Origin: Spirochaetota bacterium
Lineage (GTDB): Bacteria; Spirochaetota; Spirochaetia; Treponematales; Rectinemataceae
Length of the DNA: 64,000 nt
Assembly: GCA_029265615.1 (NCBI GenBank)
Contig: JAJUIB010000004.1
Location: 1 to 64,000, forward strand
Direction: 5' to 3'
The position numbers and the translations under genes are program-made. Shown piece after piece: positions 1 through 64,000 of the stretch (position 1 is the stretch's first letter; each line of letters opens with the position of its first letter). Under the pieces are notes generated by a model that was not told the DNA's origin, did not search any database, and was given only the letters and a program-made list of their open reading frames with translations.

Positions 1-136
1 ACGAGTGGCAAGTCTCGCGCCGCTACATGAGCCAGGAAAGCCTGGCGAAGATCCCATCAACGGAGAGGAGGAGGACTACAAGGGCGGCTTAGATCTCGCC
101 AGCGGTGGAGGCGAATTACACCACTTGACGGGACGC
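1..136 (+). mobile_element. Right end of an IS256-like (mutator-type) insertion element, partial
   Basis: The first 92 bases encode what looks like the extreme C-terminus of a mutator-type transposase. The next ~44 bases hold no gene and end near a sequence (about 117-136) of the kind found at IS256-family ends (TACACCACTTGACGGGACGC). Immediately beyond it the homology to a GH42 beta-galactosidase begins on the minus strand. The boundary near 136 is inferred from where the GH42 reading frame stops making sense and may be off by a few bases. The left end, and the 8-9 bp target duplication that would prove insertion, lie outside the window. Confidence 0.5.
3..92 (+). CDS. Transposase C-terminal fragment, IS256-like
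   Basis: An open frame enters from the left edge and stops with TAG at 90-92, giving 29 residues. The stretch reading EWQVSRRYMSQESLAKI resembles the tail of IS256/mutator-type transposases, where an E-W-x-x-x-R-R-Y-M-S pattern is common. The catalytic DDE region would lie upstream, outside the window. The short length keeps confidence modest, but its position right beside a truncated gene fits an insertion sequence. Confidence 0.4.
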   Translation, partial: EWQVSRRYMSQESLAKIPSTERRRTTRAA

Positions 137-667
137 TACCCGCGCGGGGCTTCCGTACTTTCGCTCGAGCCAGGCCGCCCAGGCTCTGCGGCAGTTGTCG
201 CACACGCAGTGATCGGAGCCCTCGTGGCCGATTTCATTGTCGATCTGCCAGCCGACGACGTGGGGGTTGTCGGCGAAGTGCGCGGCCGCTTCTTCGACGA
301 GCCTGAGCGCCGCTGTGCGATAGGCAGGCGCGTTCCAGCAGCCCATGCGGCGGGCACCGAAGTCGCGCACACGGCCATCGGGCGAAAGGCCCAGGACCTG
401 GCCCTCGTCAAGGAGCCAGGCGGGGAAGGTCGCGGTCGGCGTCCCGAGAATCGTCCGGATTCCCCGCGCGGCTGCGACAGCGATCGCCCGTTCGAAGAGG
501 GAGAAGTCGTACCGGCCCTTCTCGGGTTCGACAATCGCCCAGGCGAATTCCATCATGCGGACGAGCGTGACGCCCGTCGCAGCCATCTGGTCGCAGTCGC
601 GTTCCCAGCGGGACTCGTCCCACTGCTCAGGATACCAGTCGACGCCGAACTCAAGCCTTGTGTCCAT
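116..667 (-). pseudogene. Beta-galactosidase, GH42 family, 5' fragment cut by an IS
   Basis: 183 codons match the N-terminal third of family 42 glycoside hydrolases, which are normally near 650-700 residues. Visible landmarks are GVDWYPEQW at the start, MMEFAWAIVEPEKGRYDF, GTPTATFPAWL, and WQIDNEIGHEGSDHCVCDNC, whose NE holds the family acid/base glutamate. The nucleophile Glu and the rest of the barrel are missing. The last six residues (ASRQVV) and the stop codon come from the adjoining IS end, so the protein cannot be active. The start has a clean ribosome site (AGGAGA about 6 nt upstream). The gene lies 31 bp downstream of the cyclase gene on the same strand. The 3' remainder may survive beyond the IS, outside the window. 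Confidence 0.85.
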
Positions 668-698
668 GCCGATTCTCCTAGGTACGCAGAAGCGAAAA

Positions 699-2837
699 TT
701 ACAGAGAAGCCTTTGCCATGCAGTTCTCGAGGTAGAAGGCGGCGGCCCCGTCCTCGGGCATCTGATCGAGAACGCGCTTGAAGTAGTACATGGCGCCTGC
801 GAAGTCCTTCTGGTAGTACGAAAGCATGCCTTGCTCGAAAAAGGTGTTCGCCTTCATTTTGCGCTCGAAAAGTTCAGGCTCGAGGCCGTCGAATATCTCG
901 AAGACGGACACGGGCGCTGCTTTCCCTTTCACCTTCACTTTGCCGATAAAGCGATACTTGTAGGAGCCCGGATCTTCGAGCTCTTTGAAGGCGCGCTCGG
1001 ATATGGCGAGGCCGATGTTGAAGGCCTTGGTGATGGCCTGAAGTCGGGAAGCGAGGTTGACCGCGTCCGAGATGACCGTGTTCTCCATGCGGTCGTTCAC
1101 GCCGACGACGCCGAGCATGAGGTCGCCCGTGTGGATGCCGACGCCCATGGAAATCGGCCGATACCCCATCTTTGCGCGGTGGCCATTATATTCGACGATT
1201 TTTTTCTGCATCGCGATTGCGGTGCGGATGGCCGCGTCCGGCCCCGTCTGTCCCGGGAAGAGCGCCATGATCGCGTCGCCCACATATTTGTCGACAAAAC
1301 CGCCGTTCTCCGTTATGAGCGGCACGACGCGCGAGAGGTATGAGTTGATGAAGGCGAAGTTCTCCTCGATGGTGAGTTTTTCCGAGAGTTCGGTGAAGGC
1401 CCGGATGTCGGAAAAAAAGATGGTCATCTCTTTTTTAACGTGGTCGCCGAGCGCGAGGTCGGTGATCTCTGCTTTGTTGAGGTAGTCGAGAAATTCCTTG
1501 GGGATAAAGCGCTTCACCGTCGCGGCGACCTTAGTTACATAGCCGGAGAGCGTCTCCACGCTTTCGAAGCTATCGCCGACCCGTTTTACGAGCATGAGCA
1601 TCGAGAGAAAGGCGAAGGCGATGAGCCCCGCGGGCTCGAGGAAATACGCGGTCGCGAGTGAGGCGGGGGCGATCCAGGGGGCATGCGTGCTCGCCACGAC
1701 GAGGAGGAGGCCGGGAAGCAGCCAGGCCGCGTGCCGTTCCCGGTGGAATGCGAGGACTCCAATCCAGACGAGGATGGCAAGGCCGAGCGCGGCGTAGAAG
1801 ATGACCGCTGCGAGGTGGAGTGTCTGCGCGCTCAACACCCTTGCCGTCTCCGGGACGGCAAGGGGGAGGAGAGCGGCGAGTGCGACCGCCGCGGCCGCCG
1901 CGCGGATTCCCCATGCAAGGGCGCCGGGGATGCGCTTCCCGAGCGTTGTGGCGACGAAGGAGCCGAGCGCGAGCGCCTGAAGCGCGATTGCTGCCGCGCA
2001 GAGCCGCTCGGCCGCGATCGAAGCGGGCGAAATGAGATCGAGGATGCCGGCGTTTTGCAAAAAGGCGAGCGCGGCGGCCGCAGCCATGAAGCGCGCAAAG
2101 GCAAGAAAATCGCGGTTTTTACGCCAGAAAACGAAGAGCAGGAAGAGGAAAATGCCACCTAGGACAAAATAGCCGATTTCGAGCGCGGCGCCGCTTGCGA
2201 GGAGGAGATGGAGTGCGCTGAGCCGCCGCGCTTCGCCGAAAAGGATGTGTCCGGGAAGAGCGCCCGGAGCCTCCAGGCGCGGACCGTCCTCATCGCTCTG
2301 GAGAACGAGGGAAATGGCCGCGGAATCCGAGGTAAAGCGAAGCTCGCGGGGCGGGTCCCGGTCTCGGTCACGTGCATAGAGAAGCTCGCCGTTCGCCATG
2401 ACCGCGCGGTACTCTGCAAGTTCCGGTATATAGAGTGCGTAGTCGCGGTGTTCCGGCTTTCCGGCAAGTTCGATGCGAAGTCGGTAAGTGAGCGGGCCTA
2501 CCGGGCGCTCGGGCGGCGCAAAGAGGCTCTGCCGCATGCGTGCGCTCGCCTGGGCGGGTTGTTGCGGCGCGGTGGCGAGGGATGCGTCGGTGACGTAGCC
2601 GACGTAGCGCTCCCAGGTTCCAAGGAGGAGGCGGGGCGTCCCCTCGGGGTCGACAAGAAGGCGGCCAAACGAGGGGTCGGCGGCCGTGCAGGGTCTACCG
2701 GCTACGAGGGCTAAAGCGAGGGTAAGCGCGGCGACGCGGAGCGGCTGAGGAAGGAGGGGGCGCGCGTGCGGAGACGCGCCATGCCCCGCGTCCCGGCGCC
2801 GGGATGCGGGAAGTTCGACCTTACTTTTTGTGTTCAT
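699..2837 (-). CDS. Receptor-type adenylate cyclase (7TM region, class III cyclase domain, C-terminal TPR)
   Basis: 712 residues. A hydrophobic signal-like segment lies near residues 33-53, followed by a periplasmic region like the 7TMR-DISM extracellular domain (to about 210) and roughly seven membrane helices (about 215-425). A class III nucleotide cyclase domain follows (about 450-640), and the C-terminus is TPR-like. Metal-binding aspartates are visible in FFSDIRAFT and VGDAIMALF. The Lys of DKYVGD and the Asp of SDAVNLASRL fit ATP rather than GTP as substrate. It should make cAMP in response to a periplasmic or membrane signal. The ATG at 2837 was chosen because the longer TTG start at 2873 falls inside the predicted -35 box. 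There is no Shine-Dalgarno; a TATACT lies 7 nt before ATG, so the mRNA may be leaderless. Confidence 0.85.
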   Translation of the reverse strand: MNTKSKVELPASRRRDAGHGASPHARPLLPQPLRVAALTLALALVAGRPCTAADPSFGRLLVDPEGTPRLLLGTWERYVGYVTDASLATAPQQPAQASARMRQSLFAPPERPVGPLTYRLRIELAGKPEHRDYALYIPELAEYRAVMANGELLYARDRDRDPPRELRFTSDSAAISLVLQSDEDGPRLEAPGALPGHILFGEARRLSALHLLLASGAALEIGYFVLGGIFLFLLFVFWRKNRDFLAFARFMAAAAALAFLQNAGILDLISPASIAAERLCAAAIALQALALGSFVATTLGKRIPGALAWGIRAAAAAVALAALLPLAVPETARVLSAQTLHLAAVIFYAALGLAILVWIGVLAFHRERHAAWLLPGLLLVVASTHAPWIAPASLATAYFLEPAGLIAFAFLSMLMLVKRVGDSFESVETLSGYVTKVAATVKRFIPKEFLDYLNKAEITDLALGDHVKKEMTIFFSDIRAFTELSEKLTIEENFAFINSYLSRVVPLITENGGFVDKYVGDAIMALFPGQTGPDAAIRTAIAMQKKIVEYNGHRAKMGYRPISMGVGIHTGDLMLGVVGVNDRMENTVISDAVNLASRLQAITKAFNIGLAISERAFKELEDPGSYKYRFIGKVKVKGKAAPVSVFEIFDGLEPELFERKMKANTFFEQGMLSYYQKDFAGAMYYFKRVLDQMPEDGAAAFYLENCMAKASL

Positions 2838-2844
2838 GTCGCCA

Positions 2845-2873
2845 AGTATACACGGAGAAGCGCAGTTGGACAA
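2845..2873 (-). promoter_or_regulatory. Sigma70-like promoter giving a leaderless cyclase mRNA
   Basis: On the minus strand TTGTCC (2873-2868), a 17-nt spacer and TATACT (2850-2845) are followed 7 nt later by the ATG at 2837. Transcription should begin at or next to the start codon. Confidence 0.5.
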
Positions 2874-2943
2874 ACGCGCAGTTGCAGCAATATGTTATAT
2901 CGACTTAACTTGGTTTCGAATGTTGAAACAGCTCGTTGTCCTC

Positions 2944-2972
2944 TTGTCAACGACCGCATTCGGGTATATACT
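2944..2972 (+). promoter_or_regulatory. Sigma70-type promoter of the hydrogenase operon
   Basis: TTGTCA (2944-2949), exactly 17 nt, then TATACT (2967-2972): a near-consensus promoter. It predicts a start site near 2979 and a leader of about 50 nt before the HydC start at 3028. The region between it and the divergent cyclase gene is AT-richer than its surroundings. Confidence 0.65.
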
Positions 2973-2982
2973 GCGAGAAACT

Positions 2983-2996
2983 AAATATCGATATTT
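2983..2996. promoter_or_regulatory. 14-bp perfect palindrome just after the hyd transcription start, possible operator
   Basis: AAATATCGATATTT is a perfect palindrome. It lies about 4-17 nt downstream of the predicted transcription start of the hydrogenase operon, a usual position for a repressor site. It does not match the Rex box (TTGTGAA...TTCACAA) or FNR consensus, so the regulator is unknown. It is AT-rich and could also occur by chance. Confidence 0.3.
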
Positions 2997-3027
2997 TTTT
3001 ATCAACCACGGCAAAAGGGGGGCTTTA

Positions 3028-3504
3028 ATGCCAGAAACGAAGATCGAGTTCTCGAAGGAACTCCGTGACTTCATTGAGGAGTGGAAGGACAAGCCGGGAA
3101 ACCTCATCATGATGCTGCACCGCATTCAGAATGAGTATTCCTACATTCCGCGCGAAGCGGCTGAAGAGCTGTCCCGGCTCATCGGAACACCGCTTGCGAA
3201 GATCTACGGCGTTATCACCTTCTACCACTACTTTAAGACGACGAAACCGGGCAAGCACAAGATTTCTGTCTGCCTTGGCACCGCCTGTTACCTCAAGGGT
3301 GCCCAGAGCCTCATCGACGAGGCCGAGTCGATTCTCGGCATCAAAGGCGATGAGGTCACCGACGATGGGCTTTTCAGCATCGATCCGGTGCGCTGCCTCG
3401 GGTGCTGCGGGCTTGCACCTGTCCTCATGATTGGCAACGACGTCTACGGCAAGCTCACCAAGGACCAGATGCCGGAGATCATCGCAAAGTACCGGAACGC
3501 CTAG
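3028..3504 (+). CDS. hydC: NADH-dependent [FeFe]-hydrogenase subunit C (NuoE-like)
   Basis: 158 residues, the normal size for NuoE-like HydC. It carries the thioredoxin-fold [2Fe-2S] site with two cysteine pairs, CLGTAC and CLGCC, and the family segment IYGVITFYHYF. In HydABC complexes this subunit helps pass electrons between NADH, ferredoxin and the hydrogenase. The ATG at 3028 follows a purine-rich AAAAGGGGGG element 6-8 nt upstream. The frame is open further upstream but has no similarity there. First gene of a five-gene operon ending at 8097. Confidence 0.93.
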   Translation: MPETKIEFSKELRDFIEEWKDKPGNLIMMLHRIQNEYSYIPREAAEELSRLIGTPLAKIYGVITFYHYFKTTKPGKHKISVCLGTACYLKGAQSLIDEAESILGIKGDEVTDDGLFSIDPVRCLGCCGLAPVLMIGNDVYGKLTKDQMPEIIAKYRNA

Positions 3505-3525
3505 GGCCCGAGAGCGGCCGCGACG

Positions 3526-4071
3526 ATGCACTACGCGCTGGGCGACTACGTCCTCGACATCACGCAGAACGCGATCGAGGCTGGCGCGGGGCGGGTGCGC
3601 GTTGAGCTTGCCGAGTCCGACGAGGCCGTGTCGGTGGTCGTGAGCGACGACGGGATCGGCATGACCGAGGAGGAACTTGCCCGTGCGCTTGATCCGTTCT
3701 ATACGGACGGGAAAAAGCACGCGCGGCGGAAAGTGGGGCTGGGACTCCCTTTTCTTGTTCAGGCGACGCGCCAGGCGGGGGGGAGTTTCAGGATCGAGTC
3801 GCGAAAGGGAGAGGGGACGACCGTCGCTTTTTCCTTTCCGACGGGCAACGTGGATTCGCCTCCTTTAGGCGACATACCTGAGTTGTTCCGCGCGATCCTC
3901 TGCTTCCCCGGCGGGCACGAGATGGAGATACGGCGGACGAGGACCTCGTCGCGCGGGGACCTCGCCTACGAGCTTGCGAGAAGCGAGCTCGCCGAGGCCC
4001 TGGGAGGCCTTGAGCGGGCGGACTCGCTCGCGCTTCTGCGGGACTTTATTGTTTCGCAGGAAGAAGACTGA
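3526..4071 (+). CDS. HATPase-domain protein of the hydrogenase operon (kinase/anti-sigma-like)
   Basis: 181 residues containing only a GHKL ATP-binding domain: N box DITQNAIEAGA, G1 box DDGIGM, G2-like GLGLPF and GEGTTV. There is no phospho-accepting histidine domain, so it cannot work as an ordinary sensor kinase. It lies 21 bp after hydC and 50 bp before the next hyd gene. A gene of this type in the same position is common in clostridial hydABC loci, where its role is unsettled. It could be a small-molecule-responsive switch or protein kinase acting on a partner, perhaps linked to the CBS-HATPase/DRTGG genes at 53 kb. No good Shine-Dalgarno is visible, which suggests translational coupling to hydC. 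Confidence 0.8.
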   Translation: MHYALGDYVLDITQNAIEAGAGRVRVELAESDEAVSVVVSDDGIGMTEEELARALDPFYTDGKKHARRKVGLGLPFLVQATRQAGGSFRIESRKGEGTTVAFSFPTGNVDSPPLGDIPELFRAILCFPGGHEMEIRRTRTSSRGDLAYELARSELAEALGGLERADSLALLRDFIVSQEED

Positions 4072-4121
4072 AGGATCGGCGATCCGGCCGCAGCGCGCGG
4101 ACGGACCGAAAGGAGATTTTC

Positions 4122-4517
4122 ATGGCGAAGATGACCCTCGATCAGCTCCGCAAGCTCCGCGAGGAGAAGAAGCAGGACCTGACCCGCCGCGAGGTGGAGG
4201 GCAAGGAGATCCAGGTGATCGTCGGCATGGGCACCTGCGGCATCGCCGCGGGCGCCAAGCAGACCTTTGACGAGATCGTGAAGGCGGTCGAGGAGTACGG
4301 CCTCGGCAAGGACGTGATCATCCGGCAGACCGGCTGCATGGGCCTCTGCTATGTCGAGCCCACCGTCGAGGTCGTTATGCCCGGCATGCCGACCGTCATC
4401 TACGGGAAGATGACCGCCGACGCCGCGAAGGAGCTGGTGCGCAAGCACCTCGTCGAGAAGACCCTCCTCGAGAACCACATCTTCGACCGCCCGGCGGTCG
4501 ACATCGTGAAGAAGTAA
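4122..4517 (+). CDS. Thioredoxin-like [2Fe-2S] ferredoxin subunit of the hydrogenase (HndB-like)
   Basis: 131 residues. The thioredoxin-like ferredoxin fold is recognised by four cysteines in the pattern GMGTCG ... GCMGLC, with the segment VEPTVEVVMPGMPTVIYGKMT typical of HndB/NuoE-related subunits. It should bind one [2Fe-2S] cluster and take part in electron transfer in the NADH-linked hydrogenase complex. AAAGGAGA stands about 7 nt before the ATG. The gene lies 15 bp ahead of hydB, which itself begins with a related domain. Confidence 0.87.
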   Translation: MAKMTLDQLRKLREEKKQDLTRREVEGKEIQVIVGMGTCGIAAGAKQTFDEIVKAVEEYGLGKDVIIRQTGCMGLCYVEPTVEVVMPGMPTVIYGKMTADAAKELVRKHLVEKTLLENHIFDRPAVDIVKK

Positions 4518-4532
4518 GGGGCGGAGGACCAC

Positions 4533-6323
4533 ATGGCCTACAAGAATTTCATCCTGGTCTGCGGCGGCACCGGCTGCGAGTCGAGCAGGGCCGACGAGAT
4601 CTACCAGAACCTCGTCCGCGAGGCCGAGGCACAGGGCGTCAAGAACGATGTCCAGGTTGTCAAAACGGGCTGCTTTGGCTTCTGCGAAAAGGGCCCGATT
4701 GTGAAGGTTCTTCCCTCGGAGTCCTTTTATGTCGAGGTGAAGCCTGAGGACGCCAAGGAGATCATCGCCGAGCAGGTTGTCAAGGGCCGCGAGGTCAAGC
4801 GCCTTCTTTATAAAAAGGACGCGAAGGCCGCAGAGAACGTCAAGGTCGAGGACATCGAGTTCTACCAGAAGCAGTTCCGCATCGTCTTGCGCAACTGCGG
4901 CGTCATCAACCCGGAGAACATCGACGAGTACATCGCGCGTGACGGCTACGCTGCGCTCGAGAAAGTGCTCTTCCAGATGAAGCCCGAGGACGTCATCAAC
5001 GAACTCAAGATATCCGGCCTTCGCGGCCGCGGCGGCGCGGGCTTTCCCACCTGGCGCAAGTGGGAATTTTCTCGTGTGCCGCAGGCCGACCAGAAATACG
5101 TTGTCTGCAACGCCGACGAGGGCGACCCGGGCGCCTACATGGACCGCTCGACCATCGAGGGCGACCCCCACTCGGTGATCGAAGCTATGACGATCTGCGG
5201 CAAGACGATCGGCGCCACGAAGGGCTATGTGTACATCCGTGCCGAGTACCCGCTCGCCATCGATCGCCTCAAGATCGCCATCCAGCAGGCGCACGACTAC
5301 GGACTTCTTGGCAAGAACATCCTCGGCTCGGGCTTTGACTTCGACCTCGAGATCCGCCTCGGCGCCGGCGCCTTTGTCTGCGGCGAAGAGACGGCCCTTC
5401 TCCAGTCCGTCGAGGGCAAGCGCGGCATGCCCATCCCCCGCCCGCCCTTCCCCGCGGTGAAGGGGCTCTGGGGTAAGCCCACGGTCATCAACAACGTCGA
5501 GACCTGGGCGAACATCCCGGTTATCATCAATAAGGGTGGTGCGTGGTTTGCGAAGATCGGCACCGAGACATCGAAGGGCACGAAGGTCTTTGCCCTCACC
5601 GGCAAGATCAATAACTCCGGCCTCGTCGAGGTGCCGATGGGCACGACGCTCCGTGAGATCATCTTCGACATCGGCGGCGGCATCAAGGGCGGCAAGAAGT
5701 TCAAGGGCGCCCAGACTGGCGGCCCCTCCGGCGGCATCATCACCGCCGACTACCTCGACACGCCCATCGACTACGAGAGCCTGACCGCCCTCGGCTCGAT
5801 GATGGGATCGGGCGGCCTCATCGTCATGGACGAGGATGACTGCGTCGTCAATATCTCCAAGTTCTACATGGAGTTCTGCGTTGACGAGTCCTGCGGCAAG
5901 TGCGCCCCCTGCCGGGTCGGTACGAACCAGATGCATGCGATCCTCGAAAAGATCACCGACGGCAAGGGCACCCGTGAAGATCTTGATAAGCTCAAGAAGA
6001 TCGGCATGGCGATGAAGAAGGCGGCCCTCTGCGGTCTCGGCCAGACCGCGCCGAACCCAACGCTTTCGACGCTCAAATATTTCGAGAAGGACTACCTCGA
6101 GCACATCGACGAGCGGAAGTGTGTCGCCGGCAAGTGCAAGAAGCTCGTTGTCTTCGAGATCGATCCTGCGAAGTGCATCGGCTGCGGCCTCTGCGCCCGC
6201 CGTTGCCCCGTGAACTGCATCACGGGCGAAAAGAAGCAGGCGCACGTTATCGACAAGATGAAGTGCATCAAGTGCGGCGAGTGCTACAACGCCTGCAAGT
6301 TCGGCGCCATCGTCAAGAAGTGA
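4533..6323 (+). CDS. hydB: NADH-dependent [FeFe]-hydrogenase subunit B (NuoF-like, flavin subunit)
   Basis: 596 residues, full length for HydB. Order of domains: N-terminal thioredoxin-like [2Fe-2S] domain (CGGTGC ... GCFGFC, residues 10-55); NuoF core with FMN/NADH-binding GLRGRGGAGFP (near 165) and CNADEGDPGAYMDR; the NuoF [4Fe-4S] site SCGKCAPCRVG (near 452); and two C-terminal ferredoxin [4Fe-4S] motifs, CIGCGLCARRCP and CIKCGECYNACKF (about 548-590). It oxidises or reduces NAD(H) and, in bifurcating enzymes, is the site where electrons split between NADH and ferredoxin. A GGAGG-like site precedes the ATG. Confidence 0.95.
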   Translation: MAYKNFILVCGGTGCESSRADEIYQNLVREAEAQGVKNDVQVVKTGCFGFCEKGPIVKVLPSESFYVEVKPEDAKEIIAEQVVKGREVKRLLYKKDAKAAENVKVEDIEFYQKQFRIVLRNCGVINPENIDEYIARDGYAALEKVLFQMKPEDVINELKISGLRGRGGAGFPTWRKWEFSRVPQADQKYVVCNADEGDPGAYMDRSTIEGDPHSVIEAMTICGKTIGATKGYVYIRAEYPLAIDRLKIAIQQAHDYGLLGKNILGSGFDFDLEIRLGAGAFVCGEETALLQSVEGKRGMPIPRPPFPAVKGLWGKPTVINNVETWANIPVIINKGGAWFAKIGTETSKGTKVFALTGKINNSGLVEVPMGTTLREIIFDIGGGIKGGKKFKGAQTGGPSGGIITADYLDTPIDYESLTALGSMMGSGGLIVMDEDDCVVNISKFYMEFCVDESCGKCAPCRVGTNQMHAILEKITDGKGTREDLDKLKKIGMAMKKAALCGLGQTAPNPTLSTLKYFEKDYLEHIDERKCVAGKCKKLVVFEIDPAKCIGCGLCARRCPVNCITGEKKQAHVIDKMKCIKCGECYNACKFGAIVKK

Positions 6324-6342
6324 GCCAGAGGAGACTATCGCA

Positions 6343-8097
6343 ATGGTCAACGCGAAGATAAACGGCATTCCCGTCCAGGTCGCCGAGGGCACCACGATCC
6401 TCGACGCGGCAAAAAAGGTGGACGTTAAGATCCCGACGCTCTGCTACAGCCCCGATCTTTCACCCTGGGCCGCCTGCGGCATCTGCGTGGTCAAGGTCGA
6501 AAAGAACCCCAAGATGCTCCGTGCCTGCTGCACGCCCATCGAGGAGGGCATGAGCGTCATCACCCATGACCCCGAAATCGTCGCCACGCGCAAGACGGTT
6601 ATTGAGCTCATCCTCTCGACGCATCCGGACGACTGCCTCCAGTGCCCGAGGAATCAGGACTGCGAGCTCCAGCGCCTTGCCGCGGACTTCGGCATCCGCG
6701 AGCAGCCCTTCGACAAGCGTCTCCGAAACCTGCCGGTGGACGATTCCTCGGGATCGCTCATCGTCAACGCTGAAAAGTGCGTGCGGTGCGGCCGCTGCGT
6801 CACGGTCTGCCAGCAGATGCAGAACGTCTGGGCCATCGAGTTCCTTGGCCGCGGCGAGAAGATGCGCATCGCCCCCGCCGCCGATGTCAAGCTCGGTGAC
6901 AGCCCCTGCATCAGGTGCGGCCAGTGCTCCGCGCACTGCCCCGTCGGCGCGATCTATGAAAACGACCAGACCCGCGAGGTTTGGGACAACCTTATGAAGG
7001 AGGGCCCCGAGGCTAAGAAGTGCGTCGTGCAGATCGCGCCCGCGGTCCGCGTCGCCCTCGGCGAGGCATTTGGCCTCCCGCCCGGGACCAATCTCACGAA
7101 GAAGATCTACGCGGCGCTCCGCCGCCTCGGCTTCGATGCGATCTTCGACACGAATTTTGCCGCCGACCTCACCATCATGGAAGAGGGCACCGAGTTCGTA
7201 AAGCGCTTCGCCAAGGGCGAGGGCCAGCTCCCGCTCATCACGAGCTGCTGCCCCGCCTGGGTCGACTACATGCAGAAGTACTACCCGGACATGATCCCGA
7301 ACTTCTCTACCGCGAAGAGCCCCCAGCAAATGATGGGCGCGATGATCAAGACCTACTGGGCCGGGAAGGCCGGTGTCGACCCCGCGAACATATACTCCGT
7401 TTCGGTCATGCCCTGCACCGCGAAGAAGTACGAGAACGGCCGCGACAAGTCGATGTGGTCCTCCGGCCACAAGGATGTCGATGTCACGCTCACAACTCGC
7501 GAGCTCGCCCGCATGATCAAGCAGGCCGGCATTGACCTCCTCAATCTTCCCGATGAGGAGGCCGACTCGCCGCTCGGGCCCTATACGGGCGCGGGCACGA
7601 TATTCGGCGCGACGGGCGGCGTCATGGAGGCGGCGCTCCGCACTGCCTATACCCTCGTCACCGGCGAGGAGCTCAAGGACGTCAATTTCACGGGTGTCCG
7701 CGGCATCTCCGGCATCAAGGAAGCGCGAGTCAACATCAAGGGCACCGAGGTCCGCGTTGCGGTCGCGCATCAGATGGGCAACATCGCGCAGGTCCTCGAA
7801 GAGGTCCGCAAGGCCCGGGCCGAGGGCAAGGAGACGCCCTGGCACTTCATCGAGGTGATGGCCTGCCGCGGCGGTTGCATCGGCGGCGGCGGCCAGCCCT
7901 ACGGCTGCACCGACGAGGTTAGGAAGCAGCGCATGCGCGGCATCTACGATGATGATGAGCGCCAGACCTACCGCTGCTCGCACCATAACCCGCTCATCAA
8001 GCAGGTTTACCAGGAGTTCCTCGGCGAGCCCTGCGGCCACAAGTCGCACGAGCTCCTCCATACGCATTACGAGGAGAAGCCGCTCTACCTGAAGTAA
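6343..8097 (+). CDS. hydA: [FeFe]-hydrogenase catalytic subunit A
   Basis: 584 residues. The N-terminal [2Fe-2S] domain has CYSPDL, CGIC and C residues. It is followed by the His-Cys3 [4Fe-4S] site (HPDDCLQCPRNQDC), two [4Fe-4S] motifs (CVRCGRCVTVC, CIRCGQCSAHC) and the H-cluster domain with all three signatures: TSCCPAW (L1, including the proton-relay cysteine), MPCTAKK (L2) and MACRGGCIGGGGQP (L3). The domain order equals that of the CpI-type enzymes, without the extra C-terminal [2Fe-2S] domain of Thermotoga HydA. It makes H2 from protons. The ATG has AGAGGAGA upstream. Last gene of the operon. The maturases HydE, HydF and HydG are not in this window. Confidence 0.96.
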   Translation: MVNAKINGIPVQVAEGTTILDAAKKVDVKIPTLCYSPDLSPWAACGICVVKVEKNPKMLRACCTPIEEGMSVITHDPEIVATRKTVIELILSTHPDDCLQCPRNQDCELQRLAADFGIREQPFDKRLRNLPVDDSSGSLIVNAEKCVRCGRCVTVCQQMQNVWAIEFLGRGEKMRIAPAADVKLGDSPCIRCGQCSAHCPVGAIYENDQTREVWDNLMKEGPEAKKCVVQIAPAVRVALGEAFGLPPGTNLTKKIYAALRRLGFDAIFDTNFAADLTIMEEGTEFVKRFAKGEGQLPLITSCCPAWVDYMQKYYPDMIPNFSTAKSPQQMMGAMIKTYWAGKAGVDPANIYSVSVMPCTAKKYENGRDKSMWSSGHKDVDVTLTTRELARMIKQAGIDLLNLPDEEADSPLGPYTGAGTIFGATGGVMEAALRTAYTLVTGEELKDVNFTGVRGISGIKEARVNIKGTEVRVAVAHQMGNIAQVLEEVRKARAEGKETPWHFIEVMACRGGCIGGGGQPYGCTDEVRKQRMRGIYDDDERQTYRCSHHNPLIKQVYQEFLGEPCGHKSHELLHTHYEEKPLYLK

Positions 8098-8117
8098 GGA
8101 AGGGCGCCGAGACCGAG

Positions 8118-8148
8118 GAGGCCGTCCCCTGGGGCGGCCTCTTTTTGT
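8118..8148 (+). terminator. Rho-independent terminator of the hydrogenase operon
   Basis: Stem GAGGCCG (8118-8124) pairs with CGGCCTC (8135-8141), extended by CCCC/GGGG inside the loop, and is followed by TTTTTGTTT. It begins 21 bp after the hydA stop. Confidence 0.9.
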
Positions 8149-8227
8149 TTGCGCGTGGGCGCTTCAGGAAGGGATATGGACAGGCTGTCCCGCGGGGGCG
8201 GGGACGCGGTGAGAAATGACGGCCGCG

Positions 8228-8644
8228 TTACTCCTCTGGTGCTGTGCCGCGGCCTTGCTTGAGCGCGGCACGGCGGCGTTTTGCCGCAAGCCGACGCTCA
8301 CGCGATACACGAGTTGGCGCGGTGGCGCGGCGAGGCTTCGGCATAATAGCGGCGCCCGCTATGAGGGTGAAAAGCCGCTCGAGCGCAGCCTTGCGATTGC
8401 GAAGCTGGTCCCGCTCTCCGCTTGCGGCGACGAGAAGCTCGCCCTCTCCTGTAAGACGCGGTGCGAGGAGCGTCCTAACCCGCGCCTTTTCCGGTGCGGA
8501 CAGGCCCTCGAGTCTTTCGAGGGCGACGCGTGCAGTGACCTTCGAGCTCACCTTGTTAACATTCTGTCCGCCCGGTCCACCTGAGCGGGAAAACACAAGC
8601 TCGCAGGCGGCCTCGATCGATGCACGGAGCCTCTCTCGGTCCAT
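8228..8644 (-). CDS. arfB: Alternative ribosome-rescue factor, peptidyl-tRNA hydrolase ArfB (YaeJ)
   Basis: 138 residues, the usual size. The RF-1-like domain has the catalytic GGQ in RSGGPGGQNVNKVSSKV near residue 23, and the C-terminal tail is strongly basic (KPRR ... RRLAAKRRRAALKQ), as needed to enter the empty mRNA channel of stalled ribosomes. It releases nascent chains on non-stop mRNA. The ATG at 8644 is preferred over the in-frame GTG at 8650 because it matches the family N-terminus. The gene starts 9 bp after the Rsm22-like gene on the same strand and is probably co-transcribed with it. Confidence 0.92.
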   Translation of the reverse strand: MDRERLRASIEAACELVFSRSGGPGGQNVNKVSSKVTARVALERLEGLSAPEKARVRTLLAPRLTGEGELLVAASGERDQLRNRKAALERLFTLIAGAAIMPKPRRATAPTRVSRERRLAAKRRRAALKQGRGTAPEE

Positions 8645-8653
8645 GGACACCGC

Positions 8654-9943
8654 CTACGGTCGCGGGGCGTGCTCAAGCGTCTCGAGGTGGCTTTCGGGCC
8701 CGAGGCCGAGCGGGCACGGCGCGCCCGGGACGGCGTCGGGATCGCCTCGGAGCTCCGGACGGGTTATGCGAATGAGGTCGTACCGTCCGAGCTCTGCGAA
8801 GCCCGCGGAGAGCGCGCGGCTGTCGTCCTTCGGCGCTGAGAGCGACCGGCGGCCTTCTGCGCCGCAGATGAGGTAGCGGAGACGTCCCGCCTTGTTGAGC
8901 ATCGGATCCGACACAACGCGCGCGAGGATGGACGGTTGGCCGCACGTGGTGCCTGCAGTTGCCGTCTCGAGGCCCTGCGGCGGCTGTCTCAGGGCCCCGA
9001 GGGCAAACCAGGTCATTTTTACCGATGTCCGCTCGAGGCCCGCATAGGCGGCAAGCGAGGCGAGGGGTTCGGGGGGCGTCCATGGGTAGTCGCCATGGCA
9101 GGTGTGGCCAGCGCCGGCTACGAGGGCGGGGCAGGGCGTGTCGGCGAGACAGGGCCCGAGCACCGGGTGGCCGCGCATGACGAGGTGGTCGCGGAGTGCG
9201 AGGGCTTCTCGGCTTGTGAGGAGGGGGGCGGGTTCGATGACGAGGAGAAAGCCTCCGGGGGCGAGCCGCGCAAGTGCCGCTTCAAGAAGCGCGCAACGCC
9301 GATTGAGGCGGTCGTCGCGGGTTTTCCAGAGCTCATTAACCGCATGGGAGACGAGCACCGCATCGAAGGGGCCTTGAGGGAGTTTCCGTCCCGCCTCAGG
9401 CGATTCGAGGTCGATGCGGTGCACGGTGACGCGTGCCGCGGTCGTTGATGACGGCACGAGCTTTGCGGCAAGCCCGAGTGCGCGCTCGCTTGAGTCGACA
9501 AGGACGATATCGGTGGCGCCTTTGTCGGAAACTACGGCCGCTGCTGGGCCGGGCCCCGCTCCAAGGTCGAGCACGCGCCGCACCCGCGGAAGGTGCGGAA
9601 GGCTTGCCAGCGCAAGCGCCGTCTGCAGATAGGAAACCGGCCAGTAGTAGAGAAGATAGGCGCCAAGGAGGGCCGGATCGTCCATGTAAGAGGCGCCTGC
9701 GAGTTTTCTTCCGCCAGTAAGGCCGCGCTGGAGGCGGAGCAGGGCGTTCCCCACGATTTCAAGCTCGGAAGCGGCGAGGGAGGCCTCGCACGGAGCCGGA
9801 GAGGAGAATGTGCGGCCTGCGCCGTGCATCCGGCTGTGCCGAGGCTGGGGGGCTCCTGCAAGTTCGGCCCGCCACCTGTCGAGTAGCAGAGGAAGGCGGG
9901 CCTCGAGGGCGCGCTCGATGCCGGTGTCCTTGGGGGGGCTCAC
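8654..9943 (-). CDS. Rsm22-like (METTL17-related) SAM-dependent methyltransferase
   Basis: 429 residues. A Rossmann methyltransferase core is visible: VLDLGAGPGPAAAV (motif I, near residue 125), IVLVDSSERAL, and a DAVLVSHAVNELW stretch typical of Rsm22 proteins. A later Cys-rich segment, CLADTPCPALVAGAGHTCHGDYPW, corresponds to the Fe-S cysteine region of this family. The likely role is ribosomal small-subunit methylation or assembly, as for mitochondrial Rsm22/METTL17; bacterial members are poorly characterised. Its GTG start overlaps the stop of the HMA gene (GTGA at 9940-9943), so translation is coupled. Confidence 0.8.
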   Translation of the reverse strand: MSPPKDTGIERALEARLPLLLDRWRAELAGAPQPRHSRMHGAGRTFSSPAPCEASLAASELEIVGNALLRLQRGLTGGRKLAGASYMDDPALLGAYLLYYWPVSYLQTALALASLPHLPRVRRVLDLGAGPGPAAAVVSDKGATDIVLVDSSERALGLAAKLVPSSTTAARVTVHRIDLESPEAGRKLPQGPFDAVLVSHAVNELWKTRDDRLNRRCALLEAALARLAPGGFLLVIEPAPLLTSREALALRDHLVMRGHPVLGPCLADTPCPALVAGAGHTCHGDYPWTPPEPLASLAAYAGLERTSVKMTWFALGALRQPPQGLETATAGTTCGQPSILARVVSDPMLNKAGRLRYLICGAEGRRSLSAPKDDSRALSAGFAELGRYDLIRITRPELRGDPDAVPGAPCPLGLGPESHLETLEHAPRP

Positions 9944-10140
9944 ACGCTGATTGCGGTATAGCCTGAATCGGCGATGCAGGCTATGACCTCCTCCGCGGGA
10001 GCCTCGGTTTCGACTTCGACGCGCTTGGCGGCAAGATCAACCATGAACGAGATCGCTTTGCCCCAGGCGCTGAGCGATTTTTCGATGCGGGCTTTGCAGT
10101 GTCCACAGCTCATGTCGGCGACCGTGAATACGTGGGTCAT
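9940..10140 (-). CDS. Heavy-metal-associated (HMA) domain protein, CopZ-like metallochaperone
   Basis: 66 residues, a single HMA domain with the metal-binding DMSCGHCKARIEKSL motif (MxCxxC), ending IADSGYTAISV. Such proteins carry Cu(I) or related soft metals to transporters. GGAGGTG lies about 7 nt before the ATG. It overlaps the next gene by 4 nt. A metal ATPase is encoded at 42.6-44.7 kb but has its own HMA domain; whether this chaperone serves it is unknown. Confidence 0.9.
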   Translation of the reverse strand: MTHVFTVADMSCGHCKARIEKSLSAWGKAISFMVDLAAKRVEVETEAPAEEVIACIADSGYTAISV

Positions 10141-10236
10141 CGGGGCACCTCCACGGTAAAGTATGCGTATTTAGGCACTCGCGGCACAAGGGCCTTGCGC
10201 GGCGCGGCACGGCGTGGGGTAACCCCGGTTTTGCGC

Positions 10237-10905
10237 CTACGCCGCGCGCGGGGCAGGCGCGTTCGGTTCGGGATCGTCGTCGCTTGCGGCAAAGCGAAGG
10301 GCGAGCGAAAGGCGCGAAAGCGCGCGTGGCAGGGCCGCGTCGAGCGACTGCCGCTCGCCTGCGGCGATGGGATCGAGGCCAAGGACTTCCGCCGCAAAGC
10401 TGGGCATTGCGGGCGGCAGTGCGCCAAAGGCCTGCAGTATTGCATCGCCGGTCCAAGCACGTGCACCGCTGTCCGCAAGGGCGGGCATGCGGCGGCATAG
10501 GGCGAAGCTCGGCTTGCCCGATTTGTCGATGCTGGCCGAAAAGGCGAAAAGCCGGCAAATGAGGGGCCGGCCTGCGTAGACCGCGCAGTGCGCCTCGGGG
10601 CGTTCGGCTTCATAAAACGGACAGGGCGGATTGGGGGATAGCGGTCGACACGCAAGGTCGGGGCGTCGGCCGATGATGAAGGCGGCGAGGTAGGCCGCTT
10701 CGATGGGCAGGACGTCGGGCACGAAGCCCTCGCAGCAGGTTCCGCATCCTGCGGGGCAGGTGATCGGCTTCCCCGCGGCGGCGGCGGCGGTACGGAAGCC
10801 GCGCTGGGCGAATTCGATGCGTTCGTAGAGCTCGGCGAGGGACGCAAGTTGCGCACCCAAGGCCGAGCCCTGGAGGGGTGGCGGGATAATACCTTCGTCG
10901 TTCAT
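10237..10905 (-). CDS. YkgJ-family cysteine-cluster protein (probable Fe-S or zinc binding)
   Basis: 222 residues. The N-terminal half carries the YkgJ/FliB-like pattern: CPAGCGTCCEGF, then CPFYE, CAVYAGRPLICRLFAF and a further Cys (ALCRRM). The C-terminal third is Ala/Leu-rich and not conserved in the family. Function is unknown; members are thought to bind a metal or Fe-S cluster. It is followed after 96 bp by the HMA gene on the same strand, so the two may share a transcript. Confidence 0.8.
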   Translation of the reverse strand: MNDEGIIPPPLQGSALGAQLASLAELYERIEFAQRGFRTAAAAAGKPITCPAGCGTCCEGFVPDVLPIEAAYLAAFIIGRRPDLACRPLSPNPPCPFYEAERPEAHCAVYAGRPLICRLFAFSASIDKSGKPSFALCRRMPALADSGARAWTGDAILQAFGALPPAMPSFAAEVLGLDPIAAGERQSLDAALPRALSRLSLALRFAASDDDPEPNAPAPRAA

Positions 10906-10971
10906 GGGAGATTCCGTGCGGCGCTAGCATTATGCGCGCGCGGTCGCCCTGTCAACGGGTCTGCGTCGCCT

Positions 10972-11907
10972 CTAGCCCGCAAGGAGCTCCCGCGCCAGGA
11001 TGCAGGCACCGGATGCGGCGTCGGCGACCGGCTCGACGACGGCGAGTTCGGGGAGCGATACGGCGAGGCGCCGCACGAGCCCCTCGCGGAGCTGTCGATC
11101 GCCCTCGATAAGTCCTCCGCGGAAGGCAATGCGCTTCCGTGAGAGCTCCGCGCCGATCCGTGCATATACCGAGCGGACGAGACTTTCGAGCGCCGCCTCC
11201 GCCTCGTCCAGGATGGCCGAGGCGAGCTTGTCACCCGAATCGCGCCGGGCGCAGACAATTCGCGCGAATTTCGCGATGCGCGTCTTGTCGAGCCCCTCGT
11301 AGATGAAGGGCACAAGATCGGAGGGCTCGGCGAGCTGGAAGTAGGCGAGCGCATCGTCGAGAAGGGAGCTTGAAATGTCGCGGCCCTCGTGGGCGCGAAG
11401 ACCGCGCTTAAGCGCCTCGAAGGCGATGGCGAATGCCGAACCTTCGTCGCCCAAAAGATGACCCCAGCCGCCAGAGCGCACGGAGGTGCCGGAGCGGGTG
11501 CGTCCGAAGGCGATGGAGCCGGTTCCCGCGATGAGGAGGATGCCCTCGGTGTCGCCGAGCGCTCCCACGAGCGCCGGTTCGGCATCGTTCGAGGCCTCAA
11601 GCCGCGCGTTTATGGGGAGCAGTGCCGCTTCACGCATGAGATCGGCGAAGGGGCGTCGGTCCGCGGCCCGGTCGACGCCCGCCGTGCCAGCAAAGCCGGC
11701 ACGGCAGCCATCAGGCGTGAGCGCAGCTTCCCGATAGGCGCGCTCGAAGAGCGCGCGCAGGTTCGCAAGGACATTTTCGCGCGGATTCGAACGGGGATTC
11801 GAACTTCCCCCCTCGCCAAAAAACAGCAGCCCGCCTGAAACCGCTTCGATTCTGAGCCGGGCGCTCGTGCCGCCGCCATCTATGCCAAAGATCCAGCTGT
11901 CGTTCAT
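10972..11907 (-). CDS. BadF/BadG-type sugar kinase, probable N-acetylglucosamine kinase
   Basis: 311 residues, the size of GlcNAc-kinase-like members of the BadF/BadG/BcrA ATPase family. Visible motifs are FGIDGGGTSAR (phosphate 1), GFAGTAGVDR, LIAGTGSIAFG (phosphate 2) and GGWGHLLGDEGSAF. It should phosphorylate GlcNAc or a related amino sugar to the 6-phosphate, feeding the NagA/NagB enzymes encoded divergently nearby. The ATG at 11907 was chosen over an upstream in-frame start because GAGGAA precedes it and homology begins there. It lies 59 bp after the GNAT gene. Confidence 0.83.
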   Translation of the reverse strand: MNDSWIFGIDGGGTSARLRIEAVSGGLLFFGEGGSSNPRSNPRENVLANLRALFERAYREAALTPDGCRAGFAGTAGVDRAADRRPFADLMREAALLPINARLEASNDAEPALVGALGDTEGILLIAGTGSIAFGRTRSGTSVRSGGWGHLLGDEGSAFAIAFEALKRGLRAHEGRDISSSLLDDALAYFQLAEPSDLVPFIYEGLDKTRIAKFARIVCARRDSGDKLASAILDEAEAALESLVRSVYARIGAELSRKRIAFRGGLIEGDRQLREGLVRRLAVSLPELAVVEPVADAASGACILARELLAG

Positions 11908-11966
11908 GGTGGTGTTCCTCGCGTGCGGAAAAAGCGTACCTGGGGACCACGAGGGGCAAGCCGCGG

Positions 11967-12971
11967 CTAGCCCTCGAGGTGTTTCGTATAATAGCAATAG
12001 GTCCTGACGATGCGGAATCCCATCTTCTCGTAGAAGGCGGGCAGGTCCGTCCAATCGATGACCATGGTGCGGACGCCGCGCCGGGCAAGCTCCTCGAGTC
12101 CCGCGCGGAGGAGTCCGATACCGAGTCCGAGACCGCGGCGCGAGGCGTCGACACCGATGGGGCCAAGCCCCCCGGGCGCCGCACCCATGAGGCTGCGCCA
12201 GTAGACGCCGGGGCCGAGGAGGGGAGACGCCGGGTCGTAAAGCCGCGCAAATCCGACAATGTCGCCGCTTTGCTCCTCTTCGAGGAGGAGGAGGTCCTCC
12301 GGCCGCATGCCCGCCTGCGCCGCCTCCTCCGTTTCGATCTCCCAGCGGCCGGGAAAGCAGCGCCTGAAAAATGCCTGAGCGCGCTCGTGCCGGGTGGGGT
12401 CGAAATAGCAGCAGCGGTAGCCTGAGGGCCGCGGCGCCTGAGCGGCGAGCGAGGGGAGAGCGAGTGTTCCGAGATCGGCGGCAAGATCGTGCTCCTCGCC
12501 GCCTTTCTCGAAGCCGCGGGCTTCGAGAAAGGCCGCAAGGCTCTTCGATGCGAGGCTCCCGTCGAGGGGGAGGCCGGGGAAAAAGTGATAGTAGTCCCGC
12601 CCCAGGGCGAGCTCGCGGACGCCGCGCTCGCGAAGCCAGTGTTCGCCCCTCCGCAGGAGTTCGGAGCCGAGTCCGCGCCGCCGGGCCGAGCTTGCGACGA
12701 TGAGAAAGGAGAGGTGGCCGAGGGCGGGAACGGCGCCGCCTAGGTCCGGATCGGGCCGCGATGCGCGCTTGAACAGCGCGACCGCGGAAAGGGGCGCGCC
12801 GGCCCCTTCGCCGTCCATGGCGGCGAGGCAGAGCGATTCATCTTTTTCGAGGCGGAGCTGCTGGAGTAGGAGCCGCTCATCGAGGGGGAAGCGTTCACTG
12901 AGTTCACGATTCCAGAGTTCGAGTATCCGGGGTACAAGGCTCTGAGGCACGATAGGGCGAATGGCATGCAT
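11967..12971 (-). CDS. Tandem GNAT-fold acetyltransferase
   Basis: 334 residues with two GNAT halves. The first holds LSFLIVASSARRRGLGSELLRRGEHWL and the second GPIGVDASRRGLGLGIGLLRAGLEEL; both show the acetyl-CoA pyrophosphate loop (R/Q-x-x-G-x-G). The substrate is not predictable. The position between an amino-sugar kinase gene and nagA hints at amino-sugar acetylation. The ATG at 12971 is taken because similarity starts there (MHAIRPIVPQSL). No Shine-Dalgarno is visible, but TATGAT lies 6 nt before the ATG, as at other probable leaderless genes here. Confidence 0.75.
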   Translation of the reverse strand: MHAIRPIVPQSLVPRILELWNRELSERFPLDERLLLQQLRLEKDESLCLAAMDGEGAGAPLSAVALFKRASRPDPDLGGAVPALGHLSFLIVASSARRRGLGSELLRRGEHWLRERGVRELALGRDYYHFFPGLPLDGSLASKSLAAFLEARGFEKGGEEHDLAADLGTLALPSLAAQAPRPSGYRCCYFDPTRHERAQAFFRRCFPGRWEIETEEAAQAGMRPEDLLLLEEEQSGDIVGFARLYDPASPLLGPGVYWRSLMGAAPGGLGPIGVDASRRGLGLGIGLLRAGLEELARRGVRTMVIDWTDLPAFYEKMGFRIVRTYCYYTKHLEG

Positions 12972-12977
12972 GGGCGC

Positions 12978-12983
12978 ATCATA
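12978..12983 (-). promoter_or_regulatory. -10-like hexamer 6 nt before the GNAT start
   Basis: TATGAT on the minus strand, 6 nt before the ATG at 12971, with no clear -35 and no ribosome site. Part of the recurrent leaderless pattern. Confidence 0.35.
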
Positions 12984-13032
12984 TCCCGGCTGCGCGGAGG
13001 AAGAAAGCCCATCCAGATGAAAGCATGTGCCT

Positions 13033-13062
13033 TGCCGCGTGGCGCAAAGCCGGCGTATGCTC
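13033..13062 (+). promoter_or_regulatory. Possible sigma70 promoter of nagAB
   Basis: TTGCCG (13033-13038), 18 nt, TATGCT (13057-13062), in the 150-bp gap between the divergent GNAT and nagA genes. It would give a leader of about 55 nt before nagA. Confidence 0.35.
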
Positions 13063-13121
13063 ACCGCATAGCATGACCGCCGCTCGCGGCCTTTCCGCGC
13101 GGGGCGGGGAGGGTATGAGGA

Positions 13122-14291
13122 ATGGCTGTCGCCTGCATCCACAATGGCACGCTCCTATCGGGATACGCTCGCATGGAGAAGTGCGCTGTTCTCGTGGAGG
13201 ACGGATTTATCGCCGATGTGTTTTCGGAGCGGAGATTCGAGCAGAAGCGTCTGCCCTCCGATGCCGTGGTCCTCGACGCCGACGGTGCCTTTATCGCGCC
13301 CGGACTCATCGATACGCACATCCATGGATTTGCCGGCCATGGTACTGAGGACCTGTCCGTCGACGCTGTGCTTGCGATGTCCGAGGAGCTCGGGCGCTAT
13401 GGCGTCACCGCGTTCTGTCCGACGATCTACCCGATGGCCGAGGAAGATATGCTCGCCTCCATTCGCGCATCGGTCGGGGCGATCGGTCGGGAGCCGGGCG
13501 CGCGGGTGATGGGCGTCCACCTGGAGGGCCCCTTTATCTCACCCGCTCGCCTTGGCGTGCAACGCCCTGAGTTCGTGCGTCCTGTCGACCTCGAGCTGAT
13601 GGAGCGTCTTTTTGCGGCGGGCGGCGGTCACATTACGAACATGACGGTCGCCCCGGAGATCAAGGGCATGCGCGAGCTCGCCCTCTACTGCCAGAAAAAG
13701 GGCATCGTCCTCCAGGCGGGCCATACGGATGCCACCTACGAGAATATGCTCGAAGGCATGCAGGCAGGCATCCTCCACTCGACGCACTTCTTTAATGCCA
13801 TGTCGCGCCTTCACCATCGCGATCCGGGCGCGGTCGGCGCCATCATGATCCACTCCGAGCTCTCCTGCGAAATCATCGCCGACGGCAGGCACGTCCATCC
13901 CGACCTCATCAAGCTCCTCATGCGCGACAAGCCCTCGAGCAAGGTCGTCCTCGTTACCGATTCGCTCAAGCCGACCGAACAGCACAAATGCCCATTGTTC
14001 GCAAACCGCGAAGAGGTCGAACTCGTCGATGGTGTGTTCCAGCGGAAGGCGGACGGGATCATCGCCGGAAGTGCGCTCACGATGATCAAGGGGCTTGCGA
14101 ACCTCGCCACCTGGGGCGTTCCGCTCGAGAATGCGATCGAGATGGCCGCATCGAACCCGGCGCGCATCCTAAATCTCGGAAAGCGCGGGCTCATTGTCCC
14201 CGGCTACGAGGCCGACTTAGTCGTCTTCGACCGGGAATTTCGCGTGCGTGCCAGCCTTGTCGGCGGGCGGTTTGTCAAGAATGAGCTCTAG
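13122..14291 (+). CDS. nagA: N-acetylglucosamine-6-phosphate deacetylase
   Basis: 389 residues, full length. Amidohydrolase landmarks: [11 protein letters not shown] (metal-site HxH), HLEGPFISP (metal Glu), [19 protein letters not shown], and the catalytic Asp in VTDSLKPT. It removes acetate from GlcNAc-6-P to give glucosamine-6-P. The ATG follows TGAGGA. It precedes nagB by about 50 bp on the same strand, forming the amino-sugar catabolic pair, and is divergent from the kinase and GNAT genes. Confidence 0.95.
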
Positions 14292-14341
14292 CCGCGGATC
14301 GCCTGTGCGCCGCGGCCTATGAACGGCATAAGGAGTGTTGC

Positions 14342-15160
14342 ATGCGTCTTGTCGTCCGACCCGATTACGCAGCAGTTTCAACCTGGGCAGCCAACCACGT
14401 CGCTCGCCGCATCCTGCGGCATGAAAAGGCCATTGCCGAGGGCGCCCCGCGGCGGCCCTTCGTCCTCGGCCTCCCCACGGGCTCGTCGCCGCTTGGCATG
14501 TATGAAGCGCTTGCGGCGCTCTACCGCGCAGGAAAGGTTTCCTTTCGAAACGTCGTCACCTTCAACATGGACGAGTACGTCGGCATCCCCGAGGATCACG
14601 AGCAGAGTTACCACACCTTCATGCGGAAGAACTTTTTCTCCAAGGTCGACATCCCTGCGGAGAATCAAAACCTCCTTGACGGCAACGCCGCCGACCTCGA
14701 GGCCGAGTGCGTGCGCTACGAAGACAAAATACGCGCGCTTGGCGGTATCGATCTCTTTGTCGGCGGGGTGGGTGCGGACGGACACATCGCCTTTAACGAG
14801 CCGGGCTCCTCGCTCTCCTCGCGCACCCGGGTGAAGACCCTCACCCGCGACACCAAGCTCATGAACTCGCGCTTTTTTAGCGGCGACCCCGAAGCCGTGC
14901 CCTCCACGGCGCTCACGGTCGGCGTCGGCACGATCACCGATGCGCGCGAGGTGCTCATTCTGGTGTCCGGCCTCGCGAAGGCGCGCGCCCTGCGACATGC
15001 GATCGAGGAGGGGGTGAACCACCTGTGGACGGTGAGCTGTTTGCAGCTTCACCCCAAGGGCATCATCGTCTGCGATGAGGAGGCCACGATGGAGCTCAGG
15101 GTCGGTACGGTGCGCTACTTCAAGGAGATCGAGGCGGCCAACTTCGACAACGGACTGTAG
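14342..15160 (+). CDS. nagB: Glucosamine-6-phosphate deaminase
   Basis: 272 residues. Typical motifs are [25 protein letters not shown] (catalytic Asp), [17 protein letters not shown] and [16 protein letters not shown]. It converts GlcN-6-P to fructose-6-P and ammonia, completing entry of amino sugars into glycolysis. AAGGAG lies about 7 nt before the ATG. A strong terminator follows 38 bp after the stop. Confidence 0.96.
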
Positions 15161-15197
15161 CGAGTTTTGTGGTATTCCGCCGTGTCTCGTATCTTGA

Positions 15198-15224
15198 GGG
15201 CCGCTCCTGTCGCGGCCCTTTTTT
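15198..15224 (+). terminator. Rho-independent terminator after nagB
   Basis: GGGCCGC (15198-15204), loop TCCTGTC, GCGGCCC (15212-15218), then six T. It separates nagAB from the MFS gene. Confidence 0.92.
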
Positions 15225-15259
15225 CATTGACAGAACGACTGTGCCGTAGTACCACGTAA

Positions 15260-15280
15260 TTACTTTCACTAAGAAAGTAA
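15260..15280. promoter_or_regulatory. Perfect 8+8 inverted repeat before the MFS gene, putative operator
   Basis: TTACTTTC, ACTAA, GAAAGTAA: perfect 8-bp arms with a 5-bp spacer, ending 15 nt before the MFS start. A TTGACA sits upstream at 15227-15232 but no convincing -10 is at the right distance. No regulator gene is adjacent, so the binding protein is unknown. Confidence 0.5.
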
Positions 15281-15295
15281 CACAAGGAGGCGGTA

Positions 15296-16651
15296 ATGGC
15301 GGCAAAAGACGGAGCTGCGCAGTCGCTCGACAGGGCGGGTGCTTCGCGCATGACGCCTGCGTACTACAAAACGGCGGTTTTTCTTGGGCTTGGTCTGTTC
15401 GCCGCCCAGCTCATGTGGATGATTTACAACACCTACATGCCCATTTTTCTCCAGGCGGGCAATCCCGCCTTTTCGACCCGTCTTGCGACGAGGGGATTCG
15501 GCCTCTCCGCGACGCTCACGGGATTCATCATGACGCTCGACAACATTGCGGCGTTTTTTCTGCAGCCGCTCATGGGACCGGTCAGCGATAGGACGCGCTC
15601 GCGCTTCGGGCGCCGCATGCCCTGGATACTCGTGTTCGCGCCCCTCTCCGCGCTCTCCTTTGCGCTCATTCCGATCGGGGCAGTCATGATCCCCGCGGCG
15701 GCATCGGGCCACATCGAACAGCTTGCGGGGCCCTTCGTGCTCATGGTCGGCGCGGCCCTCGTCATGGTGCTCTGCATGGCGCTCTGGCGCACTCCGCTTT
15801 TCGCCCTTCTGCCGGATCTCTTCCCTTCGCCTCTCCGCTCCCAGGCGAATGCGGTCGTCAACATCATGTCGGGTATAGGCGGGATCCTCGCCTTCGCGAT
15901 CGGCGGCGCCCTTTTTGCGGTGTACGAGCCCCTCCCCTTCTGGTTCGGCGCACTCGCGACGCTCGGCGCTGTCCTCGTTCTCTTTCTTACAATCCACGAG
16001 CCGAGCGACCTCGTCGAGGCGGCCGAAGCCCCCGGGGGTCTCAAGGTGCTGGCGAAGCTTGCGTCCATCCCTCCCGAGAACAAGCGAAGCATTGCTCTTC
16101 TCATTTTTGTGGTGTTCTTCTACATGCTCGGCTACATGTCGCTCGAAACTTTTTTTTCGTCCTTCGCGGTCGCCCACCTTGGCATGAAGCCTTCCGCCGC
16201 GGCGCTCCTCCTTGCGGTTTCCTATGTTTCGTTCCTCGTTTTTGCCATGCCGGCGAGTGCGGTTGCGCGAAAACTCGGTCGCAAGACGACCGTCGGGATA
16301 GGTCTTGTTGTTTTTGCGGCAGTGCTTGTGGGCATCCGCATTGTGCCGACCCTGCCTGTTGTCGTTGTCGGGCTTGCCGTGGGCGGCTTTGGCTGGGCGC
16401 TTGTCAACATCAACTGCTTCCCAATGGTCCTCGATAGTTCGACCTCCGAGGAACTCATGGGTACCTATTCGGGGCTCTACTTTATCGCGACGACGCTCGC
16501 AGGCACGCTCGGCCCCATCCTCAACGGCCGCGTGATCGATCTTGCGGGGCGGGATTACCGTGTGATCTTCGTGATCGGCCCGCTCTTCTTCCTCTGTTCA
16601 CTGCTCTGCCTGCTCGGTGTGCGCACCGGGGAGGTAAAGACGGAGCGCTAG
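15296..16651 (+). CDS. MFS transporter, SLC45/GPH-like sugar transporter
   Basis: 451 residues with about twelve membrane helices. The loop DRTRSRFGRRMPW matches the conserved cytoplasmic segment of SLC45/GPH-type glycoside carriers (D-R-T-R-S-R-x-G-R-R). A long central loop around residues 240-265 separates the two six-helix halves. It probably brings a sugar or glycoside into the cell; downstream of nagAB it could import an amino-sugar derivative, which is inference. AAGGAGG stands 6 nt before the ATG. It has its own control region, with a terminator and an inverted repeat upstream. Confidence 0.82.
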   Translation: MAAKDGAAQSLDRAGASRMTPAYYKTAVFLGLGLFAAQLMWMIYNTYMPIFLQAGNPAFSTRLATRGFGLSATLTGFIMTLDNIAAFFLQPLMGPVSDRTRSRFGRRMPWILVFAPLSALSFALIPIGAVMIPAAASGHIEQLAGPFVLMVGAALVMVLCMALWRTPLFALLPDLFPSPLRSQANAVVNIMSGIGGILAFAIGGALFAVYEPLPFWFGALATLGAVLVLFLTIHEPSDLVEAAEAPGGLKVLAKLASIPPENKRSIALLIFVVFFYMLGYMSLETFFSSFAVAHLGMKPSAAALLLAVSYVSFLVFAMPASAVARKLGRKTTVGIGLVVFAAVLVGIRIVPTLPVVVVGLAVGGFGWALVNINCFPMVLDSSTSEELMGTYSGLYFIATTLAGTLGPILNGRVIDLAGRDYRVIFVIGPLFFLCSLLCLLGVRTGEVKTER

Positions 16652-16663
16652 GTCGGGCGCGGA

Positions 16664-16689
16664 GGGCGCGGATCTGTGGCCCCGCGCCC
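16664..16689. terminator. GC hairpin between convergent MFS and MATE genes
   Basis: GGGCGCGG (16664-16671) and CCGCGCCC (16682-16689) form an 8-bp stem. There is no T-tract on either side, so it may act only as a transcript-end hairpin. Confidence 0.4.
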
Positions 16690-16693
16690 CGCC

Positions 16694-18070
16694 TTAGACG
16701 CGGTGTGCCTTCCACGTTCCCCGCATGAATGCCGCGACAAGGATAAGGGCTTCGACGAGGTCGGAGACGAGAAAACTCGCCCAGACGCCGATGATGCCAA
16801 GTCGGAGGCCTGCGAGGGGAAGGATGAAGGCGGACAGCGCGAGAAAGGGCACCTGCGCCCCCCAGCGGCCGGCGAGCGAGGAGACAAGGAAGGGGATGTT
16901 GTGGCCCGAGCCGGAGAATGCCGATCCGAGGCCGATCGCGAAGCTCACGACGGCGAATGACGCACCCATGATGCGGATCATCGGGACGCCCACGGCTACT
17001 GTCTCCGCGGAATCCACGAAAAGTCGGAGAACGGGTTCGGGGAAGGCGATGGCGAAGCCCATGGCGAGTGTCACCGCGCCGCCTCCGAGGAGGGCAGCCG
17101 CCTTCGCGGTCTTTTCCGCTCGTCCGACGTTCTCGGCGCCGAGATTCTGTCCCACGATGGTGCCGCCGCCCGAGAGCAGGCCGAAAAGCGGCATGAAGAC
17201 GAGGCCGCCGAGGCGGTTCCCAATACCGAGAGCCGCGATCGCGGCCGTGCCATAGGCGGCGACGAACTTTGTCGTGACGAGCCCCGCGAGCTGGCGCGCG
17301 AGCATTTCGCCGCCCGAGGGAAGTCCGATGGTCATAAGCTTCGCGTCGATCTTCGGATCGAGGCGGAAGAGCCCGCGGATCGAGAGGTGGATGTTGCGTC
17401 TGCCGCCCGCGATGAGGCCGAAGCCAAGGGCGAAGGCGACCGATATCGCGATGACGGTCGCAAGTCCGGCGCCATAGACGCCGAGGCCGAGGCCGCGCGC
17501 CCCGATGAAGGGGATTCTGTCAAACATGAACAGGGGGTCGAGGACCGCGTTGAGCGTCGAAACGAGGAGCATGATCCACATCTGGCTTGCGGGGTCGCCT
17601 GAGCAGCGCAGGGCGGTGAAACAGGAGTAGGTAGCGAAGAAGACGGGAAGGAAGAAAATGCGGATGCGGCCATACTCGAGGGCGGCGCGGACGACCTCCG
17701 GATCATGGGAGAAAAATCGGACAAGCGGCTCGAGTCCGAGGAACATGAGGAGCGCGGCGACGATGGCAACCGCGACCTTGAAGACAAGCGTCTGTTCGAT
17801 GACGCGGTTCGCCCGCTCTCGATCGCCAGCGCCAAAGCTCTGCGTGATGAGGGCGACGGAGGAGGTGCCGATGATCTCGTTGAGTATCTCGGCAAGCCAG
17901 AAAATCGCGCTGAAGAGCGAGACACCGGCGACCGCCTTGTCGGATATGCGCCCGATCCACACGAGGTCGACAACGTCATAGAGCGTCTGTCCGAGCATGC
18001 CGACCATCGTCGGCACCGACATCGCGACGAGGTTGCCGACGATGCTTCCCTTCGTTAGGTCACGGCGCAT
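16694..18070 (-). CDS. MATE-family multidrug/Na+ antiporter
   Basis: 458 residues with about twelve membrane helices, the standard MATE length. The N-terminal MSVPTMVGMLGQTLYDVVDLVWIG matches the family's first helix pair. The second half repeats the fold (IGLPSGGEMLARQL; IVGQNLGAENVGRAEKTAKAAA). It exports cationic drugs or metabolites using an ion gradient. The ATG at 18070 is chosen because the longer TTG start at 18106 coincides with a -35 box. There is no Shine-Dalgarno, and a -10 hexamer lies 6 nt before the ATG. Confidence 0.88.
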   Translation of the reverse strand: MRRDLTKGSIVGNLVAMSVPTMVGMLGQTLYDVVDLVWIGRISDKAVAGVSLFSAIFWLAEILNEIIGTSSVALITQSFGAGDRERANRVIEQTLVFKVAVAIVAALLMFLGLEPLVRFFSHDPEVVRAALEYGRIRIFFLPVFFATYSCFTALRCSGDPASQMWIMLLVSTLNAVLDPLFMFDRIPFIGARGLGLGVYGAGLATVIAISVAFALGFGLIAGGRRNIHLSIRGLFRLDPKIDAKLMTIGLPSGGEMLARQLAGLVTTKFVAAYGTAAIAALGIGNRLGGLVFMPLFGLLSGGGTIVGQNLGAENVGRAEKTAKAAALLGGGAVTLAMGFAIAFPEPVLRLFVDSAETVAVGVPMIRIMGASFAVVSFAIGLGSAFSGSGHNIPFLVSSLAGRWGAQVPFLALSAFILPLAGLRLGIIGVWASFLVSDLVEALILVAAFMRGTWKAHRV

Positions 18071-18076
18071 AACGTA

Positions 18077-18106
18077 TGTATAGGTTGCGCGCGGAGTGCC
18101 GGTCAA
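18077..18106 (-). promoter_or_regulatory. Promoter for leaderless MATE mRNA
   Basis: Minus strand TTGACC (18106-18101), 18 nt, TATACA (18082-18077), then 6 nt to the ATG at 18070. Confidence 0.5.
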
Positions 18107-18242
18107 GACGGTGCTGTGCTATTCTGTGTTAGGGCGAGGTGCAAGTATATGGCGGTCAAGGGCGGCCCGCCATGTCGGCGGCACCGTCGCCACGGATCCG
18201 CCGCCCCGCGTCCCTGGCTACCCCAAGGCGGCCTCTTCCTGA

Positions 18243-18248
18243 TATAGT
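18243..18248 (+). promoter_or_regulatory. -10-like hexamer 7 nt before ettA
   Basis: TATAGT, 7 nt before the ATG at 18256. The spacer ACCTCCT is pyrimidine-rich and the opposite of a Shine-Dalgarno. No good -35 was seen. Confidence 0.35.
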
Positions 18249-18255
18249 ACCTCCT

Positions 18256-19938
18256 ATGGCAAGCACCTTCGACGACAAGAAGATCATCTACACGATGGAC
18301 CGGGTGACGAAGCGTCACGGCACCAAGGTTGTTCTCAAGGACATAAGCCTGTCCTACTACTATGGCGCCAAGATCGGTGTTATCGGTTTAAACGGCTCCG
18401 GCAAATCGAGCCTCCTCAAGATCCTTGCAGGGCGGGATACCGAATTCCTCGGCGAGACCTCGATCGCGCCGGGGTACACGGTTGGACTCCTTGAGCAAGA
18501 ACCCTACCTCGAACCGGGAAAGACGGTAAAAGAGGTTGTCTCCGAAGGCGTTCAGGAAATCGTCGACCTCCTTGCGGAGTTCGACCGCATCAATGAGGCC
18601 TTTGGCGATCCCGATGCCGACTTCGACAAACTTGCCGCGCGGCAGGCGAAGGTTCAGGAGCAGCTCGAAGCGGCCGACGCCTGGAATCTCGACGCACGGC
18701 TCGACCTTGCGATGGACGCGCTCCGCTGTCCGCCCGCCGACAAGGTCGTCGATGTGCTCTCTGGCGGTGAGCGTCGCCGTGTCGCGCTCTGCCGGCTTTT
18801 GCTCAAAAAGCCTGACATTCTTCTTCTCGACGAACCGACGAACCACCTCGATGCGGAGACCGTCGCCTGGCTCGAAAAGCATCTGCAGCAGTACGAGGGG
18901 ACGGTCATCGCCGTCACTCACGACCGCTATTTTCTTGATAATGTCGCCGGCTGGATCCTTGAGCTCGACCGCGGCGAAGGCATCCCCTGGAAGGGCAACT
19001 ACTCGAGCTGGCTTGACCAAAAGGCGAAGCGTCTCGAGATGGAGGAAAAAGGCGAGTCAGCGCGGGCAAAGCAGCTCGAGCGCGAGCTTGAATGGATTGG
19101 CATGAGCGCGAAAGGCCGCCATGCGAAATCGAAAGCCCGCATTGAGCGCTACGAAAAGCTCCTCGCCGAGGAAGGCAAGGAGAAAATCAAGGAGGCTCGC
19201 ATCGTTCTTCCCGCCGGTCCGCGGCTTGGCAATGTGGTTATCAAGGCCGAGGGGATTGCGAAGAGCTACGACGACAAGCTCCTCTACGAGAATCTTTCCT
19301 TCGAGGTGCCGCCGGGGGCCATCGTGGGCATCATCGGTCCGAACGGCGCCGGCAAGTCGACCCTCCTCAAGATGATCACCGGCCAGGAAAAGCCCGACAA
19401 GGGAAGGCTCGTTCTTGGCGACACCGTGAAGCTCGGATACGCGGATCAGAACCGTGCGGCCCTTGATCCCGAAAAGACCGTTTGGGAGCAGCTTTCTGGT
19501 GGTCTGGACATCATCAAGCTCGGAAAGCGCGAAGTGCCGAGCCGCGCCTATTGCTCGTGGTTCAACTTCTCCGGGAGCGATCAGCAAAAGAAGGTGGGTG
19601 TCCTTTCTGGCGGCGAGCGCAACCGGCTCAACATGGCGCTCATGGTGCAGGACTGCGCGAACGTGCTCCTCCTCGACGAGCCGACGAACGATCTTGACGT
19701 CAACACGATGCGCGCGCTCGAAGAGGCGCTTGACGACTTCGCTGGCGCCGCCCTAGTTGTGAGTCACGACCGTTGGTTTCTCGACCGCGTCTGCACCCAC
19801 ATCCTCGCCTTCGAGGGCAACTCCGAGGCCATCTGGTACGATGGCAACTTCACCGAATACATGGAATGGCGCCGTAGTCAGCTCGGGGCTGAAGCGGATC
19901 GGCCCCACAGGATTGTCTACCGCAAGTTGGAGAGGTAG
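18256..19938 (+). CDS. ettA: ABC-F translational throttle protein EttA
   Basis: 560 residues, close to EttA. Two ABC domains: Walker A GLNGSGKSSLLK and GPNGAGKSTLLK, signatures LSGGERRR and LSGGERNR, Walker B ILLLDEPTNHLD and VLLLDEPTNDLD. The interdomain arm region (about 240-320) is present and there are no membrane segments. It binds the ribosomal E site and tunes the first elongation step according to ATP/ADP. The ATG at 18256 is used because the longer frame has no similarity upstream. The start looks leaderless. Confidence 0.92.
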   Translation: MASTFDDKKIIYTMDRVTKRHGTKVVLKDISLSYYYGAKIGVIGLNGSGKSSLLKILAGRDTEFLGETSIAPGYTVGLLEQEPYLEPGKTVKEVVSEGVQEIVDLLAEFDRINEAFGDPDADFDKLAARQAKVQEQLEAADAWNLDARLDLAMDALRCPPADKVVDVLSGGERRRVALCRLLLKKPDILLLDEPTNHLDAETVAWLEKHLQQYEGTVIAVTHDRYFLDNVAGWILELDRGEGIPWKGNYSSWLDQKAKRLEMEEKGESARAKQLERELEWIGMSAKGRHAKSKARIERYEKLLAEEGKEKIKEARIVLPAGPRLGNVVIKAEGIAKSYDDKLLYENLSFEVPPGAIVGIIGPNGAGKSTLLKMITGQEKPDKGRLVLGDTVKLGYADQNRAALDPEKTVWEQLSGGLDIIKLGKREVPSRAYCSWFNFSGSDQQKKVGVLSGGERNRLNMALMVQDCANVLLLDEPTNDLDVNTMRALEEALDDFAGAALVVSHDRWFLDRVCTHILAFEGNSEAIWYDGNFTEYMEWRRSQLGAEADRPHRIVYRKLER

Positions 19939-19957
19939 TGCGGGGCCGATCCTCTCT

Positions 19958-19993
19958 CCGAAGTTTCCGCGCGGTGACGCCCGGAAACTTCGG
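19958..19993. repeat. Perfect 12-bp inverted repeat downstream of ettA
   Basis: CCGAAGTTTCCG (19958-19969), 12-nt loop, CGGAAACTTCGG (19982-19993). It begins 20 bp after the ettA stop. No T-tract follows, so it is either a Rho-independent-like end without U run, an mRNA-stabilising hairpin or a protein site. Confidence 0.6.
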
Positions 19994-20100
19994 TGGCCCG
20001 GAGCCAGGTCGGCCCGCGGGCCGGGCGGAGCCGCTCAGGCAGATCGCCCGGAATCCGGGAACAGGCAGGGCTGCCGCTTCTCGTGGCAGGCGGCGGAGGC

Positions 20101-20106
20101 TATACT
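20101..20106 (+). promoter_or_regulatory. -10 hexamer 6 nt before the MarC-family gene
   Basis: TATACT, then AGCGCC, then the ATG at 20113. No Shine-Dalgarno. Confidence 0.4.
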
Positions 20107-20112
20107 AGCGCC

Positions 20113-20715
20113 ATGAATCAGACCTTTCTCTCTGCGACGATTCTTCTTATTCTCATCACCGATCCGCTTGGAAACATTCCACCGCTTCTGGGCATTCTGC
20201 AGGGGGTTGCGCCGAAGCGGCGCGTGGTCGTCATCCTGCGCGAGTGCGCCATCGCTTTTTTCGTCCTTCTCGTCTTTCTCCTTTTCGGCCGCGACATACT
20301 TGGCATCCTCCACCTCTCCGAGGACACGCTCCGCATCGCGGGCGGCGTCATTCTGTTCCTCATCGCGCTCAATATGATATTCCCGGGCACGGGTGCGAAG
20401 ATAGCGGAAGCCACGGACGGTGAGCCCTTCATCGTGCCGCTCGCGATTCCTCTCGTTTCAGGTCCGTCGGCGATGGTGACGGCGATGCTCCTCGGGAATT
20501 CCGATCCCTCGCGCATGCTCGAGTGGGTGGGCGCGCTCGTCATCACGATCGCGACGAGCGCGGTGGTGTTTCTGCTCGCGAACCGCATGGAAAAAATTCT
20601 CGGCAAACATGTGATAAGCGCTTTCGAGCGGCTTATGGGTTTGGTTCTCACCGCGATATCGATCGACATGCTCCTTGGCGGACTCGAGCGCTATGTGCGG
20701 GGACTCGCAGGCTGA
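20113..20715 (+). CDS. MarC-family integral membrane protein
   Basis: 200 residues, the usual length, with six membrane helices. Family motifs: LITDPLGNIPPLL near the N-terminus, FLIALNMIFPG, and PLAIPLVSGPSAMVTAMLL. Function is unsettled: these proteins were once called antibiotic-resistance proteins and some members are thought to be transporters. The ATG at 20113 fits the family N-terminus and rejects a 40-codon upstream extension of low complexity. Confidence 0.88.
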   Translation: MNQTFLSATILLILITDPLGNIPPLLGILQGVAPKRRVVVILRECAIAFFVLLVFLLFGRDILGILHLSEDTLRIAGGVILFLIALNMIFPGTGAKIAEATDGEPFIVPLAIPLVSGPSAMVTAMLLGNSDPSRMLEWVGALVITIATSAVVFLLANRMEKILGKHVISAFERLMGLVLTAISIDMLLGGLERYVRGLAG

Positions 20716-20747
20716 GCGCGGCGTTTCCGCCGCCATAGGGGGCCCCA

Positions 20748-20776
20748 TGGCCAAGCGGCCCCAGGGCGGATATTAT
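20748..20776 (+). promoter_or_regulatory. Promoter for leaderless EamA mRNA
   Basis: TGGCCA (20748-20753), 17 nt, TATTAT (20771-20776), then 7 nt to the ATG at 20784. Confidence 0.4.
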
Positions 20777-20783
20777 GGGCGCC

Positions 20784-21653
20784 ATGCGCAGCAAAAGCAG
20801 GGAAGAGCTTTTAGGCGCAGCCGCGATGGCGGCCTGTGCTTTTTTGTGGAGTCTTGCGGGTATTTTTATCAAGCTCATCGACTGGCATCCCCTTGCGATC
20901 GCAGGCGGGCGCAGTCTCGTGGCCGCGGTGTTTATCCTTGCCGTTGTGCGGCGTCCCCACTTCAGTTTCTCGAAAGCCCAGATCGCCGCGGCGCTTGCGA
21001 ACGCGGCGACGATGCTGCTGTTTGTCTATGCGAACAAGGCGACAACCTCGGCGAACGCCATCCTGCTCCAATACGGATCTCCGGTCTATACCGCGCTCCT
21101 TGGTGCGCTTATTTTGAAGGAGAAGCCTCGCGCCGAGCATTGGGCGGCCCTCGTGGCGGTGCTTGGCGGTATTGCCCTCCTCTTCATGGACGGGCTCGGC
21201 GGCGGGAGTCTTTCAGGCAATCTCGCCGCAGTCGCCGCTGGCCTGACCTTTGCGCTGTATGTCGTTTTCATGCGCAAGCAGAAGGACGGATCTCCGCTTG
21301 AGTCGGTGCTCCTTGCCCACGGCCTTGTCGCGGCGGTTTCTATCATCGCAGCCCTGTTCCTGCCGGCCCCCAGGCTCTCCGCGCGGGCGGTGGGCGCCAT
21401 TATCGGTCTTGGCGTTCTGCAGATCGGCCTTGCCTCGGTCTTTTTCGCCTACGGTATCAAGCGTGTTCGGGCGATCGAAAGTGTGCTCATCGGCGTCATC
21501 GAGCCTGTGCTTAATCCGCTGTGGGTGTTTCTTGCGACGGGCGAAACCCCCGGGCCTCAGGCGGTCGCAGGGGGCAGCATCGTTATTCTCGCGGTCCTTG
21601 TGTCTTCGGCGGTTGCGATCCGGCGCGACGCGGCGGCCGCCAATACTGTATAA
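20784..21653 (+). CDS. EamA/DMT-family transporter
   Basis: 289 residues with ten membrane helices in two EamA repeats, the standard drug/metabolite transporter layout. The first repeat includes AGGRSLVAAVFILAVV and NAILLQYGSPVYTALLGALILKEKP; the second VFFAYGIKRVRAIESVLIGVIEPVLNPLWVFL. It probably exports an amino acid or other small metabolite. The ATG at 20784 is preferred because the alternative at 20775 overlaps the -10 hexamer. Its 3' end overlaps the antisense end of the merR remnant. Confidence 0.87.
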   Translation: MRSKSREELLGAAAMAACAFLWSLAGIFIKLIDWHPLAIAGGRSLVAAVFILAVVRRPHFSFSKAQIAAALANAATMLLFVYANKATTSANAILLQYGSPVYTALLGALILKEKPRAEHWAALVAVLGGIALLFMDGLGGGSLSGNLAAVAAGLTFALYVVFMRKQKDGSPLESVLLAHGLVAAVSIIAALFLPAPRLSARAVGAIIGLGVLQIGLASVFFAYGIKRVRAIESVLIGVIEPVLNPLWVFLATGETPGPQAVAGGSIVILAVLVSSAVAIRRDAAAANTV

Positions 21654-21852
21654 CCCCGTCATCGAGGGAGGCTGTTGATATCAGGCGCCTCCGGCGCAGG
21701 GGAACCTGCACTTCGGTGAGCCATTCCGAGGATGATTCGCGGTTCCAGATGCCATCGATATAGGATTCCCGTGGCTGGGCCGCCGCCTCGTAGAATCGCA
21801 GGGCCTTCACGCTGAGCTTGCAGAGTTTGGAGAAGGTTCCAATGCGGTACAT
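21583..21852 (-). pseudogene. MerR-family regulator with the centre deleted (HTH start fused to GyrI-like end)
   Basis: Starting at an ATG with an excellent ribosome site (AAGGAGGAACC), the frame reads MYRIGTFSKLCKLSVKALRF, the first part of the winged helix of a MerR regulator. After about 22 residues it jumps to ESYIDGIWN ... SSEWLTEVQVPL, which matches the last strands of a GyrI-like effector-binding domain. Roughly 200 residues in between are absent: the rest of the HTH, the dimerising coiled coil and most of the effector domain. The frame then runs on without a proper stop into the end of the EamA gene. It lies downstream of the ABC exporter genes that carry a MerR-type promoter. Confidence 0.75.
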
Positions 21853-21979
21853 GGTTCCTCCTTGTCGGATCGGCCTGGTTCTTGCGCGTGTGACTGGACT
21901 TGCGCCGAGCGTGCGTGCCGTCACCCTGTGCGAGTACTGACTCGGCGCATGCGATGGAAGGCGCACAGCGCGCCTTCGC

Positions 21980-22699
21980 TCAATCCCAGCGGAAACTCGT
22001 GGCCGCCACAGAATACCCGAGGATAGAGAAGACGAGCAACGCGAGTATCCTGGGGAGGTCATCGACGAGGGGAGTTCCGAGCACTGCGCTCTTGAGGAGC
22101 CGAACGCCCTGGCCGAGAGGCAGTATCTCGGCGAGGAATCGGAGGCCCTTCGGCATGATCTCCGTGGGGACCGTGGTGCCGGCCAGGAGGAGCATGGGGA
22201 AGTAGAGGAGGCTCGCGGCCGCGTTGGCAGTTTTCATGTCCGGCGCAAGGGAGGCTACGAGGCAACCGAGGGTGTAGACGGGAGCCGCGGCCACGAGGAA
22301 GGCGAGGATGTAACGGAGCACGCCGCCTTCGACGCGGACGCCGAAGAGAAGGGCCGCGCTAAGCCAGACGAGAGCCGCCGAGATGAGGGCAACACAGAGC
22401 TGGGTGAGGCCTTGGGCGAGAAGGAGGGCTGCAGGATCTGCGGGGCTCGCTCGGAAGCGCGTGAGGACCCTGCGGTGGCGGTAGTCGGAGATGGTGAGGG
22501 GAAGTCCCATGAGACCGGTGGCGGCTATCCCGACAGCGCCTACGCCACCAAAGCCGAGGCGGGTGGTCTCGGGGCTCGAGACGAGGCCGATGAGTACCAT
22601 GATGCCAACTGGGAAGCCCAGTCCGAAGAGGAGGAGATCGGGGTTTCTGAGGGCCAGCTTGAACTCGAGGGGAAAAAGTCTTAAAAATCCGCGCATCAT
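21980..22699 (-). CDS. ABC-2-type exporter permease
   Basis: 239 residues with six membrane helices, the typical ABC-2 permease. The N-terminal FKLALRNPDLLLFGLGFPVGIMVLIGL and the later YFPMLLLAGTTVPTEIMPKGLRFLAEILPLGQGVRLL are the conserved parts of drug-exporter permeases. It overlaps the ATPase gene by 4 nt and so forms a two-gene exporter with it. The cargo is unknown; a MerR/GyrI-regulated pair suggests lipophilic drugs. Confidence 0.87.
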   Translation of the reverse strand: MMRGFLRLFPLEFKLALRNPDLLLFGLGFPVGIMVLIGLVSSPETTRLGFGGVGAVGIAATGLMGLPLTISDYRHRRVLTRFRASPADPAALLLAQGLTQLCVALISAALVWLSAALLFGVRVEGGVLRYILAFLVAAAPVYTLGCLVASLAPDMKTANAAASLLYFPMLLLAGTTVPTEIMPKGLRFLAEILPLGQGVRLLKSAVLGTPLVDDLPRILALLVFSILGYSVAATSFRWD

Positions 22700-23418
22700 G
22701 CGACCTCCTTTGCGCCAATTATGGCAAGATATGCTTCCTCCAGATTGAGAACGCCATTCCGCTCTGCGAGTTCCGCGGGCGATCCGAGGGCGACGATGCG
22801 CCCGGCCTTGAGGACGGTGACGCGGTCGCAGAGCCGCTCGGCCTCATCCATGTAATGGGAGGAGAGCACGATGCCGACCCCTTTTCCTGTCAGCCCTTCG
22901 AGGAGAGACCAGACTTCCCGCCGAGCCACGGGATCGAGGCCAGTGGTGAGCTCGTCCAGGAAGAGGAGTTCCGGGTCAGGGAGAAGGGCGAGGAGGATGG
23001 AGAGGCGCTGTTTTTCTCCGCCGGAGAGTTCCTTGGCCTTGATCTTTTCCTTGCCGACCAGGCCGAGTTCGCGACAAAGGGCTCTCCAGTCCCGTGGGCG
23101 GGAATAGAGGGCGGATCCGAGTTCGCAGAGCTCACCCACCCTGATGGCGTCCGGCCATCCCGACTCCTGGAACTGGACCCCCACCAGGTCGAAGAGGGCC
23201 TTCCGCTCGGTGACCGGGTTCATCCCAAGAATTTCTACCTCGCCGGCATCCCTGGCGCGGATACCAAGGGAGCACTCGATGAGGCTGGTCTTGCCCGCCC
23301 CATTGTGTCCGAGGATGCCGAAGGTCTCGCCCCTCCGCACCTCAAGATCGACCCCGTCCACGGCGACCAGAGCGCCGTAGCTCTTTCTAAGCCCACGCAC
23401 GCGGAGCGCTGTATCCAT
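22696..23418 (-). CDS. ABC exporter ATP-binding protein
   Basis: 240 residues. Walker A GHNGAGKTS, Q-loop QFQESG, signature LSGGEKQR, Walker B LLFLDELTTGLD and switch His SSHYMDEAE. Note LDEL in place of the more usual LDEP. The ATG at 23418 (after AAGAAGG) is preferred to a TTG at 23442. The gene powers the permease encoded next to it. About 55 nt upstream is a MerR-type promoter. Confidence 0.9.
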   Translation of the reverse strand: MDTALRVRGLRKSYGALVAVDGVDLEVRRGETFGILGHNGAGKTSLIECSLGIRARDAGEVEILGMNPVTERKALFDLVGVQFQESGWPDAIRVGELCELGSALYSRPRDWRALCRELGLVGKEKIKAKELSGGEKQRLSILLALLPDPELLFLDELTTGLDPVARREVWSLLEGLTGKGVGIVLSSHYMDEAERLCDRVTVLKAGRIVALGSPAELAERNGVLNLEEAYLAIIGAKEVA

Positions 23419-23476
23419 CGATGCCTTCTTGTTGGGCCGCAAAACACTGCGCGCGTATCCGGCCCTGGATAGAGGC

Positions 23477-23507
23477 AGACTTGTATCTCCCCTTAGGGGA
23501 GAGTCAA
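23477..23507 (-). promoter_or_regulatory. MerR-type promoter/operator of the ABC exporter
   Basis: On the minus strand TTGACT (23507-23502) is followed by the near-palindrome CTCCCCTAAGGGGAG, with arms TCTCCCC/GGGGAGA at 23486-23492 and 23496-23502, and then a degenerate -10 (AAGTCT at 19-nt spacing, or TACAAG at 16). An interrupted palindrome filling a stretched spacer is the hallmark of promoters activated by MerR-family proteins. It lies about 60 nt before the ATPase start. The remaining bases 23508-23758 hold no feature I can support. Confidence 0.75.
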
Positions 23508-23758
23508 GTTAAGAAGGCAAAAACGCTGAAAACTAAAAACTCTGGTTGCCCAGGCGGTAAACTCGGGGGAAAACACACAATATAGTGTGCGCTCGTATGA
23601 TCTCTCCGTGGAGGGGAAGAGCGAGATGCCCAGCCCTCGGAGCTTGGCCGAGCACGCGTTCGCGCTCTGCATCAAGGCGGATAACACGAGATTTACATGT
23701 GACGGTCAAGACGGTCCGAAAATGAGTTCTTCGCTTTAAGGCGCAAAACCAGGACCTA

Positions 23759-24925
23759 CTATGCAGAGCCTCCTGGGGCGGCTCCGCCGCGGGCGCGGAG
23801 CTCCGCGGCGCGGTCGAGGAGACCCGCGCGGTAGAGGGTTACGCGGTTTCTGCCGCCCTCCTTCGAGCGGTAGAGCGCCTTGTCGGCGCGATCGAGATAG
23901 GTCGAAAGGCCGGCACGCTGGCTGCGTGGTACGAGGCAGCAGCCAAGGCTCGCGGTGACCGAAAGTTCCTTGCCTTCGAAGGGGAGGATGAGGCGCTCGA
24001 TGCCGCCGCGAATGCGTTCGGCGACCTCGAGGAGTGATCCTTCGTCGCATTCCACGACAAGCACGCAGAACTCTTCGCCGCCGAAGCGCGAAACGATGTC
24101 TTCGGCCCGAACCGCGCGGCGGATAGCGCCAGCCATCGCCGCGAGTAGCGCGTCGCCCGCGAGGTGGCCGTGCGTGTCGTTGAAAATCTTGAAGCGATCG
24201 ACATCGATCATGATAAGGCCGAAGTCTGTGTCGCGCCGCGATGCGCGCGCCGCCTCTTCCTCAAGCCGTCTCAGAAAATAGGGATGGTTGTAGAGTCCCG
24301 TCTTCGCATCGGTGATGGCGCTTTCATAGTGGATGCCGTTTTGAATGCCGATCGAGAGAAAGCGGCTCATGCGGTCGATGTACATCCGCTCAAGATCGTT
24401 GTACTCGCCGCCTGCGAGTTTTTTCCCAAGGAGCACGGCGCCGAAAAGGCCGTCGATGCCTTGCATGGGAAGGACGAAGTCCGTTTCGCTGGCGTCCGCT
24501 GCCTCGAGGAAGGGCGCAAGCCCAGGAATTCCTGCGAGTGTCTCGACCGGCGTGGGAAAGCGGAAGGCCGCAAGGTGGCTGCGGAGGGCCGCATAGGCCT
24601 TTGGCGGGAATTCCTCCGCGACCCGTGCAAGGCCGCGATAGTGATACTGCCTGAGGCCGGTACCGCGCTGTCCCTCGAAGATGAAGACAAGGGTTGTGGG
24701 GATGAAGCGCTCGACGATCCTCGACATGGCGAACTCGATCATCCGCTCGATGTCGGCTATGGCGAAAAGTGCGGCCGCATCGTTGACAAGCGTGTCGAGT
24801 TCCCGATTTTCCTTGCGGAGCTTGGCAAGATCGTCGAGCGCGCCCGATTCGTCGAGGAGCTTAAAACGCGCGAGAAAGGCGGCGTCGAGTCGCTCGTCAT
24901 GCGGGGGAGCGGGTGCCTGATCCAT
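23759..24925 (-). CDS. GAF-like/GGDEF diguanylate cyclase
   Basis: 388 residues. An N-terminal helix (KLRKENRELDTLVNDAAALF) leads into a GAF-like sensory domain (about 60-215), then a GGDEF domain (about 225-370) with the active-site motif RFGGEEFCVLV. The inhibitory RxxD site is present (RAED, five residues before GGEEF), so product feedback is expected. There are no membrane segments. It makes cyclic di-GMP. The ATG at 24925 is supported by TATACT 7 nt upstream. It is divergent from the desulfidase gene. Confidence 0.92.
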   Translation of the reverse strand: MDQAPAPPHDERLDAAFLARFKLLDESGALDDLAKLRKENRELDTLVNDAAALFAIADIERMIEFAMSRIVERFIPTTLVFIFEGQRGTGLRQYHYRGLARVAEEFPPKAYAALRSHLAAFRFPTPVETLAGIPGLAPFLEAADASETDFVLPMQGIDGLFGAVLLGKKLAGGEYNDLERMYIDRMSRFLSIGIQNGIHYESAITDAKTGLYNHPYFLRRLEEEAARASRRDTDFGLIMIDVDRFKIFNDTHGHLAGDALLAAMAGAIRRAVRAEDIVSRFGGEEFCVLVVECDEGSLLEVAERIRGGIERLILPFEGKELSVTASLGCCLVPRSQRAGLSTYLDRADKALYRSKEGGRNRVTLYRAGLLDRAAELRARGGAAPGGSA

Positions 24926-24932
24926 CGAAGTA

Positions 24933-24938
24933 AGTATA
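24933..24938 (-). promoter_or_regulatory. -10 hexamer 7 nt before the GGDEF gene
   Basis: TATACT on the minus strand, 7 nt before the ATG at 24925. No Shine-Dalgarno. Confidence 0.4.
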
Positions 24939-25015
24939 TACCGGAAAGGCGTATTTGCCTTCCCCACAGCACCGGTGCCGCCTCTTTGCCACTCCCCGGA
25001 ACGCGGATCATGGGG

Positions 25016-25021
25016 TATAAT
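25016..25021 (+). promoter_or_regulatory. Consensus -10 box before the cysteine desulfidase-family gene
   Basis: Perfect TATAAT, with no matching -35 at 16-18 nt. It would give a leader of about 85 nt before the ATG at 25111. Confidence 0.35.
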
Positions 25022-25110
25022 ATGAATTGCCATTCGGCTATTTCCCTCTGGTAGCCCGCTGTGTGGCGTTCTTCTCCTGCTGCGGGCGGCTAGATCGAGA
25101 GGTTCACCCC

Positions 25111-26388
25111 ATGTTGACTAACGAGACTCGCCAAAGCTACCTGGCCATTCTCGAGAGCGAGCTCGTGCCCGCCCTCGGTTGTACGGAGCCCATAGCCGTC
25201 GCGTTTGCCGCGGCTTCTGCCCGCAAGCTCCTTGGCCGTTTCCCCGAGCGGCTCGAGGTCTGGTGTTCCGGCAATATCATAAAGAACGTGAAAGGTGTCA
25301 CCGTGCCAAATACGGGCGGGCTTAAGGGGGTCGATGCGGCGGCGATCGCCGGGGTGGTCGGCGGCGATCCAGAGCTCGAACTTCGGGCCCTCGAGTCGCT
25401 CGGCCCCGCGGAGCAGCGCGCGACGCGCGAGCTTTTAGCCGCGGGGTTTTCGCGCACCTTTCTTGTCGAGGGGGTGGAAAATCTTTATATCGAGGTGAAG
25501 GCCTTTGCGGGCCATGAGAGCGCCGAGGTGCTGGTGAAGGATGCACACACTGCTATTGCGCGGCTCGTCCGCAATGGAGAAACGCTTCTCGACCGCTCGG
25601 ACAAGACCGCCTGCCCCTCCTGCCCCGGATGCGACCGCTCCGGGCTCAATCTCCGCGACATTCTGGCTTTCGTCGAGGGCGTCGAAGTTTCGGAGCTTGA
25701 AGGGACAATCGGTAGGCAGATCGTGCTCAACACCGCCATCGCCGATGAGGGGCTTGCGCGGCCCTATGGCGTTGAGGTTGGCCGCACCCTTCTCAAGCGC
25801 TACGGGGATGACCTCCGCACGCGTGCGCGCGCTCGCGCTGCGGCCGGCTCGGATGCGCGGATGAGCGGCTGCGCGCTTCCCGTGGTGATAAACTCGGGGA
25901 GCGGCAACCAGGGCATGACGATCTCCCTTCCCGTGATCGAGTATGCGCGCGAACTCGGTGCGGGAAAGGAGCGGCTCTATCGCGCTCTTGCCCTTGCGAA
26001 TCTGCTTGCCGTCCATCAGAAGCGCTACATCGGCCGACTCTCCGCCTATTGTGGCGCGGTGAGCGCCGCGGCATCTGCCGGCGCGGCGATTACCTGGCTC
26101 TGCGGCGGCGATTACGCCGCGGTTGCCCGCACGGTGACAAACACGATCGCGAACATCGGCGGCATGGTCTGCGACGGCGCCAAGCCTTCCTGCGCTGCGA
26201 AAATAGCCTCCGCCCTCGATGCGGCGATTTTCGCCCACGAGCTTTCCGCGGAAGGCAAAGTCTTCGGCGAAGGCGAGGGGCTTGTGAAAGGCGACGTAGA
26301 GGCGACCATTGCGAGTGTCGGGCGCATGGGCGGGGCGGGCATGCGCGGCACCGACCTCGAGATACTCAAGCTTATGATCGCACCCTAG
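25111..26388 (+). CDS. L-cysteine desulfidase / L-serine dehydratase alpha-like protein (UPF0597)
   Basis: 425 residues, full length. Cysteines likely to hold a catalytic [4Fe-4S] cluster are present: LGCTEPIAVAFA (C24), MSGCALPVVINSGSGNQG and GGMVCDGAKPSC. It most likely splits L-cysteine to pyruvate, ammonia and sulfide, or acts on L-serine. The ATG at 25111 follows GAGAGG. The upstream in-frame extension is unusually Cys-rich (ARCVAFFSCCGR) but has no family match. The gene stands alone, divergent from the GGDEF gene. Confidence 0.85.
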   Translation: MLTNETRQSYLAILESELVPALGCTEPIAVAFAAASARKLLGRFPERLEVWCSGNIIKNVKGVTVPNTGGLKGVDAAAIAGVVGGDPELELRALESLGPAEQRATRELLAAGFSRTFLVEGVENLYIEVKAFAGHESAEVLVKDAHTAIARLVRNGETLLDRSDKTACPSCPGCDRSGLNLRDILAFVEGVEVSELEGTIGRQIVLNTAIADEGLARPYGVEVGRTLLKRYGDDLRTRARARAAAGSDARMSGCALPVVINSGSGNQGMTISLPVIEYARELGAGKERLYRALALANLLAVHQKRYIGRLSAYCGAVSAAASAGAAITWLCGGDYAAVARTVTNTIANIGGMVCDGAKPSCAAKIASALDAAIFAHELSAEGKVFGEGEGLVKGDVEATIASVGRMGGAGMRGTDLEILKLMIAP

Positions 26389-26422
26389 CCCTCAGGGCCC
26401 TTCGTGCATAGCGCCGCGGAAT

Positions 26423-26453
26423 GCCCGCCCTGCAGGCGCGCCGCAGGGCGGGC
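26423..26453. terminator. 11-bp perfect hairpin between convergent genes
   Basis: GCCCGCCCTGC, 9-nt loop, GCAGGGCGGGC. It lies between the desulfidase stop (26388) and the small membrane protein stop (26485). There is no T-tract, so it may serve both strands as a transcript-end hairpin. Confidence 0.5.
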
Positions 26454-26484
26454 GCTACCACAAAGCGGGCGCCGCGCAGCGGCA

Positions 26485-26742
26485 CTATTCCCGGATGTAG
26501 ACCGATCCGAATAGGTTGGTGAGCGCGTAGAACTCCCGCGGATTGCCCTCGATGTCGATGAACTTCACATGGAACTTCGCTTTGTTGTCACCGGGCGCCC
26601 AGGGACCGAGCAGGGTCCAGTGAACGGAAAGCTCCTTTGCATTGCCGTAGCGGCTTGCGACATAGTCCCGCACCTTGTCCATGCACACCGCAAGGTTTAA
26701 GACCAGCAGAACGAGGCCGATGACGATCGCGAAAAGGAGCAT
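26485..26742 (-). CDS. Small single-pass membrane protein of unknown function
   Basis: 85 residues. An N-terminal hydrophobic helix (LLFAIVIGLVLLVLNLAV) is followed by a soluble region with an aromatic-rich end (EFYALTNLFGSVYIRE). No family recognised. It begins 2 bp after the transketolase stop on the same strand, so it is very probably translated from that transcript. GC content and codon use look like the neighbours. Confidence 0.65.
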   Translation of the reverse strand: MLLFAIVIGLVLLVLNLAVCMDKVRDYVASRYGNAKELSVHWTLLGPWAPGDNKAKFHVKFIDIEGNPREFYALTNLFGSVYIRE

Positions 26743-26744
26743 CC

Positions 26745-28730
26745 TTAAGCCTCCGTGCCGGGCCGCTTGATCATCGCGGCAAGTGCCTCCGCGGTGAAAC
26801 CGAGGTGTCGTGCAACCTCGTCCGCGGGTCCCGATTCACCGAAGCGCTCGATGGAGAGGATGTCCGCGGGACGTGCGAGCCGCTCCCAGCCCATCCCGAC
26901 GCCCGCTTCCGCGACGACAACTCGGGCCTTCGCGGGGATGAGCGCTTCGCGGACGGGATCGGGCTGGGCGAAAAAGAGTTCGCGCGAGGGCATCGAGACG
27001 ATGCGGATGCCATCGCAGGCCCCATCTTTGCGGATGAGCTCGAGTGCATCGAGGGCAAGCGCGACCTCGCTGCCCGTCGCGACGACAACGGTCTCGGGTA
27101 GGTCGGCGGAGTTCCGCACGACGTAGGCGCCCAGATGCATCGTGACCGCCCACTCAGGATCGTCTTTCTCGAAAACGGGGAGATTCTGCCTGCTCAGACA
27201 GAGCACGGTCGGACCCTGTCGGTGCTCCATGGCCATGCTCCAGGCGGCCGCGGTTTCCTCGGCGTCGGCGGGTCTGAGGACAAGGACATTCGGCATGGCG
27301 CGGATGGAGGCAAGCTGCTCGATGGGTTGATGGGTGGGGCCGTCCTCGCCGAGGTAGATCGAGTCGTGCGTCAGTACATAGACGACGGGAAGCTTCATGA
27401 GCGCGGCGAGGCGGAGCGAGGGCCTGAGATAGTCAACAAAAGACAAAAAGGTCGCAACAAATGGCCTGAAGCCGAGGAGGGCCAGGCCATTCGCGATGGC
27501 TGCCATGCCGTGTTCGCGAACACCGAAGTGGATCATGCGACCTTTCCGTTCGGCGGCGCTGAAGACGCCCCCCGGGATCTGGGTGACGTTGGGGCCGGTG
27601 AGATCTGCCGAACCGCCGACAAAACCGGGATAGGCGGCGGCGACCGCTTGAATCGCCTTGCCCGAGGCGTTCCGCGTCGCGATTTTGTCGCCTTTCGCGA
27701 ATCCGGGGAGATCGAGCGCCTTGGTCGCCCTTCCCTCGAGGAGGGCCGCAAGTTCGGCGGCGAGCTCAGGCTCCTCGTTCTTCCATGCGGCAAAATCCGC
27801 CTCCCATGCCTCGCGGCGTTTTTGCTGTTCGATGCGACGCTGCGCGAAATAGGCGTAGGCTTCCGGGGCGACCCAGAATTTGCCTTCGGGGATTCCAAGG
27901 CCGACCTTGGCTTTTGCAAGTTCCTCAGGGCCGAGGGGCGCGCCATGGACGCCGTGTGTGCCCTGTTTGGTGGGGGCGCCCTTGCCAATGACGCTTTTGA
28001 GGATGATGAGGCTCGGACGCTTTTCGTCCGCCTTGGCTGCCGCGGTCAGGCGCTCAAGGTCGGACCAGTTGTACATGTCGCCCCGCAGTACCTGCCAGCC
28101 ATAGGCTTCGTAGCGCTTTGCGACGTCTTCGGTGAATGCGACCTCGGTCGAGCCGTCGATGGTGATCGCGTTGGAATCGTAGTAGACGATGAGTTTTCCC
28201 AGGGCGAGGTGTCCGGCAAGCGAGGAGGCCTCCGCCGCGACGCCCTCCATGAGGCAGCCATCGCCCGCAAGGACGTAGGTGTAGTGGTCGAAGATGCGGC
28301 GCTTTTCTGTATTGAAGCGGGCGGCGAGCATCGCCTCGCCGATCGCCATGCCGACCGCGTTCGCGATGCCCTGGCCAAGGGGGCCTGTCGTCGTTTCGAC
28401 GCCGGGCGCCATGCCGTATTCTGGGTGACCTGCGCAGGGGCTACCGATTTTGCGGAAGCGCCTGATGTCCTCGAGGGAAATTCCGTAGCCCGCGAGGTGG
28501 AGCAGGGAATAGAGGAACATCGAACCGTGACCTGCAGAGAGGACGAAGCGATCGCGATCGAGCCAGGTGGGAGCGGCAGGATCCTGCTTCATGGCCTCAC
28601 CATAGAGAAAGGCACCGAGTTCGGCGCAGCCCAAGGGGAGTCCGGGATGGCCCGAATTGGCCTCCTGGATCGCGTCCATGGAGAGACTCCGGACGGAAAG
28701 GGCGATCTTCTCGAGGGACTTCGTATCCAT
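26745..28730 (-). CDS. tkt: Transketolase
   Basis: 661 residues, full length. Thiamine-diphosphate-binding region GDGCLMEGVAAEASSLAGHLALGKLIVYYD, N-terminal SGHPGLPLG, HTGP-type substrate region (LTHDSIYLGEDGPTHQPIEQLA) and the pyrimidine-binding domain FGVREHGMAAIANGLAL. It links the pentose phosphate pathway with glycolysis. AAGGAG lies about 9 nt before the ATG at 28730. Confidence 0.97.
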   Translation of the reverse strand: MDTKSLEKIALSVRSLSMDAIQEANSGHPGLPLGCAELGAFLYGEAMKQDPAAPTWLDRDRFVLSAGHGSMFLYSLLHLAGYGISLEDIRRFRKIGSPCAGHPEYGMAPGVETTTGPLGQGIANAVGMAIGEAMLAARFNTEKRRIFDHYTYVLAGDGCLMEGVAAEASSLAGHLALGKLIVYYDSNAITIDGSTEVAFTEDVAKRYEAYGWQVLRGDMYNWSDLERLTAAAKADEKRPSLIILKSVIGKGAPTKQGTHGVHGAPLGPEELAKAKVGLGIPEGKFWVAPEAYAYFAQRRIEQQKRREAWEADFAAWKNEEPELAAELAALLEGRATKALDLPGFAKGDKIATRNASGKAIQAVAAAYPGFVGGSADLTGPNVTQIPGGVFSAAERKGRMIHFGVREHGMAAIANGLALLGFRPFVATFLSFVDYLRPSLRLAALMKLPVVYVLTHDSIYLGEDGPTHQPIEQLASIRAMPNVLVLRPADAEETAAAWSMAMEHRQGPTVLCLSRQNLPVFEKDDPEWAVTMHLGAYVVRNSADLPETVVVATGSEVALALDALELIRKDGACDGIRIVSMPSRELFFAQPDPVREALIPAKARVVVAEAGVGMGWERLARPADILSIERFGESGPADEVARHLGFTAEALAAMIKRPGTEA

Positions 28731-28900
28731 GCGTGGTGCTCCTTGGGGGGCTCGTGCGGCCCCATAGACAGCATACTACAAGGAATCGGCCCGCCTGCTC
28801 AACCGATGCGCGGAGTGCTAAGGATTTGACGGCGTAGCGGGCCGCCGCCTATCATTGACCTGCGTCCTCATGTTCATGCACGCGGATCACGGAGGAGATC

Positions 28901-30769
28901 GTGAAGAACAAGCCCCGCGCCTACCGCCTCATCATCCTCGCCGCGGCGCTCGCGTTCGTCGCTTTTGCGTCGGTGTTCCTCGTCGCCATGCGGGACGCCG
29001 CGGTTTCGCCTGTAGCCCTCGTTCTGCCCCTCGCCGTCGCCGGGAGCGCTTTTCTTCTTGGCGCCCTTTTCGCGGTGGGGAGTCTTGGGCGCAATTTTGC
29101 CACACCGCTCACCACGCTCGCCCAGGGCGATGACGCGGAACCGTATGAACGCGCCCTTGCCGCACTCGGCGCCTCGCCGCTCAACGGCCTCATACGCTTC
29201 ATGCTACTCGTGCTCGCCTATCTTGCGGCCATAGGCTTAGGCGGCGGGGCCTTCGGCCTCTCTCGCGAGCTTGCCGGGGCGGCTCATCTCTTTCTTCTGT
29301 CCATCGGGATGCTCGCCGCATCCTTCGCCTTCGTGCTCGCTGACAAACTCGTCCTCACGACGCTTCTTTCCCAGGGGGTGACGCGCTATCCCTCCTCGCT
29401 CCGCGAAGCGCGCCAGCGGCGAAAAAACTTCATCATTCCCCTTTTTATGTCGCTCATGTCCCTGCTTTTCGCTTTTTCCCGTTCGCTCATGCTTTTTGCA
29501 CGGGCCCCCGAGGGTGCCCGCATTGGCTACTATGCGGCGGGGGTCTTTCTGCCAGCGCTTTTTTACTTTTCCGTTGTCATCGTTCTGCTCGCCATTTGGA
29601 GTTCGAGTACGGCCCTGCTCTACCGTTCGGTTCACGCGCAGCTCGAGGGGCTTTCTCAAGGGGAGCGCGACCTTCGCTCTCGCGTCCGCGTGGGCTCGGT
29701 CGACGAGATCGCCTTTATCGGCGGGATGGTGAATGCGTTCTGCGACGGCTTGGCCGAGGGCATCCGTAACCTTGAGCGACTGTATGCGGAGCTGTCGGCA
29801 GTTCAGGGGGAGCTCATCGAAGGAATCGGCGCCTCTTCGTCGGCGGCTGTCGACATCGGCACGAGCGTCGCGGGGGCGATCGAGGCGATCGGCCGTGGGG
29901 ATGAGGCGCTACAGGCCGTTCTCGCCCAGTCGCGCGAGCTTGCCGCGCTCGCATCGGATCTTGCGGGAAAGGCGCGCGACCAAGCGACCGGCCTTGCGGC
30001 ATCGCGTGCGCGCATCGGTGAGGTACTCGCGGATGTCGGCAGCCTTGCGAGCCGGGCATCGAGTGCCGCCGAAAAGTCCGCTGAGCTTGCGGTAACGCTC
30101 GAGGCGGGCGAGGCCGCGATCCGGGCTTCCGCGGATGCGGCCAACGCAGTGGCGCAGCGCGGCGCAGACCTTTCGGAGATCAACAGACTTATCGCCGCCG
30201 TCGCCGCGAAGACGAACCTGCTTGCGATGAACGCCGCGATCGAAGCGGCGCATGCCGGTGAAGCGGGCGCGGGTTTTAGCGTTGTCGCCTCAGAAATACG
30301 CGCCCTTGCGGAATCGACGGCGGAGCATACGCGGCGCAACAAGGAGAGTCTTGCGGAGATACTCGGCCTCATACGTGGCGCGCTCGAATCGGCCGAGCGT
30401 GCGGGGGCCGCATTTGCCGCGCTCAAGGCCTCCTCGGCCTCGGTCAACACGCTCCAGGCGGATGTTGCGCGCGCGATGGGCGCCGAAGAGGAACGGAGTC
30501 GCGAGATCCTTGGCCTTCTTGCGGCGACCGAGGATCTCGGGCGGGGCGTTGCGGACGCGGCCCGCGCGCTCGACGGCATCGCGGAAAAGCTCGCGTCGGG
30601 CTTCGAGCGTGCGGCGAGCTCCTCGGCGGATGCGACCCGCCGTGCGCAGGCGATGCGTGAACGCTCCGAGGAGCTTACGCGCGCGACGCAGAAGGCGGAT
30701 GCGCTCGCCGCCCGCGTCGCCGAGCTCGATGAGCGCATGGCTGCCTTTGTCAGGTCTTTCAAGACCTAA
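28901..30769 (+). CDS. Methyl-accepting chemotaxis-type protein with six-helix membrane sensor
   Basis: 622 residues. Six membrane helices fill the first ~235 residues with only short loops, so there is no large periplasmic ligand domain. A HAMP-like stretch follows (about 235-300), then a coiled-coil signalling domain whose tip reads IAAVAAKTNLLAMNAAIEAAHAGEAGAGFSVVASEIR in outline, the conserved CheA/CheW contact region. It probably senses a membrane or intracellular cue and feeds the chemotaxis kinase. The start is GTG with GGAGGAG 5 nt upstream. No CheR/CheB genes are nearby. Confidence 0.85.
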   Translation: MKNKPRAYRLIILAAALAFVAFASVFLVAMRDAAVSPVALVLPLAVAGSAFLLGALFAVGSLGRNFATPLTTLAQGDDAEPYERALAALGASPLNGLIRFMLLVLAYLAAIGLGGGAFGLSRELAGAAHLFLLSIGMLAASFAFVLADKLVLTTLLSQGVTRYPSSLREARQRRKNFIIPLFMSLMSLLFAFSRSLMLFARAPEGARIGYYAAGVFLPALFYFSVVIVLLAIWSSSTALLYRSVHAQLEGLSQGERDLRSRVRVGSVDEIAFIGGMVNAFCDGLAEGIRNLERLYAELSAVQGELIEGIGASSSAAVDIGTSVAGAIEAIGRGDEALQAVLAQSRELAALASDLAGKARDQATGLAASRARIGEVLADVGSLASRASSAAEKSAELAVTLEAGEAAIRASADAANAVAQRGADLSEINRLIAAVAAKTNLLAMNAAIEAAHAGEAGAGFSVVASEIRALAESTAEHTRRNKESLAEILGLIRGALESAERAGAAFAALKASSASVNTLQADVARAMGAEEERSREILGLLAATEDLGRGVADAARALDGIAEKLASGFERAASSSADATRRAQAMRERSEELTRATQKADALAARVAELDERMAAFVRSFKT

Positions 30770-30783
30770 TGGGCTTCGGCCGC

Positions 30784-32766
30784 CTATGTCGCGCCCAGGG
30801 GTGGGAGCGCATCATACGCGGGAGTTCCCTCCGCCGCCTCGCCACGGGCGTCAACGGCATCGGCCGGTGCGGGCGCGCCGCCGACATTTTCGCCCCTTTC
30901 GCGAAGCGACTCGCGGAGGGCTTCGAGCACGAGGGCGGCGCGCTTTTCACCGAGGCCGCCTGCCTTGGCCAGAGCGGCCGCGTCGGCGGCGGCGACCGCT
31001 TCGAGAGAGCCAAAGACGCGCATAAGCCGTGCTGCGCGCGCCTTGCCCAAGCCCTCAATGCTTTCAAGAATGCCGAACTTGAGTTCCGAGGCGCGAAGTC
31101 GCTGGTTTAAGCCGGTGGCGAAGCGATGGGTTTCGTCGCGGACGGCGACGAGGACGCGGAGTGCCGGGGAGTCCTTCGGGAGGATGACGGGGGCCGCGCG
31201 GCCGGGGAGGTAGAGCTCCTCGTTTTGCTTGGCGAGGCCGGCGAGGTCGGAGTCGACGCAGAGGGCCTCGAGTATCTCGCGTGCGGCGGAGACCTGGCCT
31301 GCGCCGCCGTCGACGAGGATGAGGTCGGGAAGCTCCGCTCCCTCGTTGACGAGCTTCGTGTAGCGCCGCGCGACGGCCTCGCGAATGGCGCCGAAATCGT
31401 CCACGGCGCCGCCGAGCGAGCGTATCTTGAAATATCGGTAGTTTTTCTTGTCGGGGACGCCATTTTTGAAGGAGACGAGCGAGGCGACTGTGTGTTTGCC
31501 ATGCAGCTGCGCAATGTCGAAGCCCTCGATGCGCTCGGGTAGTCGCGAGAGCCCGAGCGCGGCCTTGAGCTCCTCGAGGGCGGGGAGGTCGCCGAGTTCA
31601 CGGCGCCTTTTGGTAAGCTCTTCGCGCGCGTTTTGGAGGGCGAGGGCGAGGGCTGCGGCGTGACGGCGTTCCACCTCCGCCTCCTCGCCGGGGAGTGCGA
31701 AGGCGACATCGCGTCCGAACGTTCGGCCGAAGAACTCGGCGACAAGAGAAAGACCTTCGGGCTTTTCGGGGAGGAATATCCGCGCAGGTGGCAGGCGGGC
31801 TTCGGAGTAGTAGACGGTGAGGAAGGCCTCGAGGGCCTCTGCTTCGGTGCCGTAGGAGCGACTCCTGAAGACGTCGCGTCCTACGAGCTTCCCCTCGCGC
31901 ATCTGGAGTACGGCGAAGACGATGAGGTCGCCATCCGCGGCCCAGGCTATGTAATCCCGGGCCGCCGGGTCGAAATCAACGGCGCTCGCCTGGCCGGCGA
32001 AGAGTTCGATCGCGGTGACCGCGTCGCGCAGGCGCGCCGCCTCCTCGAAGCGGAGGCCCTCCGCGGCGCTGGCCATACGTCCGCGGAGATCGGCGAGGAG
32101 CGCGTCGGTCTCGCCTGAAAGGAGTTTTTTCACTTCCTCGACGTGGAGGGCGTACTCGGTCTCCGTTATGCGGCCCGCGCAGGGCGCACAGCAGCGGCCG
32201 ATATGGTAATACATGCACGGCGCGGCGCGTTTTTTGAGCGTCGCGCAGCGGCGCAAGGGGAAAAGGCGCCGGATGAGATCGAGGTAGGTGTCGATGGTCT
32301 CCGCGCTCGGAAAGGGGCCGAAGTAGAGGCTCCCGTCATTGATAATGCGTCTGGTGCGGAAGACGCGGGGGAAGGGCTCGTTCGTAACGCGGATGCTCGG
32401 ATAGGTTTTTCCATCTTTGAGGTTGATATTGTACTTGGGCGAGTGCTCCTTGATGAGGTTGTTCTCTATGAGGAGGGCTTCGTACTCCGAGGGGGCGAGT
32501 ATCCACTCGATGGTCTCGACCCGGGCGAGGAGATGCCTCGTCTTGAGGTCTTTTCTCCCACTGAAGTAGGAGGATAGGCGGTTTTTCAGTACCTTGGCCT
32601 TGCCAACGTAGATGATGGTGCCCTCTCCGTCGCGCATGATGTAGACGCCCGGTTCGGCTGGCGCCTGCTTGGCGAGGGCGCAAAGCCGTGTGCGCCGATC
32701 GCGCGATGCGGAATCAGGCGGTGGCGGGCCCGAGGGGGCTTCCTTCGCCGCTTTAGAACGAGTCAT
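30784..32766 (-). CDS. uvrC: Excinuclease ABC subunit C
   Basis: 660 residues. GIY-YIG nuclease at the N-terminus (PGVYIMRD ... IIYVGKAKVLKNRLSSYF), UVR interaction motif around SAAEGLRFEEAARLRD, the RNase H-like second nuclease domain (GFDIAQLHGKHTVAS; LILVDGGAGQVSAA) and C-terminal helix-hairpin-helix repeats (ESIEGLGKARAARLMRVFGS). It makes both incisions in nucleotide excision repair. The ATG at 32766 fits the family; upstream is a leaderless-type promoter. It is convergent with the chemotaxis gene and divergent from the LamG gene. Confidence 0.95.
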   Translation of the reverse strand: MTRSKAAKEAPSGPPPPDSASRDRRTRLCALAKQAPAEPGVYIMRDGEGTIIYVGKAKVLKNRLSSYFSGRKDLKTRHLLARVETIEWILAPSEYEALLIENNLIKEHSPKYNINLKDGKTYPSIRVTNEPFPRVFRTRRIINDGSLYFGPFPSAETIDTYLDLIRRLFPLRRCATLKKRAAPCMYYHIGRCCAPCAGRITETEYALHVEEVKKLLSGETDALLADLRGRMASAAEGLRFEEAARLRDAVTAIELFAGQASAVDFDPAARDYIAWAADGDLIVFAVLQMREGKLVGRDVFRSRSYGTEAEALEAFLTVYYSEARLPPARIFLPEKPEGLSLVAEFFGRTFGRDVAFALPGEEAEVERRHAAALALALQNAREELTKRRRELGDLPALEELKAALGLSRLPERIEGFDIAQLHGKHTVASLVSFKNGVPDKKNYRYFKIRSLGGAVDDFGAIREAVARRYTKLVNEGAELPDLILVDGGAGQVSAAREILEALCVDSDLAGLAKQNEELYLPGRAAPVILPKDSPALRVLVAVRDETHRFATGLNQRLRASELKFGILESIEGLGKARAARLMRVFGSLEAVAAADAAALAKAGGLGEKRAALVLEALRESLRERGENVGGAPAPADAVDARGEAAEGTPAYDALPPLGAT

Positions 32767-32774
32767 AGTGTACG

Positions 32775-32804
32775 ATAATAGATATACGAAGGAATGCGCA
32801 ACAA
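32775..32804 (-). promoter_or_regulatory. Promoter for near-leaderless uvrC mRNA
   Basis: Minus strand TTGTTG (32804-32799), 18 nt, TATTAT (32780-32775), then 8 nt to the ATG at 32766. The -35 lies inside the start of the divergent gene. Confidence 0.45.
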
Positions 32805-34446
32805 GGGAATAGCCGTCATCGCCGCCGCGCTTATCGCGGCTTCGCCCCACATGCTTCTCTCTGTCGGGGCTACGCCGATCCAGTCGACAGCTACGTCACC
32901 ATGGGTTCTCGAGGGGCCCGAGGAGCGTATCGAGCTCGTTGCTGGAGGGGGGGCATGGCTTCTCGGCCCCAAGGGCGGTGTCGCGTATACCGAGCCTGCC
33001 GCGCGGCGGCGGGTCCCACTCGTCGGCGCCTGGGAAACCTCGGGGCTTGTCCCCCGTCCGGGCTATCGCGGGGCGAGCGAATACCAGCTCGCCCATGCGG
33101 CGTACCGCGCCGACGAGAGTACCGACCTTCTCCTGCACTTCGACGAGAGCTCCGCCCGCGACGAGGCGGGAAGGTATGAGGTCCGTGCTGGCGCCGACTT
33201 CTCGATTGACGTGTCGCGGGCACTCCTGGGGCTTGGTGCGGCTTCCTTTCGCGGCAAGGGATCGGGGCTTTCCCTCGTGCCCGGGCCCGGTGCGCTTCTT
33301 GGAAAAGATTCGCGCTTCGGCGACTTTTCCATCGAGTTCTGGCTCTATCCCGCCAATGCCGAGAACGGCGAATCGATCCTGCTCTGGCAGTCGCTTCGGA
33401 AGGTCCCCGGAGGGGCCGTGTCTCAGCGACTTTCCTGTTCCATCGCGGCGGGACGCATGACCTGGACGCTCGAGAACTTTTTCGAGCGCCCCGGCGCCGC
33501 GACCATCGCCGCCGCGGCGACCCGGTTCGAGCTTCGCGCGCGCTCGCCGCTTGTGCCGCGCGTCTGGTCGCACCACCTTCTCCGATTCGACGGCGATACG
33601 GGTCTTCTTGAATACGCGATCGACGGCGTCACGGAGGCGGTGGCTTACGCGACGGACTCGGGCCGCGAGGGCGGCGGTGCCTCCGTATTCTCGCCCGCGA
33701 TGGGCGCTGCGTCACGTCTTTCGATCGGCGAGGGCTATGCAGGGCTCCTCGATGAATTCCGCATAACGCGGAAGTTCGTCGAGCGTCCGACGCTCTCCCC
33801 GTACGCACGCGAGGGTGGCCGCGTCGTCTCGCCCGTCGTCGATCTCGGCTACGGCAACAGCCGCATTGTTGCGATCGAGGCGACGGTCCGTGCGTCGTCA
33901 AACGCGGGCGTCGAGCTCGCCTACCGCGTGGCGGATGACTGGGCGGGCTGGCGCGATGAAGACCCCGCCTGGGTACCCTTTCGCCCCGGCGAACCTTTTT
34001 CGAAACCAGTTCGCGGGCGTTATGTCCAGCTGCGGGCGGACCTTTTCCCCGATGGAACGGGCCGCCTTGGCCCGGGCCTTTCGGGGCTCGCGATCCGCTT
34101 TGTGCCCGACCCGCCGCCTCCGCCGCCGGCCCGCGTTCAGCTCGTAGCCCGCGACGGGGCGGTGGAGGTTCGCTGGTCGCGCGTGCCCGAGGCCGACGTA
34201 GCTGGCTATCTCATCTACTACGGCGATGCGCCTGGTGAATACCTCGGGACGGGCGCCGCCGAGGGACCGAGCCCGGTCGACGCGGGCAAGGCGCTCTCGT
34301 TCACGCTTTCAGGCCTCCCGAACGGGAGGCTCGTCTACGTCGCCGTCGCGGCCTATGATGCGGCCGCCCAGGCGGGGCAGGCGGTATCCCGCGCCGGCGA
34401 GTTCTCCGAGGAGCGCTCAGCCCGGCCCTCAAGGACTGCGCAATGA
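32794..34446 (+). CDS. Exported LamG/concanavalin-like and fibronectin type III protein
   Basis: 550 residues. N-terminal signal peptide (MRNKGIAVIAAALIAASPHMLLSVGA). A LamG-like region spans about 105-330 (LLLHFDESSARDEAGRY; FSIEFWLYPANAENGESILLW; GLLDEFRITRKF), followed by a region with DLGYGNSRIVAIEATV. A proline hinge (DPPPPPPARVQL) leads to a C-terminal fibronectin type III domain (EVRWSRVPEADVAGYLIYYGDAPGEY). It is probably periplasmic or outer-surface and binds carbohydrate or protein. AAGGA precedes the ATG. Its stop overlaps the TPR gene start (ATGA), so the two are translationally coupled. Confidence 0.75.
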   Translation: MRNKGIAVIAAALIAASPHMLLSVGATPIQSTATSPWVLEGPEERIELVAGGGAWLLGPKGGVAYTEPAARRRVPLVGAWETSGLVPRPGYRGASEYQLAHAAYRADESTDLLLHFDESSARDEAGRYEVRAGADFSIDVSRALLGLGAASFRGKGSGLSLVPGPGALLGKDSRFGDFSIEFWLYPANAENGESILLWQSLRKVPGGAVSQRLSCSIAAGRMTWTLENFFERPGAATIAAAATRFELRARSPLVPRVWSHHLLRFDGDTGLLEYAIDGVTEAVAYATDSGREGGGASVFSPAMGAASRLSIGEGYAGLLDEFRITRKFVERPTLSPYAREGGRVVSPVVDLGYGNSRIVAIEATVRASSNAGVELAYRVADDWAGWRDEDPAWVPFRPGEPFSKPVRGRYVQLRADLFPDGTGRLGPGLSGLAIRFVPDPPPPPPARVQLVARDGAVEVRWSRVPEADVAGYLIYYGDAPGEYLGTGAAEGPSPVDAGKALSFTLSGLPNGRLVYVAVAAYDAAAQAGQAVSRAGEFSEERSARPSRTAQ

Positions 34447-37400
34447 GCGATGCCGCGACGCGAAAATCCGAAGAACTTCTTGAGCGCGCACGATCCGCGC
34501 TGCGGCTCCGCGACTTTGAGACCGCGGAGCGCCTCGCGCGGCGCTTTCTCATGGACCGTCCTGACTCGGGCGAGGCGCGGCTCCTTCTCGGTTCGGTCTA
34601 CCTGCGGACCGGGCGCGCCCAGGATGCGGTCGCCGCGTTTGCGAGCGTCGCCTCGCGCGGCCGTGCCGCGGGCGGCGGCGCGGACAGCCGCCCCGAGCTT
34701 GTCGAAGCCCTCCGTGGGCTCGGGGAGGCCTATCTCAAGCTCGCACGGCCCGCCGACGCGACCAACGCTCTCGAACGCGCACTTGATCTTGACCCGGACA
34801 ATGCGGAAATTCTGTTCGTGCTCGGCAACGCGCACCGCCAGACGGGCGGCCTCAAGGCCGCGGAGATGGCTTACGCGCGCGCGATTGAAAAGGATCCTGC
34901 GCACGTGCTCGCCTACAACAACCTGGGCGGCGTCTACCGCGCGATGGGCGATCCTGAGAAGGCGGTCCGCGTGTACTGGCGAGGCCTTCAGGTCGATCCC
35001 AATTACCCCTCGTTCCACTACAACCTCGGCTACGCCTACGACACGCTTGGCAAGCACGACGAGGCGCTCAAGGAATACGAGCTCGCTGTCCGCGCCCGCC
35101 CCGGCTGGACCGAGGCGATGAACCGCTACGGCCTTGCGCTCCTGCGCGCGGGGCGGCACAAGAAGGCGCTCGACCTTTTTGGCCAGGTGCTCGAGATCGA
35201 CCCCCGGAACGCTGAGGCGATGAACGACATCGGCCTTGTTCACGCAGAGGAGGGACATGTCGACGACGCGCTCGCCTGGTTCCGGCGAGCCATTGAGGCA
35301 GACCCCTCGTTCATCCGCGCCGCGCTCAACATCGAACAGGTCCTCGAGAAGGCGGGCCGTTGGGATGCTGCGCTTGAGGAGATTGTCCGGCTCGTGGAGC
35401 TCATGCCGGATAACGACGAACTCCGCGTTCACCTCGCCGAGCTCTACGAGCGGCTCGGCCGGGAACGCGACGCGCGCGCGGCGCTCGAGGAGGTGCTGAG
35501 GCGGCATCCCGACGATATGAAGGCCTTGAAGCCCTACGCGGCGCTTCTTGAGCGCTCAGGCGAGTCGGACAAGGCGCGTGCCCTCTACGAGAAAATCCTC
35601 AGGCTTGACCCCCGCGAGATAGGCTTCCGCGTCGAACTTGCCCGGGTCGCTGCGGTGCGCGGTGATCTTGCACGGGCCGAGACCGAACTCGTGTCCTACC
35701 TCCGCGCCCGCCCCGACGACCGCGGGGCCCGCCTTGAGCTCGCCCGCGTGCGCGCGCGGAGCGGCGACCTCGCGGGTGCTAAGGCGACGCTCGTCGATCT
35801 CGCTCGCACCGCCCCTGACGATCCTGCGGTGCACGAAGAGCTTGCCGCCGTCTATCGCGCGCTTGGCGATGACGAAAAGGCCGTGGAGGCCGCGGAGCGC
35901 CTCGTGACCCTCCGCGGGACCAAGGGCGACGAGTCGGTTGACGACCTTCTTTCGGGTATCAGTGTGTACGAGAGTGCGGTGCGCAAACTCGGGGCCGGCA
36001 TGGCGAATGCGTATGCGCGGAACATTTCCGTGTTGCGCGAGGCCAAGGCCGCGGAGCGGGCCCGGGGCGCCTTAGCGCAAGAGGGCGCTTCGTCCTCCTC
36101 GCATGCCGAGTCCGCAGCCGATGAGGTTCCCGTTCCGTTTCTGGGCATGGCGACGGCCGAAGCGCTTGCCGTGCCCGAGGAGGAGGAACTGCTTTTTCTC
36201 GATGACCGCGAAGAACCGCTTGACGAAGCGCTCCTTGCGGATGCGGAAGAGGAGGAGCCGCTTTTTGAGCTGGCCGAGGAGGAGGAGTCTCCGCGCGGCT
36301 TTGAGGCGGCCCTCGTGGATCCAGAGGACCGGCGCGATGCGGAGCCACCCCGGCGTCTCGCCTCTGACGCCCCCCCCCCTGCGCCGTCCTGCGAAGATCG
36401 CGAGCCGCCCCGTCCCCCCGAGCCTGCGAGCGGCGTCGCGCCGCATTCTTTTGAAGGGCCGCGCTTCGCTCCCTCTATGCCGCCGAACCAGCCTGCTCCG
36501 CTTGCGCCCGTGCCCTTTCAGGTGCCGCCTCTTTACTTTGAGCCGCCGCATTTTCCGGAAGGCCCCGCGTATGCGCCACGCCGGGCGGAAGAAGGGCAAG
36601 CGCCTGAGGCATCGCCTACGGCACCGCCTTCCGCGGAGCCCATCGAACTCTCCCAGCCCGACGAAGCGGAATCCGAGCTCCTCGAGGATCTGGGACTCGA
36701 CGACCTGGGGCCGCCTCTTGAGCCAGAGCCGCTCGAGGAGCTTCCTGAGTACATCGAGGAGCCCGAGAGTGTCTGGGCTGAGGACCTTGCAGAGGAGCTT
36801 GCGCCCGAATTCGAAGCGCCGCCCGCTGAGCTCATCCCACCTGAGCCTGCGCTCGAGGCGGGCACGGAGGAACCGCCGCCTCTTGAAGCGTCTGAAGAGC
36901 AGCCGGTCGAAGCCCGCGCGGAGCCTCAGGCCGAGGATCACGAAGCTGTCCCGGCGGAAGAGGCCGACCGCTCAGCCGCCGAAGCGGAACTTCTCGGCGA
37001 AAAGGCCGCGCGGCTTTTCGAATACCTCAAAAACCTCTCTGAGAACCTGCCTGCCGACAAACGCGCTGAATTCGAGGAGAGCGGACTCCGGGATAAGCTC
37101 GACGCGATCATCGACGAGCTTTCCCGCGCCGAGGAAGAGGCAGAGGCCGGTGATGAGACCACGGACTCAGGCCACGCGCTCCGCGGGCTTCTCGCCGTAG
37201 CCGAAGCCCTGCGTCCTGCGCGTCCTGATCGCCCGGCACGGCCTCATGACCCGCGGCGCGCCCCCGAGGGGCGGCGGTCGGGCCATGACCGCCGATCGGC
37301 GAAGGGAGACCGGCGCGGCTTAGTTGGGGACCGGCGTGTGATGCCCGACCGCCGGAGTGGGCAGGACCGCCGCGCCGGGATCGAGCGCCGCAGCGAGCCT

Positions 37401-37559
37401 CCGCGCCTTGAGGTGCCGCTCCGCCTGCCCCCCGAGGCGGCCCGCGTCGTCACGGCGCCCGATGGACATCCGCTTGAGATCGCGGGTGTGCCGATACCGC
37501 CACGCATCGCGCGGCTCATCGAGATTGTGCGCAGGGAGAAAGAGCATGCCGGGAAGTGA
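34443..37559 (+). CDS. Large TPR-repeat protein with acidic linker and Arg-rich DRR repeats
   Basis: 1038 residues. About fourteen tandem 34-residue TPRs occupy roughly residues 5-490 (for example AEILFVLGNAHRQTGG; AEAMNDIGLVHAEEGH). A long Glu/Pro-rich, probably disordered part follows (540-850), then a helical segment (AARLFEYLKNLSENLPADKRAEF) and a cluster of D-R-R repeats (about 935-985). There is no signal peptide, so it should act as a cytoplasmic scaffold. It is coupled to the exported LamG/FN3 gene upstream and overlaps the HDOD gene by 14 nt. The specific partner is unknown. Confidence 0.8.
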   Translation: MSDAATRKSEELLERARSALRLRDFETAERLARRFLMDRPDSGEARLLLGSVYLRTGRAQDAVAAFASVASRGRAAGGGADSRPELVEALRGLGEAYLKLARPADATNALERALDLDPDNAEILFVLGNAHRQTGGLKAAEMAYARAIEKDPAHVLAYNNLGGVYRAMGDPEKAVRVYWRGLQVDPNYPSFHYNLGYAYDTLGKHDEALKEYELAVRARPGWTEAMNRYGLALLRAGRHKKALDLFGQVLEIDPRNAEAMNDIGLVHAEEGHVDDALAWFRRAIEADPSFIRAALNIEQVLEKAGRWDAALEEIVRLVELMPDNDELRVHLAELYERLGRERDARAALEEVLRRHPDDMKALKPYAALLERSGESDKARALYEKILRLDPREIGFRVELARVAAVRGDLARAETELVSYLRARPDDRGARLELARVRARSGDLAGAKATLVDLARTAPDDPAVHEELAAVYRALGDDEKAVEAAERLVTLRGTKGDESVDDLLSGISVYESAVRKLGAGMANAYARNISVLREAKAAERARGALAQEGASSSSHAESAADEVPVPFLGMATAEALAVPEEEELLFLDDREEPLDEALLADAEEEEPLFELAEEEESPRGFEAALVDPEDRRDAEPPRRLASDAPPPAPSCEDREPPRPPEPASGVAPHSFEGPRFAPSMPPNQPAPLAPVPFQVPPLYFEPPHFPEGPAYAPRRAEEGQAPEASPTAPPSAEPIELSQPDEAESELLEDLGLDDLGPPLEPEPLEELPEYIEEPESVWAEDLAEELAPEFEAPPAELIPPEPALEAGTEEPPPLEASEEQPVEARAEPQAEDHEAVPAEEADRSAAEAELLGEKAARLFEYLKNLSENLPADKRAEFEESGLRDKLDAIIDELSRAEEEAEAGDETTDSGHALRGLLAVAEALRPARPDRPARPHDPRRAPEGRRSGHDRRSAKGDRRGLVGDRRVMPDRRSGQDRRAGIERRSEPPRLEVPLRLPPEAARVVTAPDGHPLEIAGVPIPPRIARLIEIVRREKEHAGK

Positions 37560-38415
37560 GAACATCCGCCGCGTCCGCGAATACGTTGTGGGCATGCCGA
37601 GCCTCCCCACGACGGTCACCAAGGTTCTTGAGGTCTGCAACAACCCCAAGACGAGCCCTATAGACCTCGACAACGTCATACGCCTCGACCCCGTCCTTAT
37701 GGGCAGAGTCCTTAAGCTCATCAACTCGGCCTACTACGGCCTTGGGACGCAGGTGACGAGCCTTGCGCGCGCGATCATCATGCTCGGCATAAACACGGTG
37801 AAGAATCTCGCCCTCTCCACGGCGGTCGTGGACCGCTTTTCCGACAAGGGTGCCTTCCGCGCGATCAATATGGACGGGTTTTGGCGGCACTCGCTCTGCG
37901 TGGGGGTCACTGCCAAACTCATTGCGCGTCGCCGCGGCGTCGACCCCAAAGCGGTCGAAGAGTACTTCGCCGCGGGCCTCCTCCATGATGTCGGCAAGAT
38001 ACCGCTCAACAACGCGCTCCCCGACGAGTATGTCAGGACGATGGCACTTGCCGACCGCGAGCGGCTGCCGCTCTTTCTCGCGGAGAAGCGCGCGCTCGAT
38101 CTCGACCACTGCGAGGCAGGCCGGGTCGTCGCCGAAAGTTGGAAGCTCGGCGGTGCGATAGCCGACGCCATCGCCTTTCACCACACCCACGAAAGCTATC
38201 GTGGTGACCACGGCGATGTCGTCCGCACCGTCGCTGTTGCGAACTATTTCGCGAATCGCGAGGGGATAGGCTTTTCGGGCAACCTCTTCCCCGACAAACC
38301 GGGCCCGGAGGTCTATGGGCTCCTCGACATGGAGAAGTCCTGGCTCGAAGAGCTTGAAGCGCCCGTCGCCGCCGAGATCGAAAAGGCGAAGGTGTTTTTG
38401 AAGCTCACCCACTAA
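37546..38415 (+). CDS. HDOD-domain signalling protein
   Basis: 289 residues, nearly all HDOD domain: MPSLPTTVTKVLEVCNNP at the start, LKLINSAYYGLGTQVTSLARAIIMLGINTVKNLAL, and a retained HD pair in AAGLLHDVGKIPL. HDOD proteins usually act as output or adaptor modules in motility and second-messenger signalling; the HD pair leaves phosphohydrolase activity possible. The ATG at 37546 follows GGGAGAA and overlaps the TPR gene end, a sign of one operon. Confidence 0.87.
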   Translation: MPGSENIRRVREYVVGMPSLPTTVTKVLEVCNNPKTSPIDLDNVIRLDPVLMGRVLKLINSAYYGLGTQVTSLARAIIMLGINTVKNLALSTAVVDRFSDKGAFRAINMDGFWRHSLCVGVTAKLIARRRGVDPKAVEEYFAAGLLHDVGKIPLNNALPDEYVRTMALADRERLPLFLAEKRALDLDHCEAGRVVAESWKLGGAIADAIAFHHTHESYRGDHGDVVRTVAVANYFANREGIGFSGNLFPDKPGPEVYGLLDMEKSWLEELEAPVAAEIEKAKVFLKLTH

Positions 38416-38428
38416 AAGGAGCGTGCCG

Positions 38429-39346
38429 ATGTTCAGCCTGACCATTTGGGGGGATCGCGGTTCCATGCCCACGCCGGGGCCGGATACCGTCCTCTTCGGC
38501 GGCAATACCTCGTGCCTCGAGATCCGCGCGAACGGACGTCTTGTCATTGTTGACGCCGGTTCCGGTATACGCCAGCTCGGCGACAAGCTCATGCGCGAGG
38601 ACATCAAAAAGGGCCCCATCGACGCGGACATCTTCGTCACGCATACCCACTGGGACCACATCATGGGCTTCCCCATGTTCACGCCGATCTATGTGCCGGG
38701 AACCAAGCTGCGGATACACGGGCCCATAACCTATGAAGAGGACACGCTCGACAAAATTTTCGGCGCACAACTTTCCTATCGCTATTGGCCGGTCCGCCAG
38801 GAGGAACTCGGGGCGAAGATCGAGTATGAGCAGATAAAGGAAACGACGATGGACCTCGGGGGCGGGCTCACGGTGCAGACGAAGTACCTCAACCACCCCA
38901 TTCTCTGTCTCGGGTACCGCTTCGAATTCGAGGGAAAGTCCATCGTCACCGCGTACGACACCGAGCCGTTCCGCAACGTATTCCCGACCGATCCCGCCGA
39001 CCCTCAATACGACGCCGATGCCGCCCGCGAGGGCGAGGAGGCTGCACGCGAGGAGAACGAAAAACTCCTCCGTTTCTATCGCGGCGCCGACATCCTCGTG
39101 CATGATACGCAGTACACCGCCAAGGAGTATGTCGCGAGCAAGGTGGGCTGGGGGCATTCCTCCTTCGAGTACGCGGTCAACGCCGCGCACCGGACCGGAG
39201 TAAAGCGGCTCCTCCTCTTCCACCATGATCCGAATCGGAGTGACGCCGAGCTCCAAGAGCTCGAGATCTTTTACCAGGAGCGCGTCCGGGGCAAAACGGC
39301 CCTCGAGCTCGAGATGGCCCGCGAGGGGCGCACCTACATCGCGTAG
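38429..39346 (+). CDS. MBL-fold metallo-hydrolase
   Basis: 305 residues. The metallo-beta-lactamase fold shows THTHWDHIMGFP (HxHxDH), LVIVDAGSGIRQLG, and later Asp/His ligands (LVHDTQY; LFHHDP). This subgroup resembles class-II cyclic nucleotide phosphodiesterase/PhnP-like hydrolases, so a nucleotide or phosphodiester substrate is possible. The ATG at 38429 is preferred over the GTG at 38423 because AAGGAG then lies 7 nt away. It sits 13 bp after the HDOD gene in the same operon. Confidence 0.85.
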   Translation: MFSLTIWGDRGSMPTPGPDTVLFGGNTSCLEIRANGRLVIVDAGSGIRQLGDKLMREDIKKGPIDADIFVTHTHWDHIMGFPMFTPIYVPGTKLRIHGPITYEEDTLDKIFGAQLSYRYWPVRQEELGAKIEYEQIKETTMDLGGGLTVQTKYLNHPILCLGYRFEFEGKSIVTAYDTEPFRNVFPTDPADPQYDADAAREGEEAAREENEKLLRFYRGADILVHDTQYTAKEYVASKVGWGHSSFEYAVNAAHRTGVKRLLLFHHDPNRSDAELQELEIFYQERVRGKTALELEMAREGRTYIA

Positions 39347-39396
39347 GCGCTCCGCCGGGCTTGCATTTCCGTGCGCAAGTGACGAACCTAGAAGCC

Positions 39397-42114
39397 ATGG
39401 ACTCTGCCGGCAGCCCCGTCGTCCTCGTAAGCCTTCCCTCGCGCGAGGAGGCCGCCGCCGTGTGCGCCGCCCTCGCCAAGGCGCAGGTACCGCGCGCCGT
39501 GCCCGCACCCGCCGAGGCGGGGGGACGGGCGGGGCCCGCAGAGGCGCTTCGCGCCGTGGGTGCGGAATTCCTTCTCGCCGACGCTCGGGAGTGGCAGGCG
39601 ATCGCGGAGGCGCTCCCCCTTGGGGCGCGCTCGTATATTGTCGTCCTCCTCGTTGATCCCGCTGACGCCGCCGCCTCGCAGGCCCTCCTTGCGGAGGGGG
39701 CCTTCGATTGCCTTGTTCGGGACGGCCCCGGTTGGGAGACCCGCGTCGCGATCTATTTCAAGGCGCTCGCTTCATCGCGTCGCCGCTTCGAGCGGGCCTT
39801 CGGGGCGCTCGAACGCCGCTACGAAGACCTCGTCCATGCTCTGCCGGACATCGTGTACGAGCTCGACGCCGAGGGGCGTTTCACCTTCATCAACAACTCG
39901 GTGCGCATCCTCGGCTACGAGCCCGCCGATCTTGCGGGACGACATTTTTCCGTGCTCCTTCACGAGGAGGATGCCCGCGCGGTCGATCGCGACGCAGTTC
40001 TCGGCCTCTACCGCGGCGTGCGCACGGGACCCGCCCTCGCTCCTAAGCTCTTCAACGAGCGGCGCAGCCTTGATCGAAGGACGGAGGGTCTCGAGGTTCG
40101 CCTGCGCCGCAATCCCGAGGCCGGCCCTGGCGACGACCTTCTTGCTTCGGTCATTTCCTATGGTGAGGTGACCGCCGCGGGCGAGTACGCGCTCCGCGAG
40201 GGTCGCGAGTCCTTTCTTGGTTCGGTCGGCGTGATCCGCGATGTCAGTCTGCGCCGCAAGTCCGAGGAAATGCTCCGCAAGCTCTTTCAGGCGGTCGACC
40301 AGCTCTCCACAGGTGTGATCGTCGCGGATCGCGAATTCGTCGTCGAATATGTGAATCCTGCGTTTCTGCGAATGTCGGGCCGCGGCCCCGGGGAGGTCAT
40401 CGGCGTTTCGCTGCTCGCTCCCTTTGTTCTTTCGTCTGAGCGGGCAGACGCGATGCGCGACCTTGTCAGGCAGGGCTTTGATGCCCGCGAAGAGCTCGAG
40501 CTCAGGCGCCCCGACGGTGGCTCCGTCTGGACCGCCTGCCATGCGTCGCCGGTGCGCTCTCCTTCGGGTGACGTCACTCACGCCATCATGGTCTGCGAAG
40601 ACATAAGCCAGCGCCGCGCGATGGAGGAGCTCCTCCGCGTCGCCAAGGCGGAGGCCGAGCGCGCCAACCGCGTCAAGAGCGATTTTCTGGCCACGATGAG
40701 CCACGAACTCAAGAGCCCCGTCTCGAGCATCCTCGCCGCCGCGCGGCTCATCGAAATGGGCGGCCCCGCGCCCGAACGCCGCGCCGCATCGATTGTCGCG
40801 AACGCGCAGGGGCTCCTTGCGCTCCTTGGCGACATTTTTGACTTTGTCCGCTTTGATTCGGGCGAGGTCAAGCTCAAACGACTTTCCTTTCCGCTACGCG
40901 GATTCGTGGAGCGTTGCGTCACGCCCTGCCGGGCCGAAGCCGCCGCGCGCGGGCTTTCTTTCCAGATCGGCGAGGTGCCGGATGAGATCGTGGAAAGCGA
41001 TCCCGACCGTCTTGGTCGCGCCTTCACCGCCTTGCTCGACAACGCGGTATCGTTCACCGAACGGGGATACATCCGGGTCGAGGCGAGTGTGGAGCGCCGG
41101 GAGGGGAACGTGCCCTTCCTGCGCCTCGCGGTCGCCGATACGGGCGTGGGCATCCCCCCTGAGGAGCAGGCGCGTATTTTTCAGCCCTTCGTGCAGCTTG
41201 CTTCACCATTCAGCGGTAAGGGCGGGACCGGCATAGGCCTTTCGCTCGCGCGCAACATCGTGCGGGCGATGGGTGGCGAAATCCGCGTCGTAAGCGAGCC
41301 GGGGAAAGGATCGCTCTTTGTCATCCTCGTGCCGGCGGCGGCGATCGCCCCCGGTAGCTCCGGAGCTGCCGAGGGCACCAAGGATGCCGCCGCCAGGGAG
41401 CGGGCGCCGGCGCCACGCGAGGCCCCGTCTGGTGCCCGCGTGTACCGTTTTCTCGTCGTTGACGACAACGAAGTCAACCTCGCCTACATGGCGACGATCC
41501 TCCGCAATGCGGGGCACCGCGTCGACGTCGCATCGAGCGGCGTCGATGCGCTGGCCGCGCTCGAGCGGCGCGAGCCCGATGCGGCGCTTCTTGACATCCA
41601 GATGCCAGGCATGAGTGGAATCGAGCTCGCCGCCCGCATCCGCTCCTATTCGGGCGACCGATACTCGTCCGAGCTCCCCCTCGTGGCGCTCACCGCCTTT
41701 GACGCGGAGGAGGTGCTTCACTCGAGCGCCGACTTTGCGGCCGTCTTCCCCAAGCCGGTCGACGTAGGCCGACTACTCGCCGCCGTCGACGAGGCCGTAT
41801 CGCGCTTCGACGCCGCGCTCGTCCGGGGCCGCGGTGAGCCCCCGCGCGAGCTCCGCGCGCCCTTCGAGCGCGCGGGGCTCGCGGGCATGGCGGTTCCCGT
41901 CGCCCTTGGCCGCCTCGCCGCGGCAGCGGAGGAAGGCTGCGGCGAAGCCTTCCGTGCCATCGCGAGCGAGCTCGAGGCCGCATTCTCGGCGCTCGGCGCC
42001 CCGGGCGCCGAGGCGGCGCTCAGACGCCTTGTCCTTGCCTGCCAGGACGAGGACCAGGAAGTCGTACAAAGTCGCATAATGCGCCTTGGTGAGGCATGGC
42101 GCGATAGCGCCTGA
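39397..42114 (+). CDS. Hybrid PAS sensor histidine kinase with receiver domain
   Basis: 905 residues, cytoplasmic (no membrane helix). Order: an N-terminal degenerate receiver-like region (about 1-130), PAS 1 (near 145-290), PAS 2 (near 300-415), HisKA with FLATMSHELKSP (phospho-His), HATPase with N box FTALLDNAVSF, G1 VADTGVGIP and G2 GTGIGLSLA. A receiver follows with LVVDDNEVN, phosphoacceptor LLDIQMPG and conserved Lys FPKPV. The last ~90 residues are helical and HPt-like in length but lack an obvious histidine. The small response regulator next door is the probable partner. The ATG at 39397 was preferred over a TTG 36 nt upstream. Confidence 0.88.
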   Translation: MDSAGSPVVLVSLPSREEAAAVCAALAKAQVPRAVPAPAEAGGRAGPAEALRAVGAEFLLADAREWQAIAEALPLGARSYIVVLLVDPADAAASQALLAEGAFDCLVRDGPGWETRVAIYFKALASSRRRFERAFGALERRYEDLVHALPDIVYELDAEGRFTFINNSVRILGYEPADLAGRHFSVLLHEEDARAVDRDAVLGLYRGVRTGPALAPKLFNERRSLDRRTEGLEVRLRRNPEAGPGDDLLASVISYGEVTAAGEYALREGRESFLGSVGVIRDVSLRRKSEEMLRKLFQAVDQLSTGVIVADREFVVEYVNPAFLRMSGRGPGEVIGVSLLAPFVLSSERADAMRDLVRQGFDAREELELRRPDGGSVWTACHASPVRSPSGDVTHAIMVCEDISQRRAMEELLRVAKAEAERANRVKSDFLATMSHELKSPVSSILAAARLIEMGGPAPERRAASIVANAQGLLALLGDIFDFVRFDSGEVKLKRLSFPLRGFVERCVTPCRAEAAARGLSFQIGEVPDEIVESDPDRLGRAFTALLDNAVSFTERGYIRVEASVERREGNVPFLRLAVADTGVGIPPEEQARIFQPFVQLASPFSGKGGTGIGLSLARNIVRAMGGEIRVVSEPGKGSLFVILVPAAAIAPGSSGAAEGTKDAAARERAPAPREAPSGARVYRFLVVDDNEVNLAYMATILRNAGHRVDVASSGVDALAALERREPDAALLDIQMPGMSGIELAARIRSYSGDRYSSELPLVALTAFDAEEVLHSSADFAAVFPKPVDVGRLLAAVDEAVSRFDAALVRGRGEPPRELRAPFERAGLAGMAVPVALGRLAAAAEEGCGEAFRAIASELEAAFSALGAPGAEAALRRLVLACQDEDQEVVQSRIMRLGEAWRDSA

Positions 42115-42125
42115 GGGGGAGAGCT

Positions 42126-42557
42126 TTGCGCATCGACGGATCATCGCATCCGCGGGGGGAAGCGCTCTTCCGCGTGCTTGTCGCCGAGGACGACGATGCG
42201 AACCGCGAAATCGCCGCGCGTCTCCTATCCCGTTTTGGCGTGGAGGTGGCGGAGGTTTCCGACGGCGAAGCGGCGCTCGGGACGCTCCTCGGGGCGGCGG
42301 GCGCTGGTGTCTTTGACGTCTGCGTTGCCTTCATCGACCTTTCGATGCCGGTGATGGGGGGGCTCGAAGTGGCTCGCCGTGCGCGCGCCGCAGGCTGCCC
42401 GGTGGGGCTCGTTGCGCTTTCCGGCGCGGACAGCCCGGATGAAGCGCTCGAAGCTGGATTCGACGTCTTTTGCCAGAAGCCTTTCACCGGCGCCGAGCTC
42501 CGCGTGGCGCTCGACGCCGGCCTCGCCGCATGGCGAAGGCGGATTGCGGCCTCTTAG
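42126..42557 (+). CDS. Single-domain response regulator
   Basis: 143 residues, receiver only: acidic pair in LVAEDDDAN, phosphoacceptor Asp in FIDLSMPVMGG, Thr/Ser switch in VALSG, conserved Lys in FCQKPF. There is no output domain, so it probably passes phosphate to or from the hybrid kinase encoded 11 bp upstream, or binds a target directly. The start is TTG with GGGGGAG about 4-5 nt upstream. Its end overlaps the convergent metal ATPase gene by 4 nt. Confidence 0.87.
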   Translation: MRIDGSSHPRGEALFRVLVAEDDDANREIAARLLSRFGVEVAEVSDGEAALGTLLGAAGAGVFDVCVAFIDLSMPVMGGLEVARRARAAGCPVGLVALSGADSPDEALEAGFDVFCQKPFTGAELRVALDAGLAAWRRRIAAS

Positions 42558-44659
42558 CGCATCGCCCGTGTCGCATTGAGCGTCGCAAGGAGCGCTACGC
42601 CCACGTCGGCGATCACCGCCTCCCACATCACCGCGAGACCTGCGGCTCCGAGGGCAAGGAAGCCCGCCTTTATCGCAAGGGAGAAAACTATGTTTTCGAC
42701 CACGATCTTGCGCGTGCGGCGCGCGCGCAAGATCGCTTCGACGACGCGCCCCGGCTCGTCGGTCATAAGGACAACATCCGCGCTTTCTACGGCCGCATCG
42801 GCTCCGGCGCCCATCGCGATGCCGACGTCAGCCCGTGCGAGGACGGGCGCGTCGTTGACGCCGTCGCCGACGAAGAGGGTGGTCCCGCCTGCGGCGCTTG
42901 TCTGTGCGATGATGGCTTCAAGCCGCGTGAGTTTGCCTTCGGGAAGGAGACCGCCCTGCGCTTCGCCGATGCCGAGTTCCGCGGCTGCCGCACGGACGGC
43001 CTCTTCGTCGTCGCCGGACAGCATCACCGTGCGATCCGCTCCGAGCCGCTTAAGCTCTGCGATCGCGCGGGACGCGTCGTCCTTCACGTTATCGCCGATG
43101 CGGATGCGGCCGGCGTATCGACCGTCGACCGCGACGTGCACCGTGGTGCCCGGTCCCGCGGCGACGGGTGCGGCGACGCCCTCGCGGCCGAGAAGCCGGT
43201 CGTTGCCCGCAAGGACGCGGCGGCCGCCCAGGTCGGCGATCACGCCGTAGCCGGCTAGCTCCCGGACGAGTGAGGCTTCGTCCTCCGTGCCGTCGGAAAG
43301 GGAGCGTGCGCGCGCTGCTTCACGGATCGATGCGGCGATGGGATGGCGGGAGCGCGACTCCGCGGCGGCCGCAAGCGCAAGGAGCTCGTTTTCCGTGAAG
43401 CCCGTCTCAGGCTCGACGGCGAGGACCGCGAAGACGCCCTTGGTGAGCGTGCCCGTCTTGTCGAAGACGACCGTCCTCGCCCTTGCAAGCGCATCGAGGA
43501 CGGTCGCACCTTTCACGAGTATGCCGCGTCGCGCCGCGCCGCCAAGTCCGCCAAAGTAGCCGAGGGGCACGGACACAACAAGCGCGCAGGGACAGGAGAT
43601 GACGAGCATGACGAGAGCTCGGTAGGCCCAGAGCGAAAGCGCCTCGCGGAAGAGGAGGGGTGGCACGAAGGCGACGAGCGCGGCGAGGCCGACGACGATC
43701 GGCGTGTACACCTGCGCAAATCGTGTGACAAAGCGCTCGGTGCGCGCCTTCGCATGCGCGGCATTCTCCACGAGGTCGACGATTTTCGCAGCGGAGGATT
43801 CGCCTGAAAGCCGCGTCGCGCGGGCGCAGAGGGCGCCATCGACCGCGACTGTGCCCGCGAATAGATCAGTCCCCGGCGCGGCGCGGCGGGGCACGGCCTC
43901 GCCCGTCAATGCCTGCGTGTCGACGAAGGCCTCTCCCTCAACGACGCTCCCGTCGAGCGGAATGCGCTCGCCGGGAAGGACGAGGTATTCCTCGCCGATT
44001 TTCGCCTCCTCGGCGGGGACAAGCTGCCATTCCCCTGCCCGCCGTAGTCGCGCTCGGTCGGGCCTGAGTGCAAGAAGGCTACGCACCGAGGCCCGGCTCC
44101 GTTCGGCCGCACTTTCCTGGAGCATCTCGCCGATTTTGTAAAAGATCATCACGCCGACCGCCTCTTCGGCCTGGCCGATCGCGAAAGCGCCCGCCGTTGC
44201 GACCGTCATAAGAAAGAGCTCGTCGAAGACCTTGCCCCGGAGGATGTTGCGGACCGCCCCCGAGACGACATTCCAGCCGGAAAGAAGATAGGCGGCGACG
44301 TACAGGGCAAGGGGGGCGAGCGGGCCGAGGCCGCCTGCGCCCGCTCCCCACGGGGCTCCGTGCTCAAGGAAAAGCGCGCAGCTAGCGAGGACTGCGGCGA
44401 CGACAAAGACGGCGAGTTCGCGTTTGAGCGCGTAGCCGCTTGCGGCAGGTCCCGTGGTTCCGGCGCGTTCGGCGACAACCCCTGGTTCGATTCTTGAGAC
44501 GGCGGCTTCGACGGCTTCCAGGTCGCGCGCTTCGACGCGCATGGAGAGCGTGCCAAAGTCCACGCTCACCGAGGAGACCCCTTCGAGTTTCTTGATGCCC
44601 TCCTCGATCTCCCCGGCGCAGACCGGGCAATCGAGGCCCTTAAGGCGGTAGGTTGTCAT
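42554..44659 (-). CDS. CPC-type heavy-metal P-type ATPase (Zn/Cd/Pb exporter-like)
   Basis: 701 residues. N-terminal HMA domain with GLDCPVCAGEIEEG; membrane region with the transport motif SCPCALVVSVPLGYFGG; actuator TGEAVPR; phosphorylation site DKTGTLTKG; hinge GDGVNDAPVLARADVGIAMG. The CPC motif followed by a P-L-G-Y segment and pairing with a CadC-like repressor point to zinc/cadmium/lead export. It overlaps the repressor gene by 4 nt (ATGA), so the two form an operon. Confidence 0.93.
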   Translation of the reverse strand: MTTYRLKGLDCPVCAGEIEEGIKKLEGVSSVSVDFGTLSMRVEARDLEAVEAAVSRIEPGVVAERAGTTGPAASGYALKRELAVFVVAAVLASCALFLEHGAPWGAGAGGLGPLAPLALYVAAYLLSGWNVVSGAVRNILRGKVFDELFLMTVATAGAFAIGQAEEAVGVMIFYKIGEMLQESAAERSRASVRSLLALRPDRARLRRAGEWQLVPAEEAKIGEEYLVLPGERIPLDGSVVEGEAFVDTQALTGEAVPRRAAPGTDLFAGTVAVDGALCARATRLSGESSAAKIVDLVENAAHAKARTERFVTRFAQVYTPIVVGLAALVAFVPPLLFREALSLWAYRALVMLVISCPCALVVSVPLGYFGGLGGAARRGILVKGATVLDALARARTVVFDKTGTLTKGVFAVLAVEPETGFTENELLALAAAAESRSRHPIAASIREAARARSLSDGTEDEASLVRELAGYGVIADLGGRRVLAGNDRLLGREGVAAPVAAGPGTTVHVAVDGRYAGRIRIGDNVKDDASRAIAELKRLGADRTVMLSGDDEEAVRAAAAELGIGEAQGGLLPEGKLTRLEAIIAQTSAAGGTTLFVGDGVNDAPVLARADVGIAMGAGADAAVESADVVLMTDEPGRVVEAILRARRTRKIVVENIVFSLAIKAGFLALGAAGLAVMWEAVIADVGVALLATLNATRAMR

Positions 44660-45054
44660 GATGAGGCTGTCCTTTCCGCAATATGCTCAAGGCCGACTCT
44701 GAGAATCTCCTTGACGTGTTCGTCGTCGAGTGCGTAGTAGACGGTCTTTCCCTCGCGGCGGTTTTTGACAAGCCGGGCCGTGCGGAGTAGGGCGAGCTGG
44801 TGGCTCACCGCCGATTGTCCTGAACCGAGCACTGCGGACAGATCACACACGCAAAGCTCGCCCTCGGCGAGCGCCGCGAGGATGCGAAGCCGCCCCGGAT
44901 CGGCGAAGAGTTTGAAGAGCTCACCAGCTTCTCGGAGCTCTTCGGGTAGAGGCGCCCGAGCGATCGCGCGCTCGACCCGGTCTTTGTGCACAACGCGGCA
45001 GTCGCAGCGCGGGGCTTCTGTATCAAGCTTTGCACCCTGTGGTTCGTCGGCCAT
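44656..45054 (-). CDS. ArsR/SmtB-family metal-sensing repressor, CadC-like
   Basis: 132 residues. Winged-helix core (LFKLFADPGRLRILAAL; SGQSAVSHQLALLRTARLV; GKTVYYAL). The metal-site cysteines typical of CadC are present: a CDC near the N-terminus (PRCDCRVVH) and ELCVCDL in the alpha-3/4 region. It should repress its own operon until Cd(II), Pb(II) or Zn(II) binds. The ATG at 45054 was chosen over the upstream in-frame start because the latter lies in the operator. GAGGGA precedes it. Confidence 0.9.
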   Translation of the reverse strand: MADEPQGAKLDTEAPRCDCRVVHKDRVERAIARAPLPEELREAGELFKLFADPGRLRILAALAEGELCVCDLSAVLGSGQSAVSHQLALLRTARLVKNRREGKTVYYALDDEHVKEILRVGLEHIAERTASS

Positions 45055-45086
45055 GGAGTCCCTCGGTGATATTTGAGCGTATGAAC

Positions 45087-45130
45087 ATATGAACATATAT
45101 TCATATAATACAGCCGCGCTTCGCTGTCAA
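45087..45130 (-). promoter_or_regulatory. Promoter overlapped by an ArsR/SmtB operator
   Basis: Minus strand TTGACA (45130-45125), 17 nt, TATATG (45107-45102). The -10 overlaps the inverted repeat ATATGAA (45087-45093), six nt, TTCATAT (45100-45106), which matches SmtB/CzrA-type operators. A further ATGAACAT copy lies at 45081-45088. Binding would block RNA polymerase. Confidence 0.8.
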
Positions 45131-45204
45131 CTCCTCCCTGCGCCTTTCCACGCCGGGGCGTTTCACGCTACGATACGCACATAGCCTAGGAAGCGAGGAA
45201 CTTC

Positions 45205-46668
45205 ATGAACACGCTTGACAAACGGACCAAGATCGTCGCGACGCTCGGCCCAGCCTCGGAGAGCAGGGACACGATAAAAGCCCTGCTTGAGGCGGGGGTC
45301 AACGTTTTCCGCCTCAACTTTTCCCACAAGGGCCCTGAGGAGGCGAGTGCGGCCATCGCGATGGTGCGCGAGGCTCGCGCGGAACTCGGCCTGCCCGCGG
45401 CGATACTCGCCGACATCAAGGGCCCGGCGGTCCGCCTATATGGCTACCGGCAATCCCTCCCGCTCGAGGTCGGCACCGTGCTCAGCATCGAAAGCCGCCC
45501 GCCCGAGGGCATCGAGATGCTCGATGCTCCCGAGGGGACCGCGTACACGAACCTCCCCGACATCGACCGCCTTTGCGAAATCGGCCAACGCGTTCTTCTC
45601 ATGGACGGGTACTTTTCTGGCGAGGTTGTCGCGCGCGCATCGGGCCGCGTTGACGTGCGCATCGACAACCCCGGCTCGCTCAGGCCCAAGGCGCACCTCA
45701 CGATTCCGAACGTCGACTATCCCATCCCCTTTCTGAGCGAGAAGGACATCCGCGACATCTCGTTCGCCGTCGCAAAGGAAGTAGAATACATCGCGCTCTC
45801 TTTTGTCCGCTGCGCCACCGACATCGAGGAGGTCCGCCGGCTTGTCGCGCGGTCGCGCACCGAATCGGGCGCCCGGCCGCGGCCGCTCCTCATCGCGAAG
45901 ATCGAGAGCGCGCGCGGACTGGCTGCCGCCGATGAGATCGTAGCCGCGGCGGATGGCATCATGGTCGCGCGCGGCGACATGGGGGTCGAGGTTTCGGTGG
46001 AGAGCGTTCCCCTCGCGCAGAAGCGCCTCATCCGCACGGGCTACCTTGCCGCCAAGCCGGTCATCACTGCGACCCAGATGCTCGAATCGATGATCGAAAG
46101 CCCCATGCCGACCCGCGCCGAGGCGAGCGACGTCGCGAACGCCTGCTTTGATTCGACGAGTGCGGTGATGCTCTCGGGCGAGACCGCGATGGGGCGCTTC
46201 CCCGTGAAGGTCGTGGAGACGATGGGGTCCATCATTCGGGCCGTGGAGGCGGAGTTCGACTACGAGGGCTTCCACCGCGCGGTCCCACCCGTGGCGCGTA
46301 CGGGCGACCTCCCCGCGATCATGTCGTACAACGCGCTCACCGTGGCCTACCAGTGCGGGGCCGCGGCGCTTGCCGTCCTTACCGAGACGGGGCATGCCGC
46401 GCGTCTTCTTTCGCGTCTCAGGCCGCGCATGCCGATTCTCGCCTTCACCCGGGATCCGGTCGTCTATCACCAGCTCGCACTCAACTGGGGCGTGTATCCT
46501 GTGCTTCTTCCCAAGCCCTACGAGCGCCTTGATGAGGCGGTGGAGCTGGTGAAGGAGGCGGTCGTGGCCGAGGGCGTCGCCGGCAAAGGCGACCGTCTCG
46601 TTATCGTGGCGGGGCTCCCCCTCGCCCAGCAGGGCACGACGAACATGATCCGCGTCGAGGCGCTCTAA
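45205..46668 (+). CDS. pyk: Pyruvate kinase
   Basis: 487 residues, full length with the C-terminal domain. Motifs: FRLNFSHKG, the catalytic Lys in IAKIES, ARGDMGVEV, TQMLESMIESPMPTRAEASDVANA and MLSGETAMG. The usual D-T-K-G-P-E-I-R element reads D-I-K-G-P-A-V-R, an unusual change near the K+ site. It makes pyruvate and ATP in glycolysis. GAGGAA lies 6 nt before the ATG. Monocistronic, divergent from the metal-resistance operon. Confidence 0.95.
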   Translation: MNTLDKRTKIVATLGPASESRDTIKALLEAGVNVFRLNFSHKGPEEASAAIAMVREARAELGLPAAILADIKGPAVRLYGYRQSLPLEVGTVLSIESRPPEGIEMLDAPEGTAYTNLPDIDRLCEIGQRVLLMDGYFSGEVVARASGRVDVRIDNPGSLRPKAHLTIPNVDYPIPFLSEKDIRDISFAVAKEVEYIALSFVRCATDIEEVRRLVARSRTESGARPRPLLIAKIESARGLAAADEIVAAADGIMVARGDMGVEVSVESVPLAQKRLIRTGYLAAKPVITATQMLESMIESPMPTRAEASDVANACFDSTSAVMLSGETAMGRFPVKVVETMGSIIRAVEAEFDYEGFHRAVPPVARTGDLPAIMSYNALTVAYQCGAAALAVLTETGHAARLLSRLRPRMPILAFTRDPVVYHQLALNWGVYPVLLPKPYERLDEAVELVKEAVVAEGVAGKGDRLVIVAGLPLAQQGTTNMIRVEAL

Positions 46669-46687
46669 GGCCCGGTGCTCCGGGGCC
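46669..46687. terminator. Imperfect GC hairpin between convergent pyk and the YgiQ gene
   Basis: GGCCCGG, loop TGCT, CCGGGGCC with one bulge, immediately after the pyk stop. No T-tract. Confidence 0.4.
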
Positions 46688-46688
46688 G

Positions 46689-48554
46689 CTAGCGCACGAG
46701 GCAGCGCGGCCCCGTCCCAATGAGATCCTGCCGCCCCGCGAGGACGAGCGCCTCGCGGACAAGGTGGCGGTTTTCCGGCTTTTTGTACTGGAGGAGCGCG
46801 CGTTGCATCGCGCGTTCGCGGGCGCCGCGCGCGACATGGATCTGAGCGTCGCTCAGCGGGTCGGTGCCTGTCCAGTACATAGCCGTCGAGAGGCTCCCCG
46901 GCGTCGGATAGAAGTCCTGGACCTGATCAGGGACGAAGCCCGTGTCACGGAGGTATTCCGCAAGTTCGACCGCCTCTTCGATGCCGGCGCCGGGATGGGC
47001 GGAGATGAAGTAGGGCACGAGGTACTGCTTCCGTCCGAGCCGTCGGTTCATGGCCGCATAGCGGCGGGCGAAGCGCTCGTAGACGGCCCGGGGCGGCTTG
47101 CCCATGAGCGCGAGGACAGGGTCTGAAACGTGCTCGGGCGCGACCTTGAGTTGGCCCGAGACGTGGAATTCGACAAGCTCGCGGAGGAACGACTCGTCGG
47201 GGTCGAGCATGAGGTAGTCGAAGCGGATCCCCGAGCGGATGAACACTTTTTTGACGCCGGGGAGGGCGCGGAGCGCGCGGAGGATGTCGAGGTAGTCCCG
47301 GTGGTCCACGGCGAGGGCTGGACAGGGTTCGGGCGCGAGGCAGCGCCGGTCGACGCAGGCGCCTCCGTGAGCGGCTTTTGCGCAGGAGGCTGCGCGGAAG
47401 TTTGCGGTGGGACCGCCTACGTCGTGAATGTAGCCCTTCCAGCCGGGAAGTCGCGTGAGGGTCTCCGCTTCGCGGAGAATCGATTCACGACTTCGTGCGG
47501 TGACGACGCGGCCCTGGTGGAGGGCTATGGCGCAGAAGGAACAGGCGCCGAAGCAGCCTCGACTCGAAACGATCGAAAAGCGCACTTCCTCGAGGGCCGG
47601 GACGCCACCTGCCGCCTTGTAGATCGGGTGCGGGGCGCGTTCATAGGGGAATTCGTAGAGCCGGTCGAGTTCGGCGCCGCCTAAGGGAAAGGCGGGCGGC
47701 TCCTGGACGATGAAGCGCCCCTCGGTTTCCTCAAGCAGGATGCGGGCCGATGCCGCCTCGGCGTTCCGGTACTGGATGCGGAAGTGCTCGGCGTACGCCG
47801 CCTTATCGGTGGCGACGCGCGCGAACGAGGGGAGTTCTTCGAAGGAGCCTGGGGCAAGGTCGGGGCGGCGGCCGCTCCGCCAGACGCTGCCCCTAATTCC
47901 CTGGAAATCGACCTCTTCGGGCGGGCACCCGGCGTCCGCGGCCCCCGCGAGGCGGCGCAGAATTTCAAGGAGGGCGCGCTCGCCCATGCCATAGACGAGG
48001 ATGTCCGCCTTTGCATCGAGGAGGATCGAGCGCCGCACCTTGTCGGACCAGTAATCGTAGTGCGCAAGCCGCCTAAGCGAGGCTTCGATGCCGCCTACGA
48101 CGATCGGCACGCCCTTGTAGGCCTCGCGGCACTTGGCGGTGTAGGCGATCGTTGCGCGGTCGGGCCGTGCGTTGCGCCTTTGCGCCGTACCGGGGCCGAT
48201 CGTTCCGTCCGCGCGGAGGCAGAGGTCTGGGCGTCCGCCTGGGGCGTAGTCGTCCGCGGCGCGCGGTTTGTTGTTTGCGGTGTAGGAGGACACCATCGAA
48301 TCGAGTGCGCCGGCGGTGACGAGAAAGGCGAGCCGGGGCCGCCCTAGAAGGCGGAAGGCCCCAACATCGTCGGGATCGGGCCGCGCAAGGACGCCGACGC
48401 GATAACCTTCCGCCTCGAGAAGACGGCCGAGAAGCGCTGCGGCGAAGGAGGGATGATCGACATAGGCGTCGCCTGAGACGAAGATCACGTCGAGTTCGCC
48501 GGGAACGAGCCCCCGATCTGCGAGATCGGCGGGCGAGGCGATGAGAAATGCCAT
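46689..48554 (-). CDS. YgiQ-family radical SAM protein
   Basis: 621 residues. An N-terminal B12-binding-like/UPF0313 region (VIFVSGDAYVDHPSFAAALLGRLLEAEGYRVGVLARP) is followed by the radical SAM site SSRGCFGACSFCAI (CxxxCxxC, near residue 345). A second Cys-rich segment (SCAKAAHGGACVDRRCLAPEPC) is typical of YgiQ. Substrate unknown. The ATG at 48554 matches the family start (MAFLIASPADL). AAAGG lies just upstream, but a TATACT ends only 10 nt before the ATG, so the real leader may be too short to contain it. Confidence 0.92.
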   Translation of the reverse strand: MAFLIASPADLADRGLVPGELDVIFVSGDAYVDHPSFAAALLGRLLEAEGYRVGVLARPDPDDVGAFRLLGRPRLAFLVTAGALDSMVSSYTANNKPRAADDYAPGGRPDLCLRADGTIGPGTAQRRNARPDRATIAYTAKCREAYKGVPIVVGGIEASLRRLAHYDYWSDKVRRSILLDAKADILVYGMGERALLEILRRLAGAADAGCPPEEVDFQGIRGSVWRSGRRPDLAPGSFEELPSFARVATDKAAYAEHFRIQYRNAEAASARILLEETEGRFIVQEPPAFPLGGAELDRLYEFPYERAPHPIYKAAGGVPALEEVRFSIVSSRGCFGACSFCAIALHQGRVVTARSRESILREAETLTRLPGWKGYIHDVGGPTANFRAASCAKAAHGGACVDRRCLAPEPCPALAVDHRDYLDILRALRALPGVKKVFIRSGIRFDYLMLDPDESFLRELVEFHVSGQLKVAPEHVSDPVLALMGKPPRAVYERFARRYAAMNRRLGRKQYLVPYFISAHPGAGIEEAVELAEYLRDTGFVPDQVQDFYPTPGSLSTAMYWTGTDPLSDAQIHVARGARERAMQRALLQYKKPENRHLVREALVLAGRQDLIGTGPRCLVR

Positions 48555-48609
48555 ATCGCCTTTAAGTATAGGTGGAATGAGCCTTCTGGCCCAGGCCCCG
48601 TTCGCGGCG

Positions 48610-48615
48610 TATACT
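48610..48615 (+). promoter_or_regulatory. -10 hexamer 7 nt before the nuclease-like gene
   Basis: TATACT, seven nt, then the ATG at 48623. No Shine-Dalgarno. It faces the YgiQ promoter in a 68-bp divergent gap. Confidence 0.4.
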
Positions 48616-48622
48616 CGCGCGC

Positions 48623-49063
48623 ATGAACGGACTTGACCGCATTCCCCTCGCATTCGCCGCGGCGGCTTTTCTCGCGCTCGCCGCCCTCTGTGTCCTTGTG
48701 CTCCTTATCGGTCTTGCGCTTGGGCGCCGGGCGGGGCGCGCCGAGATCGAGCGCGAGCTGCCTACGCGCCTTGCCGCGGAGCGCGAGGACGCGGTGCGCC
48801 GCTCCCGCGCGGTGCTCGGCGGCCTCGCCGCCGAGCAACTTGCGCCCTTTCTCCCCGGCTTCCCCTACGATCCCTCCGAATGCCGCTTTGTTGGAAAACC
48901 CGTGGATTTCATCGTCTTCCGCGGCGCTGCGAAAGGCGCCGTCGAAGAGCTTGTGTTTGTTGAAGTCAAATCGGGTGGCGCGGGCTTGAGCCGCGTCGAG
49001 CGCTCGCTACGTGATGCGGTGCAAAGCGGCCGGGTGCGTTTCGAGGAGTACCGCCCCTCATAG
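48623..49063 (+). CDS. Membrane-anchored Holliday-junction-resolvase-like nuclease (PF10107 type)
   Basis: 146 residues. An N-terminal membrane helix (IPLAFAAAAFLALAALCVLVLLIGLAL) precedes a domain like the predicted restriction-endonuclease-fold family: AEQLAPFLPGFPYDPSECRFVGKPVDFIVFRG, then VEELVFVEVKSG with the D ... E-x-K catalytic pattern, and RSLRDAVQSGRVRFEEY. Nuclease activity is predicted, not proven, for this family. The tail overlaps the end of the convergent ABC permease gene by 6 nt. Confidence 0.75.
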   Translation: MNGLDRIPLAFAAAAFLALAALCVLVLLIGLALGRRAGRAEIERELPTRLAAEREDAVRRSRAVLGGLAAEQLAPFLPGFPYDPSECRFVGKPVDFIVFRGAAKGAVEELVFVEVKSGGAGLSRVERSLRDAVQSGRVRFEEYRPS

Positions 49064-50776
49064 TTCGATGTCGCCGAGGCGCTTTTCCGCATACCGCGGA
49101 AAAAACAAAGCAAGGCCCAGGGCGATGAGTCCTGCGCCCCCTGCGTAAAGCGCCGTGATGCCGCCAAGACCGAGAGAAAGCCGCGTCGCGAGGTAGCCGA
49201 GTCCGCCGAGCGCCGCCATGTCGGCGAGTATGGCGATCACCGCGTTGGGATTCTGCTTGAGCGCGGCGGTCGGCGTTTCCCAGACGAGCCGGGGATACGC
49301 CGTATCGAGCCAGAGGGCGGAAAGATCGAAGGCGGTTCCGTAAGTGAGCGCCATGGCCAAGGCGGCGAGGGTCTCGGCGACGCTCAGGCCGAGCGCCGCG
49401 GCTCCTGCGGCGGCGCCCAGTACCGTACCTATGCTCGTGAAGACAAGCGCATGGAGTAGCTTGGCGCCGAAAAAGGAGCGCGCGGAGACGGGGAGCGATT
49501 TGAGGTAGGGGAGGGCGCGCCCCTCCCGCGAGAGAGCGGTCGCTGCGATGCTTGTCGCGGTGCCGAGGAATGCGGCGAGCGCCGCGGCGATGAGCGCCTT
49601 TGCGGGGCCTCCTCCGAGCGCATGCGCAACGCCTTCAAGCTCCGCGAAGGCCTCGGGCGAGGCCGCCATCGTGATTCCGATGATGACCGGAAAGAGGACG
49701 ATAACGAGGGGGCCGTTGATGAGGTACACGGGCTCGCGGTTCATGAGGCGCCACTCCCGGAGGAAGAGCGCTGCAAGTTGTGGGGAGCGGCGGAAGCTAC
49801 GCTCGATATATGCCGCCGTGTCGCTTTTCGCGATGCGTTTGAGCCGGCCTTCGCCGAAGGCGGGGAGGCTCGCCGCATAGGCGGGGCCGAAGATGAGGAC
49901 GACCGCGAGCGCTGCTGCGGCGCCCATGCCTAGTGCGAGCGCCGCGGCGCCTAAGGCATCGAGCTGCCGTCCGGCCGCTGCATGGGCGAGCGCCCGAGCG
50001 GCAAGGCCTGCAGGCGGGTAGACGGCGCCAAGCCGTGCGAGGATCGTGTCGGGGCCGGCCAGGTTGGCGATGATCCACGCGGCGTCGCCCGCCCGTGCGA
50101 GCGAATTCTGCAGGTAGAAGTTAACGACGAGCGCGGCGGCGGCCCCGAGTATGCCGCCGAGTACCAGGACGACATTGCGGTTCCGCAAGAAGCGCGAAAC
50201 GCTCATGATCGGCACGAGAAGGAGGTAGGCCAGAGCGAGCGGCACGAGTGGTGAGGCGAGCGCGACGAGGATGGCGTAGAGGTAGAACGACACTGGGGGC
50301 CGCTCCCCAAGGCCGTACACGAGTGCGGCGACGGCGAGCATGATGAAGGAGAGCGCCGCGTCGGCAAGGTAGGTCATCGCGAACTTTGCGCCGAAGAGCG
50401 CCCGCGGCCCTATGGGGAGCGCAAGAAGCGATCCTTCCGCCGGCGAGAGGCAGTAGGTCGAGAGCGCGGTGACAAAGCCGACGACAAAGGCGATGAGCGC
50501 GGCGCTTATCGCGGCGTTGAGGAGAAGGAGGCTCTGGAGGCCCGCGGGCGCAAGGGCCGCGTACATCGCCGCGTAGCTTGCGCCGAAGATGAAGCCGATG
50601 TCGCCTACGACGAGAATAACGAGGAGCGCGAGGCCGATCGTCGCGAGGATGCGCTTCGCTCGGGCCGCCTTCGTGCCCGCGGCCGTCCCCGGGGGGAGGG
50701 GGACGCGCGCCGCATCCGAGAAACCGTAGAACGCGCGAAGATAGAACCGAATAAGGCTTGCGAAGGGCGCAGTCAT
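49058..50776 (-). CDS. ABC exporter permease with two membrane halves
   Basis: 572 residues with about twelve predicted helices, built like large ABC-2-related exporter permeases: two six-helix halves separated by a cytoplasmic stretch near residues 310-345 (GEGRLKRIAKSDTAAYIERSFRRSPQLAALFLREWRLMNREP). It overlaps the ATPase gene by 4 nt. The cargo cannot be deduced. Confidence 0.78.
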   Translation of the reverse strand: MTAPFASLIRFYLRAFYGFSDAARVPLPPGTAAGTKAARAKRILATIGLALLVILVVGDIGFIFGASYAAMYAALAPAGLQSLLLLNAAISAALIAFVVGFVTALSTYCLSPAEGSLLALPIGPRALFGAKFAMTYLADAALSFIMLAVAALVYGLGERPPVSFYLYAILVALASPLVPLALAYLLLVPIMSVSRFLRNRNVVLVLGGILGAAAALVVNFYLQNSLARAGDAAWIIANLAGPDTILARLGAVYPPAGLAARALAHAAAGRQLDALGAAALALGMGAAAALAVVLIFGPAYAASLPAFGEGRLKRIAKSDTAAYIERSFRRSPQLAALFLREWRLMNREPVYLINGPLVIVLFPVIIGITMAASPEAFAELEGVAHALGGGPAKALIAAALAAFLGTATSIAATALSREGRALPYLKSLPVSARSFFGAKLLHALVFTSIGTVLGAAAGAAALGLSVAETLAALAMALTYGTAFDLSALWLDTAYPRLVWETPTAALKQNPNAVIAILADMAALGGLGYLATRLSLGLGGITALYAGGAGLIALGLALFFPRYAEKRLGDIEL

Positions 50777-51522
50777 ACCCGCCCCCCGCTTGCATCTTCG
50801 ACCAGGTCGAGGAAGAGCCGTTCGAGGGATTCGTCGCCGCCCGAGCTTCGCCTGTCCCGAAGCTCATCGAGGGTTCCGACAAACACCACGCGCCCCTTCG
50901 TGATGACGGCGATGCGGTCGCAGAGGCGCTCGGCGACCTCCATCACATGGGTCGAAAAAAAGACGCAGCGTCCCGAGGCGGCGCGCGATCGCATAAGCTC
51001 TTTGAGGGTGAAGGCGGCTTGCGGGTCGAGGCCGACCATCGGTTCATCGAGAATCCAGTTTGCAGGATCGTGCACAAGACTTGCGACGAGACAGAGTTTC
51101 TGCTTCATGCCGCGGCTGAAGCTCCCGATCGGTGAGGCGAGGGCGTCAGCGATTTCGAAACGGCCTGCGAGCGAGGCGATGCGCTCACAGCGCGCATCGT
51201 CGGGGACGCGATACATGTCCGCGATGAAGTTGAGAAACTCGCGCGCCTTGAGCCGGGTGAAAAGCTCTGGATTGTCCCCCACATAGCCGAAACGGGCCTT
51301 CGCTTCGAGCGGCTTTTGCGCCATGTCGATGCCATCGATCGCGACACGCCCCTCGTCGGGCCTGAGGACGCCCGAGAGCATCTTGATCGTGGTGGTTTTT
51401 CCTGCGCCATTCGGTCCAAGGAAACCGAATATCTCTCCGTCCCGGATGTCCAGGCTGAGTCCGTCCACGGCTTTGGTGCCACTATGCGCATAGGTTTTTG
51501 AAAGCGCCTCAAGATGTATCAT
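50773..51522 (-). CDS. ABC exporter ATP-binding protein
   Basis: 249 residues. Walker A GPNGAGKTTTIK, Q-loop region YVGDNPELF, signature FSRGMKQKL, Walker B NWILDEPMVGLD, switch His STHVMEVAE. The signature FSRGMKQ is the type seen in ABC-2 exporters. It energises the permease encoded downstream. AGGAGG lies about 6 nt before the ATG. A sigma70 promoter with an inverted repeat lies upstream. Confidence 0.9.
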   Translation of the reverse strand: MIHLEALSKTYAHSGTKAVDGLSLDIRDGEIFGFLGPNGAGKTTTIKMLSGVLRPDEGRVAIDGIDMAQKPLEAKARFGYVGDNPELFTRLKAREFLNFIADMYRVPDDARCERIASLAGRFEIADALASPIGSFSRGMKQKLCLVASLVHDPANWILDEPMVGLDPQAAFTLKELMRSRAASGRCVFFSTHVMEVAERLCDRIAVITKGRVVFVGTLDELRDRRSSGGDESLERLFLDLVEDASGGRV

Positions 51523-51548
51523 AAATCCTCCTTGGCGTGTCGGATGAA

Positions 51549-51579
51549 TTCAATACTTCGACAAACATTGAAATGTCAA
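51549..51579 (-). promoter_or_regulatory. Promoter of the ABC exporter with an inverted repeat in its spacer
   Basis: Minus strand TTGACA (51579-51574), 18 nt, TATTGA (51555-51550). Within it TTCAAT (51549-51554) and ATTGAA (51567-51572), spaced by 12 nt, form an inverted repeat that could be an operator. The remaining gap to the OmpA stop (51580-51676) shows nothing I can name. Confidence 0.55.
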
Positions 51580-51676
51580 GCGGCCCTCCGCGCCCCTCCC
51601 TCCTCCGGCCTCCAGCGGGCGGGAGTGTGCAGGACTCGATCCCTGCCGCTCCTCTCAAAGCGGGGTGACGCGGCGT

Positions 51677-52954
51677 TCAGTTTTCAAGGATGATGATTTC
51701 AACCCGTCGGTTGCGCGCGCGCCCTTCCTCAGTCGCATTGTCCGCCACGGGGCGTTCCGCGCCGTAACCGGCGACCTGTATCCGATCCGGCGAGCGGGCT
51801 CCCGAACGGATTAGGCGTTCGGCGACGGCACGCGCGCGCTCGATCGAGAGCGTGCGCCTGCCCTCCGCGCTGCCCGCGAGCGCGGTGTGGCCGGCGACGA
51901 GGATGTCGCGGTCGGGGTAACGCGCGATGAGTTCGGCGATGCGTTCGATTTTTGCAAGCTCTTCAGGAAGGAGAACCGCCGAATCGGGCTGGAATTGGAC
52001 ATTCTCGATACTGATGGCGACCCCTTCGGGCACGGCCCTCACACGGACATTGTCGAGGCCGGCGACGGCCTTGCCGAGTTCCGTGGCGAGCGCCGCGCGA
52101 TCCATGAGTTCCGCCTCGACGAGGCGCGCGGAAGCGCTTCCCCGGTACTCGATGCTCCGGCCGTCGGACCAGTCAAAGACGAGTTTGAAGCGCTCCTCGT
52201 AGGCTGCCGGCTGACCGAGTGCTGGATCCCAGTAGATTTTCTGGTCGGAGAAGCCGGCGATTTCCACGGGGTAGATACTCGTGTAGGCGCGGGGAGGTGC
52301 AGGCTGGCAAAAGACCGTGTAGGCGCAGGAGACAAGGAGGAGTTCCTTCCCCTCCCGTAGCACGGGGCCTTCGTAGCGGTAGCGCGCTTCGAAGGGGATG
52401 GCATAGGGATCGGGAATGCCGAAGCCGCGTCTGAGGTCATGGCGCTCCTCCCCCGCTGCGGTCCAGGTTTCGCCGACTGCGACGGCGCGTTCCGGAAACA
52501 CGGGAACGTTTCGGACGACCGGCATGTAGTATTCGGGTCCGATCGTGTAGCGGCCGAGTGCGTCGCGCCGGAACGCTGCCTCGTAGCGTTCGGAGATGAT
52601 GTAGGCCGATTGTCCTGCGAGCCGCTCCGAGGTGACGAATTCGCCCCGGAGGTCGCCCCAGCTTCCGTCGGAAGCCGCATCGGACACGGCGAAGGCTATC
52701 CTGTTGCAGATCTCCGCGCGGTGTGAGAGGCGGCGGTTGACATAGACCTCCTCGTTCACCTCGGAGAGAATGCGGAAGCGGTCGCCCTTTCCGTAAGAAA
52801 AGCGGAAGCGGATGGGCGCAGAGCCGGCTACGCCGGGGGCCTCGGCGCAGAGCGGTCCGGGCCCACAGAGGGCGATGCCGACAAAGAGCGCAAGCGCGGC
52901 GAGCGACACGGGGACGCGGGGGGAGTGCGGGCGACGGGCGGCGTCGGAATTCAT
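51677..52954 (-). CDS. OmpA-family outer membrane/peptidoglycan-associated protein
   Basis: 425 residues. Signal peptide at residues ~15-38 (VSLAALALFVGIALCGPGPLCA). A long N-terminal region with no family I recognise (about 45-290) precedes a C-terminal OmpA/MotB peptidoglycan-binding domain (about 305-425: IENVQFQPDSAVLLPEELAKIERIAELI; GHTALAGSAEGRRTLSIERARAV; GYGAERPVADNATEEGRARNRRVEI). It should tether the outer envelope to peptidoglycan. GAGAGGT precedes the ATG. Divergent from the CBS-HATPase gene. Confidence 0.85.
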   Translation of the reverse strand: MNSDAARRPHSPRVPVSLAALALFVGIALCGPGPLCAEAPGVAGSAPIRFRFSYGKGDRFRILSEVNEEVYVNRRLSHRAEICNRIAFAVSDAASDGSWGDLRGEFVTSERLAGQSAYIISERYEAAFRRDALGRYTIGPEYYMPVVRNVPVFPERAVAVGETWTAAGEERHDLRRGFGIPDPYAIPFEARYRYEGPVLREGKELLLVSCAYTVFCQPAPPRAYTSIYPVEIAGFSDQKIYWDPALGQPAAYEERFKLVFDWSDGRSIEYRGSASARLVEAELMDRAALATELGKAVAGLDNVRVRAVPEGVAISIENVQFQPDSAVLLPEELAKIERIAELIARYPDRDILVAGHTALAGSAEGRRTLSIERARAVAERLIRSGARSPDRIQVAGYGAERPVADNATEEGRARNRRVEIIILEN

Positions 52955-52996
52955 GGCTACCTCTCTCGCTATGTATTATCGGCATGTGGATCGCGC

Positions 52997-53025
52997 TTGC
53001 CCGGGCCTGGCTTTCGCGGCATACT
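52997..53025 (+). promoter_or_regulatory. Promoter for leaderless CBS-HATPase mRNA
   Basis: TTGCCC (52997-53002), 17 nt, CATACT (53020-53025), then 6 nt to the ATG at 53032. No Shine-Dalgarno. Confidence 0.5.
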
Positions 53026-53031
53026 GGCCGT

Positions 53032-53955
53032 ATGCCCTCTGTGCCGATCAGTCCCGACGCGGGTCCGCAGGTCGTTCTTGAACTTCTCTACAGGCTCAAG
53101 GTCCGCGACGTGATGAGTGCGCCGGTCATCACCGCCTCGCCGCGCGAAAGCATGCGCGCGATCCAGTTCAGGATGCGCGACAACGGGATAACGGGCGTCC
53201 CCATCGTCGAGGAGGATCGACTTGTCGGCCTCGTCGCGATCAGCGATGTCATCGACGCACTCGACAAGGGCAGGATCAATGAACCGGCCGAGGCGCTCAT
53301 GGCGAAGACGCTCATCGTTCTCGAGGACGACATGCCGCTCGCCTTCGCAACGACCTACTTCAACCGGTACAGCTACGGCCGGTTCCCGGTGCTCGACCGC
53401 TCGGGGAGGCTTGTCGGCGTGATCGCCGCTTCCGACATCATCCGCGCGCTCCTCGTTGCGATGAACGAGGAAGTGCAACGCCTCGAGGAGCGCCTGTCCG
53501 AGCGGCTTGCCGCGGAGGCGGCCGCGCGTCCGCCCGACGGGATGACGCGGCTTTCCTTCCCCGTCGTCCGCTTCGACTTCGAAAATGCAGGTTCGGCGAG
53601 CGCTGCGATCAAGAAGGAACTCAAGGCCCGTGGCATCGATCCGGCGATCGTGCGGCGCGCGGCCGTCGCAAGTTACGAGCTTGAACTCAACGAGGTTATC
53701 CACTCCCTCGGCGGTACTATCTCCTGCGCGATCGGTGAAGGGCGAATCGAAATCCTTGCCGAAGACCGCGGCCCAGGCATTCCCGACCTCGAGGCCGCGA
53801 TGCGCGAGGGCTTTTCTACGGCGAACGAGTGGATCCGTTCCCTGGGTTTCGGTGCAGGCATGGGATTGCCGAACGCGCGCCGCGTCTCCGACGATTTTTC
53901 GCTCGACTCGGGCCCCGACCGGGGCACGACCGTCAGGGTCATCATCAACTACTGA
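53032..53955 (+). CDS. CBS-pair protein with anti-sigma-like HATPase domain
   Basis: 307 residues. Two CBS motifs (about 20-145: VRDVMSAPVITASPRES; GITGVPIVEEDRLVGLVAISDVIDAL; RFPVLDRSGRLVGVIAASDIIRAL), a short coiled coil, then an RsbW-like HATPase (about 180-305) with N box SYELELNEVIHS, G1 AEDRGPGIPD and GAGMGLPN. CBS pairs usually sense adenosine nucleotides, so it may couple energy or redox state to a phosphotransfer or partner switch. Proteins of this build are common next to hydrogenase genes in anaerobes. It is followed 17 bp later by the DRTGG gene. Confidence 0.85.
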   Translation: MPSVPISPDAGPQVVLELLYRLKVRDVMSAPVITASPRESMRAIQFRMRDNGITGVPIVEEDRLVGLVAISDVIDALDKGRINEPAEALMAKTLIVLEDDMPLAFATTYFNRYSYGRFPVLDRSGRLVGVIAASDIIRALLVAMNEEVQRLEERLSERLAAEAAARPPDGMTRLSFPVVRFDFENAGSASAAIKKELKARGIDPAIVRRAAVASYELELNEVIHSLGGTISCAIGEGRIEILAEDRGPGIPDLEAAMREGFSTANEWIRSLGFGAGMGLPNARRVSDDFSLDSGPDRGTTVRVIINY

Positions 53956-53972
53956 TTTTGAAGGAGCGCACG

Positions 53973-54317
53973 ATGCTGGTAAGCGATCTTGAGCGGCGGT
54001 TCGGCTACCGCGCGGTTCAGGGCGAGTTCGCCGACCGGGAGCTTTCGGGGGGCTATACCTCCGATCTTCTTTCCGATGTGATGGCGAACGCCAAGGCCGA
54101 TTCGGTCCTCGTGACGATCCAGGCACACAAGAACACCGTCGCGGTCGCAAGCCTCGTGGGCATAGCCGCGGTCGTTGTCTGCAACGAACGGCCGATTCCC
54201 GACGACATGATTGAAGCCGCGCGCGCCGAGGGGCTTGCCCTGTTCGTCACCGCCGAGAGCCAGTTCGAGGTTTCGGGGCGGCTCTGGCCCGAGCTCGGTA
54301 CCGGTTCGGGGCGCTGA
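53973..54317 (+). CDS. DRTGG-domain protein
   Basis: 114 residues. The sequence fits a stand-alone DRTGG domain, with a conserved GGYTSDLLSDVMANAKADSVLV segment and VVVCNERPIPDDMIEAARAEGL. DRTGG domains also occur in phosphotransacetylase N-termini; their ligand is uncertain. AAGGAG stands 7 nt before the ATG. It lies between the CBS-HATPase and PHP genes, an order also seen beside clostridial hydABC genes. Confidence 0.82.
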   Translation: MLVSDLERRFGYRAVQGEFADRELSGGYTSDLLSDVMANAKADSVLVTIQAHKNTVAVASLVGIAAVVVCNERPIPDDMIEAARAEGLALFVTAESQFEVSGRLWPELGTGSGR

Positions 54318-54353
54318 GTTTACGGCGCCGTTTCGCCCGAGGATCTGGCGATC

Positions 54354-55157
54354 GTGACGCGCACACGCGCGTGGCATCTGGCCGATTTTCACAACCACTC
54401 CTGCCTTTCGCCCTGTGCCTCGCTTGAGCTTTCGCCCTCGCTCCTTGCGCGTCAGGCGCGAGGCAAGGGACTCAAGCTCCTTGCGCTGACGGACCACAAT
54501 GCAGCGCTGAACTGCCCCGCCTTTGCCCGCGCCTGCGCCCGTGAGGGCGTCGCGCCCCTTGCGGGCATCGAGGCCAGTTCGCGCGAGGAAGTGCATGTGC
54601 TTTGCCTCTTCGGCTCGCCCGAGCAAGCGCTCGCCTTCGGCGAGCGCTTGCTCGGGCTCCTACCCGAATTGCCCTACGATCCGGAAAAACTCGGCGACGA
54701 GGCGGTGGTCGACGAGGCCGAGAACGTTCTTGAACTCTGCGATCGCTACTTGGGTGCCGCCCTCGACATCGATTTTGACGCGCTCTGCGCCGAGGCCTGC
54801 GGAGCGGGGGCGCTCGTGGTGCCCGCCCACGTCGACAGGCCCATGTTTTCGGTGTCAAGCCAGCTCGGCTTTCTGCCGCCGGGACCCTACGCCGCGGTCG
54901 AGGCGATGCGCGAACCTCTTCCTGCGCTGTGCGGGGGGTGCGCCGTCATTTCGGGCTCCGATGCGCATGTTCCCGAGCATGTCGGCCGCCGCGCCTTCGA
55001 AATCGACATCGACGGAGAAATTCTCGAGGCGGCGATAGTCGGCGCCGGCGCAGGCGGAGGTGCCGCCTTGCGCGCAGGCGAGGAGCTCCTTGCTGCGGTC
55101 CGCGAGGCCTTTGACCGCAAAGCCGTGCTTCCGTCCTGGGCGCGGGGGGGGGCATGA
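54354..55157 (+). CDS. PHP-domain metal-dependent phosphoesterase
   Basis: 267 residues. PHP motifs: ADFHNHSCLSPCA (HxH), LLALTDHN, GIEASSREEVHVL, a late PAHVDRP and SGSDAHVPEHVG. It should be a metal-dependent phosphoesterase with an unknown, probably nucleotide-like, substrate. GTG start with GAGGA about 11 nt before it. Its end overlaps the giant kinase gene (ATGA at 55154-55157), showing coupling of this cluster to the two-component genes. Confidence 0.85.
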   Translation: MTRTRAWHLADFHNHSCLSPCASLELSPSLLARQARGKGLKLLALTDHNAALNCPAFARACAREGVAPLAGIEASSREEVHVLCLFGSPEQALAFGERLLGLLPELPYDPEKLGDEAVVDEAENVLELCDRYLGAALDIDFDALCAEACGAGALVVPAHVDRPMFSVSSQLGFLPPGPYAAVEAMREPLPALCGGCAVISGSDAHVPEHVGRRAFEIDIDGEILEAAIVGAGAGGGAALRAGEELLAAVREAFDRKAVLPSWARGGA

Positions 55158-58100
55158 ACAGCCACGGCGCCATGGGGGGGCAAGGGAGCGCGCGGCTCCT
55201 TTCTGTCTGTGTTATTACGGCCTTCGTAGTGGCCTGTGCGCTTGGACTCGTTCGGGCGGGGAACCTGGCGGCGGATATAGACGCCCGGCCGATCGCAGCC
55301 GTCGAGCTACGAGAAGGCGCATCCTGGGTTTCGGTGTACAAGGCCGCCCTGGTCTATGCCGAAGGTGAGGGCGGGGACGCACCCGACGCCCTCGGCTTTG
55401 TGCCCGATCCGCGGTATTTTAAGCCGCTGTCCTCGCTCGATCAGCTTTCCCCTCGGTCCGGCGACAAGGCGGTGTGGCTCGCATTCAGCGTTCGGAGTGC
55501 GGCATCGGCGCGAAGCTGGCTGCTTTCGGTCGGCCCCCCCTCCGTGCCGCGCCTCGCGTTGTGGTCAATCGCGCCCAATGGCCGCGTGGACGAGACGCTC
55601 GCGGGGAGCCATGATCTGCGCGCCGCGCGGGCGCACGGTTTTTCCGATTATGTCTTCCGTCTGACGCTCGCACCGGGCGAGCTCCGCACCCTGTACCTCC
55701 GCGTCGCCGCGCGCCCCGGCGAAGGCGTCCGCGCGGCGCTCTGGGACGCGCTTGCGTTCGCGCGCTACGATGCGCTCGGTGCGGCCTTCGCGGGCATTTT
55801 TGCAGGGGTCATGCTGGCGCTTTTTGCCTACGCGGCCTTTGTATCGCTTCCCCTGCGCGACCGGGCCTATTATTTCCACTTTCTGTTTCTTGTGGGACTC
55901 TTCGGGGAGGCGCTTGTAACAAGCGGGGCTGGGCGCGCCATTTTGTGGCGCGATGCCTTCGACAGCGCCGCGTCATCCCTTTTCGCAAGTCTCATGGCCG
56001 CAGGCGGGATGCTTTTTACCCGCGAGTATCTCGGTGAGCGCCTGAAGCCCCGGCTACTGTCTATTGCATTGGTCGCCTACCCCCTCGTTCTGCCTTTCGC
56101 GCTCGGCGCCATCCTGCTTGCTGGGCCGCGTTTTGGGCCGATCGGGGCTCGCTATCTCCTCCTGGGCATGCTCGGTCTCTGTCTTGCGGCCGCGCTCGCC
56201 TCTGGTCTTCGTAGCGAACGGCGCGCGAGGGTGCTCGCCGCAGCCTGGGCTTCGGCATTTACGGGCGCGGTGCTCTCGTTTCTTCCGCGGAGCCTTGCCT
56301 CGGGACCCTACCTTGAGTTCGCCCTGGCGCAGGCGGCGCTCGCCGGCCTCCTCGCCGCGGCGCTCATCTTTATTTTCGGTATCGCTGGCGACCTCGCCCA
56401 GGCCAAGCGCGAACGCGAAGCCGCGCAACTACGCTCGATCGCGCTTCTTGAGCGGGCAAATCGGGTCAAAGAGGATTTTCTTTTTCGGATTGGACTCGAT
56501 GTGGGAGGGCCGCTTTTCGGCATCCTGGGGCTCGTAGAACGCCTTGAACGGCGGAAAGCTCGGCGCGGCGGCGCGGAGGGGGACGAGGAGGATCGCCTTC
56601 TTGCTCTCGCACGCGCGGAGACCGAGCGTCTCCTCAATCTCGTACGGAATATCGAGGCCTACGCGCGTATCCGAAACCGCGATCTTGTGCTGAGCGCCGA
56701 GCCCATTCCCTTACGCGAGGCGATCGAGGAGATCGTCAATGCGGCATCCTACCTCGCGGCCGAGAAGGACCTCGTAACGAGCGTGGAGGTCGAGGACGCA
56801 GAGCTCCTTTCCGATGTGCGCGCCTTCCACCAGATACTCTACACTGTGCTTGTGACCGCTCTCCGCGCAAGCGATTCAGGACGCGTTGCCGTGAGCGCGG
56901 GTCTGCGCGGCGACCAGGTCCAGATCGTCGTGCTTGACGCGGCTCCGCCCCTTCCTGCCGAGGTGGTCGCACGTGTGTTTCATGGCCAGCCCGACGAAGC
57001 CGAAGAGCTCGGCCCCGGCCTCGAGCTGCTTGTCGCGCGCCGCCTTGCGGAACTCCTTGGCGGGAGTTTGAGCTACCGCTATGACAACGGATCCGGCCGC
57101 TACACCTGTGCACTTGCGCGCCGCGCACCATTCGCGGATGCGGCGGCGCCGCGTGAACGTCGGCGCCGCCGCGATGAAGGTCGCGGGCGGTATGCGGCGG
57201 TGCCGGCGCACGTGGCGGACGATGCTCGCCCCGGGGACAGGGCGCTTCGCGGCGCCGTCCTTGCCGCGAGCTCCGATCCGGTGTTTCTCGAGGCGATGCG
57301 CGGCTATCTCGAGGAGCGGGGCTATGCCGTGACTGCCGTTTCCTCGGTCCGCCGCGCCGCCGACCTCATCGAGGCGGGAAGCGATGTCGACATCGTCATT
57401 CTCGACGGTGCGGGAGGCGGCATGCCCGATCTCGAGGCCTTTGCGCGGATACGCCGCGTGCGGCCGCTTGGCGAATTGCCTGTTCTCGCGATGACCGACC
57501 GCGACCACCCTGAAGACGCCGCCTTCGCGCTCCGCGCTGGGGCCGACGACTATCTACCGCGCCTTTCGCCGCCTGAAATCCTCTACGCGCGGATCGATGC
57601 GCGGGTCGCTCTGAAGCGCGCCGTTGCCGAGATCCTCGAAACGCGCCGCCGCGTCGCTGAGCTCGACAAGCTCAAGACGCTCGGCGTCCTTTCCGCGGGG
57701 CTCGCGCACGAGATCAACACGCCGAACAACGCCGTGCTGCGCAATGTGCCGATTCTTGCAGAGGTGTGGCGCGAAATTCAGCCTATGATCGGGCGCTACC
57801 GCGAGGAGTATGGCGATTTTAACATCAGGGGCTGGAGCGCCGACGAAGTTCAGGCCGAAGTGCCTGAACTTCTTGCTGATACCTACGACGCCGGCAGGCA
57901 GATCAAGAAAATCGTCGAGGATCTCAAGGAGTATGCGCGTGCGCCAGAAAACGCCGAGTTCGAGGAGGTCGACCTCGCGGAGGTCGCCGCCTATGCGGCG
58001 CGACTTCTCGGCCCCGCGGTCGAAAAGGCGACGAAGCGTTTTTCCATCGAGGCGGAAAAGCCTCTTCTGCCCGTCCGAGCCGATTTTCGCAAGCTCACGC

Positions 58101-58477
58101 AGGTTGTGGTCAATCTCCTCGAGAACGCCTTGGCAGCCCTGCCCGGGCCGGAGGCGGCGGTGCGCCTGCGCGTCTACGTCGAGGATCAGTCGCCATCCTC
58201 CGACATGACTCCGCGCTCTGCATCCCGGCCTCGGGTCATCCTCGAGTGCTGCGACGAGGGTGTGGGCATACCGTCCGAGCTCCTTGGCCGGATTTTCGAG
58301 CCTTTTTTTACGACCAAGCGCGAGCGCGGCGGTTCGGGCCTCGGCCTTCCTGTCTCGCTGGGCATCGTGCGCGAGTGCGGCGGTGACCTTGAAATTGGTC
58401 CTGCTCCGGGCGGCGGCACGCTGGCCCGCCTTTCCCTCCCCGCGGCGGTAGAGGCGCCGCAAAAGGAAATGCGATGA
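55154..58477 (+). CDS. 7TM-type hybrid histidine kinase with an inactive first kinase and receiver
   Basis: 1107 residues. Signal anchor (about 15-35); periplasmic 7TMR-DISM-like domain (to about 205); seven membrane helices (about 210-420). A first HisKA/HATPase unit (about 437-665) is degenerate: FLFRIGLDVGGPL has Leu where the phospho-His should be, and its G1 box reads VLDAAPPL. A receiver-like domain follows (698-815) without the acidic pair (LAASSD) or the conserved Lys (LPRLSP). A second kinase core looks active: AGLAHEINTPNNAV (His near 852), VVNLLENALAAL, DEGVGIP, FEPFFTT, GSGLGLP. The neighbouring NtrC-type regulator, overlapping by 4 nt, is the likely target. Confidence 0.88.
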   Translation: MNSHGAMGGQGSARLLSVCVITAFVVACALGLVRAGNLAADIDARPIAAVELREGASWVSVYKAALVYAEGEGGDAPDALGFVPDPRYFKPLSSLDQLSPRSGDKAVWLAFSVRSAASARSWLLSVGPPSVPRLALWSIAPNGRVDETLAGSHDLRAARAHGFSDYVFRLTLAPGELRTLYLRVAARPGEGVRAALWDALAFARYDALGAAFAGIFAGVMLALFAYAAFVSLPLRDRAYYFHFLFLVGLFGEALVTSGAGRAILWRDAFDSAASSLFASLMAAGGMLFTREYLGERLKPRLLSIALVAYPLVLPFALGAILLAGPRFGPIGARYLLLGMLGLCLAAALASGLRSERRARVLAAAWASAFTGAVLSFLPRSLASGPYLEFALAQAALAGLLAAALIFIFGIAGDLAQAKREREAAQLRSIALLERANRVKEDFLFRIGLDVGGPLFGILGLVERLERRKARRGGAEGDEEDRLLALARAETERLLNLVRNIEAYARIRNRDLVLSAEPIPLREAIEEIVNAASYLAAEKDLVTSVEVEDAELLSDVRAFHQILYTVLVTALRASDSGRVAVSAGLRGDQVQIVVLDAAPPLPAEVVARVFHGQPDEAEELGPGLELLVARRLAELLGGSLSYRYDNGSGRYTCALARRAPFADAAAPRERRRRRDEGRGRYAAVPAHVADDARPGDRALRGAVLAASSDPVFLEAMRGYLEERGYAVTAVSSVRRAADLIEAGSDVDIVILDGAGGGMPDLEAFARIRRVRPLGELPVLAMTDRDHPEDAAFALRAGADDYLPRLSPPEILYARIDARVALKRAVAEILETRRRVAELDKLKTLGVLSAGLAHEINTPNNAVLRNVPILAEVWREIQPMIGRYREEYGDFNIRGWSADEVQAEVPELLADTYDAGRQIKKIVEDLKEYARAPENAEFEEVDLAEVAAYAARLLGPAVEKATKRFSIEAEKPLLPVRADFRKLTQVVVNLLENALAALPGPEAAVRLRVYVEDQSPSSDMTPRSASRPRVILECCDEGVGIPSELLGRIFEPFFTTKRERGGSGLGLPVSLGIVRECGGDLEIGPAPGGGTLARLSLPAAVEAPQKEMR

Positions 58478-59904
58478 GCGAAGAACGCAAAGCCACCATT
58501 CTGGTCGTCGATGACGACGCCGACGTGCTTAAACGGATCGATCGGCTACTCCGCTACGAGGGATTTTCCGACTTGATCCTCTGCAAGGATCCGCGGGAGG
58601 TCGAGCCGATCGTCGACACGCGCGACATCGCCGCGATGATTCTCGACCTTCTCATGCCTGGCATTTCTGGCCTCGAGCTACTAACATCGATCCGCGAGCG
58701 TCACCCCGAAATTCCGGTCATTGTTGCGACGGCGGTCAACGATCTCGACAGCGCGATCGCCTGCATGCGCGAAGGTGCCTTCGATTATGTGCCCAAGAGC
58801 GCCGAGACGGGCCGCCTCCTTGCGAGCATTCGGCATGCGCTTTCTATCCGCGAACTGCAGCGCGAGTACGGCGTACTCAAGGATAGCTTTCTTGCGGCGC
58901 GCAGGCCCGAATCGCCCGCCTTTGCGAAGATTATCACCCGCAACGAGCGCATGCTGTCGCTTCTTCGCTACGTCGAGACGGTGGCGCGTTCGCCCAAGCC
59001 GATACTCATCACCGGCGAATCGGGTACGGGCAAGGAGCTTATCGCGGAGGCGGTGCACCTTGTCTCCGGACGCCCAGGGCCCTATGTGACGCTCAACATA
59101 GCGGGGCTCGACGACACGATGTTTTCGGACAGCCTTTTCGGCCACCGGCGCGGCGCCTTCACCGGGGCGGAGACGGAGCGAGGCGGCCTTATCGAGCGGG
59201 CGGAGGGCGGTACGCTCTTCCTTGATGAAATCGGCGAGCTTTCGACCTCGTCGCAGATCAAGCTCCTCAGGCTGATCGAGGAAAAGCGCTACTACCCGCT
59301 CGGCGCCGATTTGCCGCGCAGTTCGAATGCCTCCGTCGTCACCGCAACGAATCGCGATCTGCGCGAAGCTTGCCGCGCGGGAAGCTTCCGTCTCGACCTC
59401 TTCTATCGGCTCCAAACCCACCTTGTCGAGCTACCGCCGCTCCGCGAACGCAAGGACGATCTTCCGCTGCTTCTTGAGCATTTTGTCGCAAAAGCAGCCG
59501 AGCGCTTCGAGCGGAAGACGCCCACCGTCCCCGAGGAGCTCGTGCTCCTTCTTGAAAACTACGACTTTCCGGGAAACGTGCGCGAGCTCGAGTCGATGGT
59601 GTATGACGCGGTGGGGCGTTGCAGTGGCGCCGCGCTTTCGCTCGAACCGTTCCGCGCGAAAATCCGCGGGGCGCGGCCTGGGCCGCAGGCCGCGCGGCGC
59701 CCCGATACGGGAGCGCATAACCGCTTTGCCTCCTTTGAGCGTCTTCCCACGATTCGCGAGGCGACCGAGGAGCTCATCGCCGAGGCGCTCCATCGCGCGA
59801 AGGGGAACCAGGGCATAGCCGCCGGTCTCCTCGGCCTGTCGCGAAGCGCCCTCAATCGGCGGATCGCCCAGCTACGCGAGCGGGATTTGGATGGCGACGA
59901 GTGA
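58474..59904 (+). CDS. NtrC-family sigma54-dependent response regulator
   Basis: 476 residues. Receiver (8-122: LVVDDDAD, phosphoacceptor LDLLMPG, YVPKS), AAA+ domain (about 148-380) with Walker A GESGTGKE, the sigma54-contact loop RGAFTGAE, Walker B LFLDEIGEL and the arginine finger region, then a C-terminal Fis-like HTH (HRAKGNQGIAAGLLGLSRSALNRRI). It activates sigma54 promoters when phosphorylated, presumably by the kinase encoded upstream. The tail HTH should bind a palindrome; one lies 24 bp after its stop, upstream of a sigma54-like site. Confidence 0.94.
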   Translation: MSEERKATILVVDDDADVLKRIDRLLRYEGFSDLILCKDPREVEPIVDTRDIAAMILDLLMPGISGLELLTSIRERHPEIPVIVATAVNDLDSAIACMREGAFDYVPKSAETGRLLASIRHALSIRELQREYGVLKDSFLAARRPESPAFAKIITRNERMLSLLRYVETVARSPKPILITGESGTGKELIAEAVHLVSGRPGPYVTLNIAGLDDTMFSDSLFGHRRGAFTGAETERGGLIERAEGGTLFLDEIGELSTSSQIKLLRLIEEKRYYPLGADLPRSSNASVVTATNRDLREACRAGSFRLDLFYRLQTHLVELPPLRERKDDLPLLLEHFVAKAAERFERKTPTVPEELVLLLENYDFPGNVRELESMVYDAVGRCSGAALSLEPFRAKIRGARPGPQAARRPDTGAHNRFASFERLPTIREATEELIAEALHRAKGNQGIAAGLLGLSRSALNRRIAQLRERDLDGDE

Positions 59905-59927
59905 AGGGAAATCCGCCTCTTGGTGGG

Positions 59928-59943
59928 TGTGCAAAAATGCACA
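59928..59943. promoter_or_regulatory. 16-bp palindrome, possible NtrC-type upstream activator site
   Basis: TGTGCA, AAAA, TGCACA: perfect 6-bp arms. It lies about 210 nt upstream of a sigma54-like promoter and directly after the NtrC-type regulator gene, an arrangement expected of an enhancer site. Confidence 0.45.
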
Positions 59944-60144
59944 GCTGTTGTGTTTTGCCCAGATGAGCAATTCTCGCTCCCGTAGCAGAATACGCTAAAA
60001 TCGCAAATCGTGCTTCTAAAAAAACGCACAACACCTCGATTCAGGCGGCGGGTAAAAGGACCGCAAAGCGCAGGCGCCAAGGGAGCAAGTGTATGTGCTA
60101 TAGCTTTTTACTGGCCAGGGAATGATTGCGTTGCGTCCTGTGAT

Positions 60145-60160
60145 TGGCACAGACCGTGCT
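60145..60160 (+). promoter_or_regulatory. Sigma54-like (-24/-12) promoter
   Basis: TGGCAC AGACC GTGCT keeps the invariant GG and GC with the required 10 nt between them. It matches TGGCAC-N5-TTGCW except that the first T of the -12 TTGC is G. The start site would lie near 60171. No protein gene follows on this strand, only a hairpin-rich stretch and a terminator. Confidence 0.5.
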
Positions 60161-60170
60161 CATATGTTGG

Positions 60171-60316
60171 TGCTGGTTGCTGTGAAGGTAAAAAAAGAGC
60201 CGTGCGGGAATCGCGGGGTTCCTGTCGGGAAGGTAAAAAACGTAGGGAGGTAAAAACGGCGGCTCGTGCCGGGCCGCCGGAATAAGGCCGTGCGGGGAGC
60301 TCGGCCTTATTTTTTT
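60171..60316 (+). ncRNA. Candidate sigma54-dependent small RNA
   Basis: This 146-nt stretch is framed by a sigma54-like promoter and a T-tailed hairpin on the + strand. It lies in the only non-coding gap of about 400 bp in the window (59905-60314). It contains three copies of G(A/G)AGGTAAAAA (60184, 60229, 60246), three GGGA elements, and a hairpin CGGCGGC/GCCGCCG (about 60257-60279) before the terminator. No known RNA family is recognised. It could instead be a long 3' UTR of the regulator gene or a short unrecognised peptide gene. Confidence 0.4.
60281..60316 (+). terminator. Rho-independent terminator on the + strand
   Basis: AATAAGGCCG (60281-60290), 11-nt loop, CGGCCTTATT (60302-60311), with seven T at 60310-60316. 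The T-tract is on the + side only, so it ends a rightward transcript, not the convergent gene at 60315. Confidence 0.88.
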
Positions 60317-61190
60317 ATCGTGCCCAGCGGACAGAGCACTCGATTGGTTTCTCGAGCGTGAGGAGGTCGAGGAGGGGGATGCCGAGCATAAAACCGCCTG
60401 CGACCGCTTGTCCGCCCGTCTGGCGTATGATGGCGCCGGGTAGTGCAATGCGCATCGTCAGTGCCGCCCCGTCGAGGGCGGGGAGGGCTTTTTCTCCGAG
60501 GATGCCTATAAGCATCTGGCGGTATTCGCTTGCGCTTACAGGATCCGAATCCAGCGCGGGGGGGGAAAGTGCGGCAAGTACGTCGGGATTAATGCCCGGA
60601 AAAAGATCGAGCAGGGCCGCACCCTGGTCGCGGGCGAGTCGAAGGCGGAATTCTGCCCATCCGGGGCCTTCGCTGTAACGGAACATGTCCGCCGCGGCAA
60701 GTTGGGGATCAGCGGCAAGCTCGGCCAGGCTACGCAGGGCGAGCTCGGCCGCCATCGAATCGCTCGTCGGGGCGCTGGCGCTTACGACGCGGAGGGCGGG
60801 GCGCGCGGCGAGCGAGCGGCGAAACGCCCCAGGGTTGAACAATGGTTCGTCGGGGCCGAGCGAGCCGAGCTTGCGGAGCTTTGTAGCAACTGTGGCGGGA
60901 ACTTCGGCTTTGAGCGTGATGCGCGCCCCGCCCTCCGCAAGAACCGCCACCGCGACCTGCGAGGAACAGGCGCCAAGAAGACCGGCCGAGGCGAGCACGG
61001 CGCCGGCGATCGCGATTCCCGCCAGCGCGAGAAGAAGGACGCGCTTGCCGCGAAACGAGGATACACCTTCTCCGCGCTTCGTTCGCGGTGATCCGCGGAC
61101 GACGACGCCGCCTGCGACGACAAGGGGGCTATCCCCGCGCCGTGGAGTTTTCCACGCCCGCTCTTCGTGTTCCGCACTGCTGTAACGCAT
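60315..61190 (-). CDS. Putative membrane-anchored or lipoprotein of unknown function
   Basis: 291 residues. A 48-residue basic N-terminus precedes one hydrophobic helix (VLLLALAGIAIAGAVLASAGLLGAC) that ends in a lipobox-like LGAC. The rest is a soluble, probably periplasmic domain with no family I know; it is Ala/Leu-rich with SEYRQMLIGILGEKALPAL near the end. AAGGAG stands about 8 nt before the ATG at 61190. If this start is right the protein is a type II anchored protein; with a start closer to the helix it would be a standard lipoprotein. Confidence 0.6.
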   Translation of the reverse strand: MRYSSAEHEERAWKTPRRGDSPLVVAGGVVVRGSPRTKRGEGVSSFRGKRVLLLALAGIAIAGAVLASAGLLGACSSQVAVAVLAEGGARITLKAEVPATVATKLRKLGSLGPDEPLFNPGAFRRSLAARPALRVVSASAPTSDSMAAELALRSLAELAADPQLAAADMFRYSEGPGWAEFRLRLARDQGAALLDLFPGINPDVLAALSPPALDSDPVSASEYRQMLIGILGEKALPALDGAALTMRIALPGAIIRQTGGQAVAGGFMLGIPLLDLLTLEKPIECSVRWAR

Positions 61191-61402
61191 CGCGATCTCC
61201 TTGCCAGGTGCTTGGTCGCTTCATAAGGTAACACGCGCGGTTCCCAGACGGTTACCGGCGAAGCGGAATTTCGCGCTTTTGTGCCGCGTGCATTTGTTTT
61301 TTTGCGCAGGCAGGCGCAACCAGGATGCGCATCGTCGGTCTAATAAAAAAGGCGGTCATGCCGTTGTTCCGGCGCAAGTGCGACCGCCGCCCCGAGGTGC
61401 GT

Positions 61403-63157
61403 ATGAAGACGAAAGATTCCCCTGAGCCCTGGAAGTTTCTGGATGAGTACCGCGGCACGGCTTTCGAGGGCGAGTGGCCCACCCTGCCTGAGATGTTCGC
61501 GATCACGATGAGCCGCTATCCCGATCGGCCCTGTTTCACCGTCTACGAGCCTGAGCGGGTGAGCCTTTCGTATCGCGAGGCGCGCGAGCGGGTGCTCCGC
61601 GTTTCCCGCTATCTTCGCTCGCTCGGCGTTGGCCGCGATGCAAAGGTCGCGGTGAGCGGCAAAAACTCCCCCGAATGGGCCATCGCCTATCTCGCCGTTC
61701 TCGAGGCGGGTGCCGTCGTCGTCCCGATCGACTACCAGCTTGGTGCGCAGGACATTGCCAAGCTCGTGCGCGCAAGCGATGCGGAGGTCCTCTTTGTCGA
61801 CGAGGAGAAGGCCGACGAGCTTGGCGCCCTGCTCGACGCAAGCTCTGGTGGCCCGCTCAAAGCCCGCTTCTCCCTTGCCGCAGGAAGGTCTGGCTATATT
61901 TACGACCTACCTGACGTGCCCGAAGCGCAGCTACCGCCCCTTGTCCCCGCGCGGGAAGAAGACCTTGCCGCCATTCTTTTTACGAGCGGCACGACGGGTG
62001 TCCCGAAGGGCGTCATGCTCTCGCACCGCAACTTCGTCGCGGATTGCTACCTTGCCCAGGGCAATATGAACATCTACCACACGGACGTGTTCTACGCTCT
62101 TCTCCCCATCCACCACTCCTACACGATGCTCGCGGTATTTATCGAGGCCATCTCCGTCGGCGCGGAACTCGTCTTTGGTAAGCGCATGGTTATCAAGCAG
62201 GTCTTCAAGGACCTCAAAGAGGCCAAGGTCACGATGTTCCTCGGGGTGCCGATGCTCTTTAACAAGGTGCTCGCGGGCATCGAAAAAGGGGTGAGGGAAA
62301 AGGGCCCGCTCGTGCATGCGCTCATTGCGGCGATGATGGCGATTTCCGGGTTCGTGAAAAAAGTGTTCGGCGTCAATCCCGGCAAAAAGATGTTCCACGC
62401 TCTTCTCGACAAGGCAAGCCTTGCTACGAACCGCATCTGCATCTCAGGCGGCGGCCCCCTTGCCCCATCCGTATTCAAAAAGTACAACGAGCTCGGCATC
62501 GACTTTGTGCAGGGCTATGGCCTTACGGAAACCGCCCCGATCCTCACGCTCAATCCGATTTACCACTACAAGGAAACGAGCGTCGGTAAGGTGCTGCCTC
62601 GCGTCGAAATGCGCATCCTCAATCCGGACGCCGAAGGGCGCGGCGAGATCGCGGTGAAAGGGCCGATGGTGATGCTCGGCTATTACAAAATGCCCGAGGA
62701 GACCAAGGCGGTCTTCACCGAGGACGGCTGGTTTAAAACGGGCGATGTCGGCTACCTCGACGCCGAGAACTATCTCTACCTCACGGGACGCGCTAAAAAC
62801 ATGATCGTCACCGAGGGTGGCAAGAACGTCTATCCCGAAGAGATAGAGAATGCGTTCCAGCTTTATGACGAGGTCGAGCAGGTGCTCGTCCGTGGCTACG
62901 AGCTCGATCGCGAGCGGCGGAGCGAAGGCATCGAAGCCTGCCTCTACCCGAACAAGGAGCTCTTTCTTGCGGGCGAAGCGGGTGGGGTGCGGGCCGAGGC
63001 CGGGTGGGCAGCCGCCGAGGCGCGCATGCACGAGATCGTCGACGAGGTCAACCAGGGGCTTTTGCCTTACCAGCGCATCTCGCGGGTGATTGTGCTCAAA
63101 GAGCCGCTCGAGATGACGACCACGAAGAAGATCAAGCGGATCGCAGCGGCAAAGTAG
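61403..63157 (+). CDS. Long-chain acyl-CoA synthetase (AMP-binding enzyme)
   Basis: 584 residues from the chosen start. AMP-binding motifs: LFTSGTTGVPKGVMLSH (P-loop-like), GYGLTETAP, DGWFKTGDVGYLD, and YLTGRAKNMIVTEGGKNVYPEEIE, with the catalytic Lys region at TTTKKIKR. It activates fatty acids to acyl-CoA via acyl-AMP. The ATG at 61403 (GAGG 6 nt upstream) begins where similarity starts (SPEPWKFLDEYRG). An in-frame ATG at 61325 would add 26 basic residues and cannot be excluded. Confidence 0.9.
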   Translation: MKTKDSPEPWKFLDEYRGTAFEGEWPTLPEMFAITMSRYPDRPCFTVYEPERVSLSYREARERVLRVSRYLRSLGVGRDAKVAVSGKNSPEWAIAYLAVLEAGAVVVPIDYQLGAQDIAKLVRASDAEVLFVDEEKADELGALLDASSGGPLKARFSLAAGRSGYIYDLPDVPEAQLPPLVPAREEDLAAILFTSGTTGVPKGVMLSHRNFVADCYLAQGNMNIYHTDVFYALLPIHHSYTMLAVFIEAISVGAELVFGKRMVIKQVFKDLKEAKVTMFLGVPMLFNKVLAGIEKGVREKGPLVHALIAAMMAISGFVKKVFGVNPGKKMFHALLDKASLATNRICISGGGPLAPSVFKKYNELGIDFVQGYGLTETAPILTLNPIYHYKETSVGKVLPRVEMRILNPDAEGRGEIAVKGPMVMLGYYKMPEETKAVFTEDGWFKTGDVGYLDAENYLYLTGRAKNMIVTEGGKNVYPEEIENAFQLYDEVEQVLVRGYELDRERRSEGIEACLYPNKELFLAGEAGGVRAEAGWAAAEARMHEIVDEVNQGLLPYQRISRVIVLKEPLEMTTTKKIKRIAAAK

Positions 63158-63159
63158 CG

Positions 63160-64000
63160 CTATCCCTGATCATTGGCCGCTTTGCGCCGCTTGGCCGGCA
63201 CGATGAGCTCGTAGCGGGTCGGTCCCGAAGCATCGATGTTGAGTGTGGCGCCGAGTTGATGCGCGAGCGATTCAATGAGGACAAGACCGAGGCGGCCGCT
63301 TGCACGGGCGGCCGCAAGGTCGAAGCCGGGACCGTCATCGGTTATGCTAAGCCGATAGCCGCCTTCGAGCGGCTCGAGGATGAGCTCGACCTTGGGCGGC
63401 CGGCCCCCGCGGCCGGCGTATTTGAGGGCGTTTGAGAGTATCTCGTTGACGATGAGGCCGACGGGGATGGCGCCCTCGATGTCGACCCGCAGCCCTGCCG
63501 CCTCGCCCGCCGTCCATCCTGCGGGGCAGGCTGCGCCGAGGACGTTCGCGTAGATGTCGCCAAGATACTCCCCGAGGTCGACGGTGGCGAAATCCGAGGA
63601 TCGATAGAGCTTTTCGTGGACGAGCGCAAGGGTGCGGACCCGCTCTGAACTTTCGCTGAGCGCCGCCTCCGCCTCGGGCGAGAGGTCCCGTCCGCGCTGG
63701 AGCGAGAGCAGGCTCGCGACGATCTGCAGGTTGTTTTTTACCCGGTGGTGGAGCTCCCGCAAGAGCACCTCGCGTTGGGCGAGCGCCGCTTCGAGCGCGG
63801 CCTCGTGTTCGGTGACGCGCGCGCGCATGTGGGAAAAATTCTCCGCGAGCTCGATGAGTTCGAGCGCGGCGGGTTTGTTGCGGGGGATGCGGGGCGCCTC
63901 GAGGGAGCGTGTCGCGGCGAGGAGGGCCGCAACGGGCCGCGTGACGCGTTCGGACAGGGTGCGCGCAAGGGCGAGTGAGGCGACAAGCCCCAGAAGGGAT
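63160..64000 (-). CDS. HAMP/HisKA_2 sensor histidine kinase, 5' part beyond the window
   Basis: The frame is open to the right edge. From the edge inward: end of a membrane helix (LLGLVASLALA), a HAMP-like region (LSERVTRPVAALLAATRSLE), a linker, the HisKA_2 phospho-His box (VLLRELHHRVKNNLQIVASLLSLQ) and a HATPase (GLIVNEILSNALKYA; ITDDGPGFDL; GRLGLVLIESL). This kinase class often signals through single-domain regulators or general stress pathways. An internal ATG at 63828 would omit HAMP and is not the real start. It ends 2 bp from the convergent acyl-CoA synthetase gene. Confidence 0.88.
   Translation of the reverse strand, partial: SLLGLVASLALARTLSERVTRPVAALLAATRSLEAPRIPRNKPAALELIELAENFSHMRARVTEHEAALEAALAQREVLLRELHHRVKNNLQIVASLLSLQRGRDLSPEAEAALSESSERVRTLALVHEKLYRSSDFATVDLGEYLGDIYANVLGAACPAGWTAGEAAGLRVDIEGAIPVGLIVNEILSNALKYAGRGGRPPKVELILEPLEGGYRLSITDDGPGFDLAAARASGRLGLVLIESLAHQLGATLNIDASGPTRYELIVPAKRRKAANDQG

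Follow-up and report, generated by a model that had tools for sequence, protein, structure and literature searches.

A predicted sigma54-dependent small RNA with repeated GUAAAAA elements, conserved beside an NtrC-type regulator in spirochaetes, as a candidate protein decoy

In a 64,000-nucleotide stretch of a Spirochaetota genome (the window), comparison among spirochaetes establishes, at the level of sequence, a predicted sigma54 promoter, a set of three GGTAAAAA repeats and a predicted terminator downstream of an NtrC-type regulator gene, the conservation of these parts in other genomes, and a second repeat-bearing RNA elsewhere in the same genome. As judged by comparison only, the locus very probably encodes a sigma54-driven, terminated small RNA, and this RNA probably serves as a decoy that titrates a putative RNA-binding protein. 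An enhancer-activated small RNA had already been proposed here in a sequence-only reading; the three repeats, absent from that reading, are the most telling feature of the locus.

The regulator locus and its predicted small RNA

The genome harboring the window (2.7 Mb) clusters with Spirochaetaceae MAGs and encodes rpoN. A hybrid sensor histidine kinase (55154..58477, + strand), with 7TMR-DISM, HisKA, REC and HATPase domains in Pfam, is the presumed partner of the NtrC-type response regulator at 58474..59904 (+), whose REC, Sigma54_activat and Fis-type HTH_8 domains, orthologues and position in the tree mark it as the presumed activator. The pair is maintained in relatives of the f1 and f4 groups, with the large kinase immediately 5' of the regulator. 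Upstream of the kinase, the same strand encodes a CBS-HATPase protein (52984-53955), a small ORF (~53973-54317) and a PHP-domain protein (54354-55157), a set (52984-55157) that we take to resemble accessory genes found near [FeFe]-hydrogenase clusters and that may hint at the signal.

Beyond the regulator stop (59904), the 16-bp palindrome described in the sequence-only reading, TGTGCAAAAATGCACA, lies at 59928..59943 (+) as an exact TGTGCA-AAAA-TGCACA and constitutes a presumed upstream activator site. Since 9% of shuffled versions of the intergenic region contain some 6-4-6 palindrome, the palindrome alone is weak and derives its weight from conservation: orthologous loci carry it right behind the stop of the regulator (TGTGCAAATATGCACA in L037, TGTGCATTTATGCACA in L009, TGTGCAAAATTGCACA in L012 and TGTGCGATTTTGCACA in L039). 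An A/T-centred palindrome of the TGTGCA-N4-TGCACA type occurs as a single copy in the window's genome. The sigma54 -24/-12 element, TGGCACAGACCGTGC (60145..60159, +), identified by pattern match and orthologue conservation, has the GG-N10-GC spacing claimed for it. Its conserved form, TGGCAYRN5TGC, has one match on both strands of the 64 kb, and 10 of 4000 shuffled versions of the intergenic region contain it, while three copies of GGTAAAAA appear in none of 4000 such shuffles. TGGCA[C/T]-N6-TGC is present in all 24 loci discussed below, mostly ~190-270 nt past the regulator stop; in an alignment of 23 orthologous loci TGGCA and TGC are conserved, and there is likewise no variation at promoter positions outside the search pattern, for example the T of TGC.

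With its start placed at ~60171, 12 nt past the -12 GC, and its end set at the T-run, the predicted small RNA spans ~146 nt (60171..60316, +), an assignment based on promoter spacing, the T-run and the fold; fold prediction yields a z of -3.3 for this segment. The three repeats lie on the + strand at 60187..60194, 60232..60239 and 60249..60256, and are followed by a predicted GC-rich hairpin (60257..60279) and by an intrinsic terminator (60281..60316) with a 10-bp stem (60281-60290/60302-60311) and a T7 run (60310-60316). The hairpin scan passed over this terminator because its loop exceeds 8 nt, and its occurrence on the + strand only agrees with what had been noticed earlier. The neighboring gene is indeed convergent, but the earlier statement that no coding gene lies close to the terminator does not stand: the gene, at 60315-61190 (-), ends at the terminator's edge, and the proper wording is hence that there is no co-directional gene.

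The enhancer-activated reading of the locus gains support from 24 distinct spirochaete loci in which a regulator orthologue (about 48-79% identity), its upstream sites, a sigma54 promoter and a short RNA come in this order, and it also fits the presence of rpoN in the genome and of a full NtrC-type regulator next door. A hairpin terminator lies 122-223 nt past the -24 element in 23 of these loci; in the remaining one, L032, the sequence runs into Ns. Within the f4 group, the terminator stem displays compensatory changes at 4 of its 11 pairs. Hand alignment shows a closing stem in the same group (GUCCC/GGGAC, also AUCCC/GGGAU and GCCCC/GGGGC) that RNAalifold did not recover from the automatic alignment, and this stem is only suggestive; the MAFFT alignment of all 23 RNAs has too many gaps to yield a useful covariance model. 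Searches with the Rfam 15 covariance models returned no match at E up to 1 / 0.5. The absence of a recognisable gene in the predicted RNA is borne out by the comparison of ORFs among the 23 orthologous RNAs, which revealed no common ORF. With a predicted -24/-12 promoter, a presumed enhancer-binding activator, a terminated RNA and no conserved ORF, the locus would fall within the general class of sigma54-dependent sRNAs.

Related regulators are also followed by sigma54 promoters in other phyla. In Entotheonella (L045, L048; ~5600-5780), a homologous regulator precedes a sigma54 promoter ahead of a pqqA-like peptide gene. In Deltaproteobacteria MAGs (L052, L058-L061, L064, L095, L104), a sigma54 promoter lies downstream of the related regulator, with a conserved leader behind it (CCTTCATGGA..GCGAAGGC); in several loci this leader precedes a REC-domain gene, and it may be a further RNA element. 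In the Nitrospirota (L053, L063), CAGCCTCTGGGGAATAAA-type repeats lie downstream of the regulator, in the stretch from the sigma54 promoter to the following gene.

The GUAAAA repeat and a second RNA

GTAAAA is present in all 24 RNAs and occurs in at least two copies in 21 of them (shuffles: mean 2.6, maximum 7), while none of the 24 control segments of 220 nt preceding the promoters contains two or more. The repeat consensus is A-D-GUAAAAA, where D is G, U or A, and the observed counts of extended motifs exceed expectation (AGGTAAAA, 25 vs. 1.35; ATGTAAAA, 15 vs. 0.7; AAGTAAAA, 15 vs. 2.35). In predicted folds, the A's within the motif have an unpaired value of 0.86, vs. 0.68 for the remaining A's. 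The RNA-bearing regulators form two fully supported clades in the tree (14 and 8 rows), not necessarily sisters, and their upstream palindromes differ by clade (TGTGCA-N4-TGCACA vs. CTATGC-N4-GCATAG), whereas the RNA repeat is identical. This is the pattern expected if the partner for which the repeat is selected is an RNA binder, as opposed to the activator or the DNA.

The window's genome contains 80 copies of GGTAAAAA, and these cluster at just two places: the window RNA and a second RNA (C35:20972-21130; L161 2440-2690), in which six GGTAAAAA-type repeats alternate with GC-rich hairpins and which ends in a strong, terminator-like hairpin (fold z -3.7). A counterpart with four repeats exists in the congener G001 (L162). 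A triple-repeat pattern run on 24 whole genomes matched only the second RNA of G001 and five of the sigma54 RNAs; the reversed control gave no match. When 393 genomes of the phylum were scanned with a combined promoter-plus-repeats pattern, whose strict spacing makes it miss many known cases, the window's own among them, it recovered G035 and, as a new carrier, G507; the other four matches resemble coding sequence or chance. In G507 (L254 1-435), a sigma54 promoter and two GGTAAAAA copies precede a membrane-protein-like ORF, from which no obvious terminator separates them, as though the RNA had turned into a leader.

The second RNA is suspected to be under sigma70-like control. Regulation by sigma54 was considered and rejected, given that the GG-N10-GC site in the window's genome is not conserved in the congener. 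A TGTAGACAACTGTCTACG box lies upstream of the second RNA in both genomes. Boxes of this type, TGTAGAC-N4-GTCTACA (L244 1601-2904; L237; L238), precede two paired genes, as in G017, one of which encodes a membrane protein whose C-terminus carries a LuxR-type HTH. In G008 and G017 the same box type, there also terminator-like, is located ~90 bp ahead of the first RNA's sigma54 promoter.

Alternative readings and candidate partners

The information at the locus could be read in several other ways. Mere read-through transcription of the regulator gene, or motifs brought together by chance, would fit the lack of a strong terminator between regulator stop and sigma54 element in the window (hairpin scan) and the ease with which a palindrome arises by chance (9%), yet such an explanation is the least credible here: the layout persists in 24 loci at 48-79% regulator identity, and a hairpin with a T-run lies between the regulator and the sigma54 promoter of L005 and of L032, which argues against the RNA as read-through. 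It is nearly as improbable that the transcript is a leader or a short coding RNA. The distant G507 arrangement, with a sigma54 promoter and repeats ahead of a gene, speaks for it, as does a 91-codon frame at 60010-60285 in the window, but this frame opens ahead of the predicted transcription start and matches nothing in Pfam, the ORFs of the 23 orthologous RNAs have nothing in common, and the RNA is closed by a terminator in 23 of 24 loci. The spacing of the repeats (45 and 17 nt in the window, not a multiple of 3; 11-16 nt in the halophile clade), together with the lack of a common frame, also argues against a conserved coding function. A halophile spacing near 11-13 bp would suit repeats acting as DNA to tune the sigma54 promoter, either as operator sites or as phased A-tracts, with the RNA as a by-product. 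We consider this quite unlikely, in view of the 45- and 17-bp spacing in the window and its wide variation elsewhere, of the different promoter type ahead of the second repeat set, and of the constant strand orientation with a terminator downstream.

A more serious alternative, which we still deem unlikely, is a base-pairing sRNA with multiple seeds, each GGUAAAAA pairing with UUUUUACC in target mRNAs in the manner of repeated-seed antisense sRNAs. The repeats are short, identical and mostly unpaired in prediction, and many of the 73 other GGTAAAAA sites in the genome lie antisense to predicted genes, meaning that some mRNAs carry UUUUUACC. Pairing through a short A-rich seed is weak, nevertheless, and canonical Hfq is absent; TTTTACC does not occur upstream of any of 381 predicted starts in 464 kb; and the variation of the motif (A-[GUA]-GUAAAAA, with GUAAACA and GUAAGAA variants) resembles protein recognition more.

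The reading that we favor is titration of a protein by the repeats, and the build of the RNA corresponds to that of known titrating RNAs. A signal sensed by the 7TMR-DISM kinase would activate the adjacent NtrC-type regulator, which would bind TGTGCA-N4-TGCACA ~200 bp upstream and elicit sigma54-dependent transcription of a stand-alone ~146-nt RNA. This RNA would present several A-D-GUAAAAA elements, presumably mostly unpaired, and draw a sequence-specific RNA-binding protein off its other targets, in the same way as CrcZ acts on Hfq and CsrB on CsrA. The second RNA, with six elements and a different promoter, could feed another signal into the same protein.

Two known proteins were considered as partners. 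Canonical Hfq is ruled out, being absent from all 59 genomes searched, in which the controls were found. CsrA is present, yet the GUAAAAA core of the repeat lacks GGA, and CsrA was likewise rejected. Targets were sought in ~460 kb (464 kb) of the window's genome, comprising sample stretches and the window. GTAAAA was not found upstream of any of the 381 predicted starts in these ~460 kb and is not enriched at ribosome-binding sites, and at most three of the 80 GGTAAAAA copies in the genome are plausible ribosome-binding-site candidates. Widespread motif targets at such sites were hence not found, the single textbook case being GAGGAGGTAAAAATG in L198, and the data lend no support to titration of a translational repressor that acts on many mRNAs; repression of many mRNAs via this element close to their start codons becomes less likely.

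Comparison with known systems and significance

Decoy action on Hfq has been shown for CrcZ and CrcY in Pseudomonas and Azotobacter (PMC4063720; PMC6292655; PMC6296734), and the CbrAB system has been described as exclusive to pseudomonads (PMC6296734). The predicted locus shares with CbrA/CbrB-CrcZ/CrcY a sensor kinase, an NtrC-type regulator and an adjoining sigma54-dependent sRNA, with its promoter in the intergenic region 3' of the regulator gene, as well as several A-rich repeats and a second sister RNA. The differences are substantial. CrcZ, at 407 nt, is longer than the ~146 nt predicted here, and its CA motifs, or (A-R-N)n, for the distal face of Hfq are replaced by A-D-GUAAAAA in an organism with no canonical Hfq. 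CbrA is a transporter-kinase 'transceptor', whereas no transporter domain was found by Pfam in the 7TMR-DISM kinase. The regulator falls below every NCBIfam equivalog cut-off and, judged by profiles and kinase domains, is probably not a CbrB, and its presumed upstream site is palindromic, unlike the CbrB subsites. The sister RNA CrcY is RpoN-dependent in Azotobacter (PMC6292655), whereas the second RNA described here has a different promoter that does not look like a sigma54 one.

CsrB/CsrC and RsmX/Y/Z resemble the predicted RNA in displaying a repeated single-stranded motif between hairpins on a terminated RNA, in the presence of more than one RNA per genome and in two-component control. They differ from it in their multiple GGA (ANGGA) motifs in hairpin loops and linkers, where the GUAAAAA core has no GGA, and in the predicted sigma54 control of the first RNA. 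The Qrr sRNAs of Vibrio are sigma54-dependent, rely on an NtrC-type activator (LuxO) and have one copy beside the regulator gene, an arrangement that the predicted RNA shares; they are Hfq-dependent antisense RNAs without such repeats, whereas the RNA in the window has GUAAAAA repeats and no Rfam match. With canonical Hfq absent and the motif devoid of the GGA of CsrA, the predicted RNA would be CrcZ- or CsrB-like in its working and a member of neither family.

To our knowledge, few RNA-binding regulators are known in spirochaetes. The absence of canonical Hfq from the 59 genomes agrees with the demonstration that BB0268 of Borrelia, reported as Hfq, is the flagellar protein FlgV and not Hfq (PMC11607428). 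There is an even chance, in our estimation, that the A-D-GUAAAAA RNAs make up a decoy family extending over several spirochaete lineages, in which at least two separately controlled RNAs converge on, and reveal, an undescribed global RNA-binding regulator of Hfq-less bacteria. If so, a CrcZ-like circuit would exist outside the pseudomonads with its components exchanged: its kinase would be of another type, its RNA motif would differ and Hfq would be missing. The conserved RNA, whose recognition element is clear and repeated, would in addition provide a ready bait for finding its protein.
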